64,000 nt of DNA from assembly GCF_000379905.1 (NCBI RefSeq), contig NZ_KB904056.1:15157-79156 (forward strand), read 5' to 3'. A program made the position numbers and the translations under genes. This DNA comes from Rodentibacter pneumotropicus DSM 21403. Its GTDB lineage: Bacteria; Pseudomonadota; Gammaproteobacteria; Enterobacterales; Pasteurellaceae. The notes under the pieces were generated by a model. The model had not been told where the DNA came from and did no database searches. It saw only the letters and a program-made list of their open reading frames with translations. Shown here one piece after another: positions 1 through 64,000 of this stretch (its first letter is position 1; every line of letters starts with the position of its first letter).

Positions 1-361
1 TATTTTTTTTCACATAATCGCCACTGTAATACATCATCGCCAGATTATTAATGGCTCGAATGCTTCCCATCTCTGCCGCTTCACTAAACCACCAATAAGC
101 CTTTTCTTTGTTTTTCTCTACACCGCGACCAAGGTTATAAAGCATCCCTAAATTACCCTGTGCTTGGACATTTCCTTCCAAAGCGAGAGGTTGCATAATT
201 TCAAATACGGATCGCCAATCCTGTTTGTTAGCAAAATCCTGTGCGATATTCATACGTTGTTGATCCGTCAATTTGTCTTTCATTTTCGCTTCTTCGGCAT
301 AACTCGAAAAAGTGTTTGAAAGTCCCCAAAGTGCGGTAAAAATAACGAGAGTTTTTTTCAT
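1..361 (-). CDS. Sel1-repeat secreted protein (3' part outside window)
   Basis: Reading leftwards, the frame opens with a Sec signal peptide ([13 protein letters not shown], cleavage likely after SSYA) and then Sel1/TPR-like units containing A-x-G-N-x-x-A-Q-x-N-L-G-M-L-Y, W-W-x-x-A-A-E-M-G and A-I-N-N-L-A-M-M-Y. Sel1 solenoids usually mediate protein-protein contacts in the periplasm or envelope; no specific role can be assigned. The carboxyl end lies beyond base 1. An alternative in-frame ATG at 370 overlaps the stop of the upstream membrane-protein gene as ATGA. The ATG at 361 has an AGGA about 8 nt upstream, so I prefer it. The two genes are probably translationally coupled. Confidence 0.8.
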
Positions 362-366
362 CAAAT

Positions 367-1098
367 TCATCCTGTTAATGTGCCGAGTAAAAGAAGTATA
401 AAGAAAATAGCCGTTATTAAGAACTCCGTTAGACCAACCTGTTTAACAGAAAGTTTCTTACTCGGTAAATAAATTGCACGAACCCAACCGACAAAAAATG
501 CCAATGCGAGATAAAACTGCCCTGTTCCGGCAAAATACGCTGAAAGGAAAGAGTGAAAAAGAATAGATGCCCGTAAATATTTCCGATTTTTCCGTTCACG
601 CATCATTGATTTTACATAAATTATCGTGCCGATAAAAAACAATGAAGGGTAAATGGCAACCCACCAAATTTTCATATCAAAAGTGCGCTCGGAAAAATAA
701 TATGCTCCCATTCCAGCAAGGGCAAAAATCGCAATACCTGCAAGATCATTCAATAAATTACGTTCATCTTTTTGTTTAATGTAATAAATATTCACGCAAA
801 CAAAAGGCAACATTGCCACAATAAAGTAAAGAATTTGCCAATTATAAAATAATGCGGGGAGAGCAAAAACAAGCGTTGCAGCCCCATAAATGAGCGTCCA
901 TTTTTGATATTGTTTGATGTTTTTACCTTTAAATAAATTTAAAAAAGGATAAGACATCAAATAAAGCGAGAACCATGAAATTAATAAAAAGGCATGAGCC
1001 CACACAGGATGGCTAAGCAACATTCCATAAAAGAAAGGTAATAATGCCATAACAATAGCACCATACTGATTAGAAATTAAGAGTTTCATATTAGACAT
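367..1098 (-). CDS. YwiC-like family integral membrane protein
   Basis: The 243-residue protein is almost entirely hydrophobic, with about eight membrane segments. Near the N terminus it carries the family signature: NQYGA, then a helix containing LLPFFYGML, then W and YLMSYP. These match the YwiC-like family, whose biochemical function is unknown; in Bacillus subtilis the namesake lies near anaerobic nitrate genes. An ATG at 1089 (MKLLIS) is an alternative start. The stop overlaps the possible start of the Sel1-repeat gene downstream. It is divergent from ridA, with a shared promoter region of about 100 bp. Confidence 0.75.
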
Positions 1099-1201
1099 AA
1101 GTGAGAATAATTATCGAATATTCTACTCCGGTAAACTCGAATTTACAAAGCCTTAGCCACCCTTTAGAATACAACCGGTCTAGTTTTTGAAGGAAAATAT
1201 T

Positions 1202-1552
1202 ATGACGATCAAACGAATTCATCCCAGCGAACGTTTTTGCGAAATTTCTATTTATAACGGAATTGCCTATTTTGCCGGACAAGTACCGGAAGAAACCCTT
1301 GAAAAAAATGCTTACGAGCAAACGAAAGAAGTACTTTCTCTCATTGATAAATTACTTGCAGAAATCGGCTCTCACAAAGGCAATATTCTCAATGCGCAGA
1401 TCTTTCTTGCCGATATGCAAGATTATGCCCAATTAAACCAAGCATGGGATGAATGGGTTGATCGATCAAATCCGCCAAGCCGTGCAACTGTTGAAGCAAA
1501 ATTAGCCGTGCCGGAATGGAAAGTGGAAATTGTGATTACAGCGGCGGTTTAA
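1202..1552 (+). CDS. RidA/YoaB-family enamine-imine deaminase
   Basis: This 116-residue protein matches the YoaB branch of the RidA (YjgF/UK114) family along its length. Visible family segments are the N-terminal T-I-x-R-I, the Q-I-F-L-A-D-x-x-D-Y central block with A-W-D-x-W, and P-S-R-A-T-V-E-A-x-L near the C terminus, where Arg contacts the substrate carboxylate. RidA proteins hydrolyse reactive 2-aminoacrylate-type enamines in the cytosol; YoaB-branch substrates are less certain. The start at 1202 is supported by GAAGGA 7 nt upstream. A longer TTG-initiated frame from 1187 would swallow that site. Confidence 0.88.
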   Translation: MTIKRIHPSERFCEISIYNGIAYFAGQVPEETLEKNAYEQTKEVLSLIDKLLAEIGSHKGNILNAQIFLADMQDYAQLNQAWDEWVDRSNPPSRATVEAKLAVPEWKVEIVITAAV

Positions 1553-1651
1553 ATATTAAATTTGTGATCCATAGCAAAGAAATTTTTTTTCATTTTTCTT
1601 ACAATTCAAACACCTTTTTATAATTATAAATAACAAGTGTAAGGAGTAATT

Positions 1652-2053
1652 ATGCAAGCATGGACAACTGAAATGTGGCAAACTGCCGGGATAGGTTTAA
1701 CTGTCGGCGTTATCCTCGGCTATTTAATTTTACGTTTAACCAAAGGATCGGTAAAACAACAAGTTCAAACGGAAACCGAGCTGAAAGCGGTGAAAGCCCG
1801 GCTTGAAACCCAAAATGAGCAACTCGAAAAACATTTCGCGGAAAGCGCTGAGTTGTTTAAAACTCTTATTAGCGATTATCAAAAACTCTATCGCCATTAT
1901 GCCAATTCTTCCAACGCTTTATTAGGAGAAAACCCGAAAGGTTTATTTACGCAACAATTAATCACTGCCACTGATAAACCGCAAAATGAACCTCCTCTTG
2001 ATTATTCCGAAGGCTCGTCAGGGCTGCTTAAAACGGAAAAAGAAAATCATTAA
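1652..2053 (+). CDS. zapG: ZapG (YhcB, DUF1043) cell-envelope/division protein
   Basis: A single N-terminal membrane helix (about residues 9-28) is followed by a Lys/Glu-rich coiled coil (about 35-90) and a low-complexity tail, the layout of YhcB/ZapG. E. coli YhcB is an inner-membrane division and envelope protein that contacts divisome and cell-shape factors. The family core L-I-S-D-Y-Q-K-L-Y-R-H-Y is present. Its position just upstream of a degQ-type protease reproduces the conserved yhcB-degQ neighbourhood of gammaproteobacteria. It has its own ribosome site (AAGGAG, 1640s) and a strong terminator after it. Confidence 0.9.
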   Translation: MQAWTTEMWQTAGIGLTVGVILGYLILRLTKGSVKQQVQTETELKAVKARLETQNEQLEKHFAESAELFKTLISDYQKLYRHYANSSNALLGENPKGLFTQQLITATDKPQNEPPLDYSEGSSGLLKTEKENH

Positions 2054-2066
2054 ATAGTTCTAAATA

Positions 2067-2108
2067 CGGTCAGAAAAAACAATTTCAATTCTGACCGCAC
2101 TTTTTTAA
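2067..2108 (+). terminator. Rho-independent terminator built on an uptake sequence
   Basis: CGGTCAGAA (2067-2075) pairs with TTCTGACCG (2089-2097), followed by a T run. The right arm belongs to an uptake-sequence copy in reverse orientation (ACCGCACTT). It separates zapG from degQ. Confidence 0.85.
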
Positions 2109-2227
2109 TTTTTTTTCTCAAATACCTTGTTTTTCTTGAACATTTTATTTATTCCTTTGTCTGATGAAACACCATTAGGTATGAACCTTTCTCTTTCATA
2201 AGAAAGATTGTTTTACTTGGAGACTAT

Positions 2228-3619
2228 ATGAAAAAAAGACATTTTATATTAAGCAGCATTGCATTAGGTTTAGGCGTTTTAGGTACATCTGTGAGTACGC
2301 AAGCAAACTTGCCAAGTTTTGTTATCCAACAAAACAGCCTTGCCCCGATGCTTGAAAAAGTACAGCCTGCGGTGGTTACGATATCCGTGGAAGGCAAAGC
2401 AAAAAATAGCGGTCGTTCTTTCCTTCCTGATGATATTCCTGAGGAATTTAAATTTTTCTTTGGCGATCAGTTTGCCGAACAATTTGGCAATCGTGGCAGT
2501 GGTCGACACTTTCGTGGCTTAGGTTCCGGTGTGGTGATTAATGCAGATAAAGGTTATGTATTAACCAATAACCATGTGATTAATGATGCCGATAAAATCA
2601 ACGTAGCCTTACAAGATGGGCGTGAATTTAAAGCAAAATTAGTAGGGAAAGATGAACAATCGGATATTGCACTGATTCAAATTGAAAAACCATCAAATTT
2701 GACCGCACTTAAATTTGCCGATTCCGACAAATTACGTGTAGGCGATTTCACCGTTGCTATCGGTAATCCATTTGGATTGGGACAAACCGTAACTTCCGGC
2801 ATTGTTTCCGCACTCGGGCGTTCAACAGGTTCTGACAGTGGCGCTTATGAAAACTATATTCAAACCGATGCAGCAGTAAACCGTGGTAATTCCGGCGGTG
2901 CATTGGTGAATTTAAATGGAGAGTTAATCGGGATCAATACGGCAATTATCTCTCCAAGCGGTGGTAATGCCGGAATTGCATTTGCTATACCAAGTAACCA
3001 AGCCCATAATATCGTTCAACAAATCTTAGAATTTGGTGAAGTGCGTCGTGGTTTACTCGGTATTAAAGGCGGTGAATTAAATGCTGATTTAGCTAAAGCC
3101 TTTAACGTAAATGCACAACAAGGTGCGTTTGTAAGCGAGGTATTGCCTAACTCTGCCGCAGAAAAAGCCGGAATCAAAGCAGGCGATGTAATTACCGCAA
3201 TGAATGGTCAGAAAATTTCAAGCTTTGCTGAAATGCGGGCAAAAATAGCTACTTCCGGTGCGGGTAAAGAAATTGAGCTAACCTATTTACGTGATGGCAA
3301 ATCACAGAATGTGAAAGTCAAATTACAAGCGGATGATGGTAAAGGTCAGAGCGCAAGCAGCATTGAATTGCGAGCCCTAGATGGCGCAGAATTAAATAAC
3401 TACAATGCGAAAGGGATAAAAGGGATTGAAATCAGTAAAGTTCAACCTAACTCCCTTGCAGCTCAACGTGGTTTAAAAGCCGGTGATATTATCATTGGCG
3501 TAAACCGCCAAGCGGTAGAATCAACCCAAGATTTACGTAAAGTTTTAGAAGAAAAACCTTCCGCTGTGGCACTAAATATCTTGCGTGGAGAAAATAATTT
3601 CTACTTATTAGTACAATAA
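2228..3619 (+). CDS. degQ: Periplasmic serine protease/chaperone DegQ (HtrA)
   Basis: 463 residues. A signal peptide of about 26 residues ends in STQA. The trypsin-like domain has the triad His116 (NNHV), Asp146 (SDIAL) and Ser222 (GNSGG). Two PDZ domains follow (about 275-365 and 385-460), giving the full DegP/DegQ architecture. The short LA-loop region resembles DegQ more than DegP. It degrades or holds misfolded envelope proteins. It follows zapG, as yhcB precedes degQ in enterics. The membrane-anchored paralogue degS is also in this window, but 16 kb away and on the other strand, unlike the degQ-degS pair of E. coli. Confidence 0.93.
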   Translation: MKKRHFILSSIALGLGVLGTSVSTQANLPSFVIQQNSLAPMLEKVQPAVVTISVEGKAKNSGRSFLPDDIPEEFKFFFGDQFAEQFGNRGSGRHFRGLGSGVVINADKGYVLTNNHVINDADKINVALQDGREFKAKLVGKDEQSDIALIQIEKPSNLTALKFADSDKLRVGDFTVAIGNPFGLGQTVTSGIVSALGRSTGSDSGAYENYIQTDAAVNRGNSGGALVNLNGELIGINTAIISPSGGNAGIAFAIPSNQAHNIVQQILEFGEVRRGLLGIKGGELNADLAKAFNVNAQQGAFVSEVLPNSAAEKAGIKAGDVITAMNGQKISSFAEMRAKIATSGAGKEIELTYLRDGKSQNVKVKLQADDGKGQSASSIELRALDGAELNNYNAKGIKGIEISKVQPNSLAAQRGLKAGDIIIGVNRQAVESTQDLRKVLEEKPSAVALNILRGENNFYLLVQ

Positions 3620-3655
3620 ATTTAAAAGTGCGGTCTCTTTGACCGCCATTTTATC

Positions 3656-3691
3656 AAAACGGTGTTTTATCAAAGATAAGCACCGTTTTTT
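3656..3691 (+). terminator. Rho-independent terminator after degQ
   Basis: AAAACGGTG (3656-3664) pairs with CACCGTTTT (3681-3689) and runs into Ts. A smaller hairpin, GCGGTC/GACCGC made from an uptake-sequence copy, lies just before it at about 3630-3646. Confidence 0.8.
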
Positions 3692-3765
3692 CATGGGAAA
3701 AACTAGGGAAAAATCCTCTCTTATGCTATAATTTCCGCAATTTTTTGATCAAAAAAGGAATACTC

Positions 3766-6408
3766 ATGACGGATTCAATTCAATCCTCAATTACCCCTGT
3801 CAATATTGAAGAAGAACTCAAATCCTCCTACCTTGACTATGCGATGTCCGTGATTGTCGGACGTGCCTTACCCGATGTACGTGACGGTTTAAAACCCGTA
3901 CACCGCCGTGTGTTGTTTTCTATGGATCGTGAAGGCAATACGGCAAATAAAAAATATGTCAAATCTGCTCGCGTAGTGGGGGATGTGATCGGTAAATATC
4001 ACCCTCATGGTGATTCTGCCGTTTACGATACAATCGTCCGTATGGCACAGCCGTTCTCACTTCGTTATATGTTGGTGGACGGGCAAGGTAACTTTGGTTC
4101 GATTGATGGCGATGCACCGGCAGCAATGCGTTATACCGAAGTACGTATGCAAAAAATCACTCAAGCCTTACTTACGGATTTAGATAAAGAAACCGTCAAT
4201 TTCTCGCCAAACTATGATGGCGAATTAATGATTCCTGATGTATTGCCTACCCGTATTCCGGCACTGCTTGCAAACGGCTCATCCGGTATTGCCGTAGGGA
4301 TGGCAACCAATATTCCTCCTCATAATCTCAATGAAGTATTAAACGGTTGCCTGGCTTATATTGATAACAACGACATCACTATTGATGAATTAATGCAATA
4401 TATTCCCGGTCCTGACTTCCCTACTGCCGCATTGATCAATGGTCGTAAAGGTATTGAAGAAGCCTATCGTACCGGTCGTGGTAAAGTGTATGTTCGTGCT
4501 CGTGCAACGGTTGAAACCAATGATAAAGGGCGTGAACAAATTATTGTGTCCGAATTGCCTTATCAAGTTAACAAGGCAAAATTAGTGGAAAAAATTGCCG
4601 AGCTTATTCGCGAGAAAAAAATTGAAGGAATCAGCAATATTACCGACCTTTCAAACAAAGAAGGGATTCGTATTGAGATTGACATCAAACGCGATGCTGT
4701 AGGTGAAGTGGTATTAAACCACCTTTATTCGCTCACCCAAATGCAAGTGACCTTCGGGATCAATATGGTTGCGCTGGATCACGGTCAGCCACGTTTATTT
4801 AATCTGAAAGAAATCATTGAAGCCTTTGTGTTACACCGCCGTGAAGTGGTCACTCGTCGCTCAATTTTTGAACTTCGTAAAGCCCGTGAACGTACCCATA
4901 TTTTAGAAGGCTTAGCGGTGGCGCGTTCTAATATTGATGAAATGATCGCCATCATTCGCAATTCCAAAAACAGAGAAGAAGCCGCTAATGCCATTAGCTC
5001 CCGTTCTTGGGCATTACACACAGATATTATTAACTTACTTGATATCACCGCCCGTCCGGATGATCTTGAGGAAGGATTGGGTATTCAAGGCGAACAATAT
5101 TATTTATCACCAGCGCAAGTCAATGCAATTTTAGAACTTCGCTTACACCGTTTAACCGGTATCGCTTTTGAAGAAGTGGTGAAAGAATACCAAGAATTAT
5201 TGGTGAAAATTGCCGATCTTCTTCATATTTTAGGCAGCGCAGAACGTTTAATGGAAGTGATCCGTGAAGAATTGGAAGAAGTGAAATCACAGTTTGGTGA
5301 TGAACGTTTAACTGAAATTACCGCAGCTTCAGGAGATATTGATTTAGAAGATCTTATCGCTCAAGAAGATGTGGTGGTGACACTTTCCCATGAAGGCTAT
5401 GTGAAATATCAACCACTAACCGATTATGAAGCCCAACGCCGTGGCGGAAAAGGAAAATCAGCGACAAAGATGAAAGAAGAAGATTTCATCGAAAAACTCT
5501 TGGTTGCCAATACCCACGACACCATTCTCTGTTTCTCAAGCCGTGGGCGTTTATATTGGTTAAAAGTGTATCAACTCCCACAAGCCAGCCGTGGCGCACG
5601 CGGTCGTCCAATTGTAAACATTCTACCGCTACAAGAAAATGAACGTATCACCGCAATCTTGCCGGTTTCCGCTTATGAAGAAGATAAATTTGTAGTAATG
5701 GCAACGGCAGGCGGAATTGTGAAAAAAATTGCCCTCACCGAATTCAGCCGTCCACGTTCAAGCGGCATCATCGCCTTAAATTTACGTGATGAAGATGAGC
5801 TTATCGGTGTGGATATTACCGACGGCAGCAACGAAATTATGTTGTTCTCTTCTCAAGGTCGAGTGGTGCGTTTCTCAGAAACCGCCGTACGTGCAATGGG
5901 ACGCCTAGCCACAGGGGTTCGAGGAATAAAACTCGCATTAACCAATGATATGTCGGAAGATGAAAGTGCGGTCGAAATTGAAGAAGTTTCTGATGAAAAC
6001 ACAGAAGATACTTTAGATCTCAATATCGACAAAGTGGTTTCCTTGGTGATTCCAAAAGGCGAAGGCGCAATCTTGACCGCAACCCAAAACGGTTACGGTA
6101 AACGCACACAATTAAGCGAATATCCGACAAAATCCCGTAATACGAAAGGGGTAATTTCTATTAAGGTGAGTGAACGTAACGGTAAAGTCGTAGCAGCAAC
6201 TCAAGTGGAAGAAACCGATCAAATTATGCTGATCACCGATGCCGGTACGTTAGTTCGTACCCGTGTAAGTGAGGTCAGTATTGTAGGTCGCAACACCCAA
6301 GGGGTACGCCTAATCCGCACCGCCGAAAATGAAAATGTTGTTAGTCTTGAGCGTGTATGTGATGTAGATGAAGAGGAAATATCACAGGATTCCGATACTG
6401 AACAATAA
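3766..6408 (+). CDS. gyrA: DNA gyrase subunit A
   Basis: 880 residues, the usual length. The breakage-reunion domain contains the active tyrosine at about Tyr123 (AAMRY), and the C-terminal beta-pinwheel carries the GyrA box QRRGGKG (from about residue 560). With GyrB it introduces negative supercoils into DNA. The quinolone-resistance region reads GDSAVYD, so Ser84 and Asp88 (H. influenzae numbering) are wild type and no classic quinolone-resistance substitution is seen at these sites. The start at 3766 follows AAAGGA. An in-frame extension to 3745 would include that ribosome site and is rejected. The gene is monocistronic, closed by an uptake-sequence hairpin. Confidence 0.97.
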
Positions 6409-6419
6409 CTCTAAGCAAT

Positions 6420-6453
6420 AAAAAAGTGCGGTTAAAATTAACCGCACTTTTTT
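6420..6453. terminator. Inverted uptake-sequence pair forming a bidirectional terminator
   Basis: AAAAAGTGCGGTTAA and its complement, separated by a few bases, form a long perfect hairpin with A and T runs on either side. It can close gyrA on the plus strand and the small lipoprotein gene on the minus strand. Confidence 0.85.
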
Positions 6454-6466
6454 CAATGTTTGTGCC

Positions 6467-6610
6467 TTAACGATTTACACCCCAATGACGGGTGTCTTTA
6501 TCAAATTTCATCCCGGAATGAGATCCTTCCGAACCATTAAAATACACATCTTTGTTGGCACAAGCAGAAATAATCAATGCTCCCACAACAACGAATAATA
6601 ATTTTTTCAT
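6467..6610 (-). CDS. Small lipoprotein, 47 residues
   Basis: A short minus-strand frame begins MKKLLFVVVGALIISACAN. It has a charged start, a hydrophobic stretch and the lipobox I-S-A-C, so the mature peptide would be a lipid-anchored chain of about 29 residues containing GSEGSHSGMKFD and ending HWGVNR. The AGGT-like purine run upstream (about 6613-6620) could be the ribosome site. I do not recognise a family; the mature part is too short for a domain. It is convergent with gyrA and divergent from the queuosine genes. Confidence 0.6.
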   Translation of the reverse strand: MKKLLFVVVGALIISACANKDVYFNGSEGSHSGMKFDKDTRHWGVNR

Positions 6611-6772
6611 GACATCTACCTTTGTTTACTATGATCAAATCGCTCCGGATTATAGCATAATCCAACAACTTTCAGGCAATAATAATGATTTCCCTCCGGC
6701 GTATTTTTATTTACGCCGAAAATGCAAAGTCTCTTGATAAAATCCTTTATCCCTTCTAAAATGCTCCCTCTT

Positions 6773-6809
6773 ATGTAGTTCGCAAACCTCCTACACAAAA
6801 AAACTAGGT
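6773..6809 (+). promoter_or_regulatory. preQ1-I riboswitch controlling queC
   Basis: P1 is TGTAG (6774-6778) with CTACA (6791-6795). The loop TTCGCAAACCTC contains ACCT (6786-6789), which can pair with AGGT (6806-6809) after the A-rich tail ACAAAAAAACT. This is the H-type pseudoknot of the preQ1-I class. The AGG of the tail is also the Shine-Dalgarno of queC, whose ATG is 9 nt further on, so ligand binding should hide the ribosome site. The layout fits translational control of preQ1 biosynthesis. Confidence 0.85.
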
Positions 6810-6817
6810 ACAACATC

Positions 6818-7501
6818 ATGAATATTTCAAACCCAAATCACAATCGAAAGGCGGTTGTGATCTTTTCAGGCGGGCAAGATTCCACCACCTGTTTATTCCA
6901 AGCCATTGCCGATTACGGCAAGGAAAATGTCGAAGCAATCACTTTTCAATACGGTCAGCGTCACGCTATTGAGCTAGAAAAAGCACAGTGGATCGCCCAA
7001 GATCTTGGCATCAAACAAACTTTAATCGATACCTCCGTCATAAAAGCCATTACCCATAACGCCCTCATGGATAAACAGGCGAAAATCGAACAAAAAAATA
7101 ATGAAATCCCCAATACCTTTGTCGATGGTCGAAACGCACTATTTTTACTTTATGCGGCAATTTATGCAAAGGGGCAAGGTATTCAAGATATCATCACAGG
7201 TGTATGTGAAACGGACTTTAGCGGCTATCCGGATTGCCGTGATGTATTCATCAAGTCTATGAATGTGACCCTTAACCTCGCCATGGATTATCCCTTCACG
7301 ATTAAAACACCCTTAATGTATCTCACCAAAGCCCAAACTTGGCAACTCGCTGATGAATTGGGCGTGTTAGATTATATACGCACCCACACTCATACCTGCT
7401 ACGAAGGCATCGAAGGCGGTTGTAGGCAATGCCCAAGTTGTCGATTACGCAATCAAGGGTTATGGGAATATCTCGCACAAAAGGGGGAACGCAATGTTTA
7501 A
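6818..7501 (+). CDS. queC: 7-cyano-7-deazaguanine synthase QueC
   Basis: 227 residues. The N-terminal PP-loop ATP site is SGGQDSTT (about 15-22). A C-terminal zinc cluster, [15 protein letters not shown], supplies four cysteines. QueC converts 7-carboxy-7-deazaguanine and ammonia to preQ0 using ATP, on the path to queuosine in tRNA. It is the first gene of queC-queD-queE. Its end overlaps queD by 8 bp, so translation is coupled. Expression is probably set by the preQ1 riboswitch directly upstream. Confidence 0.96.
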
Positions 7502-7919
7502 AATTTCCAAAGAATTTAGTTTTGATATGGCGCATTTATTAGACGGTCACGATGGAAAATGTCAAAACCTGCACGGTCACACTTATAAATTACAGGTAGA
7601 GATTATGGGCGATTTGTCCCCACTTGGTGCTAAAAAATCTATGGTGATTGATTTTTCCGATCTCAAAACTATTGTCAAAAAAGCCATTTTAGAGCCAATG
7701 GATCACGCCTTTATTTATGATGAAACCAACGAGCGTGAAAGTAAAATCGCCAAATTGTTACAAGAGGTTGATTCCAAAATCTTTGGCGTACCTTTCCGCA
7801 CAACCGCTGAAGAACTCGCTCGTTTTATTTTTAATCGCTTAAAATATGATGAAAAACTTGCGGTTTCCACCATTCGATTATGGGAAACCCCTACTTCTTT
7901 TTGTGAGTATTCGGAGTAA
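7494..7919 (+). CDS. queD: 6-carboxy-5,6,7,8-tetrahydropterin synthase QueD
   Basis: 141 residues of the 6-pyruvoyl-tetrahydropterin-synthase fold. The zinc-binding histidines are seen as D-M-A-H near residue 13 and L-H-G-H-T-Y in the next block; C-Q-N-L-H-G-H includes the catalytic Cys region. A second conserved piece is M-D-H-A-F-I-Y. QueD makes 6-carboxytetrahydropterin from dihydroneopterin triphosphate for queuosine synthesis. It overlaps queC by 8 bp, and queE follows after 6 bp. Confidence 0.95.
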
Positions 7920-7925
7920 AGTGCG

Positions 7926-8555
7926 GTGAAAAATCAAGCTGTTTTAGAACCGCACTTTAATATTGTGGAAATTTTTGAAAGCCTACAAGGGGAAGGTTTC
8001 AACACCGGTATGCCCAGTATTTTTGTACGTTTTGGTAAATGCAATCTTGCCTGCCCCTGGTGCGATACAGCGTATAATCAATTTGAACGTCAATCCGCCT
8101 CGCAAATTCTGGCAAAAGTGCGGTCATTTTCCGCAAAGAATATCATCATCACCGGTGGCGAACCCACTATCGTGCCGCATATTGAATACTTACTCGAACA
8201 ATTCAAACAAGCAGGCTATTTTCTTGCCATTGAAACAAACGGCTTAAAATCCGTTCCGCCACAAATTGATTACATCGCCACCAGCCCTAAACGACTTTAT
8301 TCACACAAATACGGAAAACAATGTATTGCCTTTGCTAATGAGGTGCGTATTGTCGTGGATGAAAATATCCTGCCTTTCTGTGAATTGATCGAGCAAAAAA
8401 TTCAGGCTGAACATTACTATCTTTCCCCTTGTGAAGTAGAAGGGAAAATGAATTTACTGGAAACCATCACCCAGTTAGGCAAACTCAATCAGCGCACCAA
8501 CAAACCCAAATGGCAATTAAGTTTACAAACCCATAAATTAGTGGGGATTGAATAA
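7926..8555 (+). CDS. queE: 7-carboxy-7-deazaguanine synthase QueE (radical SAM)
   Basis: 209 residues. The radical-SAM iron-sulfur motif is C-N-L-A-C-P-W-C (C-x3-C-x2-C), followed by the GGEP motif (TGGEPT) for S-adenosylmethionine binding. The N-terminal substrate segment is F-E-S-L-Q-G-E-G. QueE ring-contracts 6-carboxytetrahydropterin to 7-carboxy-7-deazaguanine between QueD and QueC. The start is GTG at 7926, six bases after the queD stop; the stop-to-start junction contains an uptake-sequence core (AAGTGCGGT). The next in-frame ATG (about 8007) would remove the substrate segment, so GTG is preferred. Confidence 0.93.
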   Translation: MKNQAVLEPHFNIVEIFESLQGEGFNTGMPSIFVRFGKCNLACPWCDTAYNQFERQSASQILAKVRSFSAKNIIITGGEPTIVPHIEYLLEQFKQAGYFLAIETNGLKSVPPQIDYIATSPKRLYSHKYGKQCIAFANEVRIVVDENILPFCELIEQKIQAEHYYLSPCEVEGKMNLLETITQLGKLNQRTNKPKWQLSLQTHKLVGIE

Positions 8556-8669
8556 AACACAATCGGAAAAATAAGGCGGCTACAATTCACTCACTAAATG
8601 TTTTGGGCTAGCCATTTTTTGTTAAATTTCGTACTATACGCCATCTTTTTCTCATTTTTTTCTTTGACG

Positions 8670-9425
8670 ATGAATCATCTTGAACTTGAACAACTTCTTA
8701 ACCAAACCCTCAATTCAAACCAAATTTCCGACTATGCGCCAAACGGTTTACAAGTCGAGGGTAAAGCAAATATCAAAAAAATCGTTACCGGCGTAACGGC
8801 AAGCCAAGCGTTAATCGATTATGCCGTCAGCCAGCAAGCAGACGCCCTCCTCGTCCATCATGGCTATTTTTGGAAAAGCGAAAATCCCTGTATTCGGGGA
8901 ATGAAAGGCAAACGTATTAAAACCCTGTTAATCAATGACATTAATTTATATGGCTATCACCTGCCTTTAGATGTGCATCCTGAATTAGGTAACAATGCAC
9001 AACTTGCTAAACTGTTAGGGATTGAAAATCTACGCCCACTTGAAAATAACACACCAAGTATTCCTGTTTGGGGCGAGTTAAATCAACCGGTAACGGCAGA
9101 GGAATTTGCCTTACGCATTGAACAAGTCCTTCACCGAAAACCTCTAATTTGCACGGAAAACGGACCGCACTTTATCTGTAAAATAGGAATTTGTAGCGGA
9201 GGCGGACAGGGCTACATCGACTTGGCAGCGGCACAAGGTTGTGATGCCTTTATTACAGGCGAAGTATCAGAACAAACCATTCATTCCGCCCGTGAGCAAG
9301 GGATACATTTTTTTGCCGCCGGTCATCACGCCACCGAACGTTACGGCATTAAAGCATTAGGCGAATGGCTGGCGAAAGAATATGGCTTTAATGTGGAATT
9401 TAAGGATATTGATAATCCGGCGTAG
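8670..9425 (+). CDS. NIF3/YbgI-family metal-binding protein
   Basis: 251 residues from the ATG at 8670. E. coli YbgI is 247 residues, whereas the frame extended to 8598 would add a hydrophobic stretch not found in the family. Metal ligands are visible as L-V-H-H-G-Y-F-W and H-L-P-L-D-V-H in the first half, and G-H-H-A-T-E-R-Y near the end. The family forms toroidal hexamers with a di-metal centre; it is often labelled GTP cyclohydrolase 1 type 2, but its physiological reaction is not settled. No clear ribosome site precedes 8670. Confidence 0.88.
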   Translation: MNHLELEQLLNQTLNSNQISDYAPNGLQVEGKANIKKIVTGVTASQALIDYAVSQQADALLVHHGYFWKSENPCIRGMKGKRIKTLLINDINLYGYHLPLDVHPELGNNAQLAKLLGIENLRPLENNTPSIPVWGELNQPVTAEEFALRIEQVLHRKPLICTENGPHFICKIGICSGGGQGYIDLAAAQGCDAFITGEVSEQTIHSAREQGIHFFAAGHHATERYGIKALGEWLAKEYGFNVEFKDIDNPA

Positions 9426-9518
9426 TATACTGGTTCAACCAAAAAGCCGTTTCGTTGCTCAAAATAGGCAAAACAGGTATAATCCACACAATTTTTCATT
9501 CAACCAATAGGAAAAAAT

Positions 9519-10307
9519 ATGGGTTTCTTAACAGGTAAACGAATTTTAGTCACCGGTCTTGCAAGCAATCGTTCTATTGCTTACGGGATTGCAAAATCAA
9601 TGAAAGAACAGGGCGCAGAGCTTGCGTTCACTTATTTAAACGAAAAATTACAACCGCGTGTAGAAGAATTTGCCAAAGAATTTGGTTCTGACATCGTGCT
9701 TCCTTTAGATGTAGCGACTGATGAAAGTATTCAAAACTGCTTTGCCGAATTAAGCAAACATTGGGATAAATTTGACGGTTTCGTGCATGCTATTGCCTTT
9801 GCACCGGGCGATCAATTAGACGGTGATTATGTGAATGCCGCTACCCGTGAAGGTTATCGTATTGCTCACGATATCAGTGCATATAGTTTTGTGGCAATGG
9901 CACAAGCCGCACGTCCTTATTTAAATCCGAATGCGGCATTACTCACCCTTTCTTACTTAGGGGCTGAACGTGCAATCCCGAACTACAATGTTATGTGTTT
10001 GGCAAAAGCCTCATTAGAAGCGGCAACTCGTGTAATGGCAGCTGATTTAGGTAAAGACGGTATTCGTGTGAATGCCATTTCTGCAGGTCCAATCCGCACC
10101 TTAGCTGCATCAGGCATTAAAAACTTCAAGAAAATGCTTTCTGCCTTTGAGAAAACGGCCGCATTACGCCGCACAGTGACAATCGAAGATGTGGGTAACT
10201 CCGCTGCGTTTTTATGTTCCGATCTTGCTTCCGGTATTACAGGCGAAATCGTTCATGTTGATGCCGGTTTTAGTATCACCGCAATGGGCGAATTAGGTGA
10301 AGAATAA
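9519..10307 (+). CDS. fabI: Enoyl-[acyl-carrier-protein] reductase (NADH) FabI
   Basis: 262 residues, the same length as E. coli FabI. Seen: the Gly-rich nucleotide segment [14 protein letters not shown] and catalytic Tyr156 and Lys163 in the Y-x6-K arrangement (codons at 9984 and 10005). It catalyses the last reduction of each fatty-acid elongation cycle and is the target of triclosan-type inhibitors. The start follows an AATAGGAAA ribosome site. It is closed by its own terminator at 10328; rnb begins 20 bp beyond that. The fabI-rnb order is shared with H. influenzae, from memory. Confidence 0.97.
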
Positions 10308-10327
10308 TTTTCATCTCATTTATTTTG

Positions 10328-10351
10328 GGCAGACTTTTAGGTCTGCCTTTT
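10328..10351 (+). terminator. Rho-independent terminator after fabI
   Basis: GGCAGAC (10328-10334) pairs with GTCTGCC (10341-10347), then a T-rich tract. Confidence 0.85.
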
Positions 10352-10371
10352 CTCTTTTTTAAAATATAACT

Positions 10372-12351
10372 ATGTTCCAAGACAATCCACTACTCGCACA
10401 ACTCAAACAACAAATTCACGAAAGCAAAGAACGCGTTGAAGGTGTGGTAAAAAGCACCGATAAAGCCTATGGTTTTTTAGAATGTGACAAGAAAAGCTAT
10501 TTTATCTCCCCGCCAGCCATGAAAAAAGTGATGCACGGGGATAAAATTACCGCCACCATTGAAAAGCAAGGCGATAAAGAACAAGCGGAGCCGGAATCCT
10601 TAATTGAACCCATGCTGACCCGTTTTATTGCCAAAGTGCGGTTCAATAAAGACAAGAAATTACAAGTATTGGTGGATCATCCAAGTATTAATCAACCTAT
10701 TGGTGCACAACAAGCCAAGTCTGTAAAAGAAGAATTGCAAGAAGGAGATTGGGTGGTGGCCAATTTGAAAACCCACCCATTACGGGATGATCGCTTTTTC
10801 TATGCCACTATTAATCAATTTATCTGCCGTACTGAAGATGAGTTTGCCCCTTGGTGGGTCACCCTCGCCCGTCACGAACAATCCCGTTATCCGGTACAAG
10901 GCGCAGATCACTATGAAATGCTTGATCGACAAGCCCGTGAAGATTTGACCGCACTTCATTTTGTTACTATTGACAGTGAAAGCACACAGGATATGGACGA
11001 TGCTCTCTATATCGAACCCATTGAGCAAAATGGGGAGCAAATCGGTTGGAAATTAGTGGTAGCAATTGCCGATCCCACCGCCTATATCGCCCTTGATTCA
11101 CAAATTGAAAAAGATGCAAAACAACGTTGTTTCACCAATTACCTCCCCGGTTTTAATATTCCAATGTTGCCACGAGAGCTTTCCGATGAACTTTGTTCTT
11201 TAATAGCAAATGAAACCCGCCCTGCCCTAGTTTGCTATATTGAAACGGATTTGCAAGGCAACATCACCGAAAAACCGCATTTTGTTTCGGCTTATGTGCA
11301 ATCCAAAGCTAAACTTGCCTATAACAAGGTATCTGATTATTTAGAACAAGCCCCCGATGCGTGGCAACCGGAAACTGCTGAAATCAACGAGCAAATTCAA
11401 CGTTTACACCAATTCACACTAGCACGTATCAACTGGCGTAAAACCCATTCGTTGTTATTCAAAGAAAAACCGGATTATTCTTTTGTGCTGGCTGAAAACG
11501 GAAAAGTGCAAGAAATCAAAGCAGAACACCGCCGCATTGCCAATCAGATTGTGGAAGAATCCATGATTATTGCGAATATTTGTGCAGCACAGTTCTTAAA
11601 CGAACAAGCTCAAACGGGTATTTTCAATACGCATAGCGGTTTTGATAAAAAATTCTTGGAAAACGCCCGTCATTTCTTAATGGCAAATTTAGCCACTGAA
11701 GAAAATCAAGCAGAACTGAATGAGCGTTACTCAGTGGAAAATTTATCAATTCTGAATGGCTATTGCCAAATGCGTCACGATATTGAACCTATTGAAGGGG
11801 ACTATTTAGAGTTACGCTTACGCCGTTATTTAACCTTCGCTGAATTTAAAGCGGAGTTATCCCCGCACTTTGGTTTAGGTTTGGAAGGCTACGCCACTTG
11901 GACATCACCAATTCGTAAATATTCTGATATGGTGAATCACCGCTTAATCAAAGCCGTACTTACCCAACAACCTTGTGAAAAACCACAAGATGACGTGTTG
12001 GCACGCCTACAAGAGGCCCGCCGCCAAAACCGCCTCGTAGAGCGTGATATTGCCGATTGGTTATATTGTCGCTATCTTGCAGACAAAGTGGCTGAAAATG
12101 CTGAATTTGATGCAGAAGTGCAAGATGTGATGAGAGGCGGATTACGGGTGCAATTATTAGAAAATGGAGCTTCTATGTTTGTTCCGGCTTCAACCCTTCA
12201 CAATAATAAAGAGGAAATCCAAGTAAATTCCGATGAACTCGCTCTTTATATTAAGGGTGAACGCACATACAAAATTGGTGATATTGTGCGCGTGAAGCTC
12301 ACGGAAGTGAAGGAAGCCACCAGAAGTATTGTAGGTTCTGTGGTGATATAA
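10372..12351 (+). CDS. rnb: Exoribonuclease II
   Basis: 659 residues with the RNase II layout: N-terminal cold-shock domains (about 20-170), the RNB catalytic domain with the acidic cluster D-S-E-S-T-Q-D-M-D-D-A (about 200-210), the W-T-S-P-I-R-K-Y-S-D segment near 510, and a C-terminal S1 domain. It degrades single-stranded RNA 3' to 5' in the cytosol. The ATG at 10372 has no good Shine-Dalgarno; the leader AAAATATAACT is A/T-rich. The length matches RNase II (about 640) rather than RNase R (over 750). Confidence 0.94.
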   Translation: MFQDNPLLAQLKQQIHESKERVEGVVKSTDKAYGFLECDKKSYFISPPAMKKVMHGDKITATIEKQGDKEQAEPESLIEPMLTRFIAKVRFNKDKKLQVLVDHPSINQPIGAQQAKSVKEELQEGDWVVANLKTHPLRDDRFFYATINQFICRTEDEFAPWWVTLARHEQSRYPVQGADHYEMLDRQAREDLTALHFVTIDSESTQDMDDALYIEPIEQNGEQIGWKLVVAIADPTAYIALDSQIEKDAKQRCFTNYLPGFNIPMLPRELSDELCSLIANETRPALVCYIETDLQGNITEKPHFVSAYVQSKAKLAYNKVSDYLEQAPDAWQPETAEINEQIQRLHQFTLARINWRKTHSLLFKEKPDYSFVLAENGKVQEIKAEHRRIANQIVEESMIIANICAAQFLNEQAQTGIFNTHSGFDKKFLENARHFLMANLATEENQAELNERYSVENLSILNGYCQMRHDIEPIEGDYLELRLRRYLTFAEFKAELSPHFGLGLEGYATWTSPIRKYSDMVNHRLIKAVLTQQPCEKPQDDVLARLQEARRQNRLVERDIADWLYCRYLADKVAENAEFDAEVQDVMRGGLRVQLLENGASMFVPASTLHNNKEEIQVNSDELALYIKGERTYKIGDIVRVKLTEVKEATRSIVGSVVI

Positions 12352-12369
12352 TATAAGTTCCGGAATAAA

Positions 12370-12400
12370 AAATGGCGTTTAAAAACGCCATTTCTGTTTG
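12370..12400 (+). terminator. Rho-independent terminator after rnb
   Basis: AAATGGCGTTT (12370-12380) and AAACGCCATTT (12383-12393) form an 11-bp stem with a very short loop. Confidence 0.8.
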
Positions 12401-12422
12401 GGAAATTGACCGCACTTTTCTA

Positions 12423-12728
12423 TCAGATTATCACTGCCGTACTTACGAGGATTCCTTGTAAATCCATATCGAGAGATGTTCCCACGACAACCGTTGTATC
12501 CTCCCCTATTTCTTGCCACAGAATACGACTAATTTCTGTAAACTCTTCAAAGGTCATATCCACTCCAGCTTTAATATTCATTAAGCAAGATTTTGCTTGT
12601 TTATTAATATAAGAGGATTGTTCCATTAAATTATTCATCACGTCTTTTGCCGCCATTTCAGCCCGACTGGATTTATCATCTCCTGCTTGATAACTACTTG
12701 CAATTACCGTGATGTCAAATTCGGGCAA
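12423..12728 (-). pseudogene. Fragment of an FtsZ C-terminal domain
   Basis: The open frame encodes about 101 residues and resembles the second (C-terminal) domain of FtsZ: R-A-E-M-A-A-K near the start, then S-C-L-M-N-I-K-A-G-V-D-M (compare V-L-V-N-I-T-A-G-F-D-L), E-E-F-T-E-I, and T-V-V-V-G-T-S-L-D near the end (compare A-T-V-V-I-G-T-S-L-D). The GTP-binding domain with its tubulin signature is absent, so it cannot be a working FtsZ. The frame runs directly out of decayed WYL-regulator coding sequence on the same strand. There is no ATG or ribosome site, only TTG at 12728. It could be a recombination remnant, or part of a second FtsZ-like gene intact in relatives. Confidence 0.6.
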
Positions 12729-13347
12729 AATATCGGCAGAAAGTTCAAAGGTGGAATAGAAAGAATATGGCGAAGATCTATCATAAAAATCTCGTTGTTA
12801 TCATTTTTTCCGATAAGATAAATAGTTTCTGCCTTATCAAATAATCCCAATGGGCTCATTTGTTGCGTATGAAATGTACTGGTTGCTTACACTCATAAAT
12901 AAGTGAGTTAAGTTGTCCAATAATTTTAGGATCAAAATTAGACTGAGAGGAATAACAAATACGCACATTACGCATCCACATTTTTTCAGGTGCATATTGA
13001 TTACCGAAACACAATACCACATTCGCATCGTTAAAAAGCGGTGTCATAGCACGTATTAAATTACTCGGAACTTTATCGGCTAATTCTTTTTCTGCAATCT
13101 TGAGAAACACCGCTTGCGAACCACTTAACGAAGACATTGGCAATGATGAAGAGTATCGAGAATAACCATAGGGCTGAGCGCGCGTATCACATTCACTTTC
13201 GTATTCTTCCGCTAACTTTTTTAGAACTCGCTGAACGGTTCTCAAACTTTTATCAAAACCTTGAGTCCGTAGCGAATGATACAACTCACTTGCCGTTATC
13301 TTTGAACGGTAAGGAATCAGTTTTAATAATGTAAAATAGAAAAAAAG
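12704..13347 (-). pseudogene. Broken HTH-WYL transcriptional regulator
   Basis: Reading leftwards, the frame starts just after a TAA (13348-13350) with T-L-L-K-L-I-P-Y-R, then a winged-helix segment (T-A-S-E-L-Y-H-S-L, S-L-R-T-V-Q-R-V-L-K-K-L), a linker with L-S-G-S-Q-A-V-F-L-K, and the first half of a WYL domain. A stop follows N-K at about 12856. The coding sense continues in another frame as S-P-L-G-L-F-D-K-A-E-T-I-Y-L-I-G and D-L-R-H-I-L-S-I until a stop at 12704. So there is no usable start, and at least one frameshift near 12858. WYL regulators often sense ligands and are frequent beside defence genes; this one is dead or severely truncated. Confidence 0.75.
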
Positions 13348-13403
13348 TTATCTTTATCAGAAAAGCGAGCCATATGATAATAGTCGAAAGAGTATGAATA
13401 GTT

Positions 13404-13505
13404 AAAAAGATGCCTCTTGAAACCGAAATTTCAAGAGGCAGAGCTTTGCGAGAAATTCATCTCTTATTGTAACAACGTTTTTCATTTCGCAGTGCTATTA
13501 CAACG
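13404..13505 (-). ncRNA. tracrRNA of the type II-C CRISPR system
   Basis: On the minus strand, 13498-13467 carries an anti-repeat: AGCACTGCGAAATGAAAAA matches the complement of the array repeat exactly, then a bulge and GTTACAA. Next come a small stem (GAGATGAATTTCTC), CGCAAAGCTC, and a strong terminal hairpin, TGCCTCTTGAAA pairing with TTTCAAGAGGCA (13440-13411), ending in TCTTTTT. This is the nexus plus terminator layout known for Neisseria and H. parainfluenzae tracrRNAs. It is divergent from cas9, about 100 nt long, and supplied by its own promoter. Confidence 0.92.
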
Positions 13506-13511
13506 GGTAGA

Positions 13512-13540
13512 ATTCTAATTATTTGTTTTTCGCAAGTCAA
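13512..13540 (-). promoter_or_regulatory. Sigma70-type promoter for tracrRNA
   Basis: On the minus strand, TTGACT (13540-13535) is followed after exactly 17 bp by TAGAAT (13517-13512). This predicts a start near 13505, just before the anti-repeat. Confidence 0.82.
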
Positions 13541-13607
13541 GCTGGAAATATTGAAAGAAATTGATAGAATCCAATCGTTTAATGTTCAAATAGAATAAGG
13601 ATCTTGT

Positions 13608-16600
13608 ATGCAAAATAATCCATTAAATTACATTTTAGGGTTAGATTTAGGCATTGCTTCTATTGGTTGGGCGGTTGTGGAAATTGATGAGGAGAGTTCA
13701 CCTATTCGCTTAATTGATGTGGGCGTCCGTACATTTGAACGGGCTGAAGTCGCTAAAACCGGCGAAAGTTTAGCATTGTCTCGTCGTTTAGCTCGTTCAT
13801 CACGGCGATTAATTAAACGCCGAGCAGAGCGATTAAAAAAAGCAAAACGTTTATTAAAAGCAGAAAAGATTTTACATTCTATTGATGAAAAATTACCCAT
13901 TAATGTTTGGCAGCTTCGAGTAAAAGGATTGAAGGAAAAACTCGAACGTCAGGAGTGGGCAGCGGTTTTATTACATTTGTCAAAGCATCGTGGCTATTTA
14001 TCACAACGTAAAAATGAGGGTAAAAGTGATAATAAAGAGCTGGGGGCATTACTTTCAGGTATCGCAAGTAACCACCAAATGTTGCAATCCTCCGAATATC
14101 GTACCCCTGCAGAAATTGCAGTCAAAAAATTTCAAGTAGAAGAAGGACATATTCGTAATCAACGTGGATCTTATACCCATACCTTTAGCCGTTTGGATTT
14201 GTTGGCAGAAATGGAATTATTATTTCAACGCCAAGCTGAGTTAGGCAATTCTTACACGTCCACCACATTATTAGAAAATTTGACGGCGTTACTAATGTGG
14301 CAAAAGCCAGCTCTTGCGGGTGATGCGATTTTAAAAATGTTGGGCAAGTGTACCTTCGAACCCAGCGAATATAAAGCCGCAAAAAATAGTTATTCTGCTG
14401 AACGTTTTGTGTGGTTAACCAAGCTGAATAATTTACGCATTTTAGAAAATGGCACGGAAAGAGCTTTAAATGACAATGAACGTTTTGCTTTGCTTGAGCA
14501 ACCGTATGAGAAATCAAAATTAACTTATGCTCAAGTGAGAGCAATGCTTGCGTTATCTGATAATGCTATTTTCAAAGGGGTTCGTTATTTAGGCGAAGAT
14601 AAAAAAACAGTAGAGAGCAAAACTACGTTGATAGAAATGAAGTTTTATCATCAAATCCGCAAAACATTAGGCAGTGCAGAATTAAAAAAGGAATGGAATG
14701 AGTTAAAAGGCAATTCCGATTTATTAGATGAGATTGGCACGGCATTTTCGTTGTATAAAACGGATGATGATATTTGCCGTTATTTAGAGGGAAAACTACC
14801 AGAAAGGGTATTAAATGCGTTATTGGAAAATTTAAATTTCGATAAATTTATTCAACTTTCACTTAAAGCCTTACACCAAATTTTACCATTGATGCTGCAA
14901 GGGCAACGTTATGATGAGGCGGTTTCTGCGATTTATGGTGATCATTATGGTAAAAAATCGACAGAAACAACCCGCTTGTTGCCGACTATTCCTGCCGATG
15001 AAATCCGAAATCCTGTGGTATTACGCACCCTGACCCAAGCCCGTAAAGTGATCAATGCGGTGGTGCGGTTATATGGTTCGCCTGCCCGTATTCATATTGA
15101 AACAGCGAGAGAAGTCGGCAAATCTTACCAAGATCGTAAAAAACTTGAAAAACAGCAAGAAGATAATCGTAAGCAACGTGAAAGTGCGGTCAAAAAATTT
15201 AAAGAAATGTTTCCGCATTTTGTGGGGGAGCCGAAAGGTAAAGATATTTTAAAAATGCGATTGTATGAGTTACAACAAGCGAAATGTTTATATTCTGGAA
15301 AATCTTTAGAACTTCATCGTTTGCTTGAGAAGGGGTATGTAGAAGTGGATCACGCTTTGCCATTTTCTCGCACGTGGGATGATAGCTTTAATAATAAAGT
15401 ACTGGTGCTTGCCAACGAGAACCAAAATAAAGGCAATTTAACGCCTTATGAATGGTTAGATGGTAAAAATAACAGTGAGCGTTGGCAACATTTTGTTGTA
15501 CGAGTACAAACCAGCGGTTTCTCTTATGCTAAAAAACAACGCATTTTGAACCATAAATTGGATGAAAAAGGGTTTATCGAACGTAATTTAAACGATACTC
15601 GCTATGTAGCTCGTTTCTTATGTAACTTTATTGCCGATAATATGTTGTTGGTTGGTAAAGGCAAGCGAAACGTGTTTGCTTCAAACGGGCAAATCACGGC
15701 GTTATTGCGGCATCGTTGGGGCTTACAAAAAGTGCGTGAACAGAATGATCGCCACCACGCACTGGACGCGGTTGTGGTGGCTTGCTCTACTGTGGCAATG
15801 CAACAAAAAATCACTCGATTTGTGAGATATAACGAAGGAAATGTCTTTAGCGGTGAACGTATCGATCGTGAAACTGGCGAGATTATTCCATTACATTTTC
15901 CAAGCCCTTGGGCTTTTTTCAAAGAGAATGTGGAAATTCGCATTTTTAGTGAAAATCCAAAATTGGAATTAGAAAATCGCCTGCCTGATTATCCGCAATA
16001 TAATCACGAATGGGTGCAACCATTGTTTGTTTCGAGAATGCCAACCCGAAAAATGACAGGGCAAGGGCATATGGAAACGGTAAAATCCGCAAAACGATTA
16101 AATGAAGGTTTAAGTGTGTTAAAAGTCCCTTTAACACAACTTAAATTGAGTGATTTAGAACGAATGGTTAATCGTGATCGTGAAATTGCATTGTATGAAT
16201 CCTTAAAAGCACGTTTAGAGCAATTTGGTAACGACCCAGCCAAAGCCTTTGCCGAACCATTCTATAAAAAGGGTGGGGCATTAGTCAAAGCAGTCCGATT
16301 GGAACAAACACAAAAATCGGGGGTATTAGTACGTGATGGTAACGGTGTTGCGGATAATGCTTCAATGGTACGGGTTGATGTTTTTACTAAAGGTGGAAAA
16401 TATTTCTTAGTGCCGATTTATACTTGGCAGGTAGCGAAAGGGATTTTACCGAATAGGGCTGCGACACAAGGTAAAGATGAAAATGATTGGGATATTATGG
16501 ATGAAATGGCTACTTTCCAATTTTCTCTATGTCAAAATGATCTAATTAAATTAGTTACCAAAAAGAAAACAATCTTTGGATATTTTAATGGATTAAATAG

Positions 16601-16775
16601 AGCTACTAGCAATATAAATATTAAAGAGCATGATCTAGATAAGTCTAAAGGGAAATTAGGTATTTACTTAGAAGTTGGTGTAAAACTAGCTATTTCCCTT
16701 GAAAAGTACCAAGTCGACGAACTCGGCAAAAATATCCGTCCTTGTCGTCCGACTAAACGACAGCACGTGCGTTAA
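13608..16775 (+). CDS. cas9: CRISPR-associated endonuclease Cas9, type II-C
   Basis: 1055 residues, the short II-C size. RuvC-I has Asp13 ([12 protein letters not shown]), the bridge helix is Arg-rich (about 55-85: [11 protein letters not shown]), RuvC-II has Glu498 ([10 protein letters not shown]), HNH has His582 ([11 protein letters not shown]), and RuvC-III has HHALDA with Asp720. All catalytic residues are intact, so it should cut both strands of DNA guided by crRNA:tracrRNA. It is very similar, from memory, to H. parainfluenzae Cas9 until about residue 965. The final ~90 residues (PAM-interacting domain) look different and are AT-rich with rare codons. The ATG at 13608 follows AAGGA. cas1 and cas2 follow on the same strand. 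Confidence 0.97.
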
Positions 16776-16829
16776 TTTAATCCCTGCACTTTAACAAGTG
16801 TGGGGATTTTTGTATTTAAGGAACAATCT

Positions 16830-17747
16830 ATGACGTGGCGTAGTATTTTAATTAGCAAGGGCGGTAAACTTTCTTTGCAGAAAAATCAAATGTTGATACA
16901 GCAAGAGAGCAATGAATTTACTGTACCTTTGGAAGATATTGCGATTGTGGTGGTGGAAAGCCGAGAGACGGTCATTACGATTCCGCTGTTATCGGCTTTT
17001 GGTTTATACGGTATTACGTTGTTAACTTGTGATGAGCAGTTTTTACCTTGTGGTCAGTGGCTGCCATTTAATCAATATCATCGACAGCTTAAAACGTTGA
17101 AATTACAGCTAGAAGCTAGCTTGCCACAAAAAAAGCAACTTTGGCAGAAAATTGTGCAACAGAAAATTCTTAATCAAGCCAAAGTATTGAGTATTTGCAC
17201 ATTTCAAGTGGCATCCGACCGCTTGTTTAAAATGGCAGAGCAAGTGAAATCGGGTGATAAAGATAACCTAGAAGCACAAAGTGCGGTCATTTATTTTCAA
17301 ACTTTGTTTGGTAAAGGCTTTAAACGCACCGAAGATGAAAATGCAGTAAACAGTGCATTGAATTACGGCTATACCGTCATGCGTTCAGCTGTAGCTCGAG
17401 CATTGGTTTTGTATGGTTGGCTACCGCAAATTGGCTTGTTTCATCATAGTGAGCTGAATGCGTTTAATCTTGCCGATGATTTTATTGAGCCGTTTCGTCC
17501 CTTGGTAGATTTATTGGTGATACAACTGGCGAATGAAGATAGATTATCTATAAACCTATCACCTATCCTAAAGCAGCGTTTAATAAAAGTTCTGAATTAC
17601 CAACTATTGTTTAAACAAGAAAAAGTAAATACGTTAACCGCAATTGATAGAATGGTTGGCACTTTGCAAGCTGCATTAATTAGTAAAAAGGCCCATTTGC
17701 TAAAATTACCGGAAATTCTACCGCTTGCGGAGCATCAATATGAGTGA
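16830..17747 (+). CDS. cas1: CRISPR integrase Cas1, type II
   Basis: 305 residues from the ATG at 16830, chosen because AAGGAAC lies just upstream; a GTG frame from 16800 would include that site. Opening [14 protein letters not shown] is typical of type II Cas1. Metal-site candidates are the Glu in N-L-E-A-Q (about 149), the His pair in G-L-F-H-H-S-E (about 205) and the acidic block D-D-F-I-E-P-F-R (about 218-225). With Cas2 it inserts new spacers into the array. The stop overlaps the cas2 start. Confidence 0.95.
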
Positions 17748-18066
17748 GAATATTTTCATGCGTATGATAGTATTATTCGATTTACCGGTTACTACTAAGG
17801 CAAAAATGCGAGCAGCAAATCAATTCCGCCAATTTTTACTTAAGGATGGATATCAAATGCTACAACTATCTATTTACACAAGAATTGTAAGAGGAAGAGA
17901 TTCAATGGAAAAGCATCATAAAAGATTAGTCGCAAATTTACCGGAAGAAGGTTCAATTCGCTGCATTGCTATCACAGAAAAGCAATTTGCTAATATGGAA
18001 ATTTTAGTTGGAGAGAAAAAATTACAAGAAAAAAAGGTCAATTCTAATCAACTTCTATTGTTTTAA
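17740..18066 (+). CDS. cas2: CRISPR-associated Cas2, type II
   Basis: 108 residues from the ATG at 17740, which overlaps the last codons of cas1 (ATGAGTGA). The ferredoxin-like core is [10 protein letters not shown] with the conserved Asp, then L-S-I-Y-T-R. A longer TTG start at 17725 is not needed. Cas2 dimerises and bridges two Cas1 dimers. Its codons (ATA, AGA, TTA) are more AT-rich than the surrounding housekeeping genes. A hairpin terminator follows 20 bp after the stop. Confidence 0.94.
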
Positions 18067-18085
18067 ACTGTTTTTTCTTTTGATA

Positions 18086-18120
18086 AAAAAGCCTTGGACC
18101 CTTACAGTTCAAGGCTTTTT
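18086..18120. terminator. Bidirectional terminator between cas2 and the CRISPR array
   Basis: AAAAAGCCTTG (18086-18096) pairs with CAAGGCTTTTT (18110-18120). The A run on the left and T run on the right let it end cas transcripts moving right and crRNA transcripts moving left. Only 9 bp separate it from the first repeat. Confidence 0.85.
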
Positions 18121-18129
18121 GCTCTCCAT

Positions 18130-18336
18130 ATTATAGCACTGCGAAATGAAAAAGGGAGCTACAACTAATTCGACCACCAATATTCGTACCTGCGAATTAT
18201 AGCACTGCGAAATGAAAAAGGGAGCTACAACTAATGTGTGCAAGTTAAGAGGTTATATACCATTATAGCACTGCGAAATGAAAAAGGGAGCTACAACCTC
18301 AAGTGTGAGTAAATCAATCGGCTTGTTATTATAGCA
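18130..18336 (-). promoter_or_regulatory. Extended -10 promoters embedded in every repeat
   Basis: In crRNA orientation each repeat ends TGCTATAAT, a perfect extended -10 (TGnTATAAT). The boxes are at 18138-18130, 18204-18196, 18270-18262 and 18336-18328. Each would start transcription about 7 nt into the following spacer, giving short individual crRNAs, as reported for Neisseria meningitidis. The copy in the repeat nearest cas2 would fire into the terminator. Confidence 0.8.
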
Positions 18337-18352
18337 CTGCGAAATGAAAAAG
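18130..18352 (-). CRISPR. Type II-C CRISPR array, 4 repeats and 3 spacers
   Basis: Three perfect 36-bp repeats lie at 18130-18165, 18196-18231 and 18262-18297, and a truncated fourth copy at 18328-18352 keeps 25 bp. Spacers are 30 bp each (18166-18195, 18232-18261, 18298-18327) and differ from one another. The crRNA sense, judged from the anti-repeat of the tracrRNA, is the minus strand: the repeat reads GTTGTAGCTCCC at its 5' end and GTGCTATAAT at its 3' end. Transcripts therefore run towards cas2. The degenerate copy marks the old, leader-distal end; the young end is next to cas2. Confidence 0.97.
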
Positions 18353-18472
18353 AGTGACAGATTTTAAAAGTATTCAAGTTGATGAAAATTTGACTCTTCA
18401 CATCAAAATCTTTTCTACTTATTAAATAAAGTATCAAAAACAGCCTCATTCTCAACCGCACTTTTCTCTAAA

Positions 18473-19066
18473 TCACAACGCAATCTCATCCAAAGAGCGT
18501 CCAAAACTTGGCATAAATACCTGTAAGAAATAATCCATTTCTTTGCTGTGCCACTGTTGCATAAGGGCTTCAAGTCTGGTTTTAGCGGTTTTAAATTCTT
18601 GATTGCCATTATCCAGTTCAAACTGGGCTTTAATATAGGCACAAATGAGGTCGGCTTGTTTGACTAGATGCTTCTCTTCATCCGAAAAAGTTTCGCTGTC
18701 TAGGTAAGAAGCGAAATCTTCTTGTAATTCTTGAGGGAGAAGGCTGATCAAATGGAGTTCTGCTGCACTCTCAATCTGTTTATAGGCTTGGGTAATTTCA
18801 GGGTTGAAATATTTTATGGGGGTCGGTAAATCACCGGTAAAAATTTCAGAAGTATCATGATACATCGCAATCACAGCAATGCGTTCCGAATTAACCTTGC
18901 CACCAAAAAATTTATTTTTGATAATCGCTAATGCCTGTGCCACAAATGCGACTTGCAGGCTATGTTCTGCAAGATTTTCTTTTTCAATATTACGCATTAG
19001 CGACCAACGTTGGATCAAACGCAATCGATCTAAACAGGCAAAAAAATGACTGGTTTTAATTTCCAT
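18473..19066 (-). CDS. yfbR: 5'-deoxynucleotidase YfbR
   Basis: 197 residues of the HD-domain family. Metal ligands appear as A-E-H-S-L-Q (His about 34), [18 protein letters not shown] (His-Asp about 68-69) and K-Q-A-D-L-I (Asp about 138), as in E. coli YfbR. It dephosphorylates deoxyribonucleoside 5'-monophosphates and shapes dNTP pools. It is the last gene of a minus-strand run, 7 bp after degS. The 120 bp between it and the CRISPR array shows only an uptake-sequence copy. Confidence 0.93.
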
Positions 19067-19073
19067 ATCACCT

Positions 19074-20096
19074 CTAATTAGACGGAAGCTCTTCCACCAT
19101 CACAGATAAATCAAATACCCGTCCCAAACGCATCACTGTCACCGTCACTCTTGTATTAGGCTTGGTATTAGAGATAATTTGCATCATTTCACGGGTTGAA
19201 ATTCCCTCTTGATTATTAAGTTTTAAAATAACATCACCCACTTGAATGCCTGCTTTAGATGCTGGGCTATTCGGGGTAACGCCTGTAATCAAAATTCCTT
19301 GTTCTGCACTGGAATTAATCTCACTTTGTACACCAAAATAGCCTCGAATTACCCGTCCATCACGAATAATTTTATGCAATACATCATTTGCGATATCCAT
19401 TGGAATAGCAAAATTCAACCCTTCGGCTATTTCGGTTGAGGTTTTACCAATGCTCAATGTACTAATACCGACTAATTCACCGGCGGAATTAATTAATGCC
19501 CCACCTGAATTACCACGATTAATTGAAGCGTCCGTTTGAATAAAATTTTGTCGACCAAGGGAATCCCCTACCGCACTTCGCCCCACGGCACTAATAATCC
19601 CCTGAGAAACACTTTGTCCAAGATTATAAGGATTGCCAATCGCCAGAGCCACATCTCCCACATGAACTTGGCGATTCGCATTTTGTGGGATAGTGGAAAG
19701 ATTATCGGCATGAATTTTCAACACCGCAAGATCCGTCAAATTATCGGAACCGATGAGGTTTGCTTCATAAATATTGCCATTTTGGAGTGCTACAACGATT
19801 TGATCCGCATTTTGAATCACGTGTTTATTAGTGAGAATATAGCCGTCTTTACTCATGATCACGCCAGATCCCAAATTATTCACTTGCAGTTGATCATTAT
19901 CATCAATACTGGCTGAAGAGAAAGAGCGATTATACACATTTACCACTGCAGGCGATGCGATACGTACCGCATTTTTAAAAGAAACAATATCATCAGAGGT
20001 AAAAATGTTGCTGCTATTTATTCTTGGCACAGCAAAGAGAATTATTCCGGCTGCGGCTAATCCCCAAAGAGCAGAATAAAAAAGTTTTCTAAGCAT
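19074..20096 (-). CDS. degS: Inner-membrane-anchored serine protease DegS
   Basis: 340 residues. An N-terminal membrane anchor (about 5-25), a trypsin-like domain with NKHVI (His), L-T-D-L-A-V-L (Asp) and N-R-G-N-S-G-G-A-L (Ser), and a single C-terminal PDZ domain define DegS, not DegP/DegQ. In enterics DegS senses misfolded porin tails and starts RseA cleavage to release sigmaE. It abuts ribD (1 bp apart) and precedes yfbR, so it is probably cotranscribed. Confidence 0.92.
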
Positions 20097-21218
20097 TTAA
20101 GATCCTTTTGGTGTGTAAATTAATTTTATGTCATCACCAATTTGTTGAACTTTGTCAAGTTGCCACAGAGGGGCATCGGCTAATTGTGTTAAATGAGGCA
20201 AACTGCACAGACTACGGGCTTTTTCGCCTAATAATTTCGGGGCAATATAAAGGATCAATTCGTCCACCAATTTTTGTTCAATCAAGCTACCGGCTAAATT
20301 TTTTCCTGCCTCGCTCCAAAGGGTATTAATTTGACGTTTGCCTAATTCAATCATTAATTCGGATAAGAGATTCTCTTTAGGTAAAATAATTTGTTCACAA
20401 AAATCGGGAAAATTCGCCAGATCACGCGCTTCACTTGAGACCAACCACACCGGAGCGTCTGTTTCAAATAATTTATGGCTTGGCTGAATACGATGTTGCG
20501 AATCTAAAATAACACGCACCGGCTGACGTAGCGTATCTTTCACATATTCTTTTTTGAGATCATTGGAAAAATCTTCCCAACGTACATTTAAACTGGGATT
20601 ATCGGCTAAAACAGTGGCAGACGTGGATAAAAGTGCGGACGATTTTGCCCGCATTTTTTGCACATCTGCACGTGAGGCTACTCCGGTAATCCATTTGCTT
20701 TCTCCGCTTGCCATGGCAGTTTTACCATCAAGACTCATGGCTAATTTGAGTTGGACAAAAGGCTTTCCTTCCCTCATACGCTTTAAAAAACCTTTGTTGA
20801 GTTTTTCCGTAGAATCCTTTAATAAATTGACCGCACTTTCAATGCCCGCTTCAGCAAGCATTTTCAATCCCTTACCCGCCACTTGTGGATTAGGGTCTTC
20901 CATCGCAGCGATCACTTTCACAACCCCTGCTTCAATCAAACCTAATGCACAAGGTGGCGTTCGGCCATAATGGGAGCAAGGTTCCAAAGTAACATAAGCA
21001 GTTGCGCCTTTTGCTTTTTCACCCGCTTGTGCAAGAGCAACCCGTTCCGCATGGGGCTGCCCCGCCTTAAAATGAAAACCTTCCCCCACTATCTCACCAT
21101 TCTTAACCAAAACACAGCCCACGGCAGGATTCGGCGTGGTGGTATAAACGCCTTTTGCCGCTAAATCCAAAGCTCGTTGCATAAATTGATAATCTTGAGC
21201 GGTAAATTGATCCGACAT
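20097..21218 (-). CDS. ribD: Bifunctional riboflavin deaminase/reductase RibD
   Basis: 373 residues. The N-terminal deaminase has the zinc motifs H-A-E-R and P-C-S-H-Y-G-R-T-P-P-C (about 50-90). The C-terminal reductase domain follows from about 150 (K-L-A-M-S-L-D-G-K-T-A). It performs the second and third steps of riboflavin synthesis from GTP. It begins 2 bp after the nrdR stop, the usual nrdR-ribD pairing, and abuts degS. No FMN riboswitch is seen upstream. Confidence 0.95.
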   Translation of the reverse strand: MSDQFTAQDYQFMQRALDLAAKGVYTTTPNPAVGCVLVKNGEIVGEGFHFKAGQPHAERVALAQAGEKAKGATAYVTLEPCSHYGRTPPCALGLIEAGVVKVIAAMEDPNPQVAGKGLKMLAEAGIESAVNLLKDSTEKLNKGFLKRMREGKPFVQLKLAMSLDGKTAMASGESKWITGVASRADVQKMRAKSSALLSTSATVLADNPSLNVRWEDFSNDLKKEYVKDTLRQPVRVILDSQHRIQPSHKLFETDAPVWLVSSEARDLANFPDFCEQIILPKENLLSELMIELGKRQINTLWSEAGKNLAGSLIEQKLVDELILYIAPKLLGEKARSLCSLPHLTQLADAPLWQLDKVQQIGDDIKLIYTPKGS

Positions 21219-21220
21219 AA

Positions 21221-21670
21221 TTAATCCTTTAGGCTTTCAATTTCCTTGGTAAACTGGTTGATATTATCAAAACTCAAATATACCGAAGCAAAGCGAATAT
21301 AGGCTACTTTATCTATTTCTTTTAATTCATTCATTGCCAATTTACCGACTAATTGGCTCGGCACTTCACGCTCACCGGTAGCACGTAATTGCAAAATAAT
21401 ATGACTAATCGCTTTTTCCACATCATCCGAACTTACCGGGCGCTTTTCCAAAGCATGCTGAATACCACTACGAAGCTTATCTTCATTAAAAGGCTCCCTT
21501 GAGCCATCACTTTTAATAATTTTAGGTATGACCAATTCGGCAGTTTCAAACGTAGTAAAACGCTCATGACAATGACCGCACTCACGGCGGCGGCGAACTT
21601 GATAACCATCCGAGACTAATCGGCTATCAATAACCTTTGTCTCTTCAGTGGAACAAAATGGGCAGTGCAT
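21221..21670 (-). CDS. nrdR: Transcriptional repressor NrdR
   Basis: 149 residues. An N-terminal zinc ribbon, C-P-F-C (residues 3-6) and [12 protein letters not shown], is followed by the ATP-cone (from about 50, [13 protein letters not shown]). NrdR represses ribonucleotide reductase genes when dATP is high. It is cotranscribed with ribD (2 bp gap). The upstream gap to recC is only 57 bp, so it may be read through from the competence/recC promoter. Confidence 0.96.
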
Positions 21671-21727
21671 AGGGTATCCTCCTAAAAATGGGTATCTATC
21701 TTAGCAAAAAAAGTCTATTTTGACGAT

Positions 21728-24700
21728 TCACTTCATTCCTTTATTCAAGGATTTTGGATCATTTTTTGCAAATAATACGCCAAACCAATCTGTTGTTTGT
21801 TTTAGCAATACCAGCAAGTTTTCCCGATTTTCAAATTTCATAGTTTGCGCTAACAAACGCGCCCAATAAGGATCCGCTTTTTTCTTATAGTTGCCCCGTT
21901 TCTCATCTTCCGCCAATTTTTGTAGCGTCGTCAAAATTCCATCAAAATCGACCGCACTTTCATCTTTTATAATGAAATCCGATATTTTCCCTACGGTAGG
22001 AATTGGTTGAATTTCCACCTGACTTTGTAAATAAGCCTGTACATAGATTTGCAATTGTGCCAATGCGGTTTCATATGATACTTGAGGAAATTCAATCACT
22101 TGATCTTTAGTGATTAATTTGGGCGGTATTGCCGTTTTTTGAGTGATACATTGAATTAAATAATAAAGCCAAGGGCGGATACGATAACGATCTTTGTAGC
22201 TGGCAAAATGCCATTCAATCACCTGTTGTGTATCATTGAAAAGATTATCCATATAACCAAACAAGCGAATAGCCTGTTCTTTTTCTTGCCAAGTAACATT
22301 CAGCGTAAAATCAACCGAACGATGAGCCGGCTCGCCGAGATCAACAATTTTTTCCTTAAATTCCAGCACGATATTACGGGTATTTTCCGCTGCCACCCGC
22401 CCAAATTGAGCACGAGGTAGCACTCCTTTTACTGTGGCTTGTGCGAAATATTTATCAAATTGTTGTTCATCTGCATATACCAAATCATTATTGAGCCTAT
22501 AGTTATCCAATCCGTCCAGAGTGAAATTCTCACTATCGGCAATGCGATCATCTTCATCACGGAAATACACACCAAGTTGTTTTTCAAAGAAAAATTTTAC
22601 AGGGTTTTCCACAAATCCCACTAAACGCTCCAGCTCAATTTCCGTTATCTTTTCTTGATGTTCCATCATCGAGGCAAACTCTTTTGGCTCAGCCTGCCCA
22701 CCATCTTTTGCCATAGGTAACCATTTCGTGGCAAAAGAGCGGTTGAAATTACCCTCATTTTTGAAATTGCTAGGGCTGAATGCCGTCATTGCGTGCTGTT
22801 GAACCTGTAACCTCTGCTCATCCCTTTGATTTATGTAGTCGAGCAGTTGACTCACCAATACGGAAGGTTCCCTCGTTTGGTTATCAATAATGGAACGCCC
22901 GATATAGCTGATATAACAGTAATCACGTGCGGCAAGCAGAGCCTCAAGGAATAGATAACGATCATCATCACGGCGGACACGGTCGCCTTTTTGATGGTGA
23001 TACTGCATCAAATCAAAACTGTTTGGCGTTTGCGTACGCGGATAATCCGCCTCATTCATTCCCAGTAAACACACCACTTTGAAAGGAACAGCCCGCATCG
23101 GTAGCAAAGTACAAAAATTCACTTTGCCTGCTAAAAATTTCAAGCTATTCGGGGATTCTTCCAGCTTGGTGGTCATTACATCGGCTATCACATCCACTTG
23201 CAAAGATAAATCAAAATGAATTGAGGTGAGCTGCTGCACCACCTCGTTAATTTTCTCTTGAATATAAAATAGGGTGTCATTGGTTTGTTCATTTTGTGCA
23301 AAGAAATCCGTCAAAAGTGCGGTTAATATTTCATGCCATTTTTCTATTGGGTGGGCTTGCTGGAGCGTTTTATGCCAATGAGAAAGAACAGTGAAAAAAC
23401 GTGACAATTTCCCCGCCAATAAGCCTTTTAAACCATAGCTACTATCAAAACCTAGGCAATCTTGCCAAATCCCATGCTCTTCACGCATCGCATAGCCTAA
23501 TACCATACGTTCTAAACCGGCCTGCCATGAATTGAAATTAATTCCCTCTTGGTTTTTCTGCAAACCAAAACGAATGCCCGCATCCGAGATCCATTCTCGT
23601 ACTAAAGGTAAATCGGAAAGGGAGATATCAAAACATTCACGCAATGCAGGAATATCTAAGAAAGTCAGTATTTCTTCTGCACTAAAGGCACTTTCTTTTA
23701 AGCGTAATAATGCCAAATAACAGGAAACCAACACATCACTTTCCGATAATTTATTATCCGAAATGGAAAAGGGGATCAGAGGTGTTTCACCATTTTTCTG
23801 ACCGAAAACCGCTTGAATATAAGGGGTATATTGGTTAATGTCCGCCACCATCATCACCACGTCTTTCGGCGTGAGTGTCGGCTCTTGGTTGAATAAATGC
23901 AACAGATAATCTTGCAACACTTCCACTTCCCGCATGGCACTATGGCAGGCATGCACGGTCAAAGAGCGATCATTTTTTTCAATGTTTAAGGGCTGATTTT
24001 CTAAATGCAAAATATGAGATTGCAATTGACCAAGCAAGGTCGAGGCTGAAATCTCTTCATAAGCATTCACTGAGTAAGTGGGAATCCGCTCTTCATCCCG
24101 AATCAATGTATAAAGAAAATCACGCCCCATTTTTCCCCAAGCTGCCAACAACGGGTTACCGGTTTGCAAGTGTTCATTATGATAAGTGGTTTCGACCAAT
24201 CCTTGCTGCAAGGCAGTGCGTTGTTCTTCTGAAAAGAGCGGTTGAATTTCAGCGTTTTTTTGATAGTTTCGACGTGTACGGCTAGAAAGATAGTCCATAC
24301 GCAAATCACGGATATCACCCCAATATTCTTGGCTGGGATTATTAAAAAAGAGGTGAATATCTACTTCCGATGACATGGCTTGCAAAATAGACAGATAGGC
24401 AGTCGGTAATGCCGGAATACCAAAAATAAAAAGGCGGCTTGGCAATTTTTTCGATTGATTTTTATTATTTAATAAAGCAAGAAATTGCTCGTGTAAAGCC
24501 GCGCGGTGAGTAGCATTCTCCCCCATATCGGCTTTAATATCCGAAACTAAAGCACGCCACAATACCCCTTGCCATGCTACATTACCAAGAATTTGTTGTA
24601 ACAAAGTTTCATTTAAATGAGCCTGTTGCGTCTTAATTTGTGTGACAATGCCCTCGTCTTCTCCTTTTTCCCAAGCAAAAATCCATTCGGGACGATAAAC

Positions 24701-25123
24701 CAAATATTGGTCAAAAAGATCTGCGATCTTGCGGCTTAATTGATAACATTTGTATTGTTCGGAATGAGGCGAGGAAGCCAAATAATGACGCAACGGAGAA
24801 AACTCTTCCCTTCCTAAAAAATCGGGCATAAGCCTCATTAAACGCCACATCATTGAATCTTTATCAAAAGGATTTTGCAACGAAACCGCCGGCAGATTAT
24901 CCGCATAAAGTTGCCAAATGAAGGTTGCCGGCATGGGAAAAGCTAAATGGGCAGAAACGCCATTTTTCTTTGCCAATTCCATCTGTAACCATTGTGCCAT
25001 ACCGGGACTTTGCACCAAGATAATATCTTGCTGAAAAGGGTCCTCTCGCGGAAGAGTTTTGAATAATTCGGCAAGAATATCTTTCTGTTTTTCAAGTTGG
25101 TTGGAATAGTAAACAATAAACAC
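21728..25123 (-). CDS. recC: Exodeoxyribonuclease V gamma subunit RecC
   Basis: 1131 residues, the normal RecC size. N-terminal family landmarks: V-Y-Y-S-N-Q-L, S-P-G-M-A-Q-W-L-Q and F-P-M-P-A-T-F-I-W. A mid-protein R-A-V-P-F-K-V-V-C-L-L-G-M-N motif is also typical. RecC recognises Chi and holds RecB and RecD in the recombination nuclease/helicase. It starts 51 bp after comQ in the same direction; no terminator lies between, so it could share the competence promoter. recB and recD are not in the window. Confidence 0.94.
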   Translation of the reverse strand: MFIVYYSNQLEKQKDILAELFKTLPREDPFQQDIILVQSPGMAQWLQMELAKKNGVSAHLAFPMPATFIWQLYADNLPAVSLQNPFDKDSMMWRLMRLMPDFLGREEFSPLRHYLASSPHSEQYKCYQLSRKIADLFDQYLVYRPEWIFAWEKGEDEGIVTQIKTQQAHLNETLLQQILGNVAWQGVLWRALVSDIKADMGENATHRAALHEQFLALLNNKNQSKKLPSRLFIFGIPALPTAYLSILQAMSSEVDIHLFFNNPSQEYWGDIRDLRMDYLSSRTRRNYQKNAEIQPLFSEEQRTALQQGLVETTYHNEHLQTGNPLLAAWGKMGRDFLYTLIRDEERIPTYSVNAYEEISASTLLGQLQSHILHLENQPLNIEKNDRSLTVHACHSAMREVEVLQDYLLHLFNQEPTLTPKDVVMMVADINQYTPYIQAVFGQKNGETPLIPFSISDNKLSESDVLVSCYLALLRLKESAFSAEEILTFLDIPALRECFDISLSDLPLVREWISDAGIRFGLQKNQEGINFNSWQAGLERMVLGYAMREEHGIWQDCLGFDSSYGLKGLLAGKLSRFFTVLSHWHKTLQQAHPIEKWHEILTALLTDFFAQNEQTNDTLFYIQEKINEVVQQLTSIHFDLSLQVDVIADVMTTKLEESPNSLKFLAGKVNFCTLLPMRAVPFKVVCLLGMNEADYPRTQTPNSFDLMQYHHQKGDRVRRDDDRYLFLEALLAARDYCYISYIGRSIIDNQTREPSVLVSQLLDYINQRDEQRLQVQQHAMTAFSPSNFKNEGNFNRSFATKWLPMAKDGGQAEPKEFASMMEHQEKITEIELERLVGFVENPVKFFFEKQLGVYFRDEDDRIADSENFTLDGLDNYRLNNDLVYADEQQFDKYFAQATVKGVLPRAQFGRVAAENTRNIVLEFKEKIVDLGEPAHRSVDFTLNVTWQEKEQAIRLFGYMDNLFNDTQQVIEWHFASYKDRYRIRPWLYYLIQCITQKTAIPPKLITKDQVIEFPQVSYETALAQLQIYVQAYLQSQVEIQPIPTVGKISDFIIKDESAVDFDGILTTLQKLAEDEKRGNYKKKADPYWARLLAQTMKFENRENLLVLLKQTTDWFGVLFAKNDPKSLNKGMK

Positions 25124-25174
25124 AATGGCAACCTATCAAAATAAGCAAAAATAATGTTGCATTCTACCTGTTTT

Positions 25175-25480
25175 TTACTCATTTTTCAGGGAAAATTCCC
25201 CCTGAGGAGAACGAATAACCACCCGATTACCTTGACATTGTATTTGAAAAGCTATGCCATTTTGTTTCGCTTGTTGTTCACAAGATAAACCTAAAAATTG
25301 CCGCTGCGCTTGATTCTCCGCAATCTGTAATGCTTGAAAATCATGATAAATTTTCACCGCACTTTGACGTTGGCTGGCCGTCCAACGATTAAACACAAGA
25401 AACAATGTACTAAACACCGTAAGCGTAAACATCACGGAAGTCAGCGATATTCCCTTATTCACTAGAGGCTTTAAAATCAC
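25175..25480 (-). CDS. comQ: Minor pseudopilin ComQ-like
   Basis: 101 residues with a type IV pilin-like leader: V-N-K-G before I-S-L-T-S-V-M-F, then a hydrophobic helix. There is no Glu at +5, which is tolerated in some minor pilins. It overlaps the end of comP by 26 bp and is fourth in the comNOPQ set (HI0941 equivalent, from memory). It is presumed to prime or cap the DNA-uptake pseudopilus. Confidence 0.8.
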   Translation of the reverse strand: MILKPLVNKGISLTSVMFTLTVFSTLFLVFNRWTASQRQSAVKIYHDFQALQIAENQAQRQFLGLSCEQQAKQNGIAFQIQCQGNRVVIRSPQGEFSLKNE

Positions 25481-26156
25481 TCCAACTTTTCTCCGCTAAT
25501 TGCCATTCACTATATTGTTGCACCAAGGGCTCAATAATCTTTTTACCATAGGCGACAGTAACACCTTCCAAGGCAAGACTTCCGCCTGTAATCACCGCCC
25601 CGCTCACCCGCCCGTTACCACGCAATGTTAAATTCCCTTCCGCTACTAAAATGCCTTGCACTGTACCGTTCACCTCCCATTCCGTTTGTTTCTCTGGGAA
25701 CCAATATAACTGTGGTGTGTTATTCGTTGCTAAGGGATAAGGTGGCGTTGAGAAGTGCGGTCGAAATCTATCAAGATTTTCTAAGTAGATAAAATGTGTC
25801 AACAAGCCTTGATTGTCGCCTTTTGTTGGTGATTTTTTGAATATCGCGGTACGCTGACACCACAGCGAATACTGAATTGCATCTTCTGCTCCTTCCAGAT
25901 TTATAGAAATCTGCCGAACATGATCCGAATTATCCAAAGGCAATGATGAACAAGCTTTGTGTTTCTCTAATGATGTCATTCTTTGCAAAGCTAATGTTCG
26001 TTCCACATAATTTTTACGCTGCATTTGCTGTGCACGAAAAAAACTCAAGGTACTATCATCAAAAAGCAAGATCACTCCCAATAATCCTGAAAGAAAGATC
26101 AAGATTGTGAGTGTTACCACACCTTTTCTCCCCTTTTGTTGCATTATTGATTCCAC
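25455..26156 (-). CDS. comP: Minor pseudopilin ComP-like
   Basis: 233 residues. A short basic leader with G-R-K-G is followed by V-V-T-L-T-I-L-I-F-L-S-G-L-L and a soluble domain containing several cysteines. It overlaps comO by 13 bp and comQ by 26 bp, so the set is one translation-coupled operon. It is part of the natural-transformation DNA-uptake machinery; the individual role of this protein is not established. Confidence 0.8.
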   Translation of the reverse strand: MESIMQQKGRKGVVTLTILIFLSGLLGVILLFDDSTLSFFRAQQMQRKNYVERTLALQRMTSLEKHKACSSLPLDNSDHVRQISINLEGAEDAIQYSLWCQRTAIFKKSPTKGDNQGLLTHFIYLENLDRFRPHFSTPPYPLATNNTPQLYWFPEKQTEWEVNGTVQGILVAEGNLTLRGNGRVSGAVITGGSLALEGVTVAYGKKIIEPLVQQYSEWQLAEKSWSDFKASSE

Positions 26157-26848
26157 AATGCCACCACCATTGATGTTTCATATTGAATAGCAGGATACCT
26201 TTTTAAATTACCGACAAGCTGAATTTCCACTCCGTTCCCTTCCGCTACCGAATTAAATTGCAAGTGAGTAATTTCATACTCATTTTCATCCAATAAATCC
26301 GTCCAACCTCCGCCGGCATTACAAGCGGTTTGTTGAAGTGCTTTTTGACATTCATTTGATTGACACTTAGCATTAACCGCACTTTTATAAGTTTGTTTCG
26401 TTTCAATCATTTTGCCATTCAATTTATAACCAAAAAGTTCTTTTTCAATTCCTTTGGCTATATTTTGCCGACCGTTTAAACAAGTGTTTTTTGTATATTT
26501 TTCACCGATACAACCGTTCCCATTGAGATCGTAAAAAAATAAGACACAACTATTTTTGGGTGCATTATCAGCTTGTGAAATAATCAGTGCTAAACCTTTT
26601 TCATCTAATTCAAACAAAGCAACATTACTTTCAATTAATTGATTATTTAAAGCACGAAAACCGGCACGACGAAGATCTTTACCGATAAGCTGAATCGTAC
26701 GTTGCAATTCCGCCTGAAGTTTCAATCTCAAGAAAATCTGCTGATTCTGAACCTGTATATTGGTATAAAACCGTGATATCAGCAGCAAAAGTGCGGCTGA
26801 AATTGCTAATGAAATCATTAACGCCAATAAGGTTTGCCCTTTTTTCAT
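26144..26848 (-). CDS. comO: Minor pseudopilin ComO-like (PilW type)
   Basis: About 234 residues from the ATG at 26848: M-K-K-G, then Q-T-L-L-A-L-M-I-S-L-A-I-S-A, a prepilin leader cut after Gly. The domain includes I-G-K-D-L-R-R-A-G-F-R, the PilW-like segment, and a Cys-rich middle. An upstream in-frame start at 26869 would lie inside comN and lengthen the leader. It overlaps comP. Confidence 0.82.
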   Translation of the reverse strand: MKKGQTLLALMISLAISAALLLLISRFYTNIQVQNQQIFLRLKLQAELQRTIQLIGKDLRRAGFRALNNQLIESNVALFELDEKGLALIISQADNAPKNSCVLFFYDLNGNGCIGEKYTKNTCLNGRQNIAKGIEKELFGYKLNGKMIETKQTYKSAVNAKCQSNECQKALQQTACNAGGGWTDLLDENEYEITHLQFNSVAEGNGVEIQLVGNLKRYPAIQYETSMVVALWNQ

Positions 26849-26852
26849 TCTA

Positions 26853-27368
26853 TTATCTCGTACAAGCACTGGCGGATTGATTTGGTTTCAATTTCAAACT
26901 TCCTACATTAAAAAAGGAAAATAACGTACGTTCTTCCCCAGATTGCAATAAAAAGCAGTTAGAATCGACTGTATTGCGTACTCCATTAAAACGGGCCACT
27001 TCCGAGGGGTACATCTTCGGGCTAATAATCGTTGTTTTCTCCGCAAAATAAGGGTAATAAAAATGGGCATAAACCTCTTTTGGGCAAATTGTCGGATTCA
27101 AACAATCACAAACTTTGTCATTTTTTATCTGGGCAGTCATACACCAGCGATTAGTTATGGGATGGCGATTTGCCAAAATAAACCAAATCTCGGAAGAATT
27201 TTCCGCCCGCCCCTGAATTTGCCGTAAAAACAAATAAAGACGATGCTGTTCTTTGACTAAAATCCTTTTAGAATCACCGCTTTGCCAAAAGGGAACAGTA
27301 AAGCTCAATGCAATACCGATAATCGCCAAACCAATTAATAATTCCACTAATGTGACACCTTTTCGCAT
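26853..27368 (-). CDS. comN: Minor pseudopilin ComN-like (FimT/GspH type)
   Basis: 171 residues. A classic type III leader, M-R-K-G before V-T-L-V-E-L-L-I-G-L-A, has the Glu at +5 and is processed by the prepilin peptidase. It heads comN-O-P-Q, which in H. influenzae belongs to the Sxy/CRP competence regulon and is needed for transformation. A CRP-S candidate lies 67-88 bp upstream, and an uptake-sequence copy sits in the leader. The ribosome site is AGGAAAG. Confidence 0.88.
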   Translation of the reverse strand: MRKGVTLVELLIGLAIIGIALSFTVPFWQSGDSKRILVKEQHRLYLFLRQIQGRAENSSEIWFILANRHPITNRWCMTAQIKNDKVCDCLNPTICPKEVYAHFYYPYFAEKTTIISPKMYPSEVARFNGVRNTVDSNCFLLQSGEERTLFSFFNVGSLKLKPNQSASACTR

Positions 27369-27434
27369 AAAACTTTCCTCAATTTCGACCGCACTTTAAT
27401 GCTTTTTCTAACAACTACAACAATACGGAATCAT

Positions 27435-27456
27435 TTTTTCGATTCGGCTCTCAAAA
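27435..27456 (-). promoter_or_regulatory. Candidate CRP-S competence site upstream of comN
   Basis: On the minus strand the core reads TGAGA-GCCGAA-TCGAA (27453-27438) inside flanking T and A runs, a near-palindrome of CRP-S type (TGCGA-N6-TCGCA) with mismatches. It lies before the comN-O-P-Q operon, where a Sxy-dependent site is expected, and also just upstream of suhB on the other strand. Confidence 0.6.
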
Positions 27457-27568
27457 AATATAAAAAGATAAGGAAAAACGTTGTTTTGTGGATTTTCATC
27501 TGGTTATTTTCATAAATGCCGTTATAATGGCGCGGAAAATTTTCGGTTCTTTAAAATCTGGTGGAATT

Positions 27569-28372
27569 ATGAATCCAATGTTAAATATCGCCATTCGCGC
27601 GGCACGAAGAGCGGGCAATGTCATTGCTAAAAATTACGAACGCCGTGATACTATTGAAGCAACGCAAAAAGGAATTAATGATTATGTGACCAACGTAGAT
27701 AAACTCGCTGAAGCAGAAATTATTGAGATTATTCATAAATCCTATCCTGATCACACAATTATCACTGAAGAAACCGGTGCGATTGAAGGGAAAGAAAGTG
27801 ATATACAATGGATTATCGATCCGCTAGACGGCACCCGCAATTTTATGAATGGATTGCCGCACTTTTCCGTATCAATCGCTATCCGTGTGAAAAACCGTAC
27901 CGAAGTGGGTGTGGTGTATGATCCAATCCGTAACGAATTATTTACGGCCGTACGGGGTGAAGGCGCAAAATTAAATGAAGTACGTTTACGGGTTAACGCA
28001 AAACGTGAACTTCAAGGTGCCATTCTTGCCACAGGTTTCCCGTTCAAACAGCCAAAACTGATGCCAACCCAATTTGCCATAATGAATGCATTGATTGAAA
28101 ACATTGCGGATTTCCGTCGCACTGGTTCTGCCGCTTTGGATTTATGCTATGTGGCTGCAAGCCGTGTTGACGGTTATTTTGAAATGGGCATAAAAGCATG
28201 GGATTGCGCAGCCGGTGATTTAATCGTACGTGAGTCCGGTGGTTTAGTTTGCGATTTCGAGGCAGACAACGGCTATTTACGTAGTGGCAATATCGTTGCC
28301 GCACCAACCCGCGTGTTAAAAGAGATGATAAACAAAATTCGTCCTTGCTTAGGCACTGATTTTAAAAACTAA
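27569..28372 (+). CDS. suhB: Inositol monophosphatase-family protein SuhB
   Basis: 267 residues from the ATG at 27569, preceded by CTGGTGG; E. coli SuhB is also 267. Metal-binding motifs are E-E-T-G, D-P-L-D-G-T-R-N-F and W-D-C-A-A-G-D-L-I. It hydrolyses inositol-1-phosphate, and in E. coli it also joins rRNA antitermination complexes. A longer frame from 27488 adds an unrelated hydrophobic leader. It is divergent from comN, as HI0937 is from HI0938, from memory. Confidence 0.94.
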   Translation: MNPMLNIAIRAARRAGNVIAKNYERRDTIEATQKGINDYVTNVDKLAEAEIIEIIHKSYPDHTIITEETGAIEGKESDIQWIIDPLDGTRNFMNGLPHFSVSIAIRVKNRTEVGVVYDPIRNELFTAVRGEGAKLNEVRLRVNAKRELQGAILATGFPFKQPKLMPTQFAIMNALIENIADFRRTGSAALDLCYVAASRVDGYFEMGIKAWDCAAGDLIVRESGGLVCDFEADNGYLRSGNIVAAPTRVLKEMINKIRPCLGTDFKN

Positions 28373-28383
28373 AAACATTAAGA

Positions 28384-28431
28384 AAATAACCGTACTTTTC
28401 ATATAATAAATAAAAGTGCGGTTATTTTTTG
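28384..28431 (+). terminator. Rho-independent terminator after suhB
   Basis: AAATAACCGTACTTTT (28384-28399) pairs with AAAAGTGCGGTTATTT (28412-28427), with one mismatch, then Ts. The right arm is an uptake sequence. Confidence 0.85.
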
Positions 28432-28502
28432 TTTAATCTCTATAAAATAAATATATTTTTACTGCAAACAATCAAATCTATAGTTTTAACAAATTAAATT
28501 TT

Positions 28503-28516
28503 TTGATTTTTATCAA
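28503..28516 (+). promoter_or_regulatory. FNR box upstream of the tri-heme peroxidase
   Basis: TTGATTTTTATCAA fits the FNR consensus TTGAT-N4-ATCAA with no mismatch. It lies 62 bp before the ATG, a class II activator position relative to a likely start site, and predicts anaerobic or low-oxygen induction. Confidence 0.82.
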
Positions 28517-28578
28517 AAAACTTCATCTATTTATCAGTGATAATTAGTCGAATTTATTTATCTCTACCGGAGGATTAT

Positions 28579-29967
28579 ATGAAAAAGTGGATACTTGGCA
28601 TCGGTGCGTTGAGCATTATCGGTTATTTAGGTGTTGTGGGCTATCTTCATCAATTTGATAAAGGACAGGCCACAAAATTATTAGTGGAAAATCACTACTC
28701 TAACGACCAACAAAAAGTCGCAAAAACCCTGTTCAATAATGGATGTCAATATTGCCATAGCCCCAATGCCACACTCCCGTTTTATTCAACATTACCCGTT
28801 ATAAACAATAAAATGCAAAATGATATTGCAGCCGGGCTTCGTGCATTTCGTATGGATCGGTTACTTGAAGGCGCAAAAGATCCAAGCAAATTATCACAAG
28901 CTGATTTAGCAAAATTACAGCGTGTAATTGAAAATGATGAAATGCCATTGCCTGAATTTACTCATTTACACTGGGGTTCTAAACCTGATGATCAGGAAAA
29001 GGCATTTTTACTTAATTGGATTCATGAAAAACGCCAAATCTTATTACCGAAAGGAACACCTAATACCGATGCAAATCGTCTCGTTCAACCTATTCCGGAC
29101 AGTATTCCAACAGATGCCAAAAAAGTAGCGCTTGGTCATAGTATTTTCTTTGATGGGCGTTTGTCTAGTGATGGAAGTATTCAATGCCACACCTGTCACC
29201 AGTTAGATAAAGGTGGCGTAGATCGTCTTGCAACCTCAACCGGTATTGATGGAAAAAAAGGCCCGATTAATGCCCCAACAGTGTTTAATGCAGCTTTTAA
29301 CTTCGCTCAATTCTGGGATGGTCGCGCAGCCGATTTAGCCGATCAAGCAAAAGGACCTCCAACTAATCCTCTTGAAATGGGCTCAAATTCTTGGGATGAG
29401 ATCGTCGCACGCTTTGAAATGGATGAAGATTTCAAAAAAGAATTTTTGAAAGAATACCCACAAATTACAAAAGAAACCCTTACTCACGCTATCGGAGAAT
29501 ATGAAAAAACATTAATTACGCCAAATAGTGACTTCGACCGTTACTTGAAAGGCGATCAAACAGCATTAAATGCGCAGCAACTTCGTGGCTATGAATTATT
29601 CAAACAAAACAAATGCGACACTTGTCATACCGGTGTTTCTCTAGGCGGACAATCCTATGAATATATGGGGCTTTATGGAGACTATTTTAAAGATCGTGGT
29701 ACTCCTTTAACAGAGGCTGACGAAGGTCGTTTTGCTCAAACAAAAGATCCTTATGATATGCATCGTTTTAAAGTACCGACACTACGCAATATTGCTCTAA
29801 CCGCCCCTTATTTCCATGATGCCTCGGCAAGCGATCTTAAAGAAGCCGTTCGAGTGATGCTAAAATATCAAAGCAATGTTCAACAGCCAAAACAACAAGA
29901 TATTGATGATATATCCTCATTCTTAGAAAGTCTTACCGGAGAATTCAATGGTGAGAAATTAAAATAG
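28579..29967 (+). CDS. ccp: Tri-heme cytochrome c peroxidase (quinol peroxidase/YhjA type)
   Basis: 462 residues from the ATG at 28579, which follows CGGAGGA. An N-terminal helix (about 5-22) anchors it in the inner membrane. Three heme c motifs are present: C-Q-Y-C-H in an N-terminal extension, C-H-T-C-H and C-D-T-C-H in the di-heme peroxidase core. The extra N-terminal heme separates it from ordinary di-heme peroxidases and matches E. coli YhjA and the Aggregatibacter quinol peroxidase, which reduce periplasmic peroxide with quinol. An FNR box stands upstream. It is monocistronic. Confidence 0.92.
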   Translation: MKKWILGIGALSIIGYLGVVGYLHQFDKGQATKLLVENHYSNDQQKVAKTLFNNGCQYCHSPNATLPFYSTLPVINNKMQNDIAAGLRAFRMDRLLEGAKDPSKLSQADLAKLQRVIENDEMPLPEFTHLHWGSKPDDQEKAFLLNWIHEKRQILLPKGTPNTDANRLVQPIPDSIPTDAKKVALGHSIFFDGRLSSDGSIQCHTCHQLDKGGVDRLATSTGIDGKKGPINAPTVFNAAFNFAQFWDGRAADLADQAKGPPTNPLEMGSNSWDEIVARFEMDEDFKKEFLKEYPQITKETLTHAIGEYEKTLITPNSDFDRYLKGDQTALNAQQLRGYELFKQNKCDTCHTGVSLGGQSYEYMGLYGDYFKDRGTPLTEADEGRFAQTKDPYDMHRFKVPTLRNIALTAPYFHDASASDLKEAVRVMLKYQSNVQQPKQQDIDDISSFLESLTGEFNGEKLK

Positions 29968-29979
29968 TTTTATAACTTG

Positions 29980-30008
29980 AAATGACCGCATTTGCGGTCA
30001 TTTTTTTA
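29980..30008. terminator. Bidirectional terminator between convergent genes
   Basis: AAATGACCGCA (29980-29990) pairs with TGCGGTCATTT (29993-30003), with T runs outward. It serves the peroxidase gene and the minus-strand HAD gene. Confidence 0.85.
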
Positions 30009-30015
30009 TCTATTT

Positions 30016-30801
30016 TTATTCCGGAAAAATCTCTTCCAAAATCAGGGCTAATCCATCCTCATTATTTGTTGCGGTGACACGCTTGGCGGCTTGTTTAATT
30101 TCTTCGGGTGCATTGCCCATTGCTACACCTAAGCCAACATTTTCCAACATATCCAGATCGTTAAAATTATCTCCAAAGGCGACAGTTTCTTCAATTTTTA
30201 CATTAAAATAATCTTCTAAGAAACGCACAGCGTTGCCCTTTGTAGCGGATTGATGCATCACTTCTAAGAAATTTTGATGAGAACGGAAAATACTTAAATG
30301 TGGAAAAGCCTCTTTTAGACGTTTTTCAATCTCAATGATTTCATCTGTTTCACCAATAATTTGAATTTTGTGTGGCGAATAAACCGCACGCTCATCATAA
30401 GGATCGATTTGAATTTTCGTCACACTCTTCTCAAAAATGACCCATTTATTATTTACATCACGAGCTACACAATCGTCATTGGTGTAATAATTTACACCTA
30501 ATTCAGGATACAGTGCCAAAGCTTGATTAATTTTTTGAATATCTTCCGGTGAAATATTCACGGAATAAAGTGCGGTCAAATTTCGATCTAAAATCAGTGC
30601 ACCGCTAAATGCCACAATGACATTGTAATCTTCAATTTGCTTGGCATAAGGCAAAATACCAAGGGGGGAACGGGCTGAAATAGGAACAAAAGGAATCCCC
30701 TTACGAGTGATACGTTGAATCGCAGCCAAAGTTCTTGGGGAGATGTTATGATCCGAAGTTAATAGTGTCCCATCAAAATCACTAAATACGGCTTTATACA
30801 T
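30016..30801 (-). CDS. Cof-type HAD-superfamily phosphatase
   Basis: 261 residues. HAD motif I is D-F-D-G-T-L-L (residues 8-14), motif II S-A-R-S, motif III a Lys in K-G-N-A-V, and motif IV G-D-N-F-N-D-L-D-M. The cap is the C2B type typical of Cof/YbiV/YidA sugar-phosphate and cofactor phosphatases; the substrate cannot be read from sequence. It starts 2 bp after the ybeY stop and is likely the third gene of ybeZ-ybeY-HAD. Confidence 0.88.
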   Translation of the reverse strand: MYKAVFSDFDGTLLTSDHNISPRTLAAIQRITRKGIPFVPISARSPLGILPYAKQIEDYNVIVAFSGALILDRNLTALYSVNISPEDIQKINQALALYPELGVNYYTNDDCVARDVNNKWVIFEKSVTKIQIDPYDERAVYSPHKIQIIGETDEIIEIEKRLKEAFPHLSIFRSHQNFLEVMHQSATKGNAVRFLEDYFNVKIEETVAFGDNFNDLDMLENVGLGVAMGNAPEEIKQAAKRVTATNNEDGLALILEEIFPE

Positions 30802-30803
30802 GG

Positions 30804-31286
30804 TTACTCCAAATTATTTTCTTCTTTTTCCAATAAATAAGGATCAGAAAAACCTAAATTTTGCATAATCTGTGTTTCTAGGCTTTCCATTTCTTCAGCT
30901 TCTTCATCTTCAATATGATCATAGCCCAATAAATGCAAACTACCGTGTACGACCATATGCGCCCAGTGTGCCATAAGCGTTTTTTCCTGCTCAATGGCTT
31001 CACATTCCACAACTTGACGACAAATCACTAAATCGCCCAATAAAGGCAGTTCAATTTCATCGGGGCATTCAAAGGGAAAAGAAAGCACATTCGTCGGACG
31101 ATCTTTTCCACGATAAGTGAGATTGAGTTCGTGACTTTCCGCTTCATCCACAATACGCACCGTCATTTCCACATTATCGCCTTCCGGTTGCACTGCTGCG
31201 GTTGCCCATTGGGTAATTTGTTGCTCTGTAGGCAAACCTTGCGTATTTTCAGTGGCGATCTGTAAATCAATGATGATATTCCCCAC
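30804..31286 (-). CDS. ybeY: Endoribonuclease/rRNA maturation factor YbeY
   Basis: 160 residues. The zinc site is [11 protein letters not shown] (H-x3-H-x5-H), with the substrate Arg region [15 protein letters not shown]. YbeY takes part in 16S rRNA 3'-end maturation and ribosome quality control. It starts 1 bp after the ybeZ stop; the ybeZ-ybeY pair is conserved in proteobacteria. Confidence 0.96.
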
Positions 31287-31287
31287 G

Positions 31288-32370
31288 CTATTCTCCTAAA
31301 TTCTCAGTTAAAACTGACCGCTCTTTTTCCCGCTCGACTTGACGTTGTGCGACTAATTCCTTACGGCGAGTTTCATCTTGGATTTCCCATGCTTCATAGG
31401 CTTGTACCACTTTTGCCACCACCGGATGACGCACAATATCTTTACTATCAAAATAATTGAAACTCAACTCAGGTACAGCTTCCAATACCTCAATCGCATG
31501 ACGTAAACCTGATTTGGTGCTACGGGGTAAATCAATTTGCGTAATATCGCCGGTGATCACCGCTTTAGAATTAAATCCGATACGGGTGAGGAACATTTTC
31601 ATTTGCTCCACCGTAGTATTTTGGCTTTCATCTAAAATGATAAAACTATCGTTTAATGTTCGTCCCCGCATATATGCCAAAGGGGCAATTTCAATCACAT
31701 TGCGTTCCATCAGTTTCTGTACGCGTTCAAAACCCAACATTTCAAACAACGCATCATAAAGCGGTCGTAAATAAGGCTCGATTTTTTGTCCTAAATCTCC
31801 CGGTAAGAAACCGAGTTTTTCCCCCGCTTCAACTGCCGGACGGGTTAATAATATACGGCGGATTTCTTGCCGTTCTAGGGCTTCCACCGCTGCCGCAACG
31901 GCTAAAAAAGTTTTTCCCGTGCCCGCAGGTCCGATACCAAAACTAATATCATGGGTCAAAATGTTGTGCAAATATTGAATTTGATTTTCACCACGCGGCT
32001 TAATCACTCCGCGTTTAGTTTTAATCGTTGTGCTGTAAACTTTACTTTCTGTTCGTGTCGATTCCGATTGAGAAAGCATTCGGCTTTCTTGTAGAGCAAT
32101 GTGCACATCTTCTAAGTCTAATTCATTCACTTTTCCCTTGAGCGGTGCCGTTTCCACATATAAATCTTGGATTAATCTAACCGCACTTTGAATGAGTTTT
32201 TCGTGGTAGGGCTGAGGGCTGTCTTCATTTGATTTGAGGGTAAAAGTGAAATTATTGCGGGCAATGTTCAGGTTAAACTCTTTTTCGATCAGTTTGAGAT
32301 GCTCATCAAATGCACCACAAAGGGATTGAAGGCGTGAATTATCTTGAGGTTCTAGGGTAAATGTTGTCAT
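31288..32370 (-). CDS. ybeZ: PhoH-family ATPase YbeZ
   Basis: 360 residues. Walker A is G-P-A-G-T-G-K-T (about 157-164), Walker [10 protein letters not shown]. An N-terminal KH-like region and a charged C-terminal tail complete the layout. It is the partner ATPase of YbeY. It is first in a tight three-gene operon with ybeY and the HAD phosphatase. No miaB precedes it here; the next gene upstream is gshAB, about 125 bp away. Confidence 0.93.
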
Positions 32371-32496
32371 TAATGTTTGATGCTGAGTGATTTAAATTCA
32401 GGACTATTTTAGCTCAATCCGCTTTCATTTACATTGGGTTTCACCAATGGCAAAACCCGATATTTCATAAAAGCCAACTTTTTTCGATTGACGACA

Positions 32497-34770
32497 TTAT
32501 TTCATTTCAGGAAATAACATTTTGAGCACATCCAAGGTGACTCTGCGCGATTGTCCTGCATACGGGAAAATATGCATCATCATCATTGGATTAAAATTGG
32601 CTTCAATCACGCCCCAAGATTTGAGGTGAGGTTCAGCCGGTTTTTCCGAATCAGGAATGATTAAATCTACTCCACATACTGCTGCGCCTATAGCATTGGA
32701 AATCTCTACAGCAATCTTTTTATAGCTCTCGTGCATTTGATCCGTCATATCAATAGAATCCCCTCCGGTACTAATATTTGAATTAGCCCGTAATTGCACA
32801 ATAAGATCCCTTGGAGGAATAGAATCAATCGTCCATCCTTGTTCTTTTAATTGAAGTTTTTCAATATCGCCTAGGACAATTTTCTTCAATGGCGTACGAC
32901 TGCCATCACCACGTAACGGGTGATCATTTTTCATCTCGACCAACTCTTTGATAGAATGCACGCCATCACCAATCACATTTGCCGGTACACGTAGTAATAC
33001 GGCTAAAGTTTGATCACCTAACACAAAGAAACGATATTCCGTGCCGACCAAATAATCTTCCACCATAATCTCTTTATCTTCACGGAAAGCAATTTCTACC
33101 GCTTTGGCAAAATCATCCCGATTTTGCACGCCATGTTGGAAAATCGTGATTCCAAGTCCGAAATTAGTTGATTTTGGTTTAATCACCACAGCCCGATTTT
33201 CAAAAAGTGGGAAATTTTTGACCGCACTTTCTATATCGGTAAATTCCACACTTTGCGGCACATTGAAACCGGCTTTTGCCAACACTTTTTTCGTGACGAC
33301 TTTATTCTCCATAATTAATGGTGAAATATAACGATCATGTGAAGTCATATTGCCATTTTTTACATATTCAATATGGTCGCCATATTGCAGGCTTAAAAAT
33401 TGATCACGCTCATCTAAAATTTCAACTTTCAAGCCTTTCTGAATAGCATCAAACATTAATGCTTGGGTTGACAGTTCCATATTGTCAAACGCGGATAAGG
33501 CATAAAAACGCTCTGAAGCATTTTTCTTATTACCTTTAGCAATATCCGCCCCCAGCTTTTGATAACCACCAAATTTCTTAATGGCAACGATAATATTGGC
33601 ACAAAGCGTGCCATTTGGATTAGCAAATTGTGCAAATTTTTCTTTTACGATAGTTTTAATATCATCATTTACTCGAAGAGCTTCAAGCATATTTTGCATT
33701 TCAAGTAATACTAACTCCCCTTCTACAGAGTAAGTCGTTGGTGATAAAGGATCTTCCCAAGCAACTTCTGCAAGACGGGTTTTGCCTAATTCTACGTCAT
33801 CTTGATCCGCAGTATGATCCAGCCATGCCATCAATAAAATGAAATAATGGATAAATTTGGCATCTTCCAAGGTAATACCACAAGGTGCAAAAGGATTGAG
33901 ATCAAAAAGACGGAACTCAAGATATTTGATACCCGTTTTTACTAAATCACGGGCTTTTTTAGCACCACGTAAACGCACATTAGAATAGAATTCTTTTTCT
34001 GCAATCAACTTACCGCTATTTACCCAATGTTCAAGGCTATCAGCATAGGCTTGCAAGCTTTCAAAAGAGACTTTGATTTCAGGATCGTTCACATAACCAA
34101 AAGGGCTTGAACGTAGGCTGCGTACATATTGATTGGGTTGAAGTGGGGTGCCGTTACGGAAGTAATTTTCATCAACTGTCGGTGTAGCAGAGAAGAAATA
34201 AAGCAGAATCCATTGATAACGAAGGAAATTTTTCGCAATTTTTAGATATAAATCATTCTGAAAATCTACCGCACTTTTTTGTTCTGTTTGAGCTTCAAAT
34301 AGCGCCTGCACAAATGCTGGATCTAGCTGGAAATTATAGTGAATTCCACTAACCATCTGTTTATATTTGCCGTAGCTTTTTACTAAATGTTCACGGTATG
34401 CCACATCTTCCGGATTATCTAATTGCGCAACCTTGATTTGATTTTCCGCTGGCAACCCTGCAGGCATACTGAATGGAAAAATATATTCATTTTCTGGGAG
34501 GGTGCGTAATGTTACTTCATGAATAGCAGAAAGCCAACGCAGTGCATCGTCCAGTGTTTTACTTGGCGGCGTAACCAATTCCAGTTGGCTTTCAGCAAAA
34601 TCCGTTTGAATATAAGGATGAAAACTACGATTACCAAAGGCTTTCGGGTGCTCAGTCGTTACTATCGAACCGTCTGCATAGACACGCTGGCTTTCTTTTT
34701 CAATACCGAATAAGCCTTGTTGGAAAAGTAATTCAAGATGATGTTGTTTAATTATGTTCTGGATATTCAT
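32497..34770 (-). CDS. gshAB: Bifunctional glutathione synthetase GshAB (GshF)
   Basis: 757 residues. An N-terminal gamma-glutamylcysteine ligase domain (about 1-450: F-G-I-E-K-E-S-Q-R, Q-T-D-F-A-E-S-Q-L-E) is fused to a C-terminal ATP-grasp domain (about 490-750: V-V-I-K-P-K-S-T-N-F-G-L-G, V-E-D-Y-L-V-G-T-E-Y-R). The fusion makes glutathione from Glu, Cys and Gly in one protein and is known from Pasteurella and some streptococci. H. influenzae, from memory, imports glutathione instead, so this gene helps separate the host from that species. It is monocistronic. Confidence 0.94.
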   Translation of the reverse strand: MNIQNIIKQHHLELLFQQGLFGIEKESQRVYADGSIVTTEHPKAFGNRSFHPYIQTDFAESQLELVTPPSKTLDDALRWLSAIHEVTLRTLPENEYIFPFSMPAGLPAENQIKVAQLDNPEDVAYREHLVKSYGKYKQMVSGIHYNFQLDPAFVQALFEAQTEQKSAVDFQNDLYLKIAKNFLRYQWILLYFFSATPTVDENYFRNGTPLQPNQYVRSLRSSPFGYVNDPEIKVSFESLQAYADSLEHWVNSGKLIAEKEFYSNVRLRGAKKARDLVKTGIKYLEFRLFDLNPFAPCGITLEDAKFIHYFILLMAWLDHTADQDDVELGKTRLAEVAWEDPLSPTTYSVEGELVLLEMQNMLEALRVNDDIKTIVKEKFAQFANPNGTLCANIIVAIKKFGGYQKLGADIAKGNKKNASERFYALSAFDNMELSTQALMFDAIQKGLKVEILDERDQFLSLQYGDHIEYVKNGNMTSHDRYISPLIMENKVVTKKVLAKAGFNVPQSVEFTDIESAVKNFPLFENRAVVIKPKSTNFGLGITIFQHGVQNRDDFAKAVEIAFREDKEIMVEDYLVGTEYRFFVLGDQTLAVLLRVPANVIGDGVHSIKELVEMKNDHPLRGDGSRTPLKKIVLGDIEKLQLKEQGWTIDSIPPRDLIVQLRANSNISTGGDSIDMTDQMHESYKKIAVEISNAIGAAVCGVDLIIPDSEKPAEPHLKSWGVIEANFNPMMMMHIFPYAGQSRRVTLDVLKMLFPEMK

Positions 34771-34865
34771 AGTAAGTCCTTTTAGAAAAATTTCCTAGTA
34801 TTATGGTTGGATTCTTCAGAAAAATAAATAGGAAATTTGAATAGATCAAAAATATTAATGTATAT

Positions 34866-34895
34866 AAAAAATGCGATCATTTTTGACCGCACTTC
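34866..34895 (-). terminator. Terminator after the TerC-family gene
   Basis: On the minus strand GCGGTCA pairs with TGATCGC (one G-T pair) across a four-base A loop, followed by six Ts. It uses an uptake-sequence arm. Confidence 0.7.
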
Positions 34896-34899
34896 TTTA

Positions 34900-35613
34900 C
34901 TATTTCATCAATTTTCTCATTCTGATATTCAACATTTCCACTACGACAGAAAATCCCATAGCAAAGTAAATATAGCCTTTTGAGATATGCATATCAAGAC
35001 TTTCTGCAATAAGGCTGATTCCCACTAAAATTAAAAACGCTAAAGCGAGAATTTTTAAAGTCGGGTGAGTATCCACAAAATCACCGATTGTTTTAGCTGC
35101 AAACAACATCACACCGACAGCAATAATGATCGCTAAAACCATCACTGCTAAATGCTCCGCCATACCGACAGCCGTAATCACAGAGTCAAGGGAAAACACA
35201 ATATCCAGTATAGCTATTTGGATCAATACACCAAGATAACTCACTTTCTTTTGATTTTCATTTTTATGATGTTCTTCAGGATGGATTGCTTCTTTAATTT
35301 CTCCGATACTTTTCACAATTAAGAACAAACCGCCCAAGAATAAAATTAAATCACGTCCGGAAATCTCTTGGCTAAACAGGGAAAACAAAGGTTCGGTTAA
35401 CTTCATCATCCAAGCAAGCGACATCAAGAGTAAAATTCGGGTAATCATCGCCAAAGATAAACCGATAACACGACCGGACTGGCGTTGATGTGCCGGCAAA
35501 CGTCCCACTAAAATACTGATAAAAATAATATTATCAATCCCTAAAACGATTTCAAGTGCGGTTAATGTTGCAAGAGAAAGCCAAGCTTCAGGATCACTAA
35601 GCCATTCAAACAT
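34900..35613 (-). CDS. TerC-family integral membrane protein
   Basis: 237 residues with about seven membrane helices. TerC signatures are seen: E-I-V-L-G-I-D-N-I-I-F-I in helix 1 and D-I-V-F-S-L-D-S-V-I-T-A-V-G in the middle, each with the conserved Asp. TerC-family proteins are linked to metal (manganese) export or to metalation of exported enzymes; the specific ion is not evident. Neighbours match HI0056-HI0057 order, from memory. Confidence 0.9.
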   Translation of the reverse strand: MFEWLSDPEAWLSLATLTALEIVLGIDNIIFISILVGRLPAHQRQSGRVIGLSLAMITRILLLMSLAWMMKLTEPLFSLFSQEISGRDLILFLGGLFLIVKSIGEIKEAIHPEEHHKNENQKKVSYLGVLIQIAILDIVFSLDSVITAVGMAEHLAVMVLAIIIAVGVMLFAAKTIGDFVDTHPTLKILALAFLILVGISLIAESLDMHISKGYIYFAMGFSVVVEMLNIRMRKLMK

Positions 35614-35712
35614 AATTTGTTCCTATAAAAAATTCAAAAAGATGGATCATAATCACTTTATTAAGAAAAGCAATAGCTATTTCTTTTTATTCATTCTTGA
35701 AAAAAATCAAAA

Positions 35713-37539
35713 TTAGCTTTTTAGCGTTTCATAAATCGTCTCTGCCAATTTTTTTGAAATGCCCGGTACTGAAGCAATTTCATCTACCGTAGCATTTTTC
35801 ACGCCTTGCAAACCACCAAGGTATTTCAACAAAGCTTGACGGCGTTTTGCCCCTACCCCCTCAATGGTTTCCAAACCGCTTTGGGTGAAAGCATTTTGGC
35901 GTTTTTTACGGTGTCCGCTAATGGCGTGATGATGACTTTCATCACGAATATGTTGGATTAAATGCAAGGCTAAACTGTCATCGGGCAAATGTATTTCACG
36001 ATTTTGTTTGCTGATACTCAGCACTTCCTGCCCTGCACGGCGATCAACCCCTTTCGCAACGCCAATTAAGTGCGGTCGGTTTTTATCCCATTTTACATTT
36101 AACTGCTGAAACACTTCCAAAGCACGATTAAGCTGCCCTTTTCCGCCATCAATAAAGATTACGTCAGGGATTTTGTCTTCTTCTAAATCACGGTCATAGC
36201 GTTTTTTGAGGGCTTGCTCCATTGCCGCATAGTCATCCCCACCGGTAATGCCCTCAATATTAAACCGCCGATAATCGGATTTTAACGGACCTTCTTGATT
36301 AAAAACCACACAAGATGCAACCGTTTGATTCCCCATAGTATGGCTAATATCAAAACATTCCATTCGCTTAATTTCCGACATACCGAGCAATTCGCATAAT
36401 GCCTGATAACGCTCGGACATTCTTGATGATTGCTTGAGTTGGATGGCGAGTGCGGCTTTTGCATTCACTTGTGCTAATTGTAGATATTTTCCTTTATCCC
36501 CTTTCACATTTTCTTGGATCGTCACTTTTCTGCCCGCTTGCTCCGTGAGCAAAATTTCCAATTCGGCTTTTTCTGTGAGTTTTCGATCTACAATAATACT
36601 ATTTGGAATACTTCTGCCCTGATGCCCTTGCAAATAAAATTGTCCGACAAAAGTTTCCGTTAGCTCGGAAAGATCCGTATTTGCCGGCACTTTAGGAAAA
36701 TAGCTACGATTGCCCAATACTTTTCCTTGACGGATAAACATCACTTGAACACAGGCTAAACCGTGTTGATAAGCAATGGACATAATATCCATATCATCTA
36801 ATCGCTCATTGGACACAAACTGCTTTTCGATAACCGATCGCACCGCTTGGATTTGATCACGATAACGAGCGGCTTGCTCAAAATCCAAATCTTGGCTTGC
36901 CTGATCCATTTTGCCAATCAAATAATCCAACACTTGCTGATCCTTACCCTGCAAAAATAATCTCGCCAATTCCACCTGTTGCGAATATTCTTCATCTGTC
37001 ACATAACCCGCCACACAAGGAGCGGAACAACGCTCGATTTGGTATTGCAAACAAGGACGGGAGCGATTGCCATAGACGGAATTTTCACACTGGCGAACCG
37101 GAAATAATTTTTGGAGCAAGGATAAGGTTTCCCGTACTGCCCCAGCATGAGGATAGGGACCAAAATATTCACCGGCAATTTTTTTAGCACCACGGTAAGC
37201 GGTAATGCGGGGGTGACGTTCTTTCGTCAATAAAATAAAAGGATAGGATTTATCATCACGCAACAGCACATTGTAACGAGGCTGATACAGTTTGATGAAA
37301 TTGTGCTCCAATAATAAAGCTTCCGTTTCGGAAGAAGTAATCGTGGTATCAATATGATGAATACAAGCCACCAACGCTTCTGTTTTTTTACTGCTGAGAT
37401 TGGAACGGAAATAACTCGACAGGCGTTTTTTCAAATCCTTGGCTTTACCCACGTAAATGACCTGATCTTTATCGTCATACATACGATAAACACCCGGTTC
37501 ATGGGAAACATTTGTCAGGAATTTTTTAGCATCAAACAT
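35713..37539 (-). CDS. uvrC: Excinuclease ABC subunit C
   Basis: 608 residues. The GIY-YIG nuclease domain is at the N terminus (P-G-V-Y-R-M-Y then V-I-Y-V-G-K-A). Next come the UVR motif (about 205-240), the RNase H-like second nuclease domain (C-F-D-I-S-H with its Asp, F-I-D-G-G-K-G) and C-terminal helix-hairpin-helix repeats. UvrC cuts on both sides of a UvrB-marked lesion. It begins 1 bp from the kdsB stop, so the two are cotranscribed. Confidence 0.97.
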
Positions 37540-37540
37540 C

Positions 37541-38305
37541 TTAATTCGCCGCTAAAATCGACCGCACTTTTTCTAAATCTTCGACGGTATCCACCCCTAC
37601 AGCAGGCACTTCTTTTGCCAGTTCCACGTGGATTCGTTCACCATTCCATAGCACACGCAATTGTTCCAGTTTTTCTAAATTTTCCAACTGTGTCGGCGCC
37701 CATTGCACGTATTTTTTGATAAATCCTGCACGATAAGCATAAATACCGACATGGCGTAAATACACCTCCGCCAAGGTTGCTTTTGCCATATCTTTCAAGC
37801 CCATAAATTGATCGCGATCGTAAGGGATAACCGAGCGGGAAAAATACAGTACATAACCGTCTTTATCCGTGAGTACTTTGACAACATTAGGATTAAACAA
37901 TTCTTTCGCTTCGTGAATTTTCACTGCAAGGGTTGCCATATTCACGTTAAATTTTGCTAAATTTTCCGCCACTTGACGAACAATCACAGGCGGAATAAGG
38001 GGTTCATCGCCTTGAATATTGACGATAATTTCATCATCGGGCATAGCAAGCTTTGCTACGACTTCGGCTAAACGCTCTGTGCCGGAATTATGCTGTTCCG
38101 ATGTCATACAAACTTCTGCTCCAAAACCTTGGGCTACCGCTGCCACTTTTTCGTTATCAGTGGCAACAATCACACGGTTTGCGCCTGATTGTTTTGCTTT
38201 CTCAAATACGTGTTGAATCATTGGTTTTCCAGCAATCTCTGCAAGGGGCTTCCCCGGCAAACGTGATGAGGCAAAACGGGCGGGGATAATGACAGTAAAT
38301 GACAT
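37541..38305 (-). CDS. kdsB: CMP-KDO synthetase (3-deoxy-manno-octulosonate cytidylyltransferase)
   Basis: 254 residues. The nucleotide site begins [14 protein letters not shown] (about 6-19); I-Q-G-D-E-P-L-I is the metal-binding core. It activates KDO with CTP for lipopolysaccharide. It lies in a lipid A/LPS cluster with lpxK and msbA and is followed immediately by uvrC. Confidence 0.97.
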
Positions 38306-38357
38306 AAAATATTCCTTCTTAGTCCTTAACAGTTATAAGGCGTTTAACAGCCAAAAG

Positions 38358-38537
38358 TTAATCCGTGATCTTTTCCGCTTTCTCCGCAACTAATAGAGGC
38401 ACACCGTCTTCAATAGGATAAGCCAGCTGTTCATAACGACAAATTAATCGCTGGTTTTCAGCATCATATTGCAAACGGGCCAAGCAACGGGGGCAGGCGA
38501 TGACTTCAAGCAATTTTGGATTTAGTCGCTCAGGCAT
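38358..38537 (-). CDS. Trm112/YcaR-family small protein
   Basis: 59 residues from the ATG at 38537. One C-P-R-C pair and a later Cys (R-L-I-C) indicate a small zinc-ribbon-like fold of the Trm112p family; typical segments are L-L-E-V-I-A-C-P and G-V-P-L-L. In E. coli ycaR also sits between lpxK and kdsB. Function is unclear: Trm112 activates methyltransferases in eukaryotes and archaea. The start overlaps lpxK by 8 bp, and kdsB follows 52 bp later. Confidence 0.88.
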
Positions 38538-39528
38538 TTTTGTATTTCTCCACCATTGCATCAATTTTTTTCCAAAAGTGCGGTAAATTCTCGCCTTGTT
38601 TTTCAACCTCAACCACCTCGGCATCCACCGGCACATACCACCAGTTTTCTTTAGCAAAAGTTTGGCATTTTACTGCATCTTTTTCCGTCATAAAGAGCGG
38701 TTGATTTTGCGGAAATTTTTCTAACTGTGAGGCATCAAAATCTTGATGATCTTGGAAAGCTCGGGTTTGCACTAAATCTATCCCTAATGTTTCCAACATC
38801 GTAAAAAAGCGGGGAGGATGACCAATACCGGCAATGGCAGAGCCTGATTGAAAAGCACTCAAAGGGCGTTTTTCCTTGGTTTTTAAATTGATAGCATAAT
38901 GAGGCACTAAAGTCATTACCGCATCGGAATATTGATTTTTACCACCGTTAGTGATCACAAAATCCACCGTTTTTAATCGGCTTGGTAATTCACGCAAAGG
39001 ACCGGCAGGTAACACAAAACCATTGCCGAGCGCACGTTCTGCATCCATCACCACAATTTCTATATCTCGTTGTAATTGATAATGTTGTAATCCGTCGTCT
39101 GAAATAATGATGTCGCAATCACTATGCTTCAAGAGTAATTCAATAGCTTGTCGGCGATTCGGTGAAATCACCACCGGCACGCCTGTGCGTTGAACAATGA
39201 GTACCGGCTCGTCTCCACCTTCATAGGGATTCGTATTTGCAGTAACAAGCAATGGATAAGTTTTTGCCCGGCTACCATAACCACGTGAAATCACCCCGAC
39301 ATGCAATCCACGTTTTTTCATTTCTTCTACTAACCACACCACGACCGGAGTTTTTCCATTACCCCCAACGGATAAATTCCCCACAATCACCACCGGTTTC
39401 TGCGCTCGATAAGAAGATTTCACGCCAAGTAAAAACAAGGCTCGGCGAAATTGGCTTATCAGCCAAAATAAAAGTGAGAATGGTAAAAGAAACCAAGCAA
39501 GTTTGGAATGCGAATACCAAAACGGCAT
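38530..39528 (-). CDS. lpxK: Tetraacyldisaccharide 4'-kinase LpxK
   Basis: 332 residues from the ATG at 39528 (M-P-F-W-Y). The longer frame to 39648 adds residues outside the family. A membrane-associating helix (about 12-32) precedes the P-loop V-G-G-N-G-K-T-P (about 60). LpxK phosphorylates the lipid A precursor to give lipid IVA. It follows msbA after 79 bp, conserved msbA-lpxK order, and overlaps the Trm112-like gene. Confidence 0.95.
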
Positions 39529-39607
39529 AAATGTTCCCTCTAATCCCTCTAAAAAGTGCGGATAAAATAACGCGAGTTTTTCAACCCGCGTTTTAACATA
39601 ACCAAAT

Positions 39608-41371
39608 CTAGCTGCTAAACTGCATACTATAGAGTTGTTTATATGCACCCTCTAAAGCAAGCAGATCATTGTGGCTACCACGCTCACGAATTTCGCCGTG
39701 TTCAATCACTAAAATTTCATCGGCATTTTCAATGGTTGATAAGCGGTGCGCAATCACAAGCACAGTACGATCTTTTTTCAATTCTTCCAGTGCCGATTGA
39801 ATCGCACGTTCGGATTCCGTATCAAGAGCAGAAGTCGCTTCGTCTAAAATTAACACCGGCGCATTACGCAATAAAGCACGGGCAATAGCTAAACGTTGGC
39901 GTTGTCCTCCGGATAAACTCGCACCATTCTCACCGATTACGGTATCAAAACCTTGTGGTAGTTTTTCAATAAACTCTAGTGCGTAAGCCGCCTTAGCCGC
40001 AGCGATAATTTCTTCACGCGTGTATTTATCCTTTGCCGCATAAGCGATGTTGTTGGCAACCGTATCGTTAAACAAATGCACCTGTTGAGAAACCACAGCA
40101 CAATTTTGACGTAAATTGGATAAACGGTAATCCTGAATATTCACCCCATCAAGCAAAATTTCACCTTGTGAAATATCGTAGAAACGAGTGACGAGATTGG
40201 CAATAGTGGATTTACCTGAACCTGAACGACCGACCAACGCCACCGTTTTTCCGGCAGGAATATTAAATGAAATATTATTTAACGCGAGCTCATCTTTACC
40301 TTGATAAGCAAAACTCACATTTTTAAATTCCAGTTCGCCCTTTGCCGGTTCCGCTTTGTAGCTACCGTTATCTTTTTCCGGTTCTAAATCTAAAATCGAA
40401 AATAATGTTTGGCAAGCAGCCATTCCGCGTTGAAATTGGGAATTAACATTCGTTAAAGATTTAAGTGGACGCATCATGGCAAGCATAGAAGAAAAAACCA
40501 CCGTAAAAGAACCGGCACTTAAGTTATCATCTGCAATTAATGGTGTCGTCGCCAAATAAAGCACCACAGCTAAAGCCAAAGAAGCAATGATCTGCACAAC
40601 AGGATCGGAAATTGCATCCGCCGTAACCATTTTCATCCCTTTACGACGCATATCATTACTCACGTGATTAAAACGTTCCTCCTCCACATACTGACCGCCA
40701 AAAGATAAGACGACTTTATGCCCTTTTAACATTTGCTCTGTGGTAGAGGTGAGTTCCCCCATGGAATCTTGCAGATTTTTACTGAGTTTACGGAAGATTT
40801 TTGACACCATACGAATTAGTACGGCAATAATCGGCCCAATTACAAATAACACTAACGTTAATTCCCAGCTGGTATAAAACATAACGGCAAGCAAAGAAGC
40901 AATATACGCTCCTTCACGTACAATCGTTACCAGTGAGCTAGAAGAGGAATTGGCAATCATTTCAGAATCGTAAGTAATACGGGAAAGTAACTTGCCTGAC
41001 GGATTACGGTCAAAAAAGTTCACCGGCATAAACATTAAATGTTTGAATAAGCGACGGCGCATTGTCATCACCACTTTGCCGGAAACCCAAGCCAAACAAT
41101 AGTTAGAAATAAAATTGCTTACACCACGTACAAAAATCATTCCTACCACAACAAAAGCCATCATTTTCAAAAAAGAATGATCGGCTTTACCAAATCCCTC
41201 GTCAAGTAAGGGTTTTAATAAATAAATTAAACCGGAATCCGCTAAAGCATTAAGTACAAGCGCAACAGCAGCCACCACTAATCCGGATTTGAACGGTTTA
41301 ATCATTGGCCACAAACGTTTGAAAGTCTGCATAGTGGATAGGTCTTTATCTTGTATTTTTTGGTCTTGCAT
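39608..41371 (-). CDS. msbA: Lipid A export ATP-binding/permease protein MsbA
   Basis: 587 residues from the ATG at 41371; frames reaching 41506 run into comEC. Six membrane helices (about 25-320) precede an ABC ATPase domain with Walker [10 protein letters not shown], signature L-S-G-G-Q-R-Q-R and Walker B V-L-I-L-D-E-A. MsbA homodimers flip lipid A-core across the inner membrane. It lies 40 bp downstream of comEC on the same strand and leads into lpxK. Confidence 0.96.
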
Positions 41372-41411
41372 AATAATTATCTTCCGAAAAAAATTCGTCG
41401 CATTGTACCTT

Positions 41412-43793
41412 TTATTCCGTAGATAATCCAATCGGACGAGCATACCAAGGAAAAAACGCCGTCCTTTGGCGTGAAACCTTCCATTTGTCATGGTAAAAAC
41501 TAACACGAATTTGTCCCGAAACCGCCGTATTTTCGACCGCGCTTTGATGTTGTTTAAGACGTTTCATGACAGATAAATGGGGAAAATGCCAAGGATTCCA
41601 ACGACCGCTTGAAATAATCGCAAGATCCGGCTTGGTGTGTGAAAGTAAAAGTTCACCTGTGGAAGTTTTACTACCATGATGACCTACTTGTAACACATTG
41701 ATTTTTCCCAAAGTGCGGGCAAAAATTTGCTCGTTTTTCGTTTCGGCATCACCGGTAAGCAAGACACGATGTTTGCCATCTTCTAATAAAATGACGCAAG
41801 AATTCGGGTTATCCGCCCGTGCTACCACTTTCTGCGGTGAAAGAATACGGAAATGAATTTCCTGCCACTCCCATTCTTTTCCTGCAATACAAAAAGTTCG
41901 ATGACTTTCGCCATAATTTTTTTCAGATGAGGAAATGAGTTCTACATTCGGATAGTTTTTTAAAATTGCCTTTGTACCGCCGGAATGATCATTATCATCA
42001 TGACTTAAAATGAGTTTATCCAAATTTATTCCTTCACGTTGTAAATAAGGTAAGATTTCCAATTCAGCCATTGAACCGCCTTGCCACGCCGATCCCGTAT
42101 CGTACAAAATCCCCCGACCATTCTTTACAATTAAGGTTGCCACCCCCTGTCCTACATCTAGGGTATCCAGCTGCCAAACCGGTTTTTGATATTGGCGAAT
42201 AATAACAATCAATAAGGATAAAACAGCAATACCTACAGAACCCCAAACGGCTTGTTTTTTCCAAATTATCGGCAATGATCTATTGATATCCAGTGTAAAA
42301 TATTTTGCTGCTTTTATTTTCCAATCCTTCTGCAAAACTCTTTTTTCACTGTAGATCCTAAGGGTGATCAGAAGAAAAAACAGACTGAAAAGTGCGGTTA
42401 AAATTAATGATAAATTCAATGAAATACTAAACCATCTTCCCTGAAAAAGAGTAATAATCTGTGTAATCCCTTCTGCCAAATGATTTGCCAATTGCCAAGA
42501 ATACAATGCACCATCGCTTAACACAGCAAATAAGATCACAGGGACAAGAAAAAAACTGTATAAGGGCACTGCTACCAAATTGGCGAAAAAACCGCTTAGT
42601 GATATTCCATTAAATAAAATAAGTTGTAGCGGTGTAAACAACAATAATAATCCAAACTGCAGATGAAATAAGCCCAAAATCCACCGCACTTTGAGTGAAA
42701 AAGGTTGATATCGCCATTGAAATAAAGAAAGCGGTACATAGCGATACCAAATAATCAGACAAAATACTGCCCCTATCGAAAGCCAAAAACTTATCGAAAG
42801 AGGCATAAGAGGATCGCATAGTAAAAGAAAGGCGATGATTAAAATAAAAAGCCGAAAAGCTGAATAATAGCGGCGTTGTGATTGTATCGTTAAAACAAAA
42901 AGTAAGGCAGAAACTGCCCGCAAAGTAGGTACACTAAAGCCCGATAAATAAGCATAAAATAAGGCCAAAAAAGCCCCACACCATAGCGGGAAAGCCGGTT
43001 TAATATACCTTGTTGGAAAGAAAAACTGCGTCGCTCTGGCTAATAAAAACCCCATTCCCATAGCCAATCCAATATGTAATCCGGAAATCGCAATTAAATG
43101 TCCCGTATTCGTCTGCTGATAAATTTGCCATGTAGTTTGATCCAACCATGCCCGCTCCCCAAAAGCTAGGGCAATCAGTAAGCCTTGTAAAGAAAGTGCC
43201 TCCGTTTGTTTTAATGCCCTCCATAATTTTTTCTCCCGCCATGAAAAATCACTGTCGATTTTGACCGCACTTTTTAAACTTCCACTAGCGGTCACGCCCT
43301 GAGAAAAATACCATTGTTGGCGATCAAATCCCCCCAAATTCAATCTTGCAGAAAGAGGTCGAATAGAAACTTCAGCTTGCCATTTTTCCCCTAAAAAAGG
43401 TTTCGCTTCCTCTTTCCAATTAAGAAAAATTCGTTGCTCCTTTTTATTTAATATCGTACGGGCAATCACCGTTTGGTATTGTTGCTGATGTAACAAACCT
43501 TCAATTTGTAAAACCAAATTTTGTTTTTCAGGCAAAATCTCATTGGCTTGTTGTAATAAATTTAGTGCAAAAGCATGGGTATATCCGAATGCCAAAGCAA
43601 TGACATTCAAAATAATGAAAAAATGAAACAGCCATATTTTTTTGAACCAATAGAATAAAAATGCGGTCAGAGTGAAAACTAAATTACATAGTAGCGTTTG
43701 TTTCCAACCGATTAACATAAAATCAGGTAGGAATAGCAACGATAACGACGCACAAATAAGACTTATTGCCAAAGTAAACAAATTTACAGACAT
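41412..43793 (-). CDS. comEC: DNA uptake channel ComEC/Rec2
   Basis: 793 residues from the ATG at 43793 (M-S-V-N-L-F-T). The protein has an N-terminal OB-like region, a competence core of many membrane helices (about 210-500) with [12 protein letters not shown], and a C-terminal metallo-beta-lactamase-like domain with [10 protein letters not shown] and G-H-H-G-S. It forms the inner-membrane channel for transforming DNA (rec2 in H. influenzae). A strong CRP-S site lies 73 bp upstream, predicting Sxy/CRP competence control. A longer start at 43826 is not supported. Confidence 0.95.
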
Positions 43794-43865
43794 GGGATAA
43801 GAACAATGAATAAAATGTGCGCACACTATGTATTTTTAAATCACTAAACAATCATTTCCCCTAAA

Positions 43866-43887
43866 TTTTGGGATCTTGATCGCAAAA
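43866..43887 (-). promoter_or_regulatory. CRP-S competence regulatory site upstream of comEC
   Basis: On the minus strand the 16-bp core is TGCGA-TCAAGA-TCCCA (43884-43869), flanked by TTT and AAA. This fits the CRP-S consensus TGCGA-N6-TCGCA with one mismatch, including the C at position 6 that makes the site Sxy-dependent. Confidence 0.82.
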
Positions 43888-44059
43888 TATAATTTTAGTG
43901 AGGAAATTTTGTTTGCTAAAAGTGGCAACATCTGTTATTTATAACGCCCTCAAAAAACAGACTTCTCAATAAAATAAAAAGTTGAGAGGCAATGATTAAT
44001 GATAATGACAGGAAGTCGTGAAGTTCACGCTTAAATTCTGTTTGTATTAGGAGTGAGAT

Positions 44060-44497
44060 ATGTCAAAAGCAACGTTAAGTTTATTAGAACTGGCTGGCGT
44101 AAAACCATATCAACCAAAAAAAGATGAAGAGTACATGAATGAAAACCAACTTCTTCATTTTAAGAAAATCTTAACGGCCTGGCACGAACAAATCGTGGAA
44201 GAGGCTTCACGTACAGTTGCTCATATGCAAGATGAAGCGGCTCACTTCCCGGATCCTGCCGATCGTGCGACACAAGAAGAGGAATTCAGCCTAGAATTAC
44301 GTAATCGTGATCGTGAACGCAAATTAATGAAAAAAATTGAAGCAACATTGAAAAAGTTGGATACCGATGATTTCGGTTACTGCGATTCTTGTGGTGAAGA
44401 AATTGGCATTCGTCGTTTAGAAGCCCGTCCAACGGCAGATTTGTGTATTGACTGCAAAACCCTTGCGGAAATTCGCGAAAAACAAGTTGCGGGTTAA
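44060..44497 (+). CDS. dksA: RNA polymerase-binding transcription factor DksA
   Basis: 145 residues. The coiled-coil tip D-P-A-D-R-A and the C-terminal Cys4 zinc finger (C-D-S-C then C-I-D-C) are intact, and E-I-R-E-K-Q-V-A-G closes the protein as in E. coli. DksA acts with ppGpp in the RNA polymerase secondary channel during stringent response. The ribosome site is AGGAG. It is divergent from comEC and followed by a terminator and pcnB, as in E. coli and H. influenzae. Confidence 0.97.
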
Positions 44498-44514
44498 TTT
44501 ACCATTCATTTAGA

Positions 44515-44545
44515 AAAAGTGCGGTCAAAAAAACCGCACTTTTCG
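44515..44545 (+). terminator. Inverted uptake-sequence terminator after dksA
   Basis: AAAAGTGCGGT and ACCGCACTTTT form an 11-bp stem with a six-base A-rich loop. Confidence 0.82.
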
Positions 44546-44567
44546 CGTTTAAAAAACGGAGTTTATT

Positions 44568-46031
44568 ATTCTTACTTATATTAAAAATTTGTTTGGCAAA
44601 AAGAAAAAAGTGCTACAACAAAAAACACCCCAAGCAAAAGCTCATTCTAGAGGAGTTGAGCAATCTGTTACACAACAATATGTGAATAAAAATACAGCCA
44701 GTCAATCTCATCGCTATAATAAAAGAATGATTAAAGCGACAAATTTTGGCATTCATCCACGTATGTTTAGCCGTAATGCGCTTTCCGTGGTTGAAAAATT
44801 ACAACGTCAAGGATTTGAAGCCTATATTGTTGGCGGTTCTATTCGTGATATGTTACTGGGCAAACATCCAAAAGATTTTGATGTAGCCACCAATGCCCGT
44901 CCGGAACAAGTCCAAAATATTTTCCAACGCCAATGCCGCTTGGTCGGTCGACGTTTCCGTCTCGCCCATATTATGTTTGGCCGGGATATTATCGAAGTGG
45001 CAACTTTTCGTGCCAGTCATAATGATGCACGTAATGAGCTCCAAGCCAAACAGAGCCATAATGGAATGCTTTTGCGTGATAACGTATATGGCACTATTGA
45101 ACAAGATGCGGAACGCCGTGATTTCACGATCAATGCCATTTATTACAATCCGAAAGATAATACATTACGCGATTATTTTAACGGTATTGAAGATTTAAAG
45201 GCTGGTAAGTTACGCTTAATTGGCGATCCGATAACCCGTTATCAAGAAGATCCTGTACGTATGTTACGTGCCATCCGTTTTATGGCAAAATTGGATATGT
45301 TCCTTGAAAAACCAAGCGAGCAACCTATTCACGAATTAGCTTATTTGCTAAAAAATATTCCAGCCGCACGTTTATTTGATGAAAGTTTAAAATTACTACA
45401 AACCGGTCATGGCGTAAAAACTTATCGTTTATTACGCCAATACGGCTTGTTTGAACAGCTATTTCCCGGTCTCATACCTTTTTTTACGGAAAAAGAAGAT
45501 AGTTTTGCCGAACGTATGATCGTAATGGCACTCACTTCAACTGACGAACGTGTCACCGATAAATTGCGTATAAACCCTGCATTTTTATTTGCTGCATTTT
45601 TCTGGTATCCGTTACGTGAAAAAGTAGAAATATTAAAAAATGAAGGTGGATTAAATAACCATGATGCCTACGCCCTTGCCGGCAATGAAATATTGGATTT
45701 ATTTTGTCAATCCTTGGCAGCCCCACGCCGTCATACAACAGTGATTCGTGATATTTGGTTTTTGCAATTACAATTACTTAAACGAACAGGATCTGCACCT
45801 GTGCGGGTAATGGAACATCCTAAATTTCGCGCAGCTTTCGATCTATTAGCAATGCGTGCCGAACTTGAAGGCGGAGACACCATTGAACTCGCTAAATGGT
45901 GGCATGAGTATCAATTCAGTAATAACGATCAACGCAATCAGCTTGTAAAAGAACAGCAATCTTTGCACCCAAAACCAAAGAAAAAATACTTCCGTTCACG
46001 TAAACGTCGCAAGGCCAGACCGATGGAATAG
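44568..46031 (+). CDS. pcnB: Poly(A) polymerase I, AUU start codon
   Basis: 487 residues if it starts at the ATT at 44568. From there it reads M-L-T-Y-I-K-N-L-F, aligning with E. coli PcnB M-F-T-R-V-A-N-F-C, which also starts with AUU. GGAG lies 6 nt upstream, and there is no ATG, GTG or TTG at this position; the first conventional codon, TTG at 44589, has no ribosome site. The nucleotidyltransferase core is G-G-S-I-R-D (about 87) with D-F-D-V, followed by R-R-D-F-T-I-N-A and the basic C-terminal tail K-K-K-Y-F-R-S-R-K-R-R-K. It adds poly(A) to RNA 3' ends for decay. folK begins 3 bp later. Confidence 0.9.
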   Translation: MLTYIKNLFGKKKKVLQQKTPQAKAHSRGVEQSVTQQYVNKNTASQSHRYNKRMIKATNFGIHPRMFSRNALSVVEKLQRQGFEAYIVGGSIRDMLLGKHPKDFDVATNARPEQVQNIFQRQCRLVGRRFRLAHIMFGRDIIEVATFRASHNDARNELQAKQSHNGMLLRDNVYGTIEQDAERRDFTINAIYYNPKDNTLRDYFNGIEDLKAGKLRLIGDPITRYQEDPVRMLRAIRFMAKLDMFLEKPSEQPIHELAYLLKNIPAARLFDESLKLLQTGHGVKTYRLLRQYGLFEQLFPGLIPFFTEKEDSFAERMIVMALTSTDERVTDKLRINPAFLFAAFFWYPLREKVEILKNEGGLNNHDAYALAGNEILDLFCQSLAAPRRHTTVIRDIWFLQLQLLKRTGSAPVRVMEHPKFRAAFDLLAMRAELEGGDTIELAKWWHEYQFSNNDQRNQLVKEQQSLHPKPKKKYFRSRKRRKARPME

Positions 46032-46034
46032 CAT

Positions 46035-46511
46035 ATGATAGATACATATATTGCCCTTGGTAGTAATCTAGATACGCCTATTAACCAGCTTAATAGTGCA
46101 TTACAAGCAATAAAAAACTTGCCGCAAACCCGATTTCTTGCGGTAAGTTCGTTCTACCAAAGTAAACCGCTTGGTCCGCAAGATCAGCCTGATTATGTCA
46201 ATGCGGTAGCAAAAATCGAAACGACTCTTCCCCCATTATCGTTGTTGGATGAATTACAACGCATTGAAAATGAACAAGGGCGGGTACGCCTGCGCCGTTG
46301 GGGTGAACGTACATTAGATTTAGATATTCTACTCTACGGAAATGAAATCATTCAAAATGAACGCCTAACCATACCTCATTATGATATGTATAATCGGGAA
46401 TTCGTCATTGTACCTTTACTGGAAATTACACCGGATCTTATTTTTCCTGATGGAAAAAAACTCTCTGAATTAGCATTAAATTTTATCGATCATTCAATGA
46501 AAAAAATCTAA
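46035..46511 (+). CDS. folK: 2-amino-4-hydroxy-6-hydroxymethyldihydropteridine pyrophosphokinase
   Basis: 158 residues. HPPK signatures: A-L-G-S-N-L at the start, R-W-G-E-R-T-L-D-L-D-I-L-L-Y with the two catalytic Asp (about 96-98), and P-H-Y-D-M-Y-N-R-E-F. It transfers pyrophosphate from ATP to the pterin in folate synthesis. It is 3 bp after pcnB, the conserved pcnB-folK pair. A long uptake-sequence hairpin closes it. Confidence 0.96.
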   Translation: MIDTYIALGSNLDTPINQLNSALQAIKNLPQTRFLAVSSFYQSKPLGPQDQPDYVNAVAKIETTLPPLSLLDELQRIENEQGRVRLRRWGERTLDLDILLYGNEIIQNERLTIPHYDMYNREFVIVPLLEITPDLIFPDGKKLSELALNFIDHSMKKI

Positions 46512-46552
46512 AAAATAACCGCACTCTAATGCTCTCAAAGTGCGGTTATTTT
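46512..46552. terminator. Bidirectional uptake-sequence terminator
   Basis: AAAATAACCGCACT (46512-46525) pairs with AGTGCGGTTATTTT (46539-46552), serving convergent folK and tmaR. Confidence 0.85.
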
Positions 46553-46562
46553 AACTGAATTT

Positions 46563-46904
46563 TTATTTGGATTTTTTTAATAATTCTGCGTGAGATTTCT
46601 TTTGCTCTTTCATCTTTCCACTGATTTCGCGACGTTGTGTAGAAAGTTCGGCACTACGAATCGTGTAATCATCAATACGTGTTTCATAGTCATCACGCAT
46701 ATTTTCAATAATAGCGCGAACATCTTCAATATCCATATCATCACGAATATATTGATTTAAGTTATCAAGTAATAATACGCGTTTTTGGTTGTCACGAATT
46801 TTACGGCTGATGTCTTCAATATCACGTTTTAGTTTGTTTTTTAAACGATACATACGCACATATTCCAACACTTCTTGAAAAGATTGTTTATTTACGGTTT
46901 CCAT
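46563..46904 (-). CDS. tmaR: PTS regulator TmaR (YeeX, DUF496)
   Basis: 113 residues, mostly coiled coil. The family core [15 protein letters not shown] (about 35-49) matches E. coli YeeX/TmaR, as do Y-E-x-R-I-D-D-Y and the N-terminal S-F-Q-E-V-L-E. In E. coli TmaR gathers PTS enzyme I at the cell pole through a phosphotyrosine; the tyrosine in D-D-Y is kept. It stands alone, convergent to folK and divergent from serC. Confidence 0.93.
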
Positions 46905-47084
46905 AGTTGCTCTCCCAACAAAATTATTGGCTGTAATTTAGCTTTTTTTTCCCTATTCGTCAAAGCCTTAAATTTAAATTTTTTGTCCGATATAAAAAAG
47001 CAGAGATTTTTCTAAAAAACGTTGATTATCCGCTTTTATAGTGATAAAACTTGAATCATTATTTTCTAAAAATGAGAAAACACG

Positions 47085-48170
47085 ATGTCACAAGTCTTCA
47101 ATTTTAGTGCCGGTCCGGCAATGATTTTTCCTGAAGTATTACAGCAAGCACAAGCAGAGCTGACCAACTGGTTAGGGCAAGGTGTTTCTGTGATGGAAGT
47201 CAGCCACCGCGGTAAGTATTTTATGGATCTCATTACCGAAGCAGAAAAAGATCTGCGTGAAGTATATAACATTCCTAACAACTATCGAGTGCTATTCTTA
47301 CAAGGCGGGGCTCGAGGTCAATTTGCCGCATTACCGATGAATTTGATTGGTAAAAAAGGCAAAGCACTTTATTTAAACAGTGGGCATTGGTCTGCAACTG
47401 CCGCAAAAGAAGCCCGTAATTTTGCAGAAATTGATGAAATTACCATTGTCGAAAATGGTGATAATACACATATTACCCGATTAGATTTCAGTGATATTAC
47501 CGATCAATACGATTATGTACACTACTGCCCTAACGAAACCATTAGCGGTGTGGGAATTTTTGAGGTGCCAAATGTAGGCGATGCGGTACTTGTGGCAGAT
47601 ATGTCTTCCAATATTCTTTCTCGTGAAATTGATATTAGCAAATTTGGCGTAATTTATGCCGGTGCACAAAAAAATCTCGGCCCTGCCGGTATTACGCTAG
47701 TCATTATTCGTGATGATTTGATCGGTCATGCCCGTAAAGAAACCCCTTCTATCTGGAACTATGCGGTACAAAGGGATGCGGATTCAATGATCAATACACC
47801 GCCAACTTTTGCGTGGTATCTCTGCTCTTTAGTGTTTAAACATATCAAAGCAATGGGCGGTTTAAAAACGATTACCAGACAAAATGAATTAAAGGCAAAA
47901 ATGCTTTATGAGTATATAGACTCCAGCAAACTCTATCGAAATGTAGTGGCAAAAGAAAACCGTTCAACGATGAATGTCACCTTTGTTACCGGCAATCCGG
48001 AATTGGATACAAAATTCGTAGCAGAAGCAACAGCTACCGGCTTACAAGCCTTAAAAGGACACAAAGTGTTAGGCGGAATGCGGGCCTCTATCTATAATGC
48101 AATGCCTTTAGAAGGTGTAGAAGCCTTAATCAAGTTTATGAAAAAATTTGAGACAGAGAATTTACTTTAA
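47085..48170 (+). CDS. serC: Phosphoserine aminotransferase
   Basis: 361 residues. Class V aminotransferase with the start F-N-F-S-A-G-P-A, S-H-R-G near 41, and the pyridoxal-phosphate lysine in Y-A-G-A-Q-K-N (about 197). It converts 3-phosphohydroxypyruvate to phosphoserine in serine synthesis and acts in pyridoxine synthesis. hisC follows 31 bp later on the same strand with no terminator, the HI1167-HI1166 order from memory. Confidence 0.97.
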   Translation: MSQVFNFSAGPAMIFPEVLQQAQAELTNWLGQGVSVMEVSHRGKYFMDLITEAEKDLREVYNIPNNYRVLFLQGGARGQFAALPMNLIGKKGKALYLNSGHWSATAAKEARNFAEIDEITIVENGDNTHITRLDFSDITDQYDYVHYCPNETISGVGIFEVPNVGDAVLVADMSSNILSREIDISKFGVIYAGAQKNLGPAGITLVIIRDDLIGHARKETPSIWNYAVQRDADSMINTPPTFAWYLCSLVFKHIKAMGGLKTITRQNELKAKMLYEYIDSSKLYRNVVAKENRSTMNVTFVTGNPELDTKFVAEATATGLQALKGHKVLGGMRASIYNAMPLEGVEALIKFMKKFETENLL

Positions 48171-48201
48171 ACACAATAATAACATTTTTGACTAATCAAA
48201 T

Positions 48202-49311
48202 ATGCAATACATAAATATCGCCAATCAGGGAGTAAAATCCCTTTCTCCCTATCAAGCCGGTAAACCGATTGAAGAACTTGAACGTGAGCTTGGTATTACC
48301 AACATCGTTAAACTTGCCTCTAACGAAAACCCATTTGGTTTTCCCGAAAGTGCAAAACAAGCGATTATCAAACAATTAGATCAGCTTACCCGCTATCCTG
48401 ATGCAAATGGTTTTGAGCTAAAACAAACGATTGCCAAAAAATTTGACATTCCAGCGAATCAAATTACCCTAGGAAACGGTTCAAACGACTTGCTTGAACT
48501 CTTCGCCCATACTTTTGCAGATGAAGGAGATGAAATAATTTATTCACAATATGCTTTCATCGTTTACCCACTTGTTACAAAAGCGATTAATGCCGTTGCG
48601 AAAGAAATTCCGGCAAAAAACTGGGGACATAATTTAGACGGATTTTTGACCGCACTTTCCGATAAAACCAAATTAATTTTTATCGCAAATCCGAATAACC
48701 CAACCGGGAATTTTTTAACCGGACAAGAAATCGATGCCTTCTTGGCAAAAGTGCCGGAAAATGTGCTGGTGGTATTGGATGAAGCCTATACGGAATTTAC
48801 CCTTCCCGAAGAACAGGTCGATTCTTTCGGTTTACTGAAAAAATACCCTAATCTCATTGTTTCCCGTTCACTCTCGAAAGCCTATGGATTAGCGGGGTTA
48901 CGAATTGGTTACGCGGTGTCTAACCCTGAAATTGCCGATTTATTAAATCGCGTTCGTCAGCCGTTTAACTGCAACAGCTTGGCGCTTGCCTCTGCGATTG
49001 CTGTGATGAATGATGATGCTTTCATTGAAAAAGTCGCAGAAAATAACCGCTCCGAAATAGCTCGTTATGAGCAGTTCTGTAAAAAATACGGTTTGAATTA
49101 TATTCCGTCAAAAGGCAATTTTATTACTGTTGATTTTAAACAGACGGCGGGCTCTATTTATGAGGCATTACTGAAAGAAGGTGTGATTGTTCGCCCACTT
49201 TCGGGCTATGGTATGCCGAACCATTTACGCATTAGTATCGGATTACCGCACGAAAACGATAAATTTTTTGCTGCACTGATTAAAGTGCTAAATTTAACCC
49301 AAACTAATTAG
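48202..49311 (+). CDS. hisC: Histidinol-phosphate aminotransferase
   Basis: 369 residues. Fold type I aminotransferase: L-A-S-N-E-N-P-F-G (about 38), N-P-N-N-P-T-G (about 162) and the pyridoxal-phosphate lysine in [14 protein letters not shown] (about 228). It makes histidinol phosphate and may also act on aromatic amino acids, since it lies outside a his operon and beside serC. This is the hisC2-type paralogue location. tpx starts 8 bp after the stop. Confidence 0.93.
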
Positions 49312-49319
49312 GAGTTTTT

Positions 49320-49817
49320 ATGACTACTGTAACCATGATGGGAAATCCCATTGAAATCAAAGGCAATTTCCCACAAAAAGGTGAAAAAATTGATAATCTT
49401 ATCCTCACCGATAAAGATTTGACCGATGTCACCTTAGAAAATTTTGCAGGTAAACGCAAAGTATTAAATATTTTTCCAAGTATTGATACCGGCATTTGTG
49501 CGACATCAGTTCGTGTATTTAACCAACGTGCAGCGAATTTGGAAAATACCGTCGTATTATGTATTTCAGCGGATCTCCCCTTTGCCCAAGCACGTTTTTG
49601 CGGTGCCGAGGGCATTGAAAATGTACAAATCCTTTCCACTTTCCGCCATAAAAATGTGCATGAAAACCTAGGTGTAGATATTGCAACAGGACCGATTGCC
49701 GGTTTAACCGCTCGTTCTGTTATTGTACTTGATGAAAATAATAATGTGCTACACAGCGAATTAGTATCTGAAATCAAAAGTGAACCGAATTATGATGCAG
49801 CAATCGCTGTATTATAA
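49320..49817 (+). CDS. tpx: Thiol peroxidase Tpx
   Basis: 165 residues. The peroxidatic Cys is in D-T-G-I-C-A-T-S-V (about 61) and the resolving Cys in A-R-F-C-G-A-E-G (about 95), the atypical 2-Cys Tpx arrangement. It reduces peroxides with thioredoxin. It has its own ribosome site (TTAGGAG), 8 bp after hisC, and is closed by an uptake-sequence terminator shared with serS. Confidence 0.97.
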
Positions 49818-49822
49818 GTAAC

Positions 49823-49856
49823 AAAAAAGTGCGGTTAAAATTGACCGCACTTTTTT
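49823..49856. terminator. Bidirectional uptake-sequence terminator
   Basis: AAAAAAGTGCGGT and ACCGCACTTTTTT form a long stem between convergent tpx and serS. Confidence 0.85.
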
Positions 49857-49872
49857 CATAGCTATCCCAGTA

Positions 49873-51171
<1,299 letters not shown>

Positions 51172-51313
51172 TTAGTATTTGTTGAAATGAAAATAGTCGT
51201 ATTCTAGCGTGGATTGATAAAATAAACCAGTTAAAAGCCAAGAGATAGCAAGGATTTTATAAGAATCAGAAAACGTTAAACGCCACTTTTTTACTTTTAA
51301 ACAAGATAATTTT

Positions 51314-51335
51314 ATTTTTGATCCAGTTCACACTT
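51314..51335 (+). promoter_or_regulatory. Candidate CRP-N site upstream of the YdcH-like gene
   Basis: The core TTTGA-TCCAGT-TCACA (51317-51332) differs by one base from TGTGA-N6-TCACA. It lies about 85 bp before the ATG at 51411, with TATTAA and TATAAA candidates for a -10 box in between. Confidence 0.5.
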
Positions 51336-51410
51336 TTATCATTCCGCACTATTAATTTTTTATAAAAAGAGTAAAGTAAAGAAAGTTTTTATCACCTATA
51401 GGAGCTTTAT

Positions 51411-51629
51411 ATGTTTCCCGAATTCAGAGGCTTAATCACTAAACTTAAAAATAACGATGCCTACTTTGAGCGTCTATTTAACAAACATAACGAGTTGGAT
51501 CAAGATATTAAAAATAAAGAAGAAAACATTCAGCTTGCAACCCATACGGAAATTGAAATCTTAAAGAAAGAAAAGTTACGGATTAAAGACGAGCTTTATG
51601 CTTACTTGAAAAAGAAAGCAGCGGAATAG
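51411..51629 (+). CDS. YdcH-family (DUF465) small protein
   Basis: 72 residues: F-P-E-F-R-G-L-I-T-K-L, then F-x-R-L-F-N-K-H-N-E-L-D-Q-D-I-K and L-K-K-E-K-L-R-I-K-D-E-L-Y. This is the two-helix DUF465 hairpin. Function is unknown. It has a good ribosome site (ATAGGAGC) and a possible CRP site upstream. Confidence 0.88.
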   Translation: MFPEFRGLITKLKNNDAYFERLFNKHNELDQDIKNKEENIQLATHTEIEILKKEKLRIKDELYAYLKKKAAE

Positions 51630-51635
51630 AAGACC

Positions 51636-51667
51636 AAAGTGCGGTTAAAATTAACCGCACTTTTTTT
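51636..51667. terminator. Bidirectional uptake-sequence terminator
   Basis: AAAGTGCGGTTAA (51636-51648) pairs with TTAACCGCACTTT (51651-51663), between the convergent YdcH-like and membrane-protein genes. Confidence 0.85.
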
Positions 51668-52471
51668 CTATACAAATACCATCCATAACGGCAAACAAAC
51701 ACTGATAAAAAGCAAAATGAATAATGTGTTTAAGCCTAATGTCCATTTTTGAAAACTATGAATAACTAAAATCGCTGCAATCAAAAAGTGGCAAATAAAA
51801 TAAATGGTATAGGCAAAAATACTTTCCGGATTGAACGCACTCTGAAAACCGATGAAAGTTAAAAAAATGAGCATCACCAACGCATTTAGAGTCAGTAAAA
51901 CAATCATTAACAGTGGTAATAAGGCAATAAAATTTTGTAAGCGATTTTTTGCTATCACTAACGCTAAGTTAGTTAATACCACACCGGCTAAAATCGGTGT
52001 AATCAGGTTATATTCAGCGAAAGCCGACAAAGGTAGTCGGCTAAACAATATAAAATAGCTCAATCCACCTAACCCTGCCACCAAAATAGCCATCAATAAA
52101 AAACTATTACGGGCTTTTTCAACTTTTGATTGTTTCCAAATAAAGTACACCACGGATAAACCGCACAGGCTCATGATATTGGTGAAGGTATGATGATTAT
52201 CGGGTAAAAGGCTCACGACCATCCATACTATCCAATATAATGCAAAGGCTAAATTTACTTTAACCAGCCGCCCTCTCTGCCCTGGGCAAATTTCACCTTT
52301 ATAGAATACCAGTAAAGAAAGTAATTGCGCCACCAACACCGCTAAACCTAAATGAGGAATTGCCTGAGTTTGAGGTTTTAACGCAAAGATAAAAAGATCA
52401 ACAGCTAACACCATACAAATAGTAAGTATAGAAAGTAGCGGTAAGGCAGATTTGGAGGATTGTTCAGACAT
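51668..52471 (-). CDS. Conserved integral membrane protein, 267 residues
   Basis: The protein has about eight hydrophobic segments and few charged residues; one loop carries G-E-I-C-P-G-Q-R-G-R-L. I do not recognise a family and assign no function. It is divergent from the TRIC-family gene with about 100 bp between, and its stop touches the terminator shared with the YdcH-like gene. Codon use is like the flanking genes, so it looks native. Confidence 0.7.
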   Translation of the reverse strand: MSEQSSKSALPLLSILTICMVLAVDLFIFALKPQTQAIPHLGLAVLVAQLLSLLVFYKGEICPGQRGRLVKVNLAFALYWIVWMVVSLLPDNHHTFTNIMSLCGLSVVYFIWKQSKVEKARNSFLLMAILVAGLGGLSYFILFSRLPLSAFAEYNLITPILAGVVLTNLALVIAKNRLQNFIALLPLLMIVLLTLNALVMLIFLTFIGFQSAFNPESIFAYTIYFICHFLIAAILVIHSFQKWTLGLNTLFILLFISVCLPLWMVFV

Positions 52472-52569
52472 AATTGAAAAATATAGAAAAATAATGTGTC
52501 ATTATGCTAAAAATTCATGATATTTTAAAGTAGAATGAACGGGATTTTGACCGCACTTTAGGAACTCAA

Positions 52570-53232
52570 ATGTTACTCAGCATTTTATATATTATCGGTA
52601 TCACCGCCGAAGGCATGACCGGTGCATTGGCTGCTGGTAGGGAAAAAATGGATATTTTCGGGGTGATTATTATTGCCTCTGTGACTGCCATCGGAGGCGG
52701 TTCCGTACGTGATGTGCTATTAGGTCATTATCCATTGGGCTGGGTTAAACATCCTGAATATTTTTTAATTGTTGCAACGGCCGCGGTGATAACCGTTTAT
52801 GTCGCCCCCTTTATCAACCATTTTATGCGCTACTTCCGCACGATTTTCTTAGTGCTGGATGCCATGGGATTAGTTGTCTTTTCAATCATCGGCGCACAAA
52901 TCGCTATGGATATGGGACACAGTATCACCATCGTCTGTATCGCAGGTTGTATTACCGGTGCATTTGGTGGCGTATTGCGTGATTTACTCTGTAATCGAAT
53001 TCCTCTTGTTTTCCAAAAGGAACTTTATGCCAGCGTCTCTCTTTTTGCGACCCTCACTTATTACGCACTTAGCACACTCAAAATAGAACACACCATCGCA
53101 GTACTAATCACCTTAATCACAAGCTTCACATTAAGGGTTTTAGCTATTCGTTTTGAATGGGGACTACCCGTATTTAACTATCAAGAATTGTCACAAGAAG
53201 AACAAGATAAGCTACCGACGAAAACAAAATAA
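52570..53232 (+). CDS. TRIC/UPF0126-family membrane protein (YadS-like)
   Basis: 220 residues. Two homologous three-helix halves each end in a Gly-rich signature, [13 protein letters not shown] and [12 protein letters not shown], as in prokaryotic trimeric intracellular cation channels. It probably conducts monovalent cations or glycine; the physiological role is undecided. An uptake sequence lies in the short leader. It is followed by a 9-bp-stem hairpin. Confidence 0.88.
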
Positions 53233-53292
53233 TTACAGAATCCACAAATCCTCTATCATAAACTCTTATAATCCGCTAAGCAGTCGAATTTT

Positions 53293-53317
53293 ATGCTGAT
53301 GAAACCAACATCAGCAT
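53293..53317 (+). terminator. Perfect hairpin after the TRIC-family gene
   Basis: ATGCTGATG (53293-53301) and CATCAGCAT (53309-53317) form a perfect 9-bp stem with a 7-nt loop. There is no T tract, so termination is uncertain. Confidence 0.5.
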
Positions 53318-53459
53318 TGTCATTCATCTTGATTAAAAAACAGGAAATTTTAGATAAATTCTCCCGTCTTCATCTAAGAATTTATGAACAAAAAATAGGT
53401 TATTTTTTACCGCACTTTTATCTTCTCCATCACGCCATAAACTCCGGATTCAAAAAATC

Positions 53460-53488
53460 TGTAAGAAATGAAAACATTCCTCGTCTAA
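53460..53488 (+). promoter_or_regulatory. ECF-type promoter of msrAB
   Basis: TGTAAGAAAT (53460-53469), 12 nt, then CGTCTAA (53482-53488). The same two boxes with the same spacing precede the Met-rich gene on the minus strand (56754-56726). CGTC-type -10 boxes are typical of ECF sigma factors. The predicted start is about 30 bp before the msrAB ATG. Confidence 0.8.
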
Positions 53489-53524
53489 AGCAATATAACT
53501 TGAATATTGAAAGAGGACTTTATT

Positions 53525-54592
53525 ATGAAATTTTCAAAAACCTTTCTACTTTTAACCGCACTTTGTGCTACAAGCCAATCAATTTTGGCAGTAGAAAAAA
53601 ACATACCAATGCAAAATACGGAGCAAAAAACTATGATTAAACCTCAACAAAATCTACGTGAAATTTATTTGGCCGGCGGTTGTTTTTGGGGAGTGGAGGC
53701 ATACATGGAGCGCATTTATGGCGTGAAAGATGCGGTTTCAGGTTATGCCAACGGCAATACGGATAAAACCAGTTATGCCCTTTTAGGGGTCACCGATCAC
53801 GCCGAAGCCGTAAAAGTGACTTATGATGCAAACCAAATTTCACTTGATAAATTGCTGCAATATTATTTTAAAGTGATCGATCCGACTAGTGTGAATAAAC
53901 AAGGTAATGACAGAGGTCGCCAATATCGCACCGGCATCTACTATCTGGATACCGCAGACAAAACCGAGATCGAGCACGCCATTGCCACACTTCAAACAAA
54001 GTACAAAAGTAAAATTCAAATTGAAGTAGAACCGCTTAAAAACTACACGGAAGCGGAAGAATATCACCAAGATTATTTGAAAAAAAATCCGAATGGCTAT
54101 TGCCACATCGACATTACACAGGCAGACGAACCCATGATTAATGAAAAAGATTACCCAAAACCAAGTGATGAAACACTCAAAGCAAAATTAACGCCGTTGC
54201 AATATTCGGTGACACAAAATAAACACACGGAGCGTTCCTTCAGCAATGAATATTGGGACAACTTTCAACCGGGCATTTATGTTGATGTTACTACTGGTGA
54301 GCCACTGTTTTCATCCAATGATAAATTTGAATCGGGTTGTGGCTGGCCAAGTTTCACCCACCCAATCGCCAAAGAAGTGGTGCATTATCAAACGGACAAC
54401 AGCTTTAATATGCAACGCACAGAAGTGCTGAGCCGCAGTGGTAAGGCACATTTAGGGCATGTTTTTGATGACGGTCCGAAAGATAAAGGCGGTTTGCGCT
54501 ATTGTATCAATAGTGCCTCGATCAAATTTATTCCCTTAGCAGAGATGGAACAAGCCGGATACGGGTATTTAGTAAAAACCATCAAAAAATAA
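53525..54592 (+). CDS. msrAB: Periplasmic methionine sulfoxide reductase MsrAB fusion
   Basis: 355 residues from the ATG at 53525. A signal peptide (about 1-22, ending S-I-L-A) is followed by MsrA with the catalytic G-C-F-W-G (about 55) and MsrB with G-C-G-W-P and catalytic R-Y-C-I-N-S (about 328). The fusion reduces both S- and R-methionine sulfoxide in exported proteins. ccdA and a thioredoxin follow on the same strand and would supply electrons. The promoter boxes match those of the Met-rich gene near the ECF sigma gene, so it is a likely target of that sigma factor. A longer frame from 53507 lacks a ribosome site. Confidence 0.95.
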
Positions 54593-54696
54593 TGTTGGTA
54601 AGCTCTGTGAATGACTCTCAATTCATACATGAAAAATGATTATCAGCGTGTGTGAACTTAGTTTGCACACCTTAAAAAATATAAGGAAATGAAACA

Positions 54697-55338
54697 ATGT
54701 TAGATCAACAACTTCTTATCGGTACAGTATTTTTAGCGGGGATTGCCTCTTTTCTTTCCCCCTGTATTTTTCCGATCATCCCCATTTATTTTGGAATTCT
54801 CAGTAAAGGAGGAAAAAAAGTCCTGAACACCTTTTTATTTATCTTGGGACTTTCGCTTACCTTTGTAAGCCTTGGCTTTAGTTTTGGTTTTCTAGGGAAT
54901 ATTTTGTTCAGTGATACGACTCGTGTGATTGCCGGAGTGATCGTGATTATTCTCGGGATTCATCAACTTGGTATCGTTAAAATCGACTTGCTTGAACGCA
55001 CTAAATTACTGGAAATCAAAACATCGGGAAAATCGACCGCACTTGAAGCGTTCGTGCTTGGCTTAACCTTCAGTCTCGGTTGGACACCTTGTATTGGACC
55101 AATTCTCGCCTCCGTCCTTGCGTTGTCCGGCGATGAGGGATCGGCACTGTACGGTGCAGCGATGATGCTTGTTTATGTCTTTGGCTTAGCGACCCCCTTT
55201 ATGCTGTTCTCACTTTTCTCAGATAGCTTGCTTAAACGGACTAAAAGCTTAAATAACCACTTAAACAAATTCAAAATCGGTGGTGGAATTTTGATTATTG
55301 TGATGGGATGTTTATTAATTACCAATAACTTAGCCTAG
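54697..55338 (+). CDS. ccdA: Cytochrome c biogenesis/thiol-disulfide membrane protein CcdA
   Basis: 213 residues, six membrane helices. The two redox cysteines lie in F-L-S-P-C-I-F-P (helix 1) and G-W-T-P-C-I-G-P (helix 4), the CcdA/DsbD-beta pattern. It carries electrons from cytosolic thioredoxin to periplasmic thiol proteins. It sits between msrAB and a periplasmic thioredoxin, so its probable job is recharging MsrAB. The 104-bp gap from msrAB has an imperfect hairpin (GTGTGTGAAC/GTTTGCACAC) before the ribosome site. Confidence 0.93.
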   Translation: MLDQQLLIGTVFLAGIASFLSPCIFPIIPIYFGILSKGGKKVLNTFLFILGLSLTFVSLGFSFGFLGNILFSDTTRVIAGVIVIILGIHQLGIVKIDLLERTKLLEIKTSGKSTALEAFVLGLTFSLGWTPCIGPILASVLALSGDEGSALYGAAMMLVYVFGLATPFMLFSLFSDSLLKRTKSLNNHLNKFKIGGGILIIVMGCLLITNNLA

Positions 55339-55417
55339 CATTCGCTATGCAGGTTCTTAAACCAAGCCATATCGCAGGTTTTAGAAAACTATCAATGTGG
55401 CTTGGAATTGAATAACT

Positions 55418-55435
55418 CCATACCGTTTGGTATGG
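55418..55435 (+). other. Perfect hairpin before the thioredoxin gene
   Basis: CCATACC-GTTT-GGTATGG lies 22 bp before the ATG of the thioredoxin gene. Upstream, AAGCCATAT and ATGTGGCTT can form a second, larger stem. There is no T run; a role in mRNA processing or attenuation is possible. Confidence 0.55.
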
Positions 55436-55457
55436 CAGAACAAAAAGGAAAAAACAA

Positions 55458-55928
55458 ATGAAAAAATTACTCTCAATCTTATTAATGACATTCAGCCTTC
55501 AGGTTTTCTCGGCGACTAACTTGGCGGATATCCCCCTCAAGGATTTAAACAACCAACCTGTTACCCTTGATAAATACAAAGGCAAACCGGTGTATATCAA
55601 AATGTGGGCATCATGGTGCCCTATCTGTTTGGCTGGTTTAGCGGAAATTGACGATTTAAGCGCCGAGCAACATCAAAATTTTGAAATCATTACACTCGTT
55701 TCGCCTTCTCATAAAGGTGAAAAAGCAACGACAGATTTCATTGAATGGTACAAAGGTTTAGACTACAAAAATATTACTGTATTATTGGATGAAAAAGGGG
55801 AAATCATTGATCGTGCTCGTGTACGCGGTTATCCTTTTAATGTATTTTTAGATACTGATTTAAACATCAAAAAAACCGTGCCGGGGCATTTAAATACAGA
55901 AAAAATTCGCCAATTTGCCGAACAATAA
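55458..55928 (+). CDS. Periplasmic thioredoxin-like (TlpA/ResA type) protein
   Basis: 156 residues. The signal peptide M-K-K-L-L-S-I-L-L-M-T-F-S-L-Q-V-F-S-A is followed by a thioredoxin fold with active site W-C-P-I-C (about 53-57) and the cis-Pro region G-Y-P-F. It probably passes electrons from CcdA to MsrAB. It is the third gene of msrAB-ccdA-trx; the HI1455-1453 order is the same, from memory. Confidence 0.9.
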   Translation: MKKLLSILLMTFSLQVFSATNLADIPLKDLNNQPVTLDKYKGKPVYIKMWASWCPICLAGLAEIDDLSAEQHQNFEIITLVSPSHKGEKATTDFIEWYKGLDYKNITVLLDEKGEIIDRARVRGYPFNVFLDTDLNIKKTVPGHLNTEKIRQFAEQ

Positions 55929-56311
55929 TAAGGCATAAGTGCGGTAAAATTTTTTAAAGTTTATGCGCCCTTCTCACAATGTAATAAATACCTGTTTCTG
56001 AGATCATACAATCAATACAGGTATTTTTTATTTGTAGTAAAAGTGCGTCGGTATGGACGAATTATCAATAAATCCGTGATAGATTTGTTCAAAAATATGA
56101 GCTTTATATTTGTAAAATATGACAATAAAGATACTAGATTGCTGCCAAAGGTTGGAGAGAGATAGTTGTTAGATATCTCTCTTTGTTTAATTATCCTGTG
56201 GATATTTGCAAAAGAATTTATGATTGATTTTGGTGATCGACTAAGCGATCACCATTAAACAGAATAGTTGGTTATACACAGTTTTGGAGATACTCCAAAC
56301 CTTGTTTACTA
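55929..56311. other. Intergenic region with several hairpins, no gene seen
   Basis: No credible gene. It contains a terminator (next entry), an inverted repeat AGAGAGATA/TATCTCTCT (56156-56182) followed by TTGTTT, a perfect 9-bp-stem hairpin TGGTGATCG/CGATCACCA (56231-56254), and TTTGGAG-ATA-CTCCAAA (about 56284-56300), which could terminate the Met-rich gene on the minus strand. One uptake-sequence copy lies at about 55937. Confidence 0.6.
55986..56030 (+). terminator. Terminator after the msrAB-ccdA-thioredoxin operon
   Basis: AAATACCTGT (55986-55995) pairs with ACAGGTATTT (56017-56026), loop 21 nt, followed by Ts. Confidence 0.75.
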
Positions 56312-56662
56312 TTATTTCTTCATATCTCCCTTCATCATACCATCAGATTTCATTTTCATGTCATCTTTCATCATATTGTCAGACTTCATTTTCATACCAT
56401 CTTTCATCATATTGTCAGATTTCATTTTCATGTCGTCCTTCATCATACCCTCAGATTTCATTTTCATGCCATCTTTCATCATATTGTCAGATTTCATTTT
56501 CATGTCGTCTTTCATCATACCCTCAGATTTCATGTGCATGGATTTTTCACAATCCATTTTGTCTTTTGAGCAATCCGTGTGCATGGAAGAAGCATAACCA
56601 CTTGTTGTACCAAATAAAACCGCTATACTGATGATTGTGCTTTTTAATGTGATATTTTTCAT
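56312..56662 (-). CDS. Methionine-rich repeat periplasmic protein (MrpX-like)
   Basis: 116 residues. The signal peptide runs to about residue 24 (S-G-Y-A). A short Cys/His segment follows (M-H-T-D-C, M-D-C, M-H-M), then six tandem 12-residue units such as MKSEGMMKDDMK and MKSDNMMKDGMK (residues 44-115). There are 28 Met in 116 residues, and one third of the repeat region is Met. It is divergent from the ECF sigma gene and shares its promoter motif with msrAB. The best parallel is MrpX of Azospira, a sacrificial hypochlorite scavenger made under ECF control and repaired by a methionine sulfoxide reductase. Copper binding through Met/Cys/His is an alternative. The repeat spans an exact 36-bp DNA period. 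Confidence 0.8.
   Translation of the reverse strand: MKNITLKSTIISIAVLFGTTSGYASSMHTDCSKDKMDCEKSMHMKSEGMMKDDMKMKSDNMMKDGMKMKSEGMMKDDMKMKSDNMMKDGMKMKSDNMMKDDMKMKSDGMMKGDMKK
56318..56533 (-). repeat. Six tandem 36-bp units inside the Met-rich gene
   Basis: 216 bp equal to 6 x 36 bp, in frame (12 codons per unit). Units alternate between E-G and D-N variants, with the third a copy of the first and the fourth of the second, which suggests expansion by 72-bp steps. Confidence 0.9.
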
Positions 56663-56700
56663 TTTTAGTTTCCTTCTGTAAGTGATACATTATTTCTTTG

Positions 56701-56721
56701 AATGGACTTTATTCGTCCATT
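56701..56721 (-). other. Inverted repeat at the predicted 5' end of the Met-rich mRNA
   Basis: AATGGAC (56701-56707) and GTCCATT (56715-56721) form a perfect 7-bp stem with a 7-nt loop, directly after the ECF -10 box. It may stabilise the mRNA or be an operator for a repressor. Confidence 0.6.
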
Positions 56722-56725
56722 GAAG

Positions 56726-56754
56726 TTAGACGAAGAAACTTTTGATTTCTTACA
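56726..56754 (-). promoter_or_regulatory. ECF-type promoter of the Met-rich gene
   Basis: On the minus strand TGTAAGAAAT (56754-56745), 12 nt, then CGTCTAA (56732-56726). The boxes and spacing are identical to those upstream of msrAB. Confidence 0.8.
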
Positions 56755-56775
56755 AAATTTTTTAAAGGAATAACA

Positions 56776-57324
56776 ATGCCTAATCAAATTTCTGAAAAGG
56801 AATTACATACTATTCGGCAACAGATGTTGAAATTTGCCGAATTACAATTACACAACCATGAGCTTGCAGAAGATCTCGTGCAAGAATCCTTTTTAAGTGC
56901 ATTTAAAAATATCGATCATTTTAAACGTGAGGCCGCATTTAAAACTTGGATGTTTGCCATTCTAAAAAATAAAATTATTGATTACTTGCGTCAAAAAGGA
57001 CGGATTGTTTTAGAAAGTGAAATAGACGAAGAAGATTCGCCGAATACATTTTTTGATGAAGCCGGCCACTGGAATTTGGCATGTACACCGAGTAATTTAA
57101 AAGAACATGAAGAAAAAGTTTATTCTGAAGAATTTTGGCTAATTTTTGAAACCTGCCTGACTTGTCTGCCGGCTCAGCAAGCACGAATTTTTATGATGCG
57201 TGAATTTTTAGAACTATCATCGGGTGAAATTTGTCAAGAAACACAATTAAGCACGTCTAATTTACATACCACACTTTATCGTGCCCGCTTACAACTGCAA
57301 CATTGTCTTTCTCGGAAATTATAA
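56776..57324 (+). CDS. ECF-type RNA polymerase sigma factor
   Basis: 182 residues. Region 2 has A-E-D-L-V-Q-E-S-F-L and F-K-T-W-M-F-A-I-L-K-N-K-I-I-D-Y-L-R (about 30-75); region 4 has L-P-A-Q-Q-A-R-I-F and a helix-turn-helix ending T-L-Y-R-A-R-L-Q-L. Region 3 is missing, as in all ECF factors. The ribosome site is AAAGGAA. A small zinc-type anti-sigma candidate follows after 9 bp. It probably drives the two matching promoters at msrAB and the Met-rich gene; the H. influenzae homologue (RpoE2, HI1459) controls an msrAB operon, from memory. Confidence 0.92.
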   Translation: MPNQISEKELHTIRQQMLKFAELQLHNHELAEDLVQESFLSAFKNIDHFKREAAFKTWMFAILKNKIIDYLRQKGRIVLESEIDEEDSPNTFFDEAGHWNLACTPSNLKEHEEKVYSEEFWLIFETCLTCLPAQQARIFMMREFLELSSGEICQETQLSTSNLHTTLYRARLQLQHCLSRKL

Positions 57325-57333
57325 GGAGCCTCT

Positions 57334-57513
57334 ATGCATTGCCGTCAAGCTACAAGAATCATCTCAGACTCCCATGAACGCCCGTTAACTTTACAAGAAA
57401 AGGTCGGTTTACGTCTTCATTTAGTGACCTGCCCTCATTGCCGTAATTTTAAGCAAAATTGTGGCAAGCTAAGTCAATTAATGAAAGAATTTGCAAAAAA
57501 TTCAAAAAAATAA
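57334..57513 (+). CDS. Small zinc-binding anti-sigma factor candidate
   Basis: 59 residues, start M-H-C-R-Q-A-T-R. The ZAS/zf-HC2 motif H-x3-C-x2-C is present as H-L-V-T-C-P-H-C, with a further Cys at N-C-G-K and an N-terminal H-C. There is no membrane helix, so it would be cytosolic and could sense oxidation of its cysteines directly. It follows the ECF sigma gene by 9 bp with an AAGGAG ribosome site, the usual place for its antagonist. A hairpin (GCGGAAG/CTTCCGC, about 57518-57538) follows. Confidence 0.78.
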   Translation: MHCRQATRIISDSHERPLTLQEKVGLRLHLVTCPHCRNFKQNCGKLSQLMKEFAKNSKK

Positions 57514-57864
57514 AAAAGCGGAAGTGTTAAGCTTCCGCACAAATATTGCTTCGTCAATTCCGTTATTAAAGAAATGACCGCCTGAACCTGCTGATGTGTA
57601 GAAGATCAAACTTTTTTGCAATATCCTCTGTTTTATCCCCTCTGGCTATGCGTGGTGAATCTGGGGGATTCTCTATCCTTTAACCCAAATATACTCATTC
57701 ATGTAACACGTTAATTTTGAAAACACATTGTTAATTTTTTGTTTCTTTATTGTAGGTTATTTGTTGATCAATAGATCGCCATCTATTAGAATATTGGGCG
57801 TGCGGAGATATCCGTACATTTGTAAACATGGAATAGAGACCATTCATTAGCAAGGAGACCCACT
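57514..57864. other. Intergenic region upstream of the alcohol dehydrogenase
   Basis: No gene seen. It holds a hairpin after the anti-sigma gene, the first copy of a 13-bp direct repeat (57599-57611), and a perfect inverted repeat AATAGAT-CGCC-ATCTATT (57770-57787) about 80 bp before the dehydrogenase start, which could be an operator. Confidence 0.6.
57599..57611 (+). repeat. 13-bp direct repeat, left copy
   Basis: TAGAAGATCAAAC, identical to 59009-59021. The two copies bracket the dehydrogenase gene. Confidence 0.7.
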
Positions 57865-58950
57865 ATGAATAAAACAATGAAAGCAATGACCTATTACGGT
57901 GCAAACGATATTCGTTTTGAAGATCGTCCTGTCCCAACACTTATTGACCCGACAGATGCAATTATTAAAATGGAAAAAACGACCATTTGCGGTACAGATT
58001 TGGGCATTTGGAAAGGAAAAAACCCGGAAATTGAACGTGTTGCTTTGGAAAACACCGGGAAGTGGAATGGACGTATTCTGGGGCACGAAGGGATCGGTAT
58101 TGTTGAAGAAGTCGGCAGCGCAGTAAAAAACTTCAAAAAGGGAGATCGAGTAATTATCTCTTGCGTGAGTAAATGTGGTTCTTGTGAAAACTGCCAAAAA
58201 CAGCTCTATGCGCATTGTCAAAAACAAGGCGGATGGATTATGGGTTATATGATTGATGGAACACACGCAGAGTACGTCCGTACACCTTTTGCGGATAATT
58301 CTCTGTTTTTATTGCCTGATAATCTCAATACAGATGTGGCAGTCTTTCTTTCTGATGTCTTGCCGACAAGTCACGAGATTGGGGTGAAATACGGGCAAGT
58401 TCAACCGGGTGATACCATTGCTATTATTGGTGCTGGTCCGATTGGAATGGGTTGTTTGCTAACCTCTCAATTCTATTCTCCTTCGACTATCATTGTAGTC
58501 GATATGGATGATAACCGTCTTGCCCTCGCTAAAGAATTAGGGGCAACCCATATCATCAATTCATCTAAAGAAAATGCGGTTGAAAAAATACTGTCTATTA
58601 CAGGGCAGCGTGGGGTGGATTGTGCAATGGAAGCTGTAGGTTTACCTGCGACTTGGGATATTTGCCAAAAAGTTGTGAAAGAAGGGGGAAATTTAGCAAA
58701 CGTAGGCGTACATGGTCAGTCGGTAAACTTTGAAATTGATAAACTGTGGATCAAAAATTTAACGATTACGACAGGATTGGTAAATACCAACACAACAGGT
58801 ATGTTATTGAAATCATGTCAGTGTGGCAAATTACCTCTTGAAAAATTGGCAACGCACCATTTCAAATTGAGTGAAATGACAAAAGCATATGACGTTTTCA
58901 AACATGCCGCAGATGAGAAAGCAATGAAAGTGATTATTGAAATGGCATAA
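57865..58950 (+). CDS. Zinc-dependent alcohol dehydrogenase
   Basis: 361 residues of the medium-chain dehydrogenase family. The catalytic zinc site is I-C-G-T-D (Cys about 42), G-H-E-G-I-G and later ligands. Structural zinc cysteines appear as C-G-S-C-E-N-C (about 107-113, four Cys with the preceding K-C). The NAD(P) site is G-A-G-P-I-G-M-G. It oxidises or reduces a small alcohol or aldehyde; the substrate is not clear. The ribosome site is AAGGAGA. It is flanked by 13-bp direct repeats, and no regulator is adjacent, so recent acquisition is possible. Confidence 0.9.
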   Translation: MNKTMKAMTYYGANDIRFEDRPVPTLIDPTDAIIKMEKTTICGTDLGIWKGKNPEIERVALENTGKWNGRILGHEGIGIVEEVGSAVKNFKKGDRVIISCVSKCGSCENCQKQLYAHCQKQGGWIMGYMIDGTHAEYVRTPFADNSLFLLPDNLNTDVAVFLSDVLPTSHEIGVKYGQVQPGDTIAIIGAGPIGMGCLLTSQFYSPSTIIVVDMDDNRLALAKELGATHIINSSKENAVEKILSITGQRGVDCAMEAVGLPATWDICQKVVKEGGNLANVGVHGQSVNFEIDKLWIKNLTITTGLVNTNTTGMLLKSCQCGKLPLEKLATHHFKLSEMTKAYDVFKHAADEKAMKVIIEMA

Positions 58951-59335
58951 TCTGAAATACTCAGTATTTACATCAATAAACAGCGATCTGACAGCTTGTA
59001 TTAAACTATAGAAGATCAAACCTAATCTGACAGTCCCCGTTTAAAATTACAGTGTCTGTCAGATTAATTTAAGCTTAAATTCTTTTCCTCCCAAACTCTT
59101 TTTCCATCAAGAAATGTTGTCATTCATTGGCCTGCTTCCACAGCATATTTTTCCTTGATGAGCCCAATGATGGCTATAATTTATTAATCATCTAAGCCAT
59201 CTTGCAATGTATAATCCAAGTTTAAAAAGAAACATCGGATACTGCGGAAAAATAATCAAATTTTAACCGCACTTGATAAAAAACCGGCATTCTTGGTGCC
59301 GATTTCTTTTTTATCTTGAGAATTTTTTATACAGA
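58951..59335. other. Intergenic region with repeats, possible mobile-element scar
   Basis: No intact gene. TCTGACAG occurs at about 58986 and 59026, and its complement at 59056. TAATCTGACAG and CTGTCAGATTA (59023-59066) form an 11-bp inverted repeat that may terminate the dehydrogenase transcript. Around 59090-59180 the minus strand reads A-I-I-G-L-I-K-E-K-Y-A before a stop, reminiscent of a transposase scrap but too short to name. CGGCA/TGCCG with a T run (about 59284-59312) is a terminator. Confidence 0.5.
59009..59021 (+). repeat. 13-bp direct repeat, right copy
   Basis: TAGAAGATCAAAC, identical to 57599-57611. Confidence 0.7.
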
Positions 59336-59764
59336 CTAAGCATAACGTTTTAAATGAATATAGGTTTCTGAAGAAGTAATCGCCTTAATTGAACGGATTC
59401 GCTCCAATGCTTGTCCGAGTTCTTCCAATGAGGGCGCGATAAGCTCGATAAGAATATCCCAACGCCCGTTAGTATCATAAATCGCATTGATGCAAGGTTC
59501 ACCTCGAAGGATTTGGACGACCTCTGCGGTTGCACCGCCATCAATAATCACGGTTGTCCAAGCCTTAATACCATCAGATTCTAGCGTTGAGTGAAGCTCT
59601 ACCCGATAGCCCAAGATAACCCCCTCTTTCTCAAGTCGTGCAATGCGGTTTACCACAGTTGCTCGGGAAACTTTTAATTTCTTGGCTAAAAATGCAATAG
59701 AATATCTCGCATTTTCCCGCAATAGACTCAATAATTTTTGATTGGTTTCGTCCAAAATTGACAT
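59336..59764 (-). CDS. Lrp/AsnC-family transcriptional regulator
   Basis: 142 residues from the ATG at 59764. An N-terminal helix-turn-helix (L-A-K-K-L-K-V-S-R-A-T-V-V-N-R-I, about 23-38) is followed by the RAM ligand-binding domain (from about 65, with D-G-R-W-D-I-L and Y-I-H-L-K-R). It is divergent from the ornithine cyclodeaminase-antiporter pair and probably controls it in response to an amino acid such as ornithine or arginine. A palindrome in the shared promoter is a candidate operator. Confidence 0.88.
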   Translation of the reverse strand: MSILDETNQKLLSLLRENARYSIAFLAKKLKVSRATVVNRIARLEKEGVILGYRVELHSTLESDGIKAWTTVIIDGGATAEVVQILRGEPCINAIYDTNGRWDILIELIAPSLEELGQALERIRSIKAITSSETYIHLKRYA

Positions 59765-59798
59765 AATGCAAGTTCTCCCTAACAAAATGATTAAATTT

Positions 59799-59814
59799 TG
59801 CTAAAACATTAGCA
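59799..59814. promoter_or_regulatory. Palindromic candidate Lrp-type operator
   Basis: TGCTAA-AACA-TTAGCA, a perfect 6-bp inverted repeat in the 142-bp AT-rich divergent region, 35 bp from the regulator start and 93 bp from ocd. Confidence 0.6.
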
Positions 59815-59906
59815 TATTTAACTATTTTAATTAATAAAAAAATCTTGCACACTAGGGCCATCATAACAATTCATTAATATTTTATTAACCCAAAAGGAGA
59901 GAAGTT

Positions 59907-60965
59907 ATGTCATATCCATCCACTATTACAGGAAGTTTGCCAACTATTATCATTAGCCCGCAAGATGTTGCCAATATCATCCAACGCCAAGGCATCAAAG
60001 AAACGCTGGAGGGCATGAAAAACTATATATTGGACGATTATCTCAATTGGAATTCTTTTGATAAAACCTCTCGAATTTCCAATCACGTTCCTGACGGGGT
60101 ATTAGAATTAATGCCTATCGCCAATCAACAGCAGTACAGTTTTAAATATGTAAATTGTCACCCTAAAAATCCAAATGAAGGGCTTTCGACTATTTTAGCC
60201 TTTGGCGCATTGATCAGTAATGATACGGGACAGCCCGACGTTATTAGTGAATTTACTCTTACTACTGCCTTGCGTACTGCGGCGACTTCAGTGCTTGCAG
60301 CGCAATATCTTGCACGCCCAAATAGCAAACGAATGGCAATTATCGGCAATGGTTGTCAAAGTGAGTTTCAAGCTCTAGCATTTTATCATTTGCTTGGTAT
60401 TGAAGAATTGGCTTTATTTGATATTGATCGAAAAGCAAGTGAAAAACTTGCCGGAAATTTGGCAAATACCTCATTAAAAATTGAGATTTTTGATACTGTA
60501 GCGCAAGCTGTCAAAAATGCGGATATTATTACTACAGTAACCGCTGAATATTCAAAAGCGAACATTATCACGCCGGAAATGATTGAAGCAGGGATGCACA
60601 TTAATGCAGTGGGAGGCGATAATATCAATAAAACAGAATTACACGTGGATGTAGTGAAAAATGCTCATGTTTTTGTCGAATTCGAACCTCAAACACGGAT
60701 CGAGGGCGAATTGCAAAATATGCCTGCCGATTTTCCTGTTACGCCATTATTTGAAATCTTCCAAAAAGGGGAATCAGCCCGCCAGTCTGAGGAGGAAGTC
60801 ACTTTATTTGATTCTGTGGGATTTGCTATTGAAGATTTCTCAGCCATTCGATATATGAACGATACAGCAATCAAATTAGGTTTAGCGCGTCCGTTGTCAC
60901 TTACTCCGGATTTGAAAGATCCAAAAGACTTATTTGGTTACCTCACAGATTATGCAAATCTTTAA
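59907..60965 (+). CDS. Ornithine cyclodeaminase/mu-crystallin family enzyme
   Basis: 352 residues. The substrate-binding N-terminal region (about 75-130) has F-K-Y-V-N-C-H-P-x-N-P and T-L-T-T-A-L-R-T-A-A-T-S. A Rossmann segment follows, A-I-I-G-N-G-C-Q-S-E-F-Q (about 145), and G-G-D-N-I-N-K-T-E-L later. Family members convert ornithine to proline and ammonia using bound NAD, or act as related imine reductases. The ribosome site is AAAGGAGAG. With the adjacent antiporter and the Lrp-type regulator it looks like an amino-acid uptake and catabolism cassette. Confidence 0.88.
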   Translation: MSYPSTITGSLPTIIISPQDVANIIQRQGIKETLEGMKNYILDDYLNWNSFDKTSRISNHVPDGVLELMPIANQQQYSFKYVNCHPKNPNEGLSTILAFGALISNDTGQPDVISEFTLTTALRTAATSVLAAQYLARPNSKRMAIIGNGCQSEFQALAFYHLLGIEELALFDIDRKASEKLAGNLANTSLKIEIFDTVAQAVKNADIITTVTAEYSKANIITPEMIEAGMHINAVGGDNINKTELHVDVVKNAHVFVEFEPQTRIEGELQNMPADFPVTPLFEIFQKGESARQSEEEVTLFDSVGFAIEDFSAIRYMNDTAIKLGLARPLSLTPDLKDPKDLFGYLTDYANL

Positions 60966-61039
60966 TCATTCTAAAATATCAGTTAGATAATAAGGATATG
61001 TGCAATGATGTATTAAGCACAATTATATTTTTCATTAAA

Positions 61040-61069
61040 AAGTGCAATTATCCCACTTGAATTGTACTT
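61040..61069 (+). other. Hairpin before the antiporter ribosome site
   Basis: AAGTGCAATT (61040-61049) and AATTGTACTT (61060-61069) form a 10-bp stem with one G-T pair, ending 2 nt before CAGGAGGAG. It may tune expression of the antiporter relative to the cyclodeaminase gene. Confidence 0.5.
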
Positions 61070-61086
61070 CTCAGGAGGAGATTTGT

Positions 61087-62487
61087 ATGTCAAATACAAA
61101 ATTTCAAACACCAAATCAACAAATCGATATCCCTTTCCTGTATGCATTACTGCCGGTTCTTGTGATGGTTATAGCAATGGCAGTTTCCATTATTAAGTTT
61201 GAGGCTTCACCACATGTTCCTTTAATTATTGGTGCGATTACAGCAACATTGGTTGCAATGAAGTTTGGTTATCGCTGGGATACCATTGAACAAGGCATTT
61301 ACCGAGGTATCAGAATGGCTCTCCCAGCTATCGTGATCATCATTATGATTGGGCTTACAATCGGTGCTTGGTTAGGCGGTGGCATTGTTGCAACAATGAT
61401 TTATTATGGTTTAAAACTGATTTCACCTTCGTTATTTCTGTTCACTATTTGCATTATTTGTGGGGTAGTCACACTTTCTATTGGTAGCTCTTGGTCAACA
61501 ATGGGAACCATCGGTGTCGCCGCAATTGGCATTGGTCTAAGCATTGGAATCCCAACCCCAATGGTAGCCGGTGCTGTGATTTCAGGAGCTTATTTTGGCG
61601 ATAAAATGTCACCACTTTCTGATACCACTAACCTTGCATCAGGAATTACCGGTACCGATTTATTTGAACATATTAAACATATGCTTATCACAACATTACC
61701 AGCTTATCTTATCGCATTAGGTTTTTATTTATATATAGGTATGCAATTTGGCTCCTCACATGCAAATCTCTCTCATATCCAGTCCATAATGGAAAAAATT
61801 ACCGAAAATTTTGTTATCAGCCCTTGGTTATTGGCAGTTCCGGTGATTGTTGTATTGTTAGTGATGAAAAAAGTTCCTGCTATTCCGGCATTAACAATTG
61901 GAATACTACTAGGTACACTCTGCCACATTATTATACAAGGTAGTGATGTGGGTACGGCTGTTAAAACACTACACGATGGATTTAAAATTCAAAGCGGACA
62001 CGAGGTAATTGATACCTTGTTCAATCGTGGAGGAATTGAGTCAATGATGTACACCATTTCTCTAACCATTGTCGCAATGAGTTTTGGCGGAATTGCCGAA
62101 CAAACAGGAATGCTGAGATCAGTTGTTTCAACGATTTTGCATTTTGCCCGCAATGCCGCTATGTTAATTATTGCCACAATTTTTTCTTCAGTCGTCACAA
62201 ATTGTACAACTTCAGAGCAATATATTTCTATTTTATTACCAGGCAGAATGTATGTTACCGCCTATAAAGAACGGAAATTACACCCTAAAAATCTCTCTCG
62301 TGCTTTAGAAGACGGAGGTACGGTCACATCTGTACTTGTGCCTTGGAATACTTGTGGCGTATATGCTTACTCAATGCTTCAAGTCAGTGCATTTGAATAT
62401 GCACCTTATGCCGTTTTTAATTACACCGTTCCTTTGCTGGCAATTATGTTTGCTCTATTTAATATTAAAATTGAGCGGATTAAATAA
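61087..62487 (+). CDS. NhaC-family Na+/H+ or amino-acid antiporter
   Basis: 466 residues from the ATG at 61087, preceded by AGGAGGAG. There are about 11-12 membrane helices. The NhaC signature G-A-Y-F-G-D-K-M-S-P-L-S-D-T-T-N-L-A (about 175) is complete, with S-S-W-S-T-M-G-T-I-G before it. The family includes sodium/proton antiporters and exchangers for malate/lactate or amino acids. Its position after an ornithine cyclodeaminase gene suggests a substrate such as ornithine, but the sequence does not prove it. Confidence 0.88.
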   Translation: MSNTKFQTPNQQIDIPFLYALLPVLVMVIAMAVSIIKFEASPHVPLIIGAITATLVAMKFGYRWDTIEQGIYRGIRMALPAIVIIIMIGLTIGAWLGGGIVATMIYYGLKLISPSLFLFTICIICGVVTLSIGSSWSTMGTIGVAAIGIGLSIGIPTPMVAGAVISGAYFGDKMSPLSDTTNLASGITGTDLFEHIKHMLITTLPAYLIALGFYLYIGMQFGSSHANLSHIQSIMEKITENFVISPWLLAVPVIVVLLVMKKVPAIPALTIGILLGTLCHIIIQGSDVGTAVKTLHDGFKIQSGHEVIDTLFNRGGIESMMYTISLTIVAMSFGGIAEQTGMLRSVVSTILHFARNAAMLIIATIFSSVVTNCTTSEQYISILLPGRMYVTAYKERKLHPKNLSRALEDGGTVTSVLVPWNTCGVYAYSMLQVSAFEYAPYAVFNYTVPLLAIMFALFNIKIERIK

Positions 62488-62586
62488 AATGTATAAATTC
62501 GCAAAACATTTTGTATAAAATCATTTTATTTTGCATAAACCACTTCTAACTTTTATGTAAAAAAACAAATCACTATTTTATAAAAA

Positions 62587-62619
62587 AAATGTCCTTTAAA
62601 TCATCGTTAAAGGGCATTT
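62587..62619 (-). terminator. Terminator for the minus-strand toxin-immunity region
   Basis: AAATGTCCTTTAA (62587-62599) pairs with TTAAAGGGCATTT (62607-62619), one mismatch. On the minus strand it is followed by a long T run; on the plus strand it may also slow the antiporter transcript. Confidence 0.7.
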
Positions 62620-62666
62620 AAATCCAACTGCCCATCCCATGTAAAAAGCGACAGCCGTCACCGCCA

Positions 62667-63002
62667 CTACAGCAATGAAACCTTACTATTATTCTCTGAA
62701 AGAGCAATCCTATAAAGAGCTTCTAGTTCAGCGCCTTGCGAATAAATATTTTTTGCGGCTAAGTGGACATCTCCACCGCCTTTAATCCGGCTGATTTCCA
62801 CATCATCTTTACGTTCGTTACGATAATGGTTGCCTCCGCCCATTTTTTCATCAAAACCAACCGAAAGTGCGGTCAAATTTAGGTTATTTTTGGCGGAAAG
62901 ATAGGTTTGCCCCTTCCCGCCATTAACAATATCCGCACCACCAAGATTGATGTTATTCGCTTGGATTTGCAGCGTGCCGTTTTCGCCTTTAACGTGTAAC
63001 AA
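62667..63002 (-). pseudogene. Fragment of a filamentous hemagglutinin/TpsA (CdiA-type) protein
   Basis: The reading frame shows beta-helix repeat features of FHA/CdiA exoproteins: L-Q-I-Q-A-N-N-I-N-L-G-G, Y-L-S-A-K-N-N-L-N-L-T-A, and G-G-D-V-H-L-A-A-K-N-I-Y-S-Q-G-A. It has no proper start or secretion domain. After S-Q-G-A-E-L-E-A the sequence no longer looks like a beta-helix and soon stops. It is a displaced scrap of a two-partner-secretion exoprotein, lying downstream of a toxin-immunity pair on the same strand. It carries an uptake-sequence copy. Confidence 0.72.
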
Positions 63003-63079
63003 GGCTTGACAGTCAAGATTGTTTTTTCACTACCTGACGGGAAAGTCTGTTTCTATAATTACCATTCAGTAATTTTTAA

Positions 63080-63601
63080 CTATGCGTATTTCTCCATCAT
63101 TTCAAAGAACGCAGAATAATTAGGGTCATCTCCCTTAAAATCCTTTAACCCCTCCAATAAATAATCTTGACCATTAAAATAATGAACATCACCACCATTT
63201 TGTAGCATTAACGCCAATAAATCCAACCTATCCGGATAACGAATACACATTCTTAGTGGAATAAGATTATCAATATTCGGTATATTCGGATCTGCCCCCG
63301 CATTCAGCAAGGCGATCGCTGCATCGACATTTTTTCCTCGCATGGCATAGTGTAAGGGCGTCATTCCATAGATGTCTTGAGCATTAACATCTATCCCTAA
63401 TTTGATAAATAACTCGATAATATCTACTGATGGATGAAAATATAATAAAGACCTATGTAAGTAATTCCATTTTTCCATATCTGTGACGAGTAATGGATCG
63501 GCTATTTTTTTCCTAACAAAAATATCTTCTAATAACTCTAAATCATTATTTGCGTAGGCTTCTACTATTTTTTCTTGAATTGTTTTCATCTTCTCTCTCA
63601 T
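63080..63601 (-). CDS. Ankyrin-repeat protein, candidate immunity protein
   Basis: 173 residues. At least two clear ankyrin units: D-I-Y-G-M-T-P-L-H-Y-A-M-R-G (about 75-88), A-A-I-A-L-L-N-A-G-A-D-P-N-I-P, and a degenerate N-terminal unit with L-H-R-S-L-L-Y. Its start overlaps the stop of the upstream nuclease-toxin gene as ATGA, so the two are translated together. Ankyrin proteins are frequent immunity partners of HNH/Endo VII-type polymorphic toxins. An in-frame ATG at M5 (M-K-T-I) is an alternative start. Confidence 0.8.
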   Translation of the reverse strand: MREKMKTIQEKIVEAYANNDLELLEDIFVRKKIADPLLVTDMEKWNYLHRSLLYFHPSVDIIELFIKLGIDVNAQDIYGMTPLHYAMRGKNVDAAIALLNAGADPNIPNIDNLIPLRMCIRYPDRLDLLALMLQNGGDVHYFNGQDYLLEGLKDFKGDDPNYSAFFEMMEKYA

Positions 63602-64000
63602 TTATTTAATTTGAAATAATTTTGCATATCCATCCGGATATCCTCAATATTGCCCTTACCCGGCATTTCATTTTTATGACTGCGGTTTTCCGACATATTT
63701 TCTAATCTAAACCGCTCCGGTCTTGCATTTACATAATCATTGAATTGCTTCTGAGTTAAATTTAACTCCTTCGCTGCTAAAGATAATCTCCGATGCTCCC
63801 AACCATAAGCGTGTCCAATATCGATTGGAGCTTTAATGATATTCCCATCTAAATCCCTATAATTCCCATTCGGCAATTTTTCATAATCTGCAAAGACTTT
63901 CTGCATTGTCTCCGAACGTAAATAAGAGCGATTATAAAGCCCGTCAACCGCATTCCCCGTTGAGAGATAGCGCCCGGTTTCAGCATCAATTTGTTGGGAT
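63598..64000 (-). CDS. C-terminal GH-E nuclease toxin domain (5' part outside window)
   Basis: The open frame enters from beyond base 64000 and ends at 63598. The last ~130 residues carry N-R-S-Y-L-R, then D-L-D-G-N-I-I, D-I-G-H-A-Y-G-W-E-H (the GH pair), L-T-Q-K-Q-F-N-D-Y-V-N and N-R-S-H-K-N-E (final E). These are the landmarks of the HNH/Endo VII GH-E toxin family found at the ends of CdiA, Rhs and similar exoproteins. It probably cuts DNA or RNA in a neighbouring cell. The upstream I-D-A-E-T-G-R-Y-L suggests an Rhs- or Cdi-like linker. The delivery part is not visible here. Confidence 0.82.
   Translation of the reverse strand, partial: SQQIDAETGRYLSTGNAVDGLYNRSYLRSETMQKVFADYEKLPNGNYRDLDGNIIKAPIDIGHAYGWEHRRLSLAAKELNLTQKQFNDYVNARPERFRLENMSENRSHKNEMPGKGNIEDIRMDMQNYFKLNK

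What the first reader, a model, noticed from the sequence alone, without database searches (positions are those of the whole stretch)
53460..57513. One-locus periplasmic methionine-sink and repair system under an ECF sigma factor
Within 4 kb lie a secreted MsrAB fusion, CcdA, a periplasmic thioredoxin, a secreted protein that is one third Met in its repeat region, an ECF sigma factor and a small Cys/His-rich anti-sigma candidate. The parts make one circuit: oxidant hits the zinc anti-sigma, sigma is freed, a sacrificial Met polymer and its reductase are made, and electrons arrive through CcdA and thioredoxin. It parallels the Azospira SigF/MrpX/MsrP hypochlorite system and H. influenzae RpoE2-MsrAB, but here the Met-rich protein is paired with an MsrAB fusion and a soluble zinc anti-sigma.
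Basis: partly seen in the sequence, partly recalled or inferred. Interest (0 to 1): 0.85.

Follow-up and report, generated by a model that had tools for sequence, protein, structure and literature searches.

The report
Methionine-rich shield under oxidant-sensing sigma factor
A rodent bacterium carries the known Haemophilus-type switch that turns on repair of oxidant-damaged surface proteins, and that switch very probably also turns on a secreted protein made largely of methionine, perhaps a renewable shield against bleach-like oxidants.

Summary
All six parts are present where stated. Sigma factor, soluble zinc (ZAS) anti-sigma and msrAB-ccdA-trx are the Rodentibacter form of the characterised H. 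influenzae RpoE2-HrsE-MsrAB system, so the MsrAB fusion and soluble anti-sigma are not differences from it. The new part is the divergent gene for a secreted protein, 29% Met when mature.

It is very probably a direct sigma target: TGTAAG-N16-CGTCTAA occurs exactly twice in the 2.26-Mb genome, before msrAB and before the Met-rich gene, and 45 of 46 Met-rich genes beside this sigma carry it with at most one mismatch. Of 112 sigma copies, 35 lie near msrAB and 32 near the unrelated msrP, none near both. Met-rich genes accompany either reductase and stand directly ahead of one in 13 genomes, which points to methionine oxidation as the shared theme.

Recycling by MsrAB is inferred. Copper binding is a real rival: the same regulon holds the copper-binding oxazolin operon, found mostly where the Met-rich gene is absent (not significant once relatedness is allowed for). 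H. influenzae-like genomes show no Met-rich ORF. New variant of a known kind.

The parts
53460..53488 (+). ECF-type promoter TGTAAG-N16-CGTCTAA before msrAB
   Evidence: Exact match, one of two in the genome; coordinates
53525..54592 (+). msrAB: secreted methionine sulfoxide reductase fusion
   Evidence: PF01625, PF01641, NF010625
54697..55338 (+). ccdA: membrane thiol electron carrier
   Evidence: PF02683, PF13386
55458..55928 (+). trx: thioredoxin-like protein with leader
   Evidence: Redoxin, AhpC-TSA; WCPIC in the translation
56312..56662 (-). Secreted Met-rich repeat protein, 116 aa
   Evidence: Composition and repeat; relatives beside the same sigma
56331..56540 (-). 36-bp tandem repeat coding 12-residue units with four Met each
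   Evidence: the four Met codons are invariant in the 5 whole units examined
56701..56721 (-). Stem-loop AATGGAC..GTCCATT near the predicted 5' end of the Met-rich mRNA
   Evidence: Coordinates; folding z -3.17; stem 7 bp, shuffle p 0.01
56726..56754 (-). ECF-type promoter TGTAAG-N16-CGTCTAA before the Met-rich gene
   Evidence: Exact match, the second of two in the genome; coordinates
56776..57324 (+). ECF sigma factor, RpoE2 type
   Evidence: NF009182, TIGR02943, Sigma70_r2, Sigma70_r4_2
57334..57513 (+). Soluble ZAS-motif anti-sigma, HrsE type, 59 aa
   Evidence: NF052368, zf-HC2; ZAS pattern downstream of the sigma in 110 of 110 neighbourhoods

Best explanation
This is the Rodentibacter form of the RpoE2-HrsE envelope-oxidant regulon. 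An oxidant, most likely HOCl, releases the ECF sigma from its small zinc anti-sigma. The sigma fires two matched promoters, giving MsrAB with its thiol supply (CcdA, thioredoxin) and, divergently, a secreted Met-rich repeat protein. That protein is a stoichiometric periplasmic shield: its dense methionines take up oxidant as sulfoxide and the co-induced reductase regenerates them. A stem-loop at the predicted 5' end of its mRNA would suit high abundance. Shown here: gene content, promoters, conservation of the pairing. Taken from H. influenzae work: anti-sigma function, RpoE2-dependent HOCl induction of msrAB. Inferred: the shield role, recycling by MsrAB, sensing at the zinc site.
For: Two exact promoters in the whole genome, before msrAB and the Met-rich gene. 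45 of 46 Met-rich genes beside the sigma carry the motif with at most one mismatch. 40 of 128 exact hits in 140 genomes lie before an MsrAB fusion gene, including genomes where msrAB is far from the sigma. The Met-rich gene stands directly ahead of msrAB in 8 genomes and of msrP in 5, i.e. ahead of two unrelated MetSO reductases. The repeat sequence differs widely between lineages while Met richness and a leader are kept. A stem of at least 6 bp in 36 of 37 Met-rich leaders, 8 of 17 msrAB leaders, 13 of 33 others. In H. influenzae HOCl induces msrAB in an RpoE2-dependent way (PMC7907618 section 28). A Met-rich peptide with MsrPQ contributes to HOCl resistance in Brucella (PMC8315932 passages).
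Against: No expression or chemistry data for this protein. G069 (191-aa Met-rich protein) and G080 have a Met-rich gene but neither an MsrAB fusion nor MsrP. Many genomes have sigma and reductase without a Met-rich gene: 15 of 33 copies near msrAB and 27 of 32 near msrP. Allowing for relatedness, Met-rich presence is not tied to reductase type. Met clusters could bind Cu(I), and the regulon contains a copper-binding peptide operon. The motif does not explain the RpoE2-activated dmt promoter, and the CGACTAA variant was admitted after I had seen other genera. H. influenzae without rpoE2 had wild-type oxidant resistance in vitro.
Confidence: 0.6

Rival explanations
1. The Met-rich protein is a periplasmic Cu(I) buffer. 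Its Met clusters, with Cys or His in some lineages, hold copper that acts together with oxidants; it is the counterpart of the oxazolin metallophore controlled by the same kind of sigma.
For: The oxazolin (hvf) operon has a TGTAAG-N16-CGACTA promoter in H. influenzae-like genomes and is RpoE2-dependent in H. influenzae (PMC7907618 section 29); its product binds copper (PMC13419390 and PMC12452194 passages). Met-rich and MNIO genes co-occur less than expected in 104 genomes (6 both, 38 Met-rich only, 31 MNIO only, 29 neither; Fisher p 6.6e-5). The operon lies where the Met-rich gene should be in four genomes. One relative (L115) has 15 His and 41 Met in 137 residues; the window protein has a Cys pair.
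Against: Allowing for relatedness the exclusion is not significant (median p 0.5). The most consistent partners are MetSO reductases. Six genomes keep both. Many Met-rich relatives have no Cys and few His.
Confidence: 0.25
2. A one-way sacrificial sink: it absorbs oxidant and is discarded, and MsrAB repairs other proteins only.
For: G069 has the longest Met-rich protein (191 aa, 27% Met) with neither an MsrAB fusion nor MsrP. H. influenzae MsrAB has documented other substrates (PMC9404787 passages).
Against: The Met-rich gene stands directly ahead of a reductase gene in 13 genomes and shares its promoter type with msrAB.
Confidence: 0.1
3. A drifting repeat ORF of little function kept by chance beside the sigma.
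For: The number of repeat units differs greatly between close relatives; lineages have lost or split the gene.
Against: Promoter kept in 45 of 46 and leader stem in 36 of 37 while the repeat sequence changes; Met positions invariant in the window's whole units.
Confidence: 0.03

Closest known systems
Haemophilus influenzae RpoE2-HrsE with msrAB-ccdA-trx (PMC7907618, PMC9404787)
   Same: ECF sigma with a small soluble ZAS anti-sigma; secreted MsrAB fusion; CcdA and extracellular thioredoxin in the msrAB operon.
   Different: The papers' passages and sections that I read describe no Met-rich protein, and the H. influenzae-like genomes surveyed have no such ORF (G058, G062-G065) except G060, which has a 72-aa one with a degraded promoter. 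They have a dmt gene and the oxazolin operon instead.
Azospira SigF / MrpX / YedYZ (MsrPQ) and Brucella BcrS-AbcS / BcrXQP (PMC8315932 passages; Melnyk 2015 not held, known through citing papers)
   Same: ECF sigma controls a secreted Met-rich peptide together with a periplasmic MetSO reductase; HOCl response.
   Different: There: an ECF16 (SigF-like) sigma, a six-helix membrane anti-sigma and the molybdenum reductase MsrPQ. Here: an RpoE2-type sigma, a soluble ZAS anti-sigma and MsrAB. Five relatives combine this sigma and a Met-rich gene with MsrP.
Oxazolin / hvf operon of H. influenzae (HvfA, MNIO, DUF2063, DoxX; PMC13419390 passages)
   Same: Secreted small repeat peptide under the same type of sigma.
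   Different: EGKCG repeats modified by an MNIO enzyme to bind copper; the window genome has no MNIO and the window protein no such repeat.
Bacillus cereus exoprotein methionines recycled by MsrAB (PMC5526929, abstract and outline)
   Same: Protein methionine plus MsrAB as an antioxidant cycle.
   Different: Cytoplasmic MsrAB and ordinary exoproteins; the abstract describes no dedicated Met polymer.

Membership tests
RpoE2-HrsE-MsrAB system | ECF sigma of this subfamily | tested here: met
   NF009182 308.3 bits over cut-off 264; clusters with Haemophilus sigmas on the tree
RpoE2-HrsE-MsrAB system | Small soluble anti-sigma with ZAS motif next to the sigma | tested here: met
   NF052368 over cut-off, no transmembrane stretch evident in 59 aa; pattern in 110 of 110 neighbourhoods
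RpoE2-HrsE-MsrAB system | msrAB-ccdA-trx operon with sigma-type promoter | tested here: met
RpoE2-HrsE-MsrAB system | Induction by HOCl through the sigma | not testable with these tools
   Published for H. influenzae only
MrpX / BcrX Met-rich HOCl sink | Secreted, Met-rich repeat protein | tested here: met
   29% Met, Sec-like leader judged by eye
MrpX / BcrX Met-rich HOCl sink | MsrPQ partner | tested here: not met
   No MsrP in the window genome; MsrP partner in 5 relatives
MrpX / BcrX Met-rich HOCl sink | SigF-like (ECF16) sigma with membrane anti-sigma | tested here: not met
   RpoE2-type sigma and 59-aa ZAS anti-sigma
MXKDX repeat family TIGR02953 | Score over the family cut-off of 41 bits | tested here: not met
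   No window hit up to E 1 or E 10; relatives L129 18.8 and L134 37.0 bits, both under the cut-off
MrpX / BcrX Met-rich HOCl sink | Oxidised by HOCl and regenerated by the paired reductase | not testable with these tools
   Needs biochemistry
HvfA oxazolin | EGKCG repeats and an MNIO enzyme | tested here: not met
   No EGKCG in the protein; no PF05114 match in the genome

The most novel reading that the evidence does not exclude
The RpoE2-type regulon of Pasteurellaceae is built of exchangeable modules: one sigma with a zinc anti-sigma; one of two unrelated MetSO reductases (thiol-driven MsrAB or quinone-driven MsrPQ); and one of two secreted sulfur polymers (the Met-rich repeat protein or the Cys-derived oxazolin). 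The two polymers would be partly equivalent periplasmic buffers for oxidant and Cu(I) that replace one another in evolution, with H. influenzae a lineage that kept oxazolin and lost the methionine polymer.
Probability: 0.3. Interest if true: 0.75.

Novelty: new variant of a known kind. Interest (0 to 1): 0.58.

Why it matters
A dedicated methionine polymer has been proposed as an HOCl sink in Azospira and Brucella, with MsrPQ in the passages I read. The same kind of protein wired to a different sigma and anti-sigma, and to either of two chemically unrelated reductases, suggests that methionine oxidation itself is what is being managed, and makes the recycling idea testable: one protein type, two reductases. 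It also suggests that H. influenzae, where RpoE2 was studied, lacks a component its relatives have, and it links methionine repair with a copper-binding peptide under one type of switch.

Tried and rejected
MXKDX family (TIGR02953) as a name for the Met-rich protein: no window match, so not filed there.

Autoregulation of the sigma: the best upstream match in the window has 3 mismatches, shuffle p 0.20; five H. influenzae-like genomes give 3 or 4 mismatches, p 0.20-0.87. Rejected for this motif.

Motif against the published RpoE2-activated dmt promoter: best match 5 mismatches in each of 5 genomes. The motif therefore does not explain every reported target.

Link of Met-rich with MsrAB rather than MsrP: independent-pairs test, 3 usable pairs, no significance.

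Met-rich protein as a derivative of HvfA: an HMM of HvfA leaders puts 7 of 8 Met-rich leaders of genus g5 above all 1379 decoy N-termini and the eighth below one, but the window's protein has 34 decoys above it. Kept as a hint for g5 only.

Stem-loop covariation: a plain alignment did not align the stems, so no pair counting was done. I used folding z-scores and longest stem against shuffles (p<0.05 in 21 of 37 Met-rich, 3 of 17 msrAB, 2 of 33 other and 0 of 2 msrP leaders). The Fisher tests ignore relatedness, and the 'other' class includes chance motif matches.

Second sigma pair of the window genome (L080): no msr hit, Met-rich ORF or promoter motif in the 9.6 kb around it; role not resolved.
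Full report
What is there. The window lies in a 2,257,166-base genome whose sigma is 95% identical to that of Rodentibacter ratti and 93% to R. mrazii. Between 53460 and 57513 lie an ECF-type promoter, msrAB, ccdA and trx on the plus strand, a Met-rich ORF on the minus strand, and sigma plus anti-sigma on the plus strand. The Met-rich product has a Sec-like leader (by eye) and then 92 residues of which 27 are Met; its 12-residue unit keeps Met at four positions in the five whole units examined.

Regulation. TGTAAG-N16-CGTCTAA stands 36 bases before the msrAB start codon (53460-53488) and 63 bases before the Met-rich start codon on the other strand (56726-56754). These are the only exact copies in the genome; with up to two mismatches there are 43 hits against 61 for the reversed control, so weaker matches carry no information. 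Across 140 genomes of the family there are 128 exact hits with a spacer of 15-17: 40 before an MsrAB fusion gene, 8 before msrP, 26 reading away from the sigma gene close to it, 8 upstream of the sigma in its own direction, 46 unassigned. The reversed control totals 42 by my addition of the table, so the unassigned hits are near chance in number.

Met-rich genes. By a composition rule (Met above 12.5%, at least 9 Met, within 800 bases of the sigma) 46 of 110 sigma neighbourhoods have one, window included; 2 of the 46 are the leading piece of a split gene. The 110 leave out the second copy of two tandem pairs among the 112 copies found in 104 of 140 genomes. Forty-five of the 46 have the promoter with at most one mismatch, with CGACTAA allowed, a variant I admitted after seeing other genera. 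The exception is G060. In five H. influenzae-like genomes (G058, G062-G065; so called for the published dmt-containing layout, no call names them) the first codons look recognisable but no Met-rich ORF follows and no promoter was matched there. That may be why the H. influenzae papers do not mention such a gene.

Two reductases, one sigma. In the same 140 genomes MsrAB fusions are in 69, MsrP in 55, both in 5. One search reports 104 genomes with a match; I dropped those with only a single-domain hit but kept G012, whose msrAB is in pieces. Of 112 sigma copies 35 have msrAB within 8 kb, 32 have msrP, none both. Met-rich genes lie beside 39 sigma copies from MsrAB genomes, 5 with msrP adjacent and 2 from genomes with neither. 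In eight genomes (G011, G012, G034, G043, G100, G101, G102, G115) the order is Met-rich, msrAB, ccdA, trx, divergent from the sigma; in five (G040, G045, G046, G116, G117) Met-rich then msrP, followed in G117 by an MsrQ-like ferric-reductase-domain gene. In eight genomes of genus g5 the Met-rich gene lies upstream of the sigma in the same direction. On the sigma tree the reductase label needs at least 4 changes and Met-rich presence 15. I read this as one function, coping with methionine oxidation, served by exchangeable enzymes. Against it, the relatedness-aware test of Met-rich against reductase type is uninformative, and 27 of 32 copies near msrP have no Met-rich gene.

Other members. I fetched 20 of the 46 unassigned hits. 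Eight precede a DUF417 membrane protein, three of them with one small ORF between (two of the eight checked by HMM; E. coli RclC of the HOCl-specific rcl operon is, from memory, of this family). Four precede a DoxX gene with an EGKCG peptide behind it, two a thioredoxin-CcdA pair, three a phosphatidylethanolamine-binding-like protein, and three nothing evident. The EGKCG operon is the oxazolin (hvf) operon, RpoE2-dependent and HOCl-induced in H. influenzae (PMC7907618 section 29) and making a copper-binding peptide (PMC13419390 passages). In the five H. influenzae-like genomes it has a TGTAAG-N16-CGACTA promoter, which supports the motif; the published RpoE2-activated dmt promoter does not show it.

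The copper question. MNIO enzymes occur in 37 of 140 genomes and not in the window's. In 104 sigma-bearing genomes Met-rich and MNIO occur together in 6, Met-rich alone in 38, MNIO alone in 31, neither in 29 (Fisher p 6.6e-5; within 58 MsrAB genomes p 0.0025). Allowing for relatedness the informative pairs go one way but are too few (median p 0.5). In G072, G073, G074 and G078 the oxazolin operon lies between the sigma and the genes beyond, where the Met-rich gene should be. Met-rich pieces are seen on both sides of it in G072 and G074 and on one side in G073 and G078; I read the inserted genes in full only for G072. So this regulon carries a Met polymer or a Cys-derived copper binder, more often one than both. 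I give a copper role 0.25.

mRNA leader. Just after the predicted start of the Met-rich mRNA is a stem-loop whose arms differ between genera. Folding z-scores have median -2.8 for 25 Met-rich leaders and +0.25 for 10 msrAB leaders; a stem of at least 6 bp is found in 36 of 37 Met-rich, 8 of 17 msrAB, 13 of 33 other and 0 of 2 msrP leaders. Stem-loops at the 5' end are known to stabilise mRNAs (general knowledge). I infer selection for high abundance, which fits a protein consumed in stoichiometric amounts.

How it most likely works. Oxidant frees the sigma from the zinc anti-sigma (inhibition by the anti-sigma and RpoE2-dependent HOCl induction of msrAB are shown in H. influenzae; the zinc step is inferred). 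MsrAB, CcdA and thioredoxin are made, and the Met-rich protein is exported to absorb oxidant as methionine sulfoxide and be regenerated by MsrAB (inferred). Against a simple picture, H. influenzae without rpoE2 kept wild-type oxidant resistance in vitro, though it survived less well in mice (PMC7907618 abstract).

What is known. Searches of the held library listed no paper that I recognised as describing a Met-rich protein in the RpoE2-HrsE-MsrAB system, and none pairing Rodentibacter with sigma factors. I saw listings, abstracts, passages and named sections, no paper in full, and most subscription papers are not held. The H. influenzae paper has no 'methionine-rich' in its main text; its follow-up uses the word for model substrates and in a reference title. 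The sigma and MsrAB half is therefore known, the Met-polymer idea is known from Azospira and Brucella, and their combination with this sigma, this anti-sigma and MsrAB is a new variant.

Noticed in passing
L080:6003-6742 (G000:C16): The window's genome has a second sigma of the same kind (64% identical) with its own ZAS anti-sigma, with no msr, Met-rich or MNIO gene found beside it.
   Followed up: partly
L080:6820-9591 (-): A 923-aa ORF with repeated AENAESDYAEIPAVVGNK-like units lies just downstream of that second pair; not identified.
   Followed up: no
L091, L092 (G061, G067): Two tandem copies of the sigma/anti-sigma pair about 4 kb apart ahead of msrAB.
   Followed up: no
L098, L099, L100, L103 (G074, G072, G073, G078): The DoxX-oxazolin-MNIO operon lies where the Met-rich gene should be; pieces of that gene remain on one or both sides.
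   Followed up: partly
L243 (G104), HvfA-like ORF: An oxazolin-type peptide whose EGKCG repeats are linked by Met-rich stretches (ADMMKSSMKSAEGKCG), looking like a mixture of the two peptide types.
   Followed up: no
L148-L161 (genus g5 genomes): Met-rich leaders of g5 resemble HvfA leaders (7 of 8 above all 1379 decoys), unlike the window's protein.
   Followed up: partly
L128 (G012): msrAB behind an intact Met-rich ORF is in pieces, with a stop inside.
   Followed up: no
L085 (G069), Met-rich ORF: The longest Met-rich protein (191 aa, 27% Met) sits in a genome with neither an MsrAB fusion nor MsrP found.
   Followed up: partly
L189-L191, L194-L196, L198, L200: The sigma-type promoter stands before DUF417 membrane protein genes, directly or with one small ORF between, in other genera.
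   Followed up: partly
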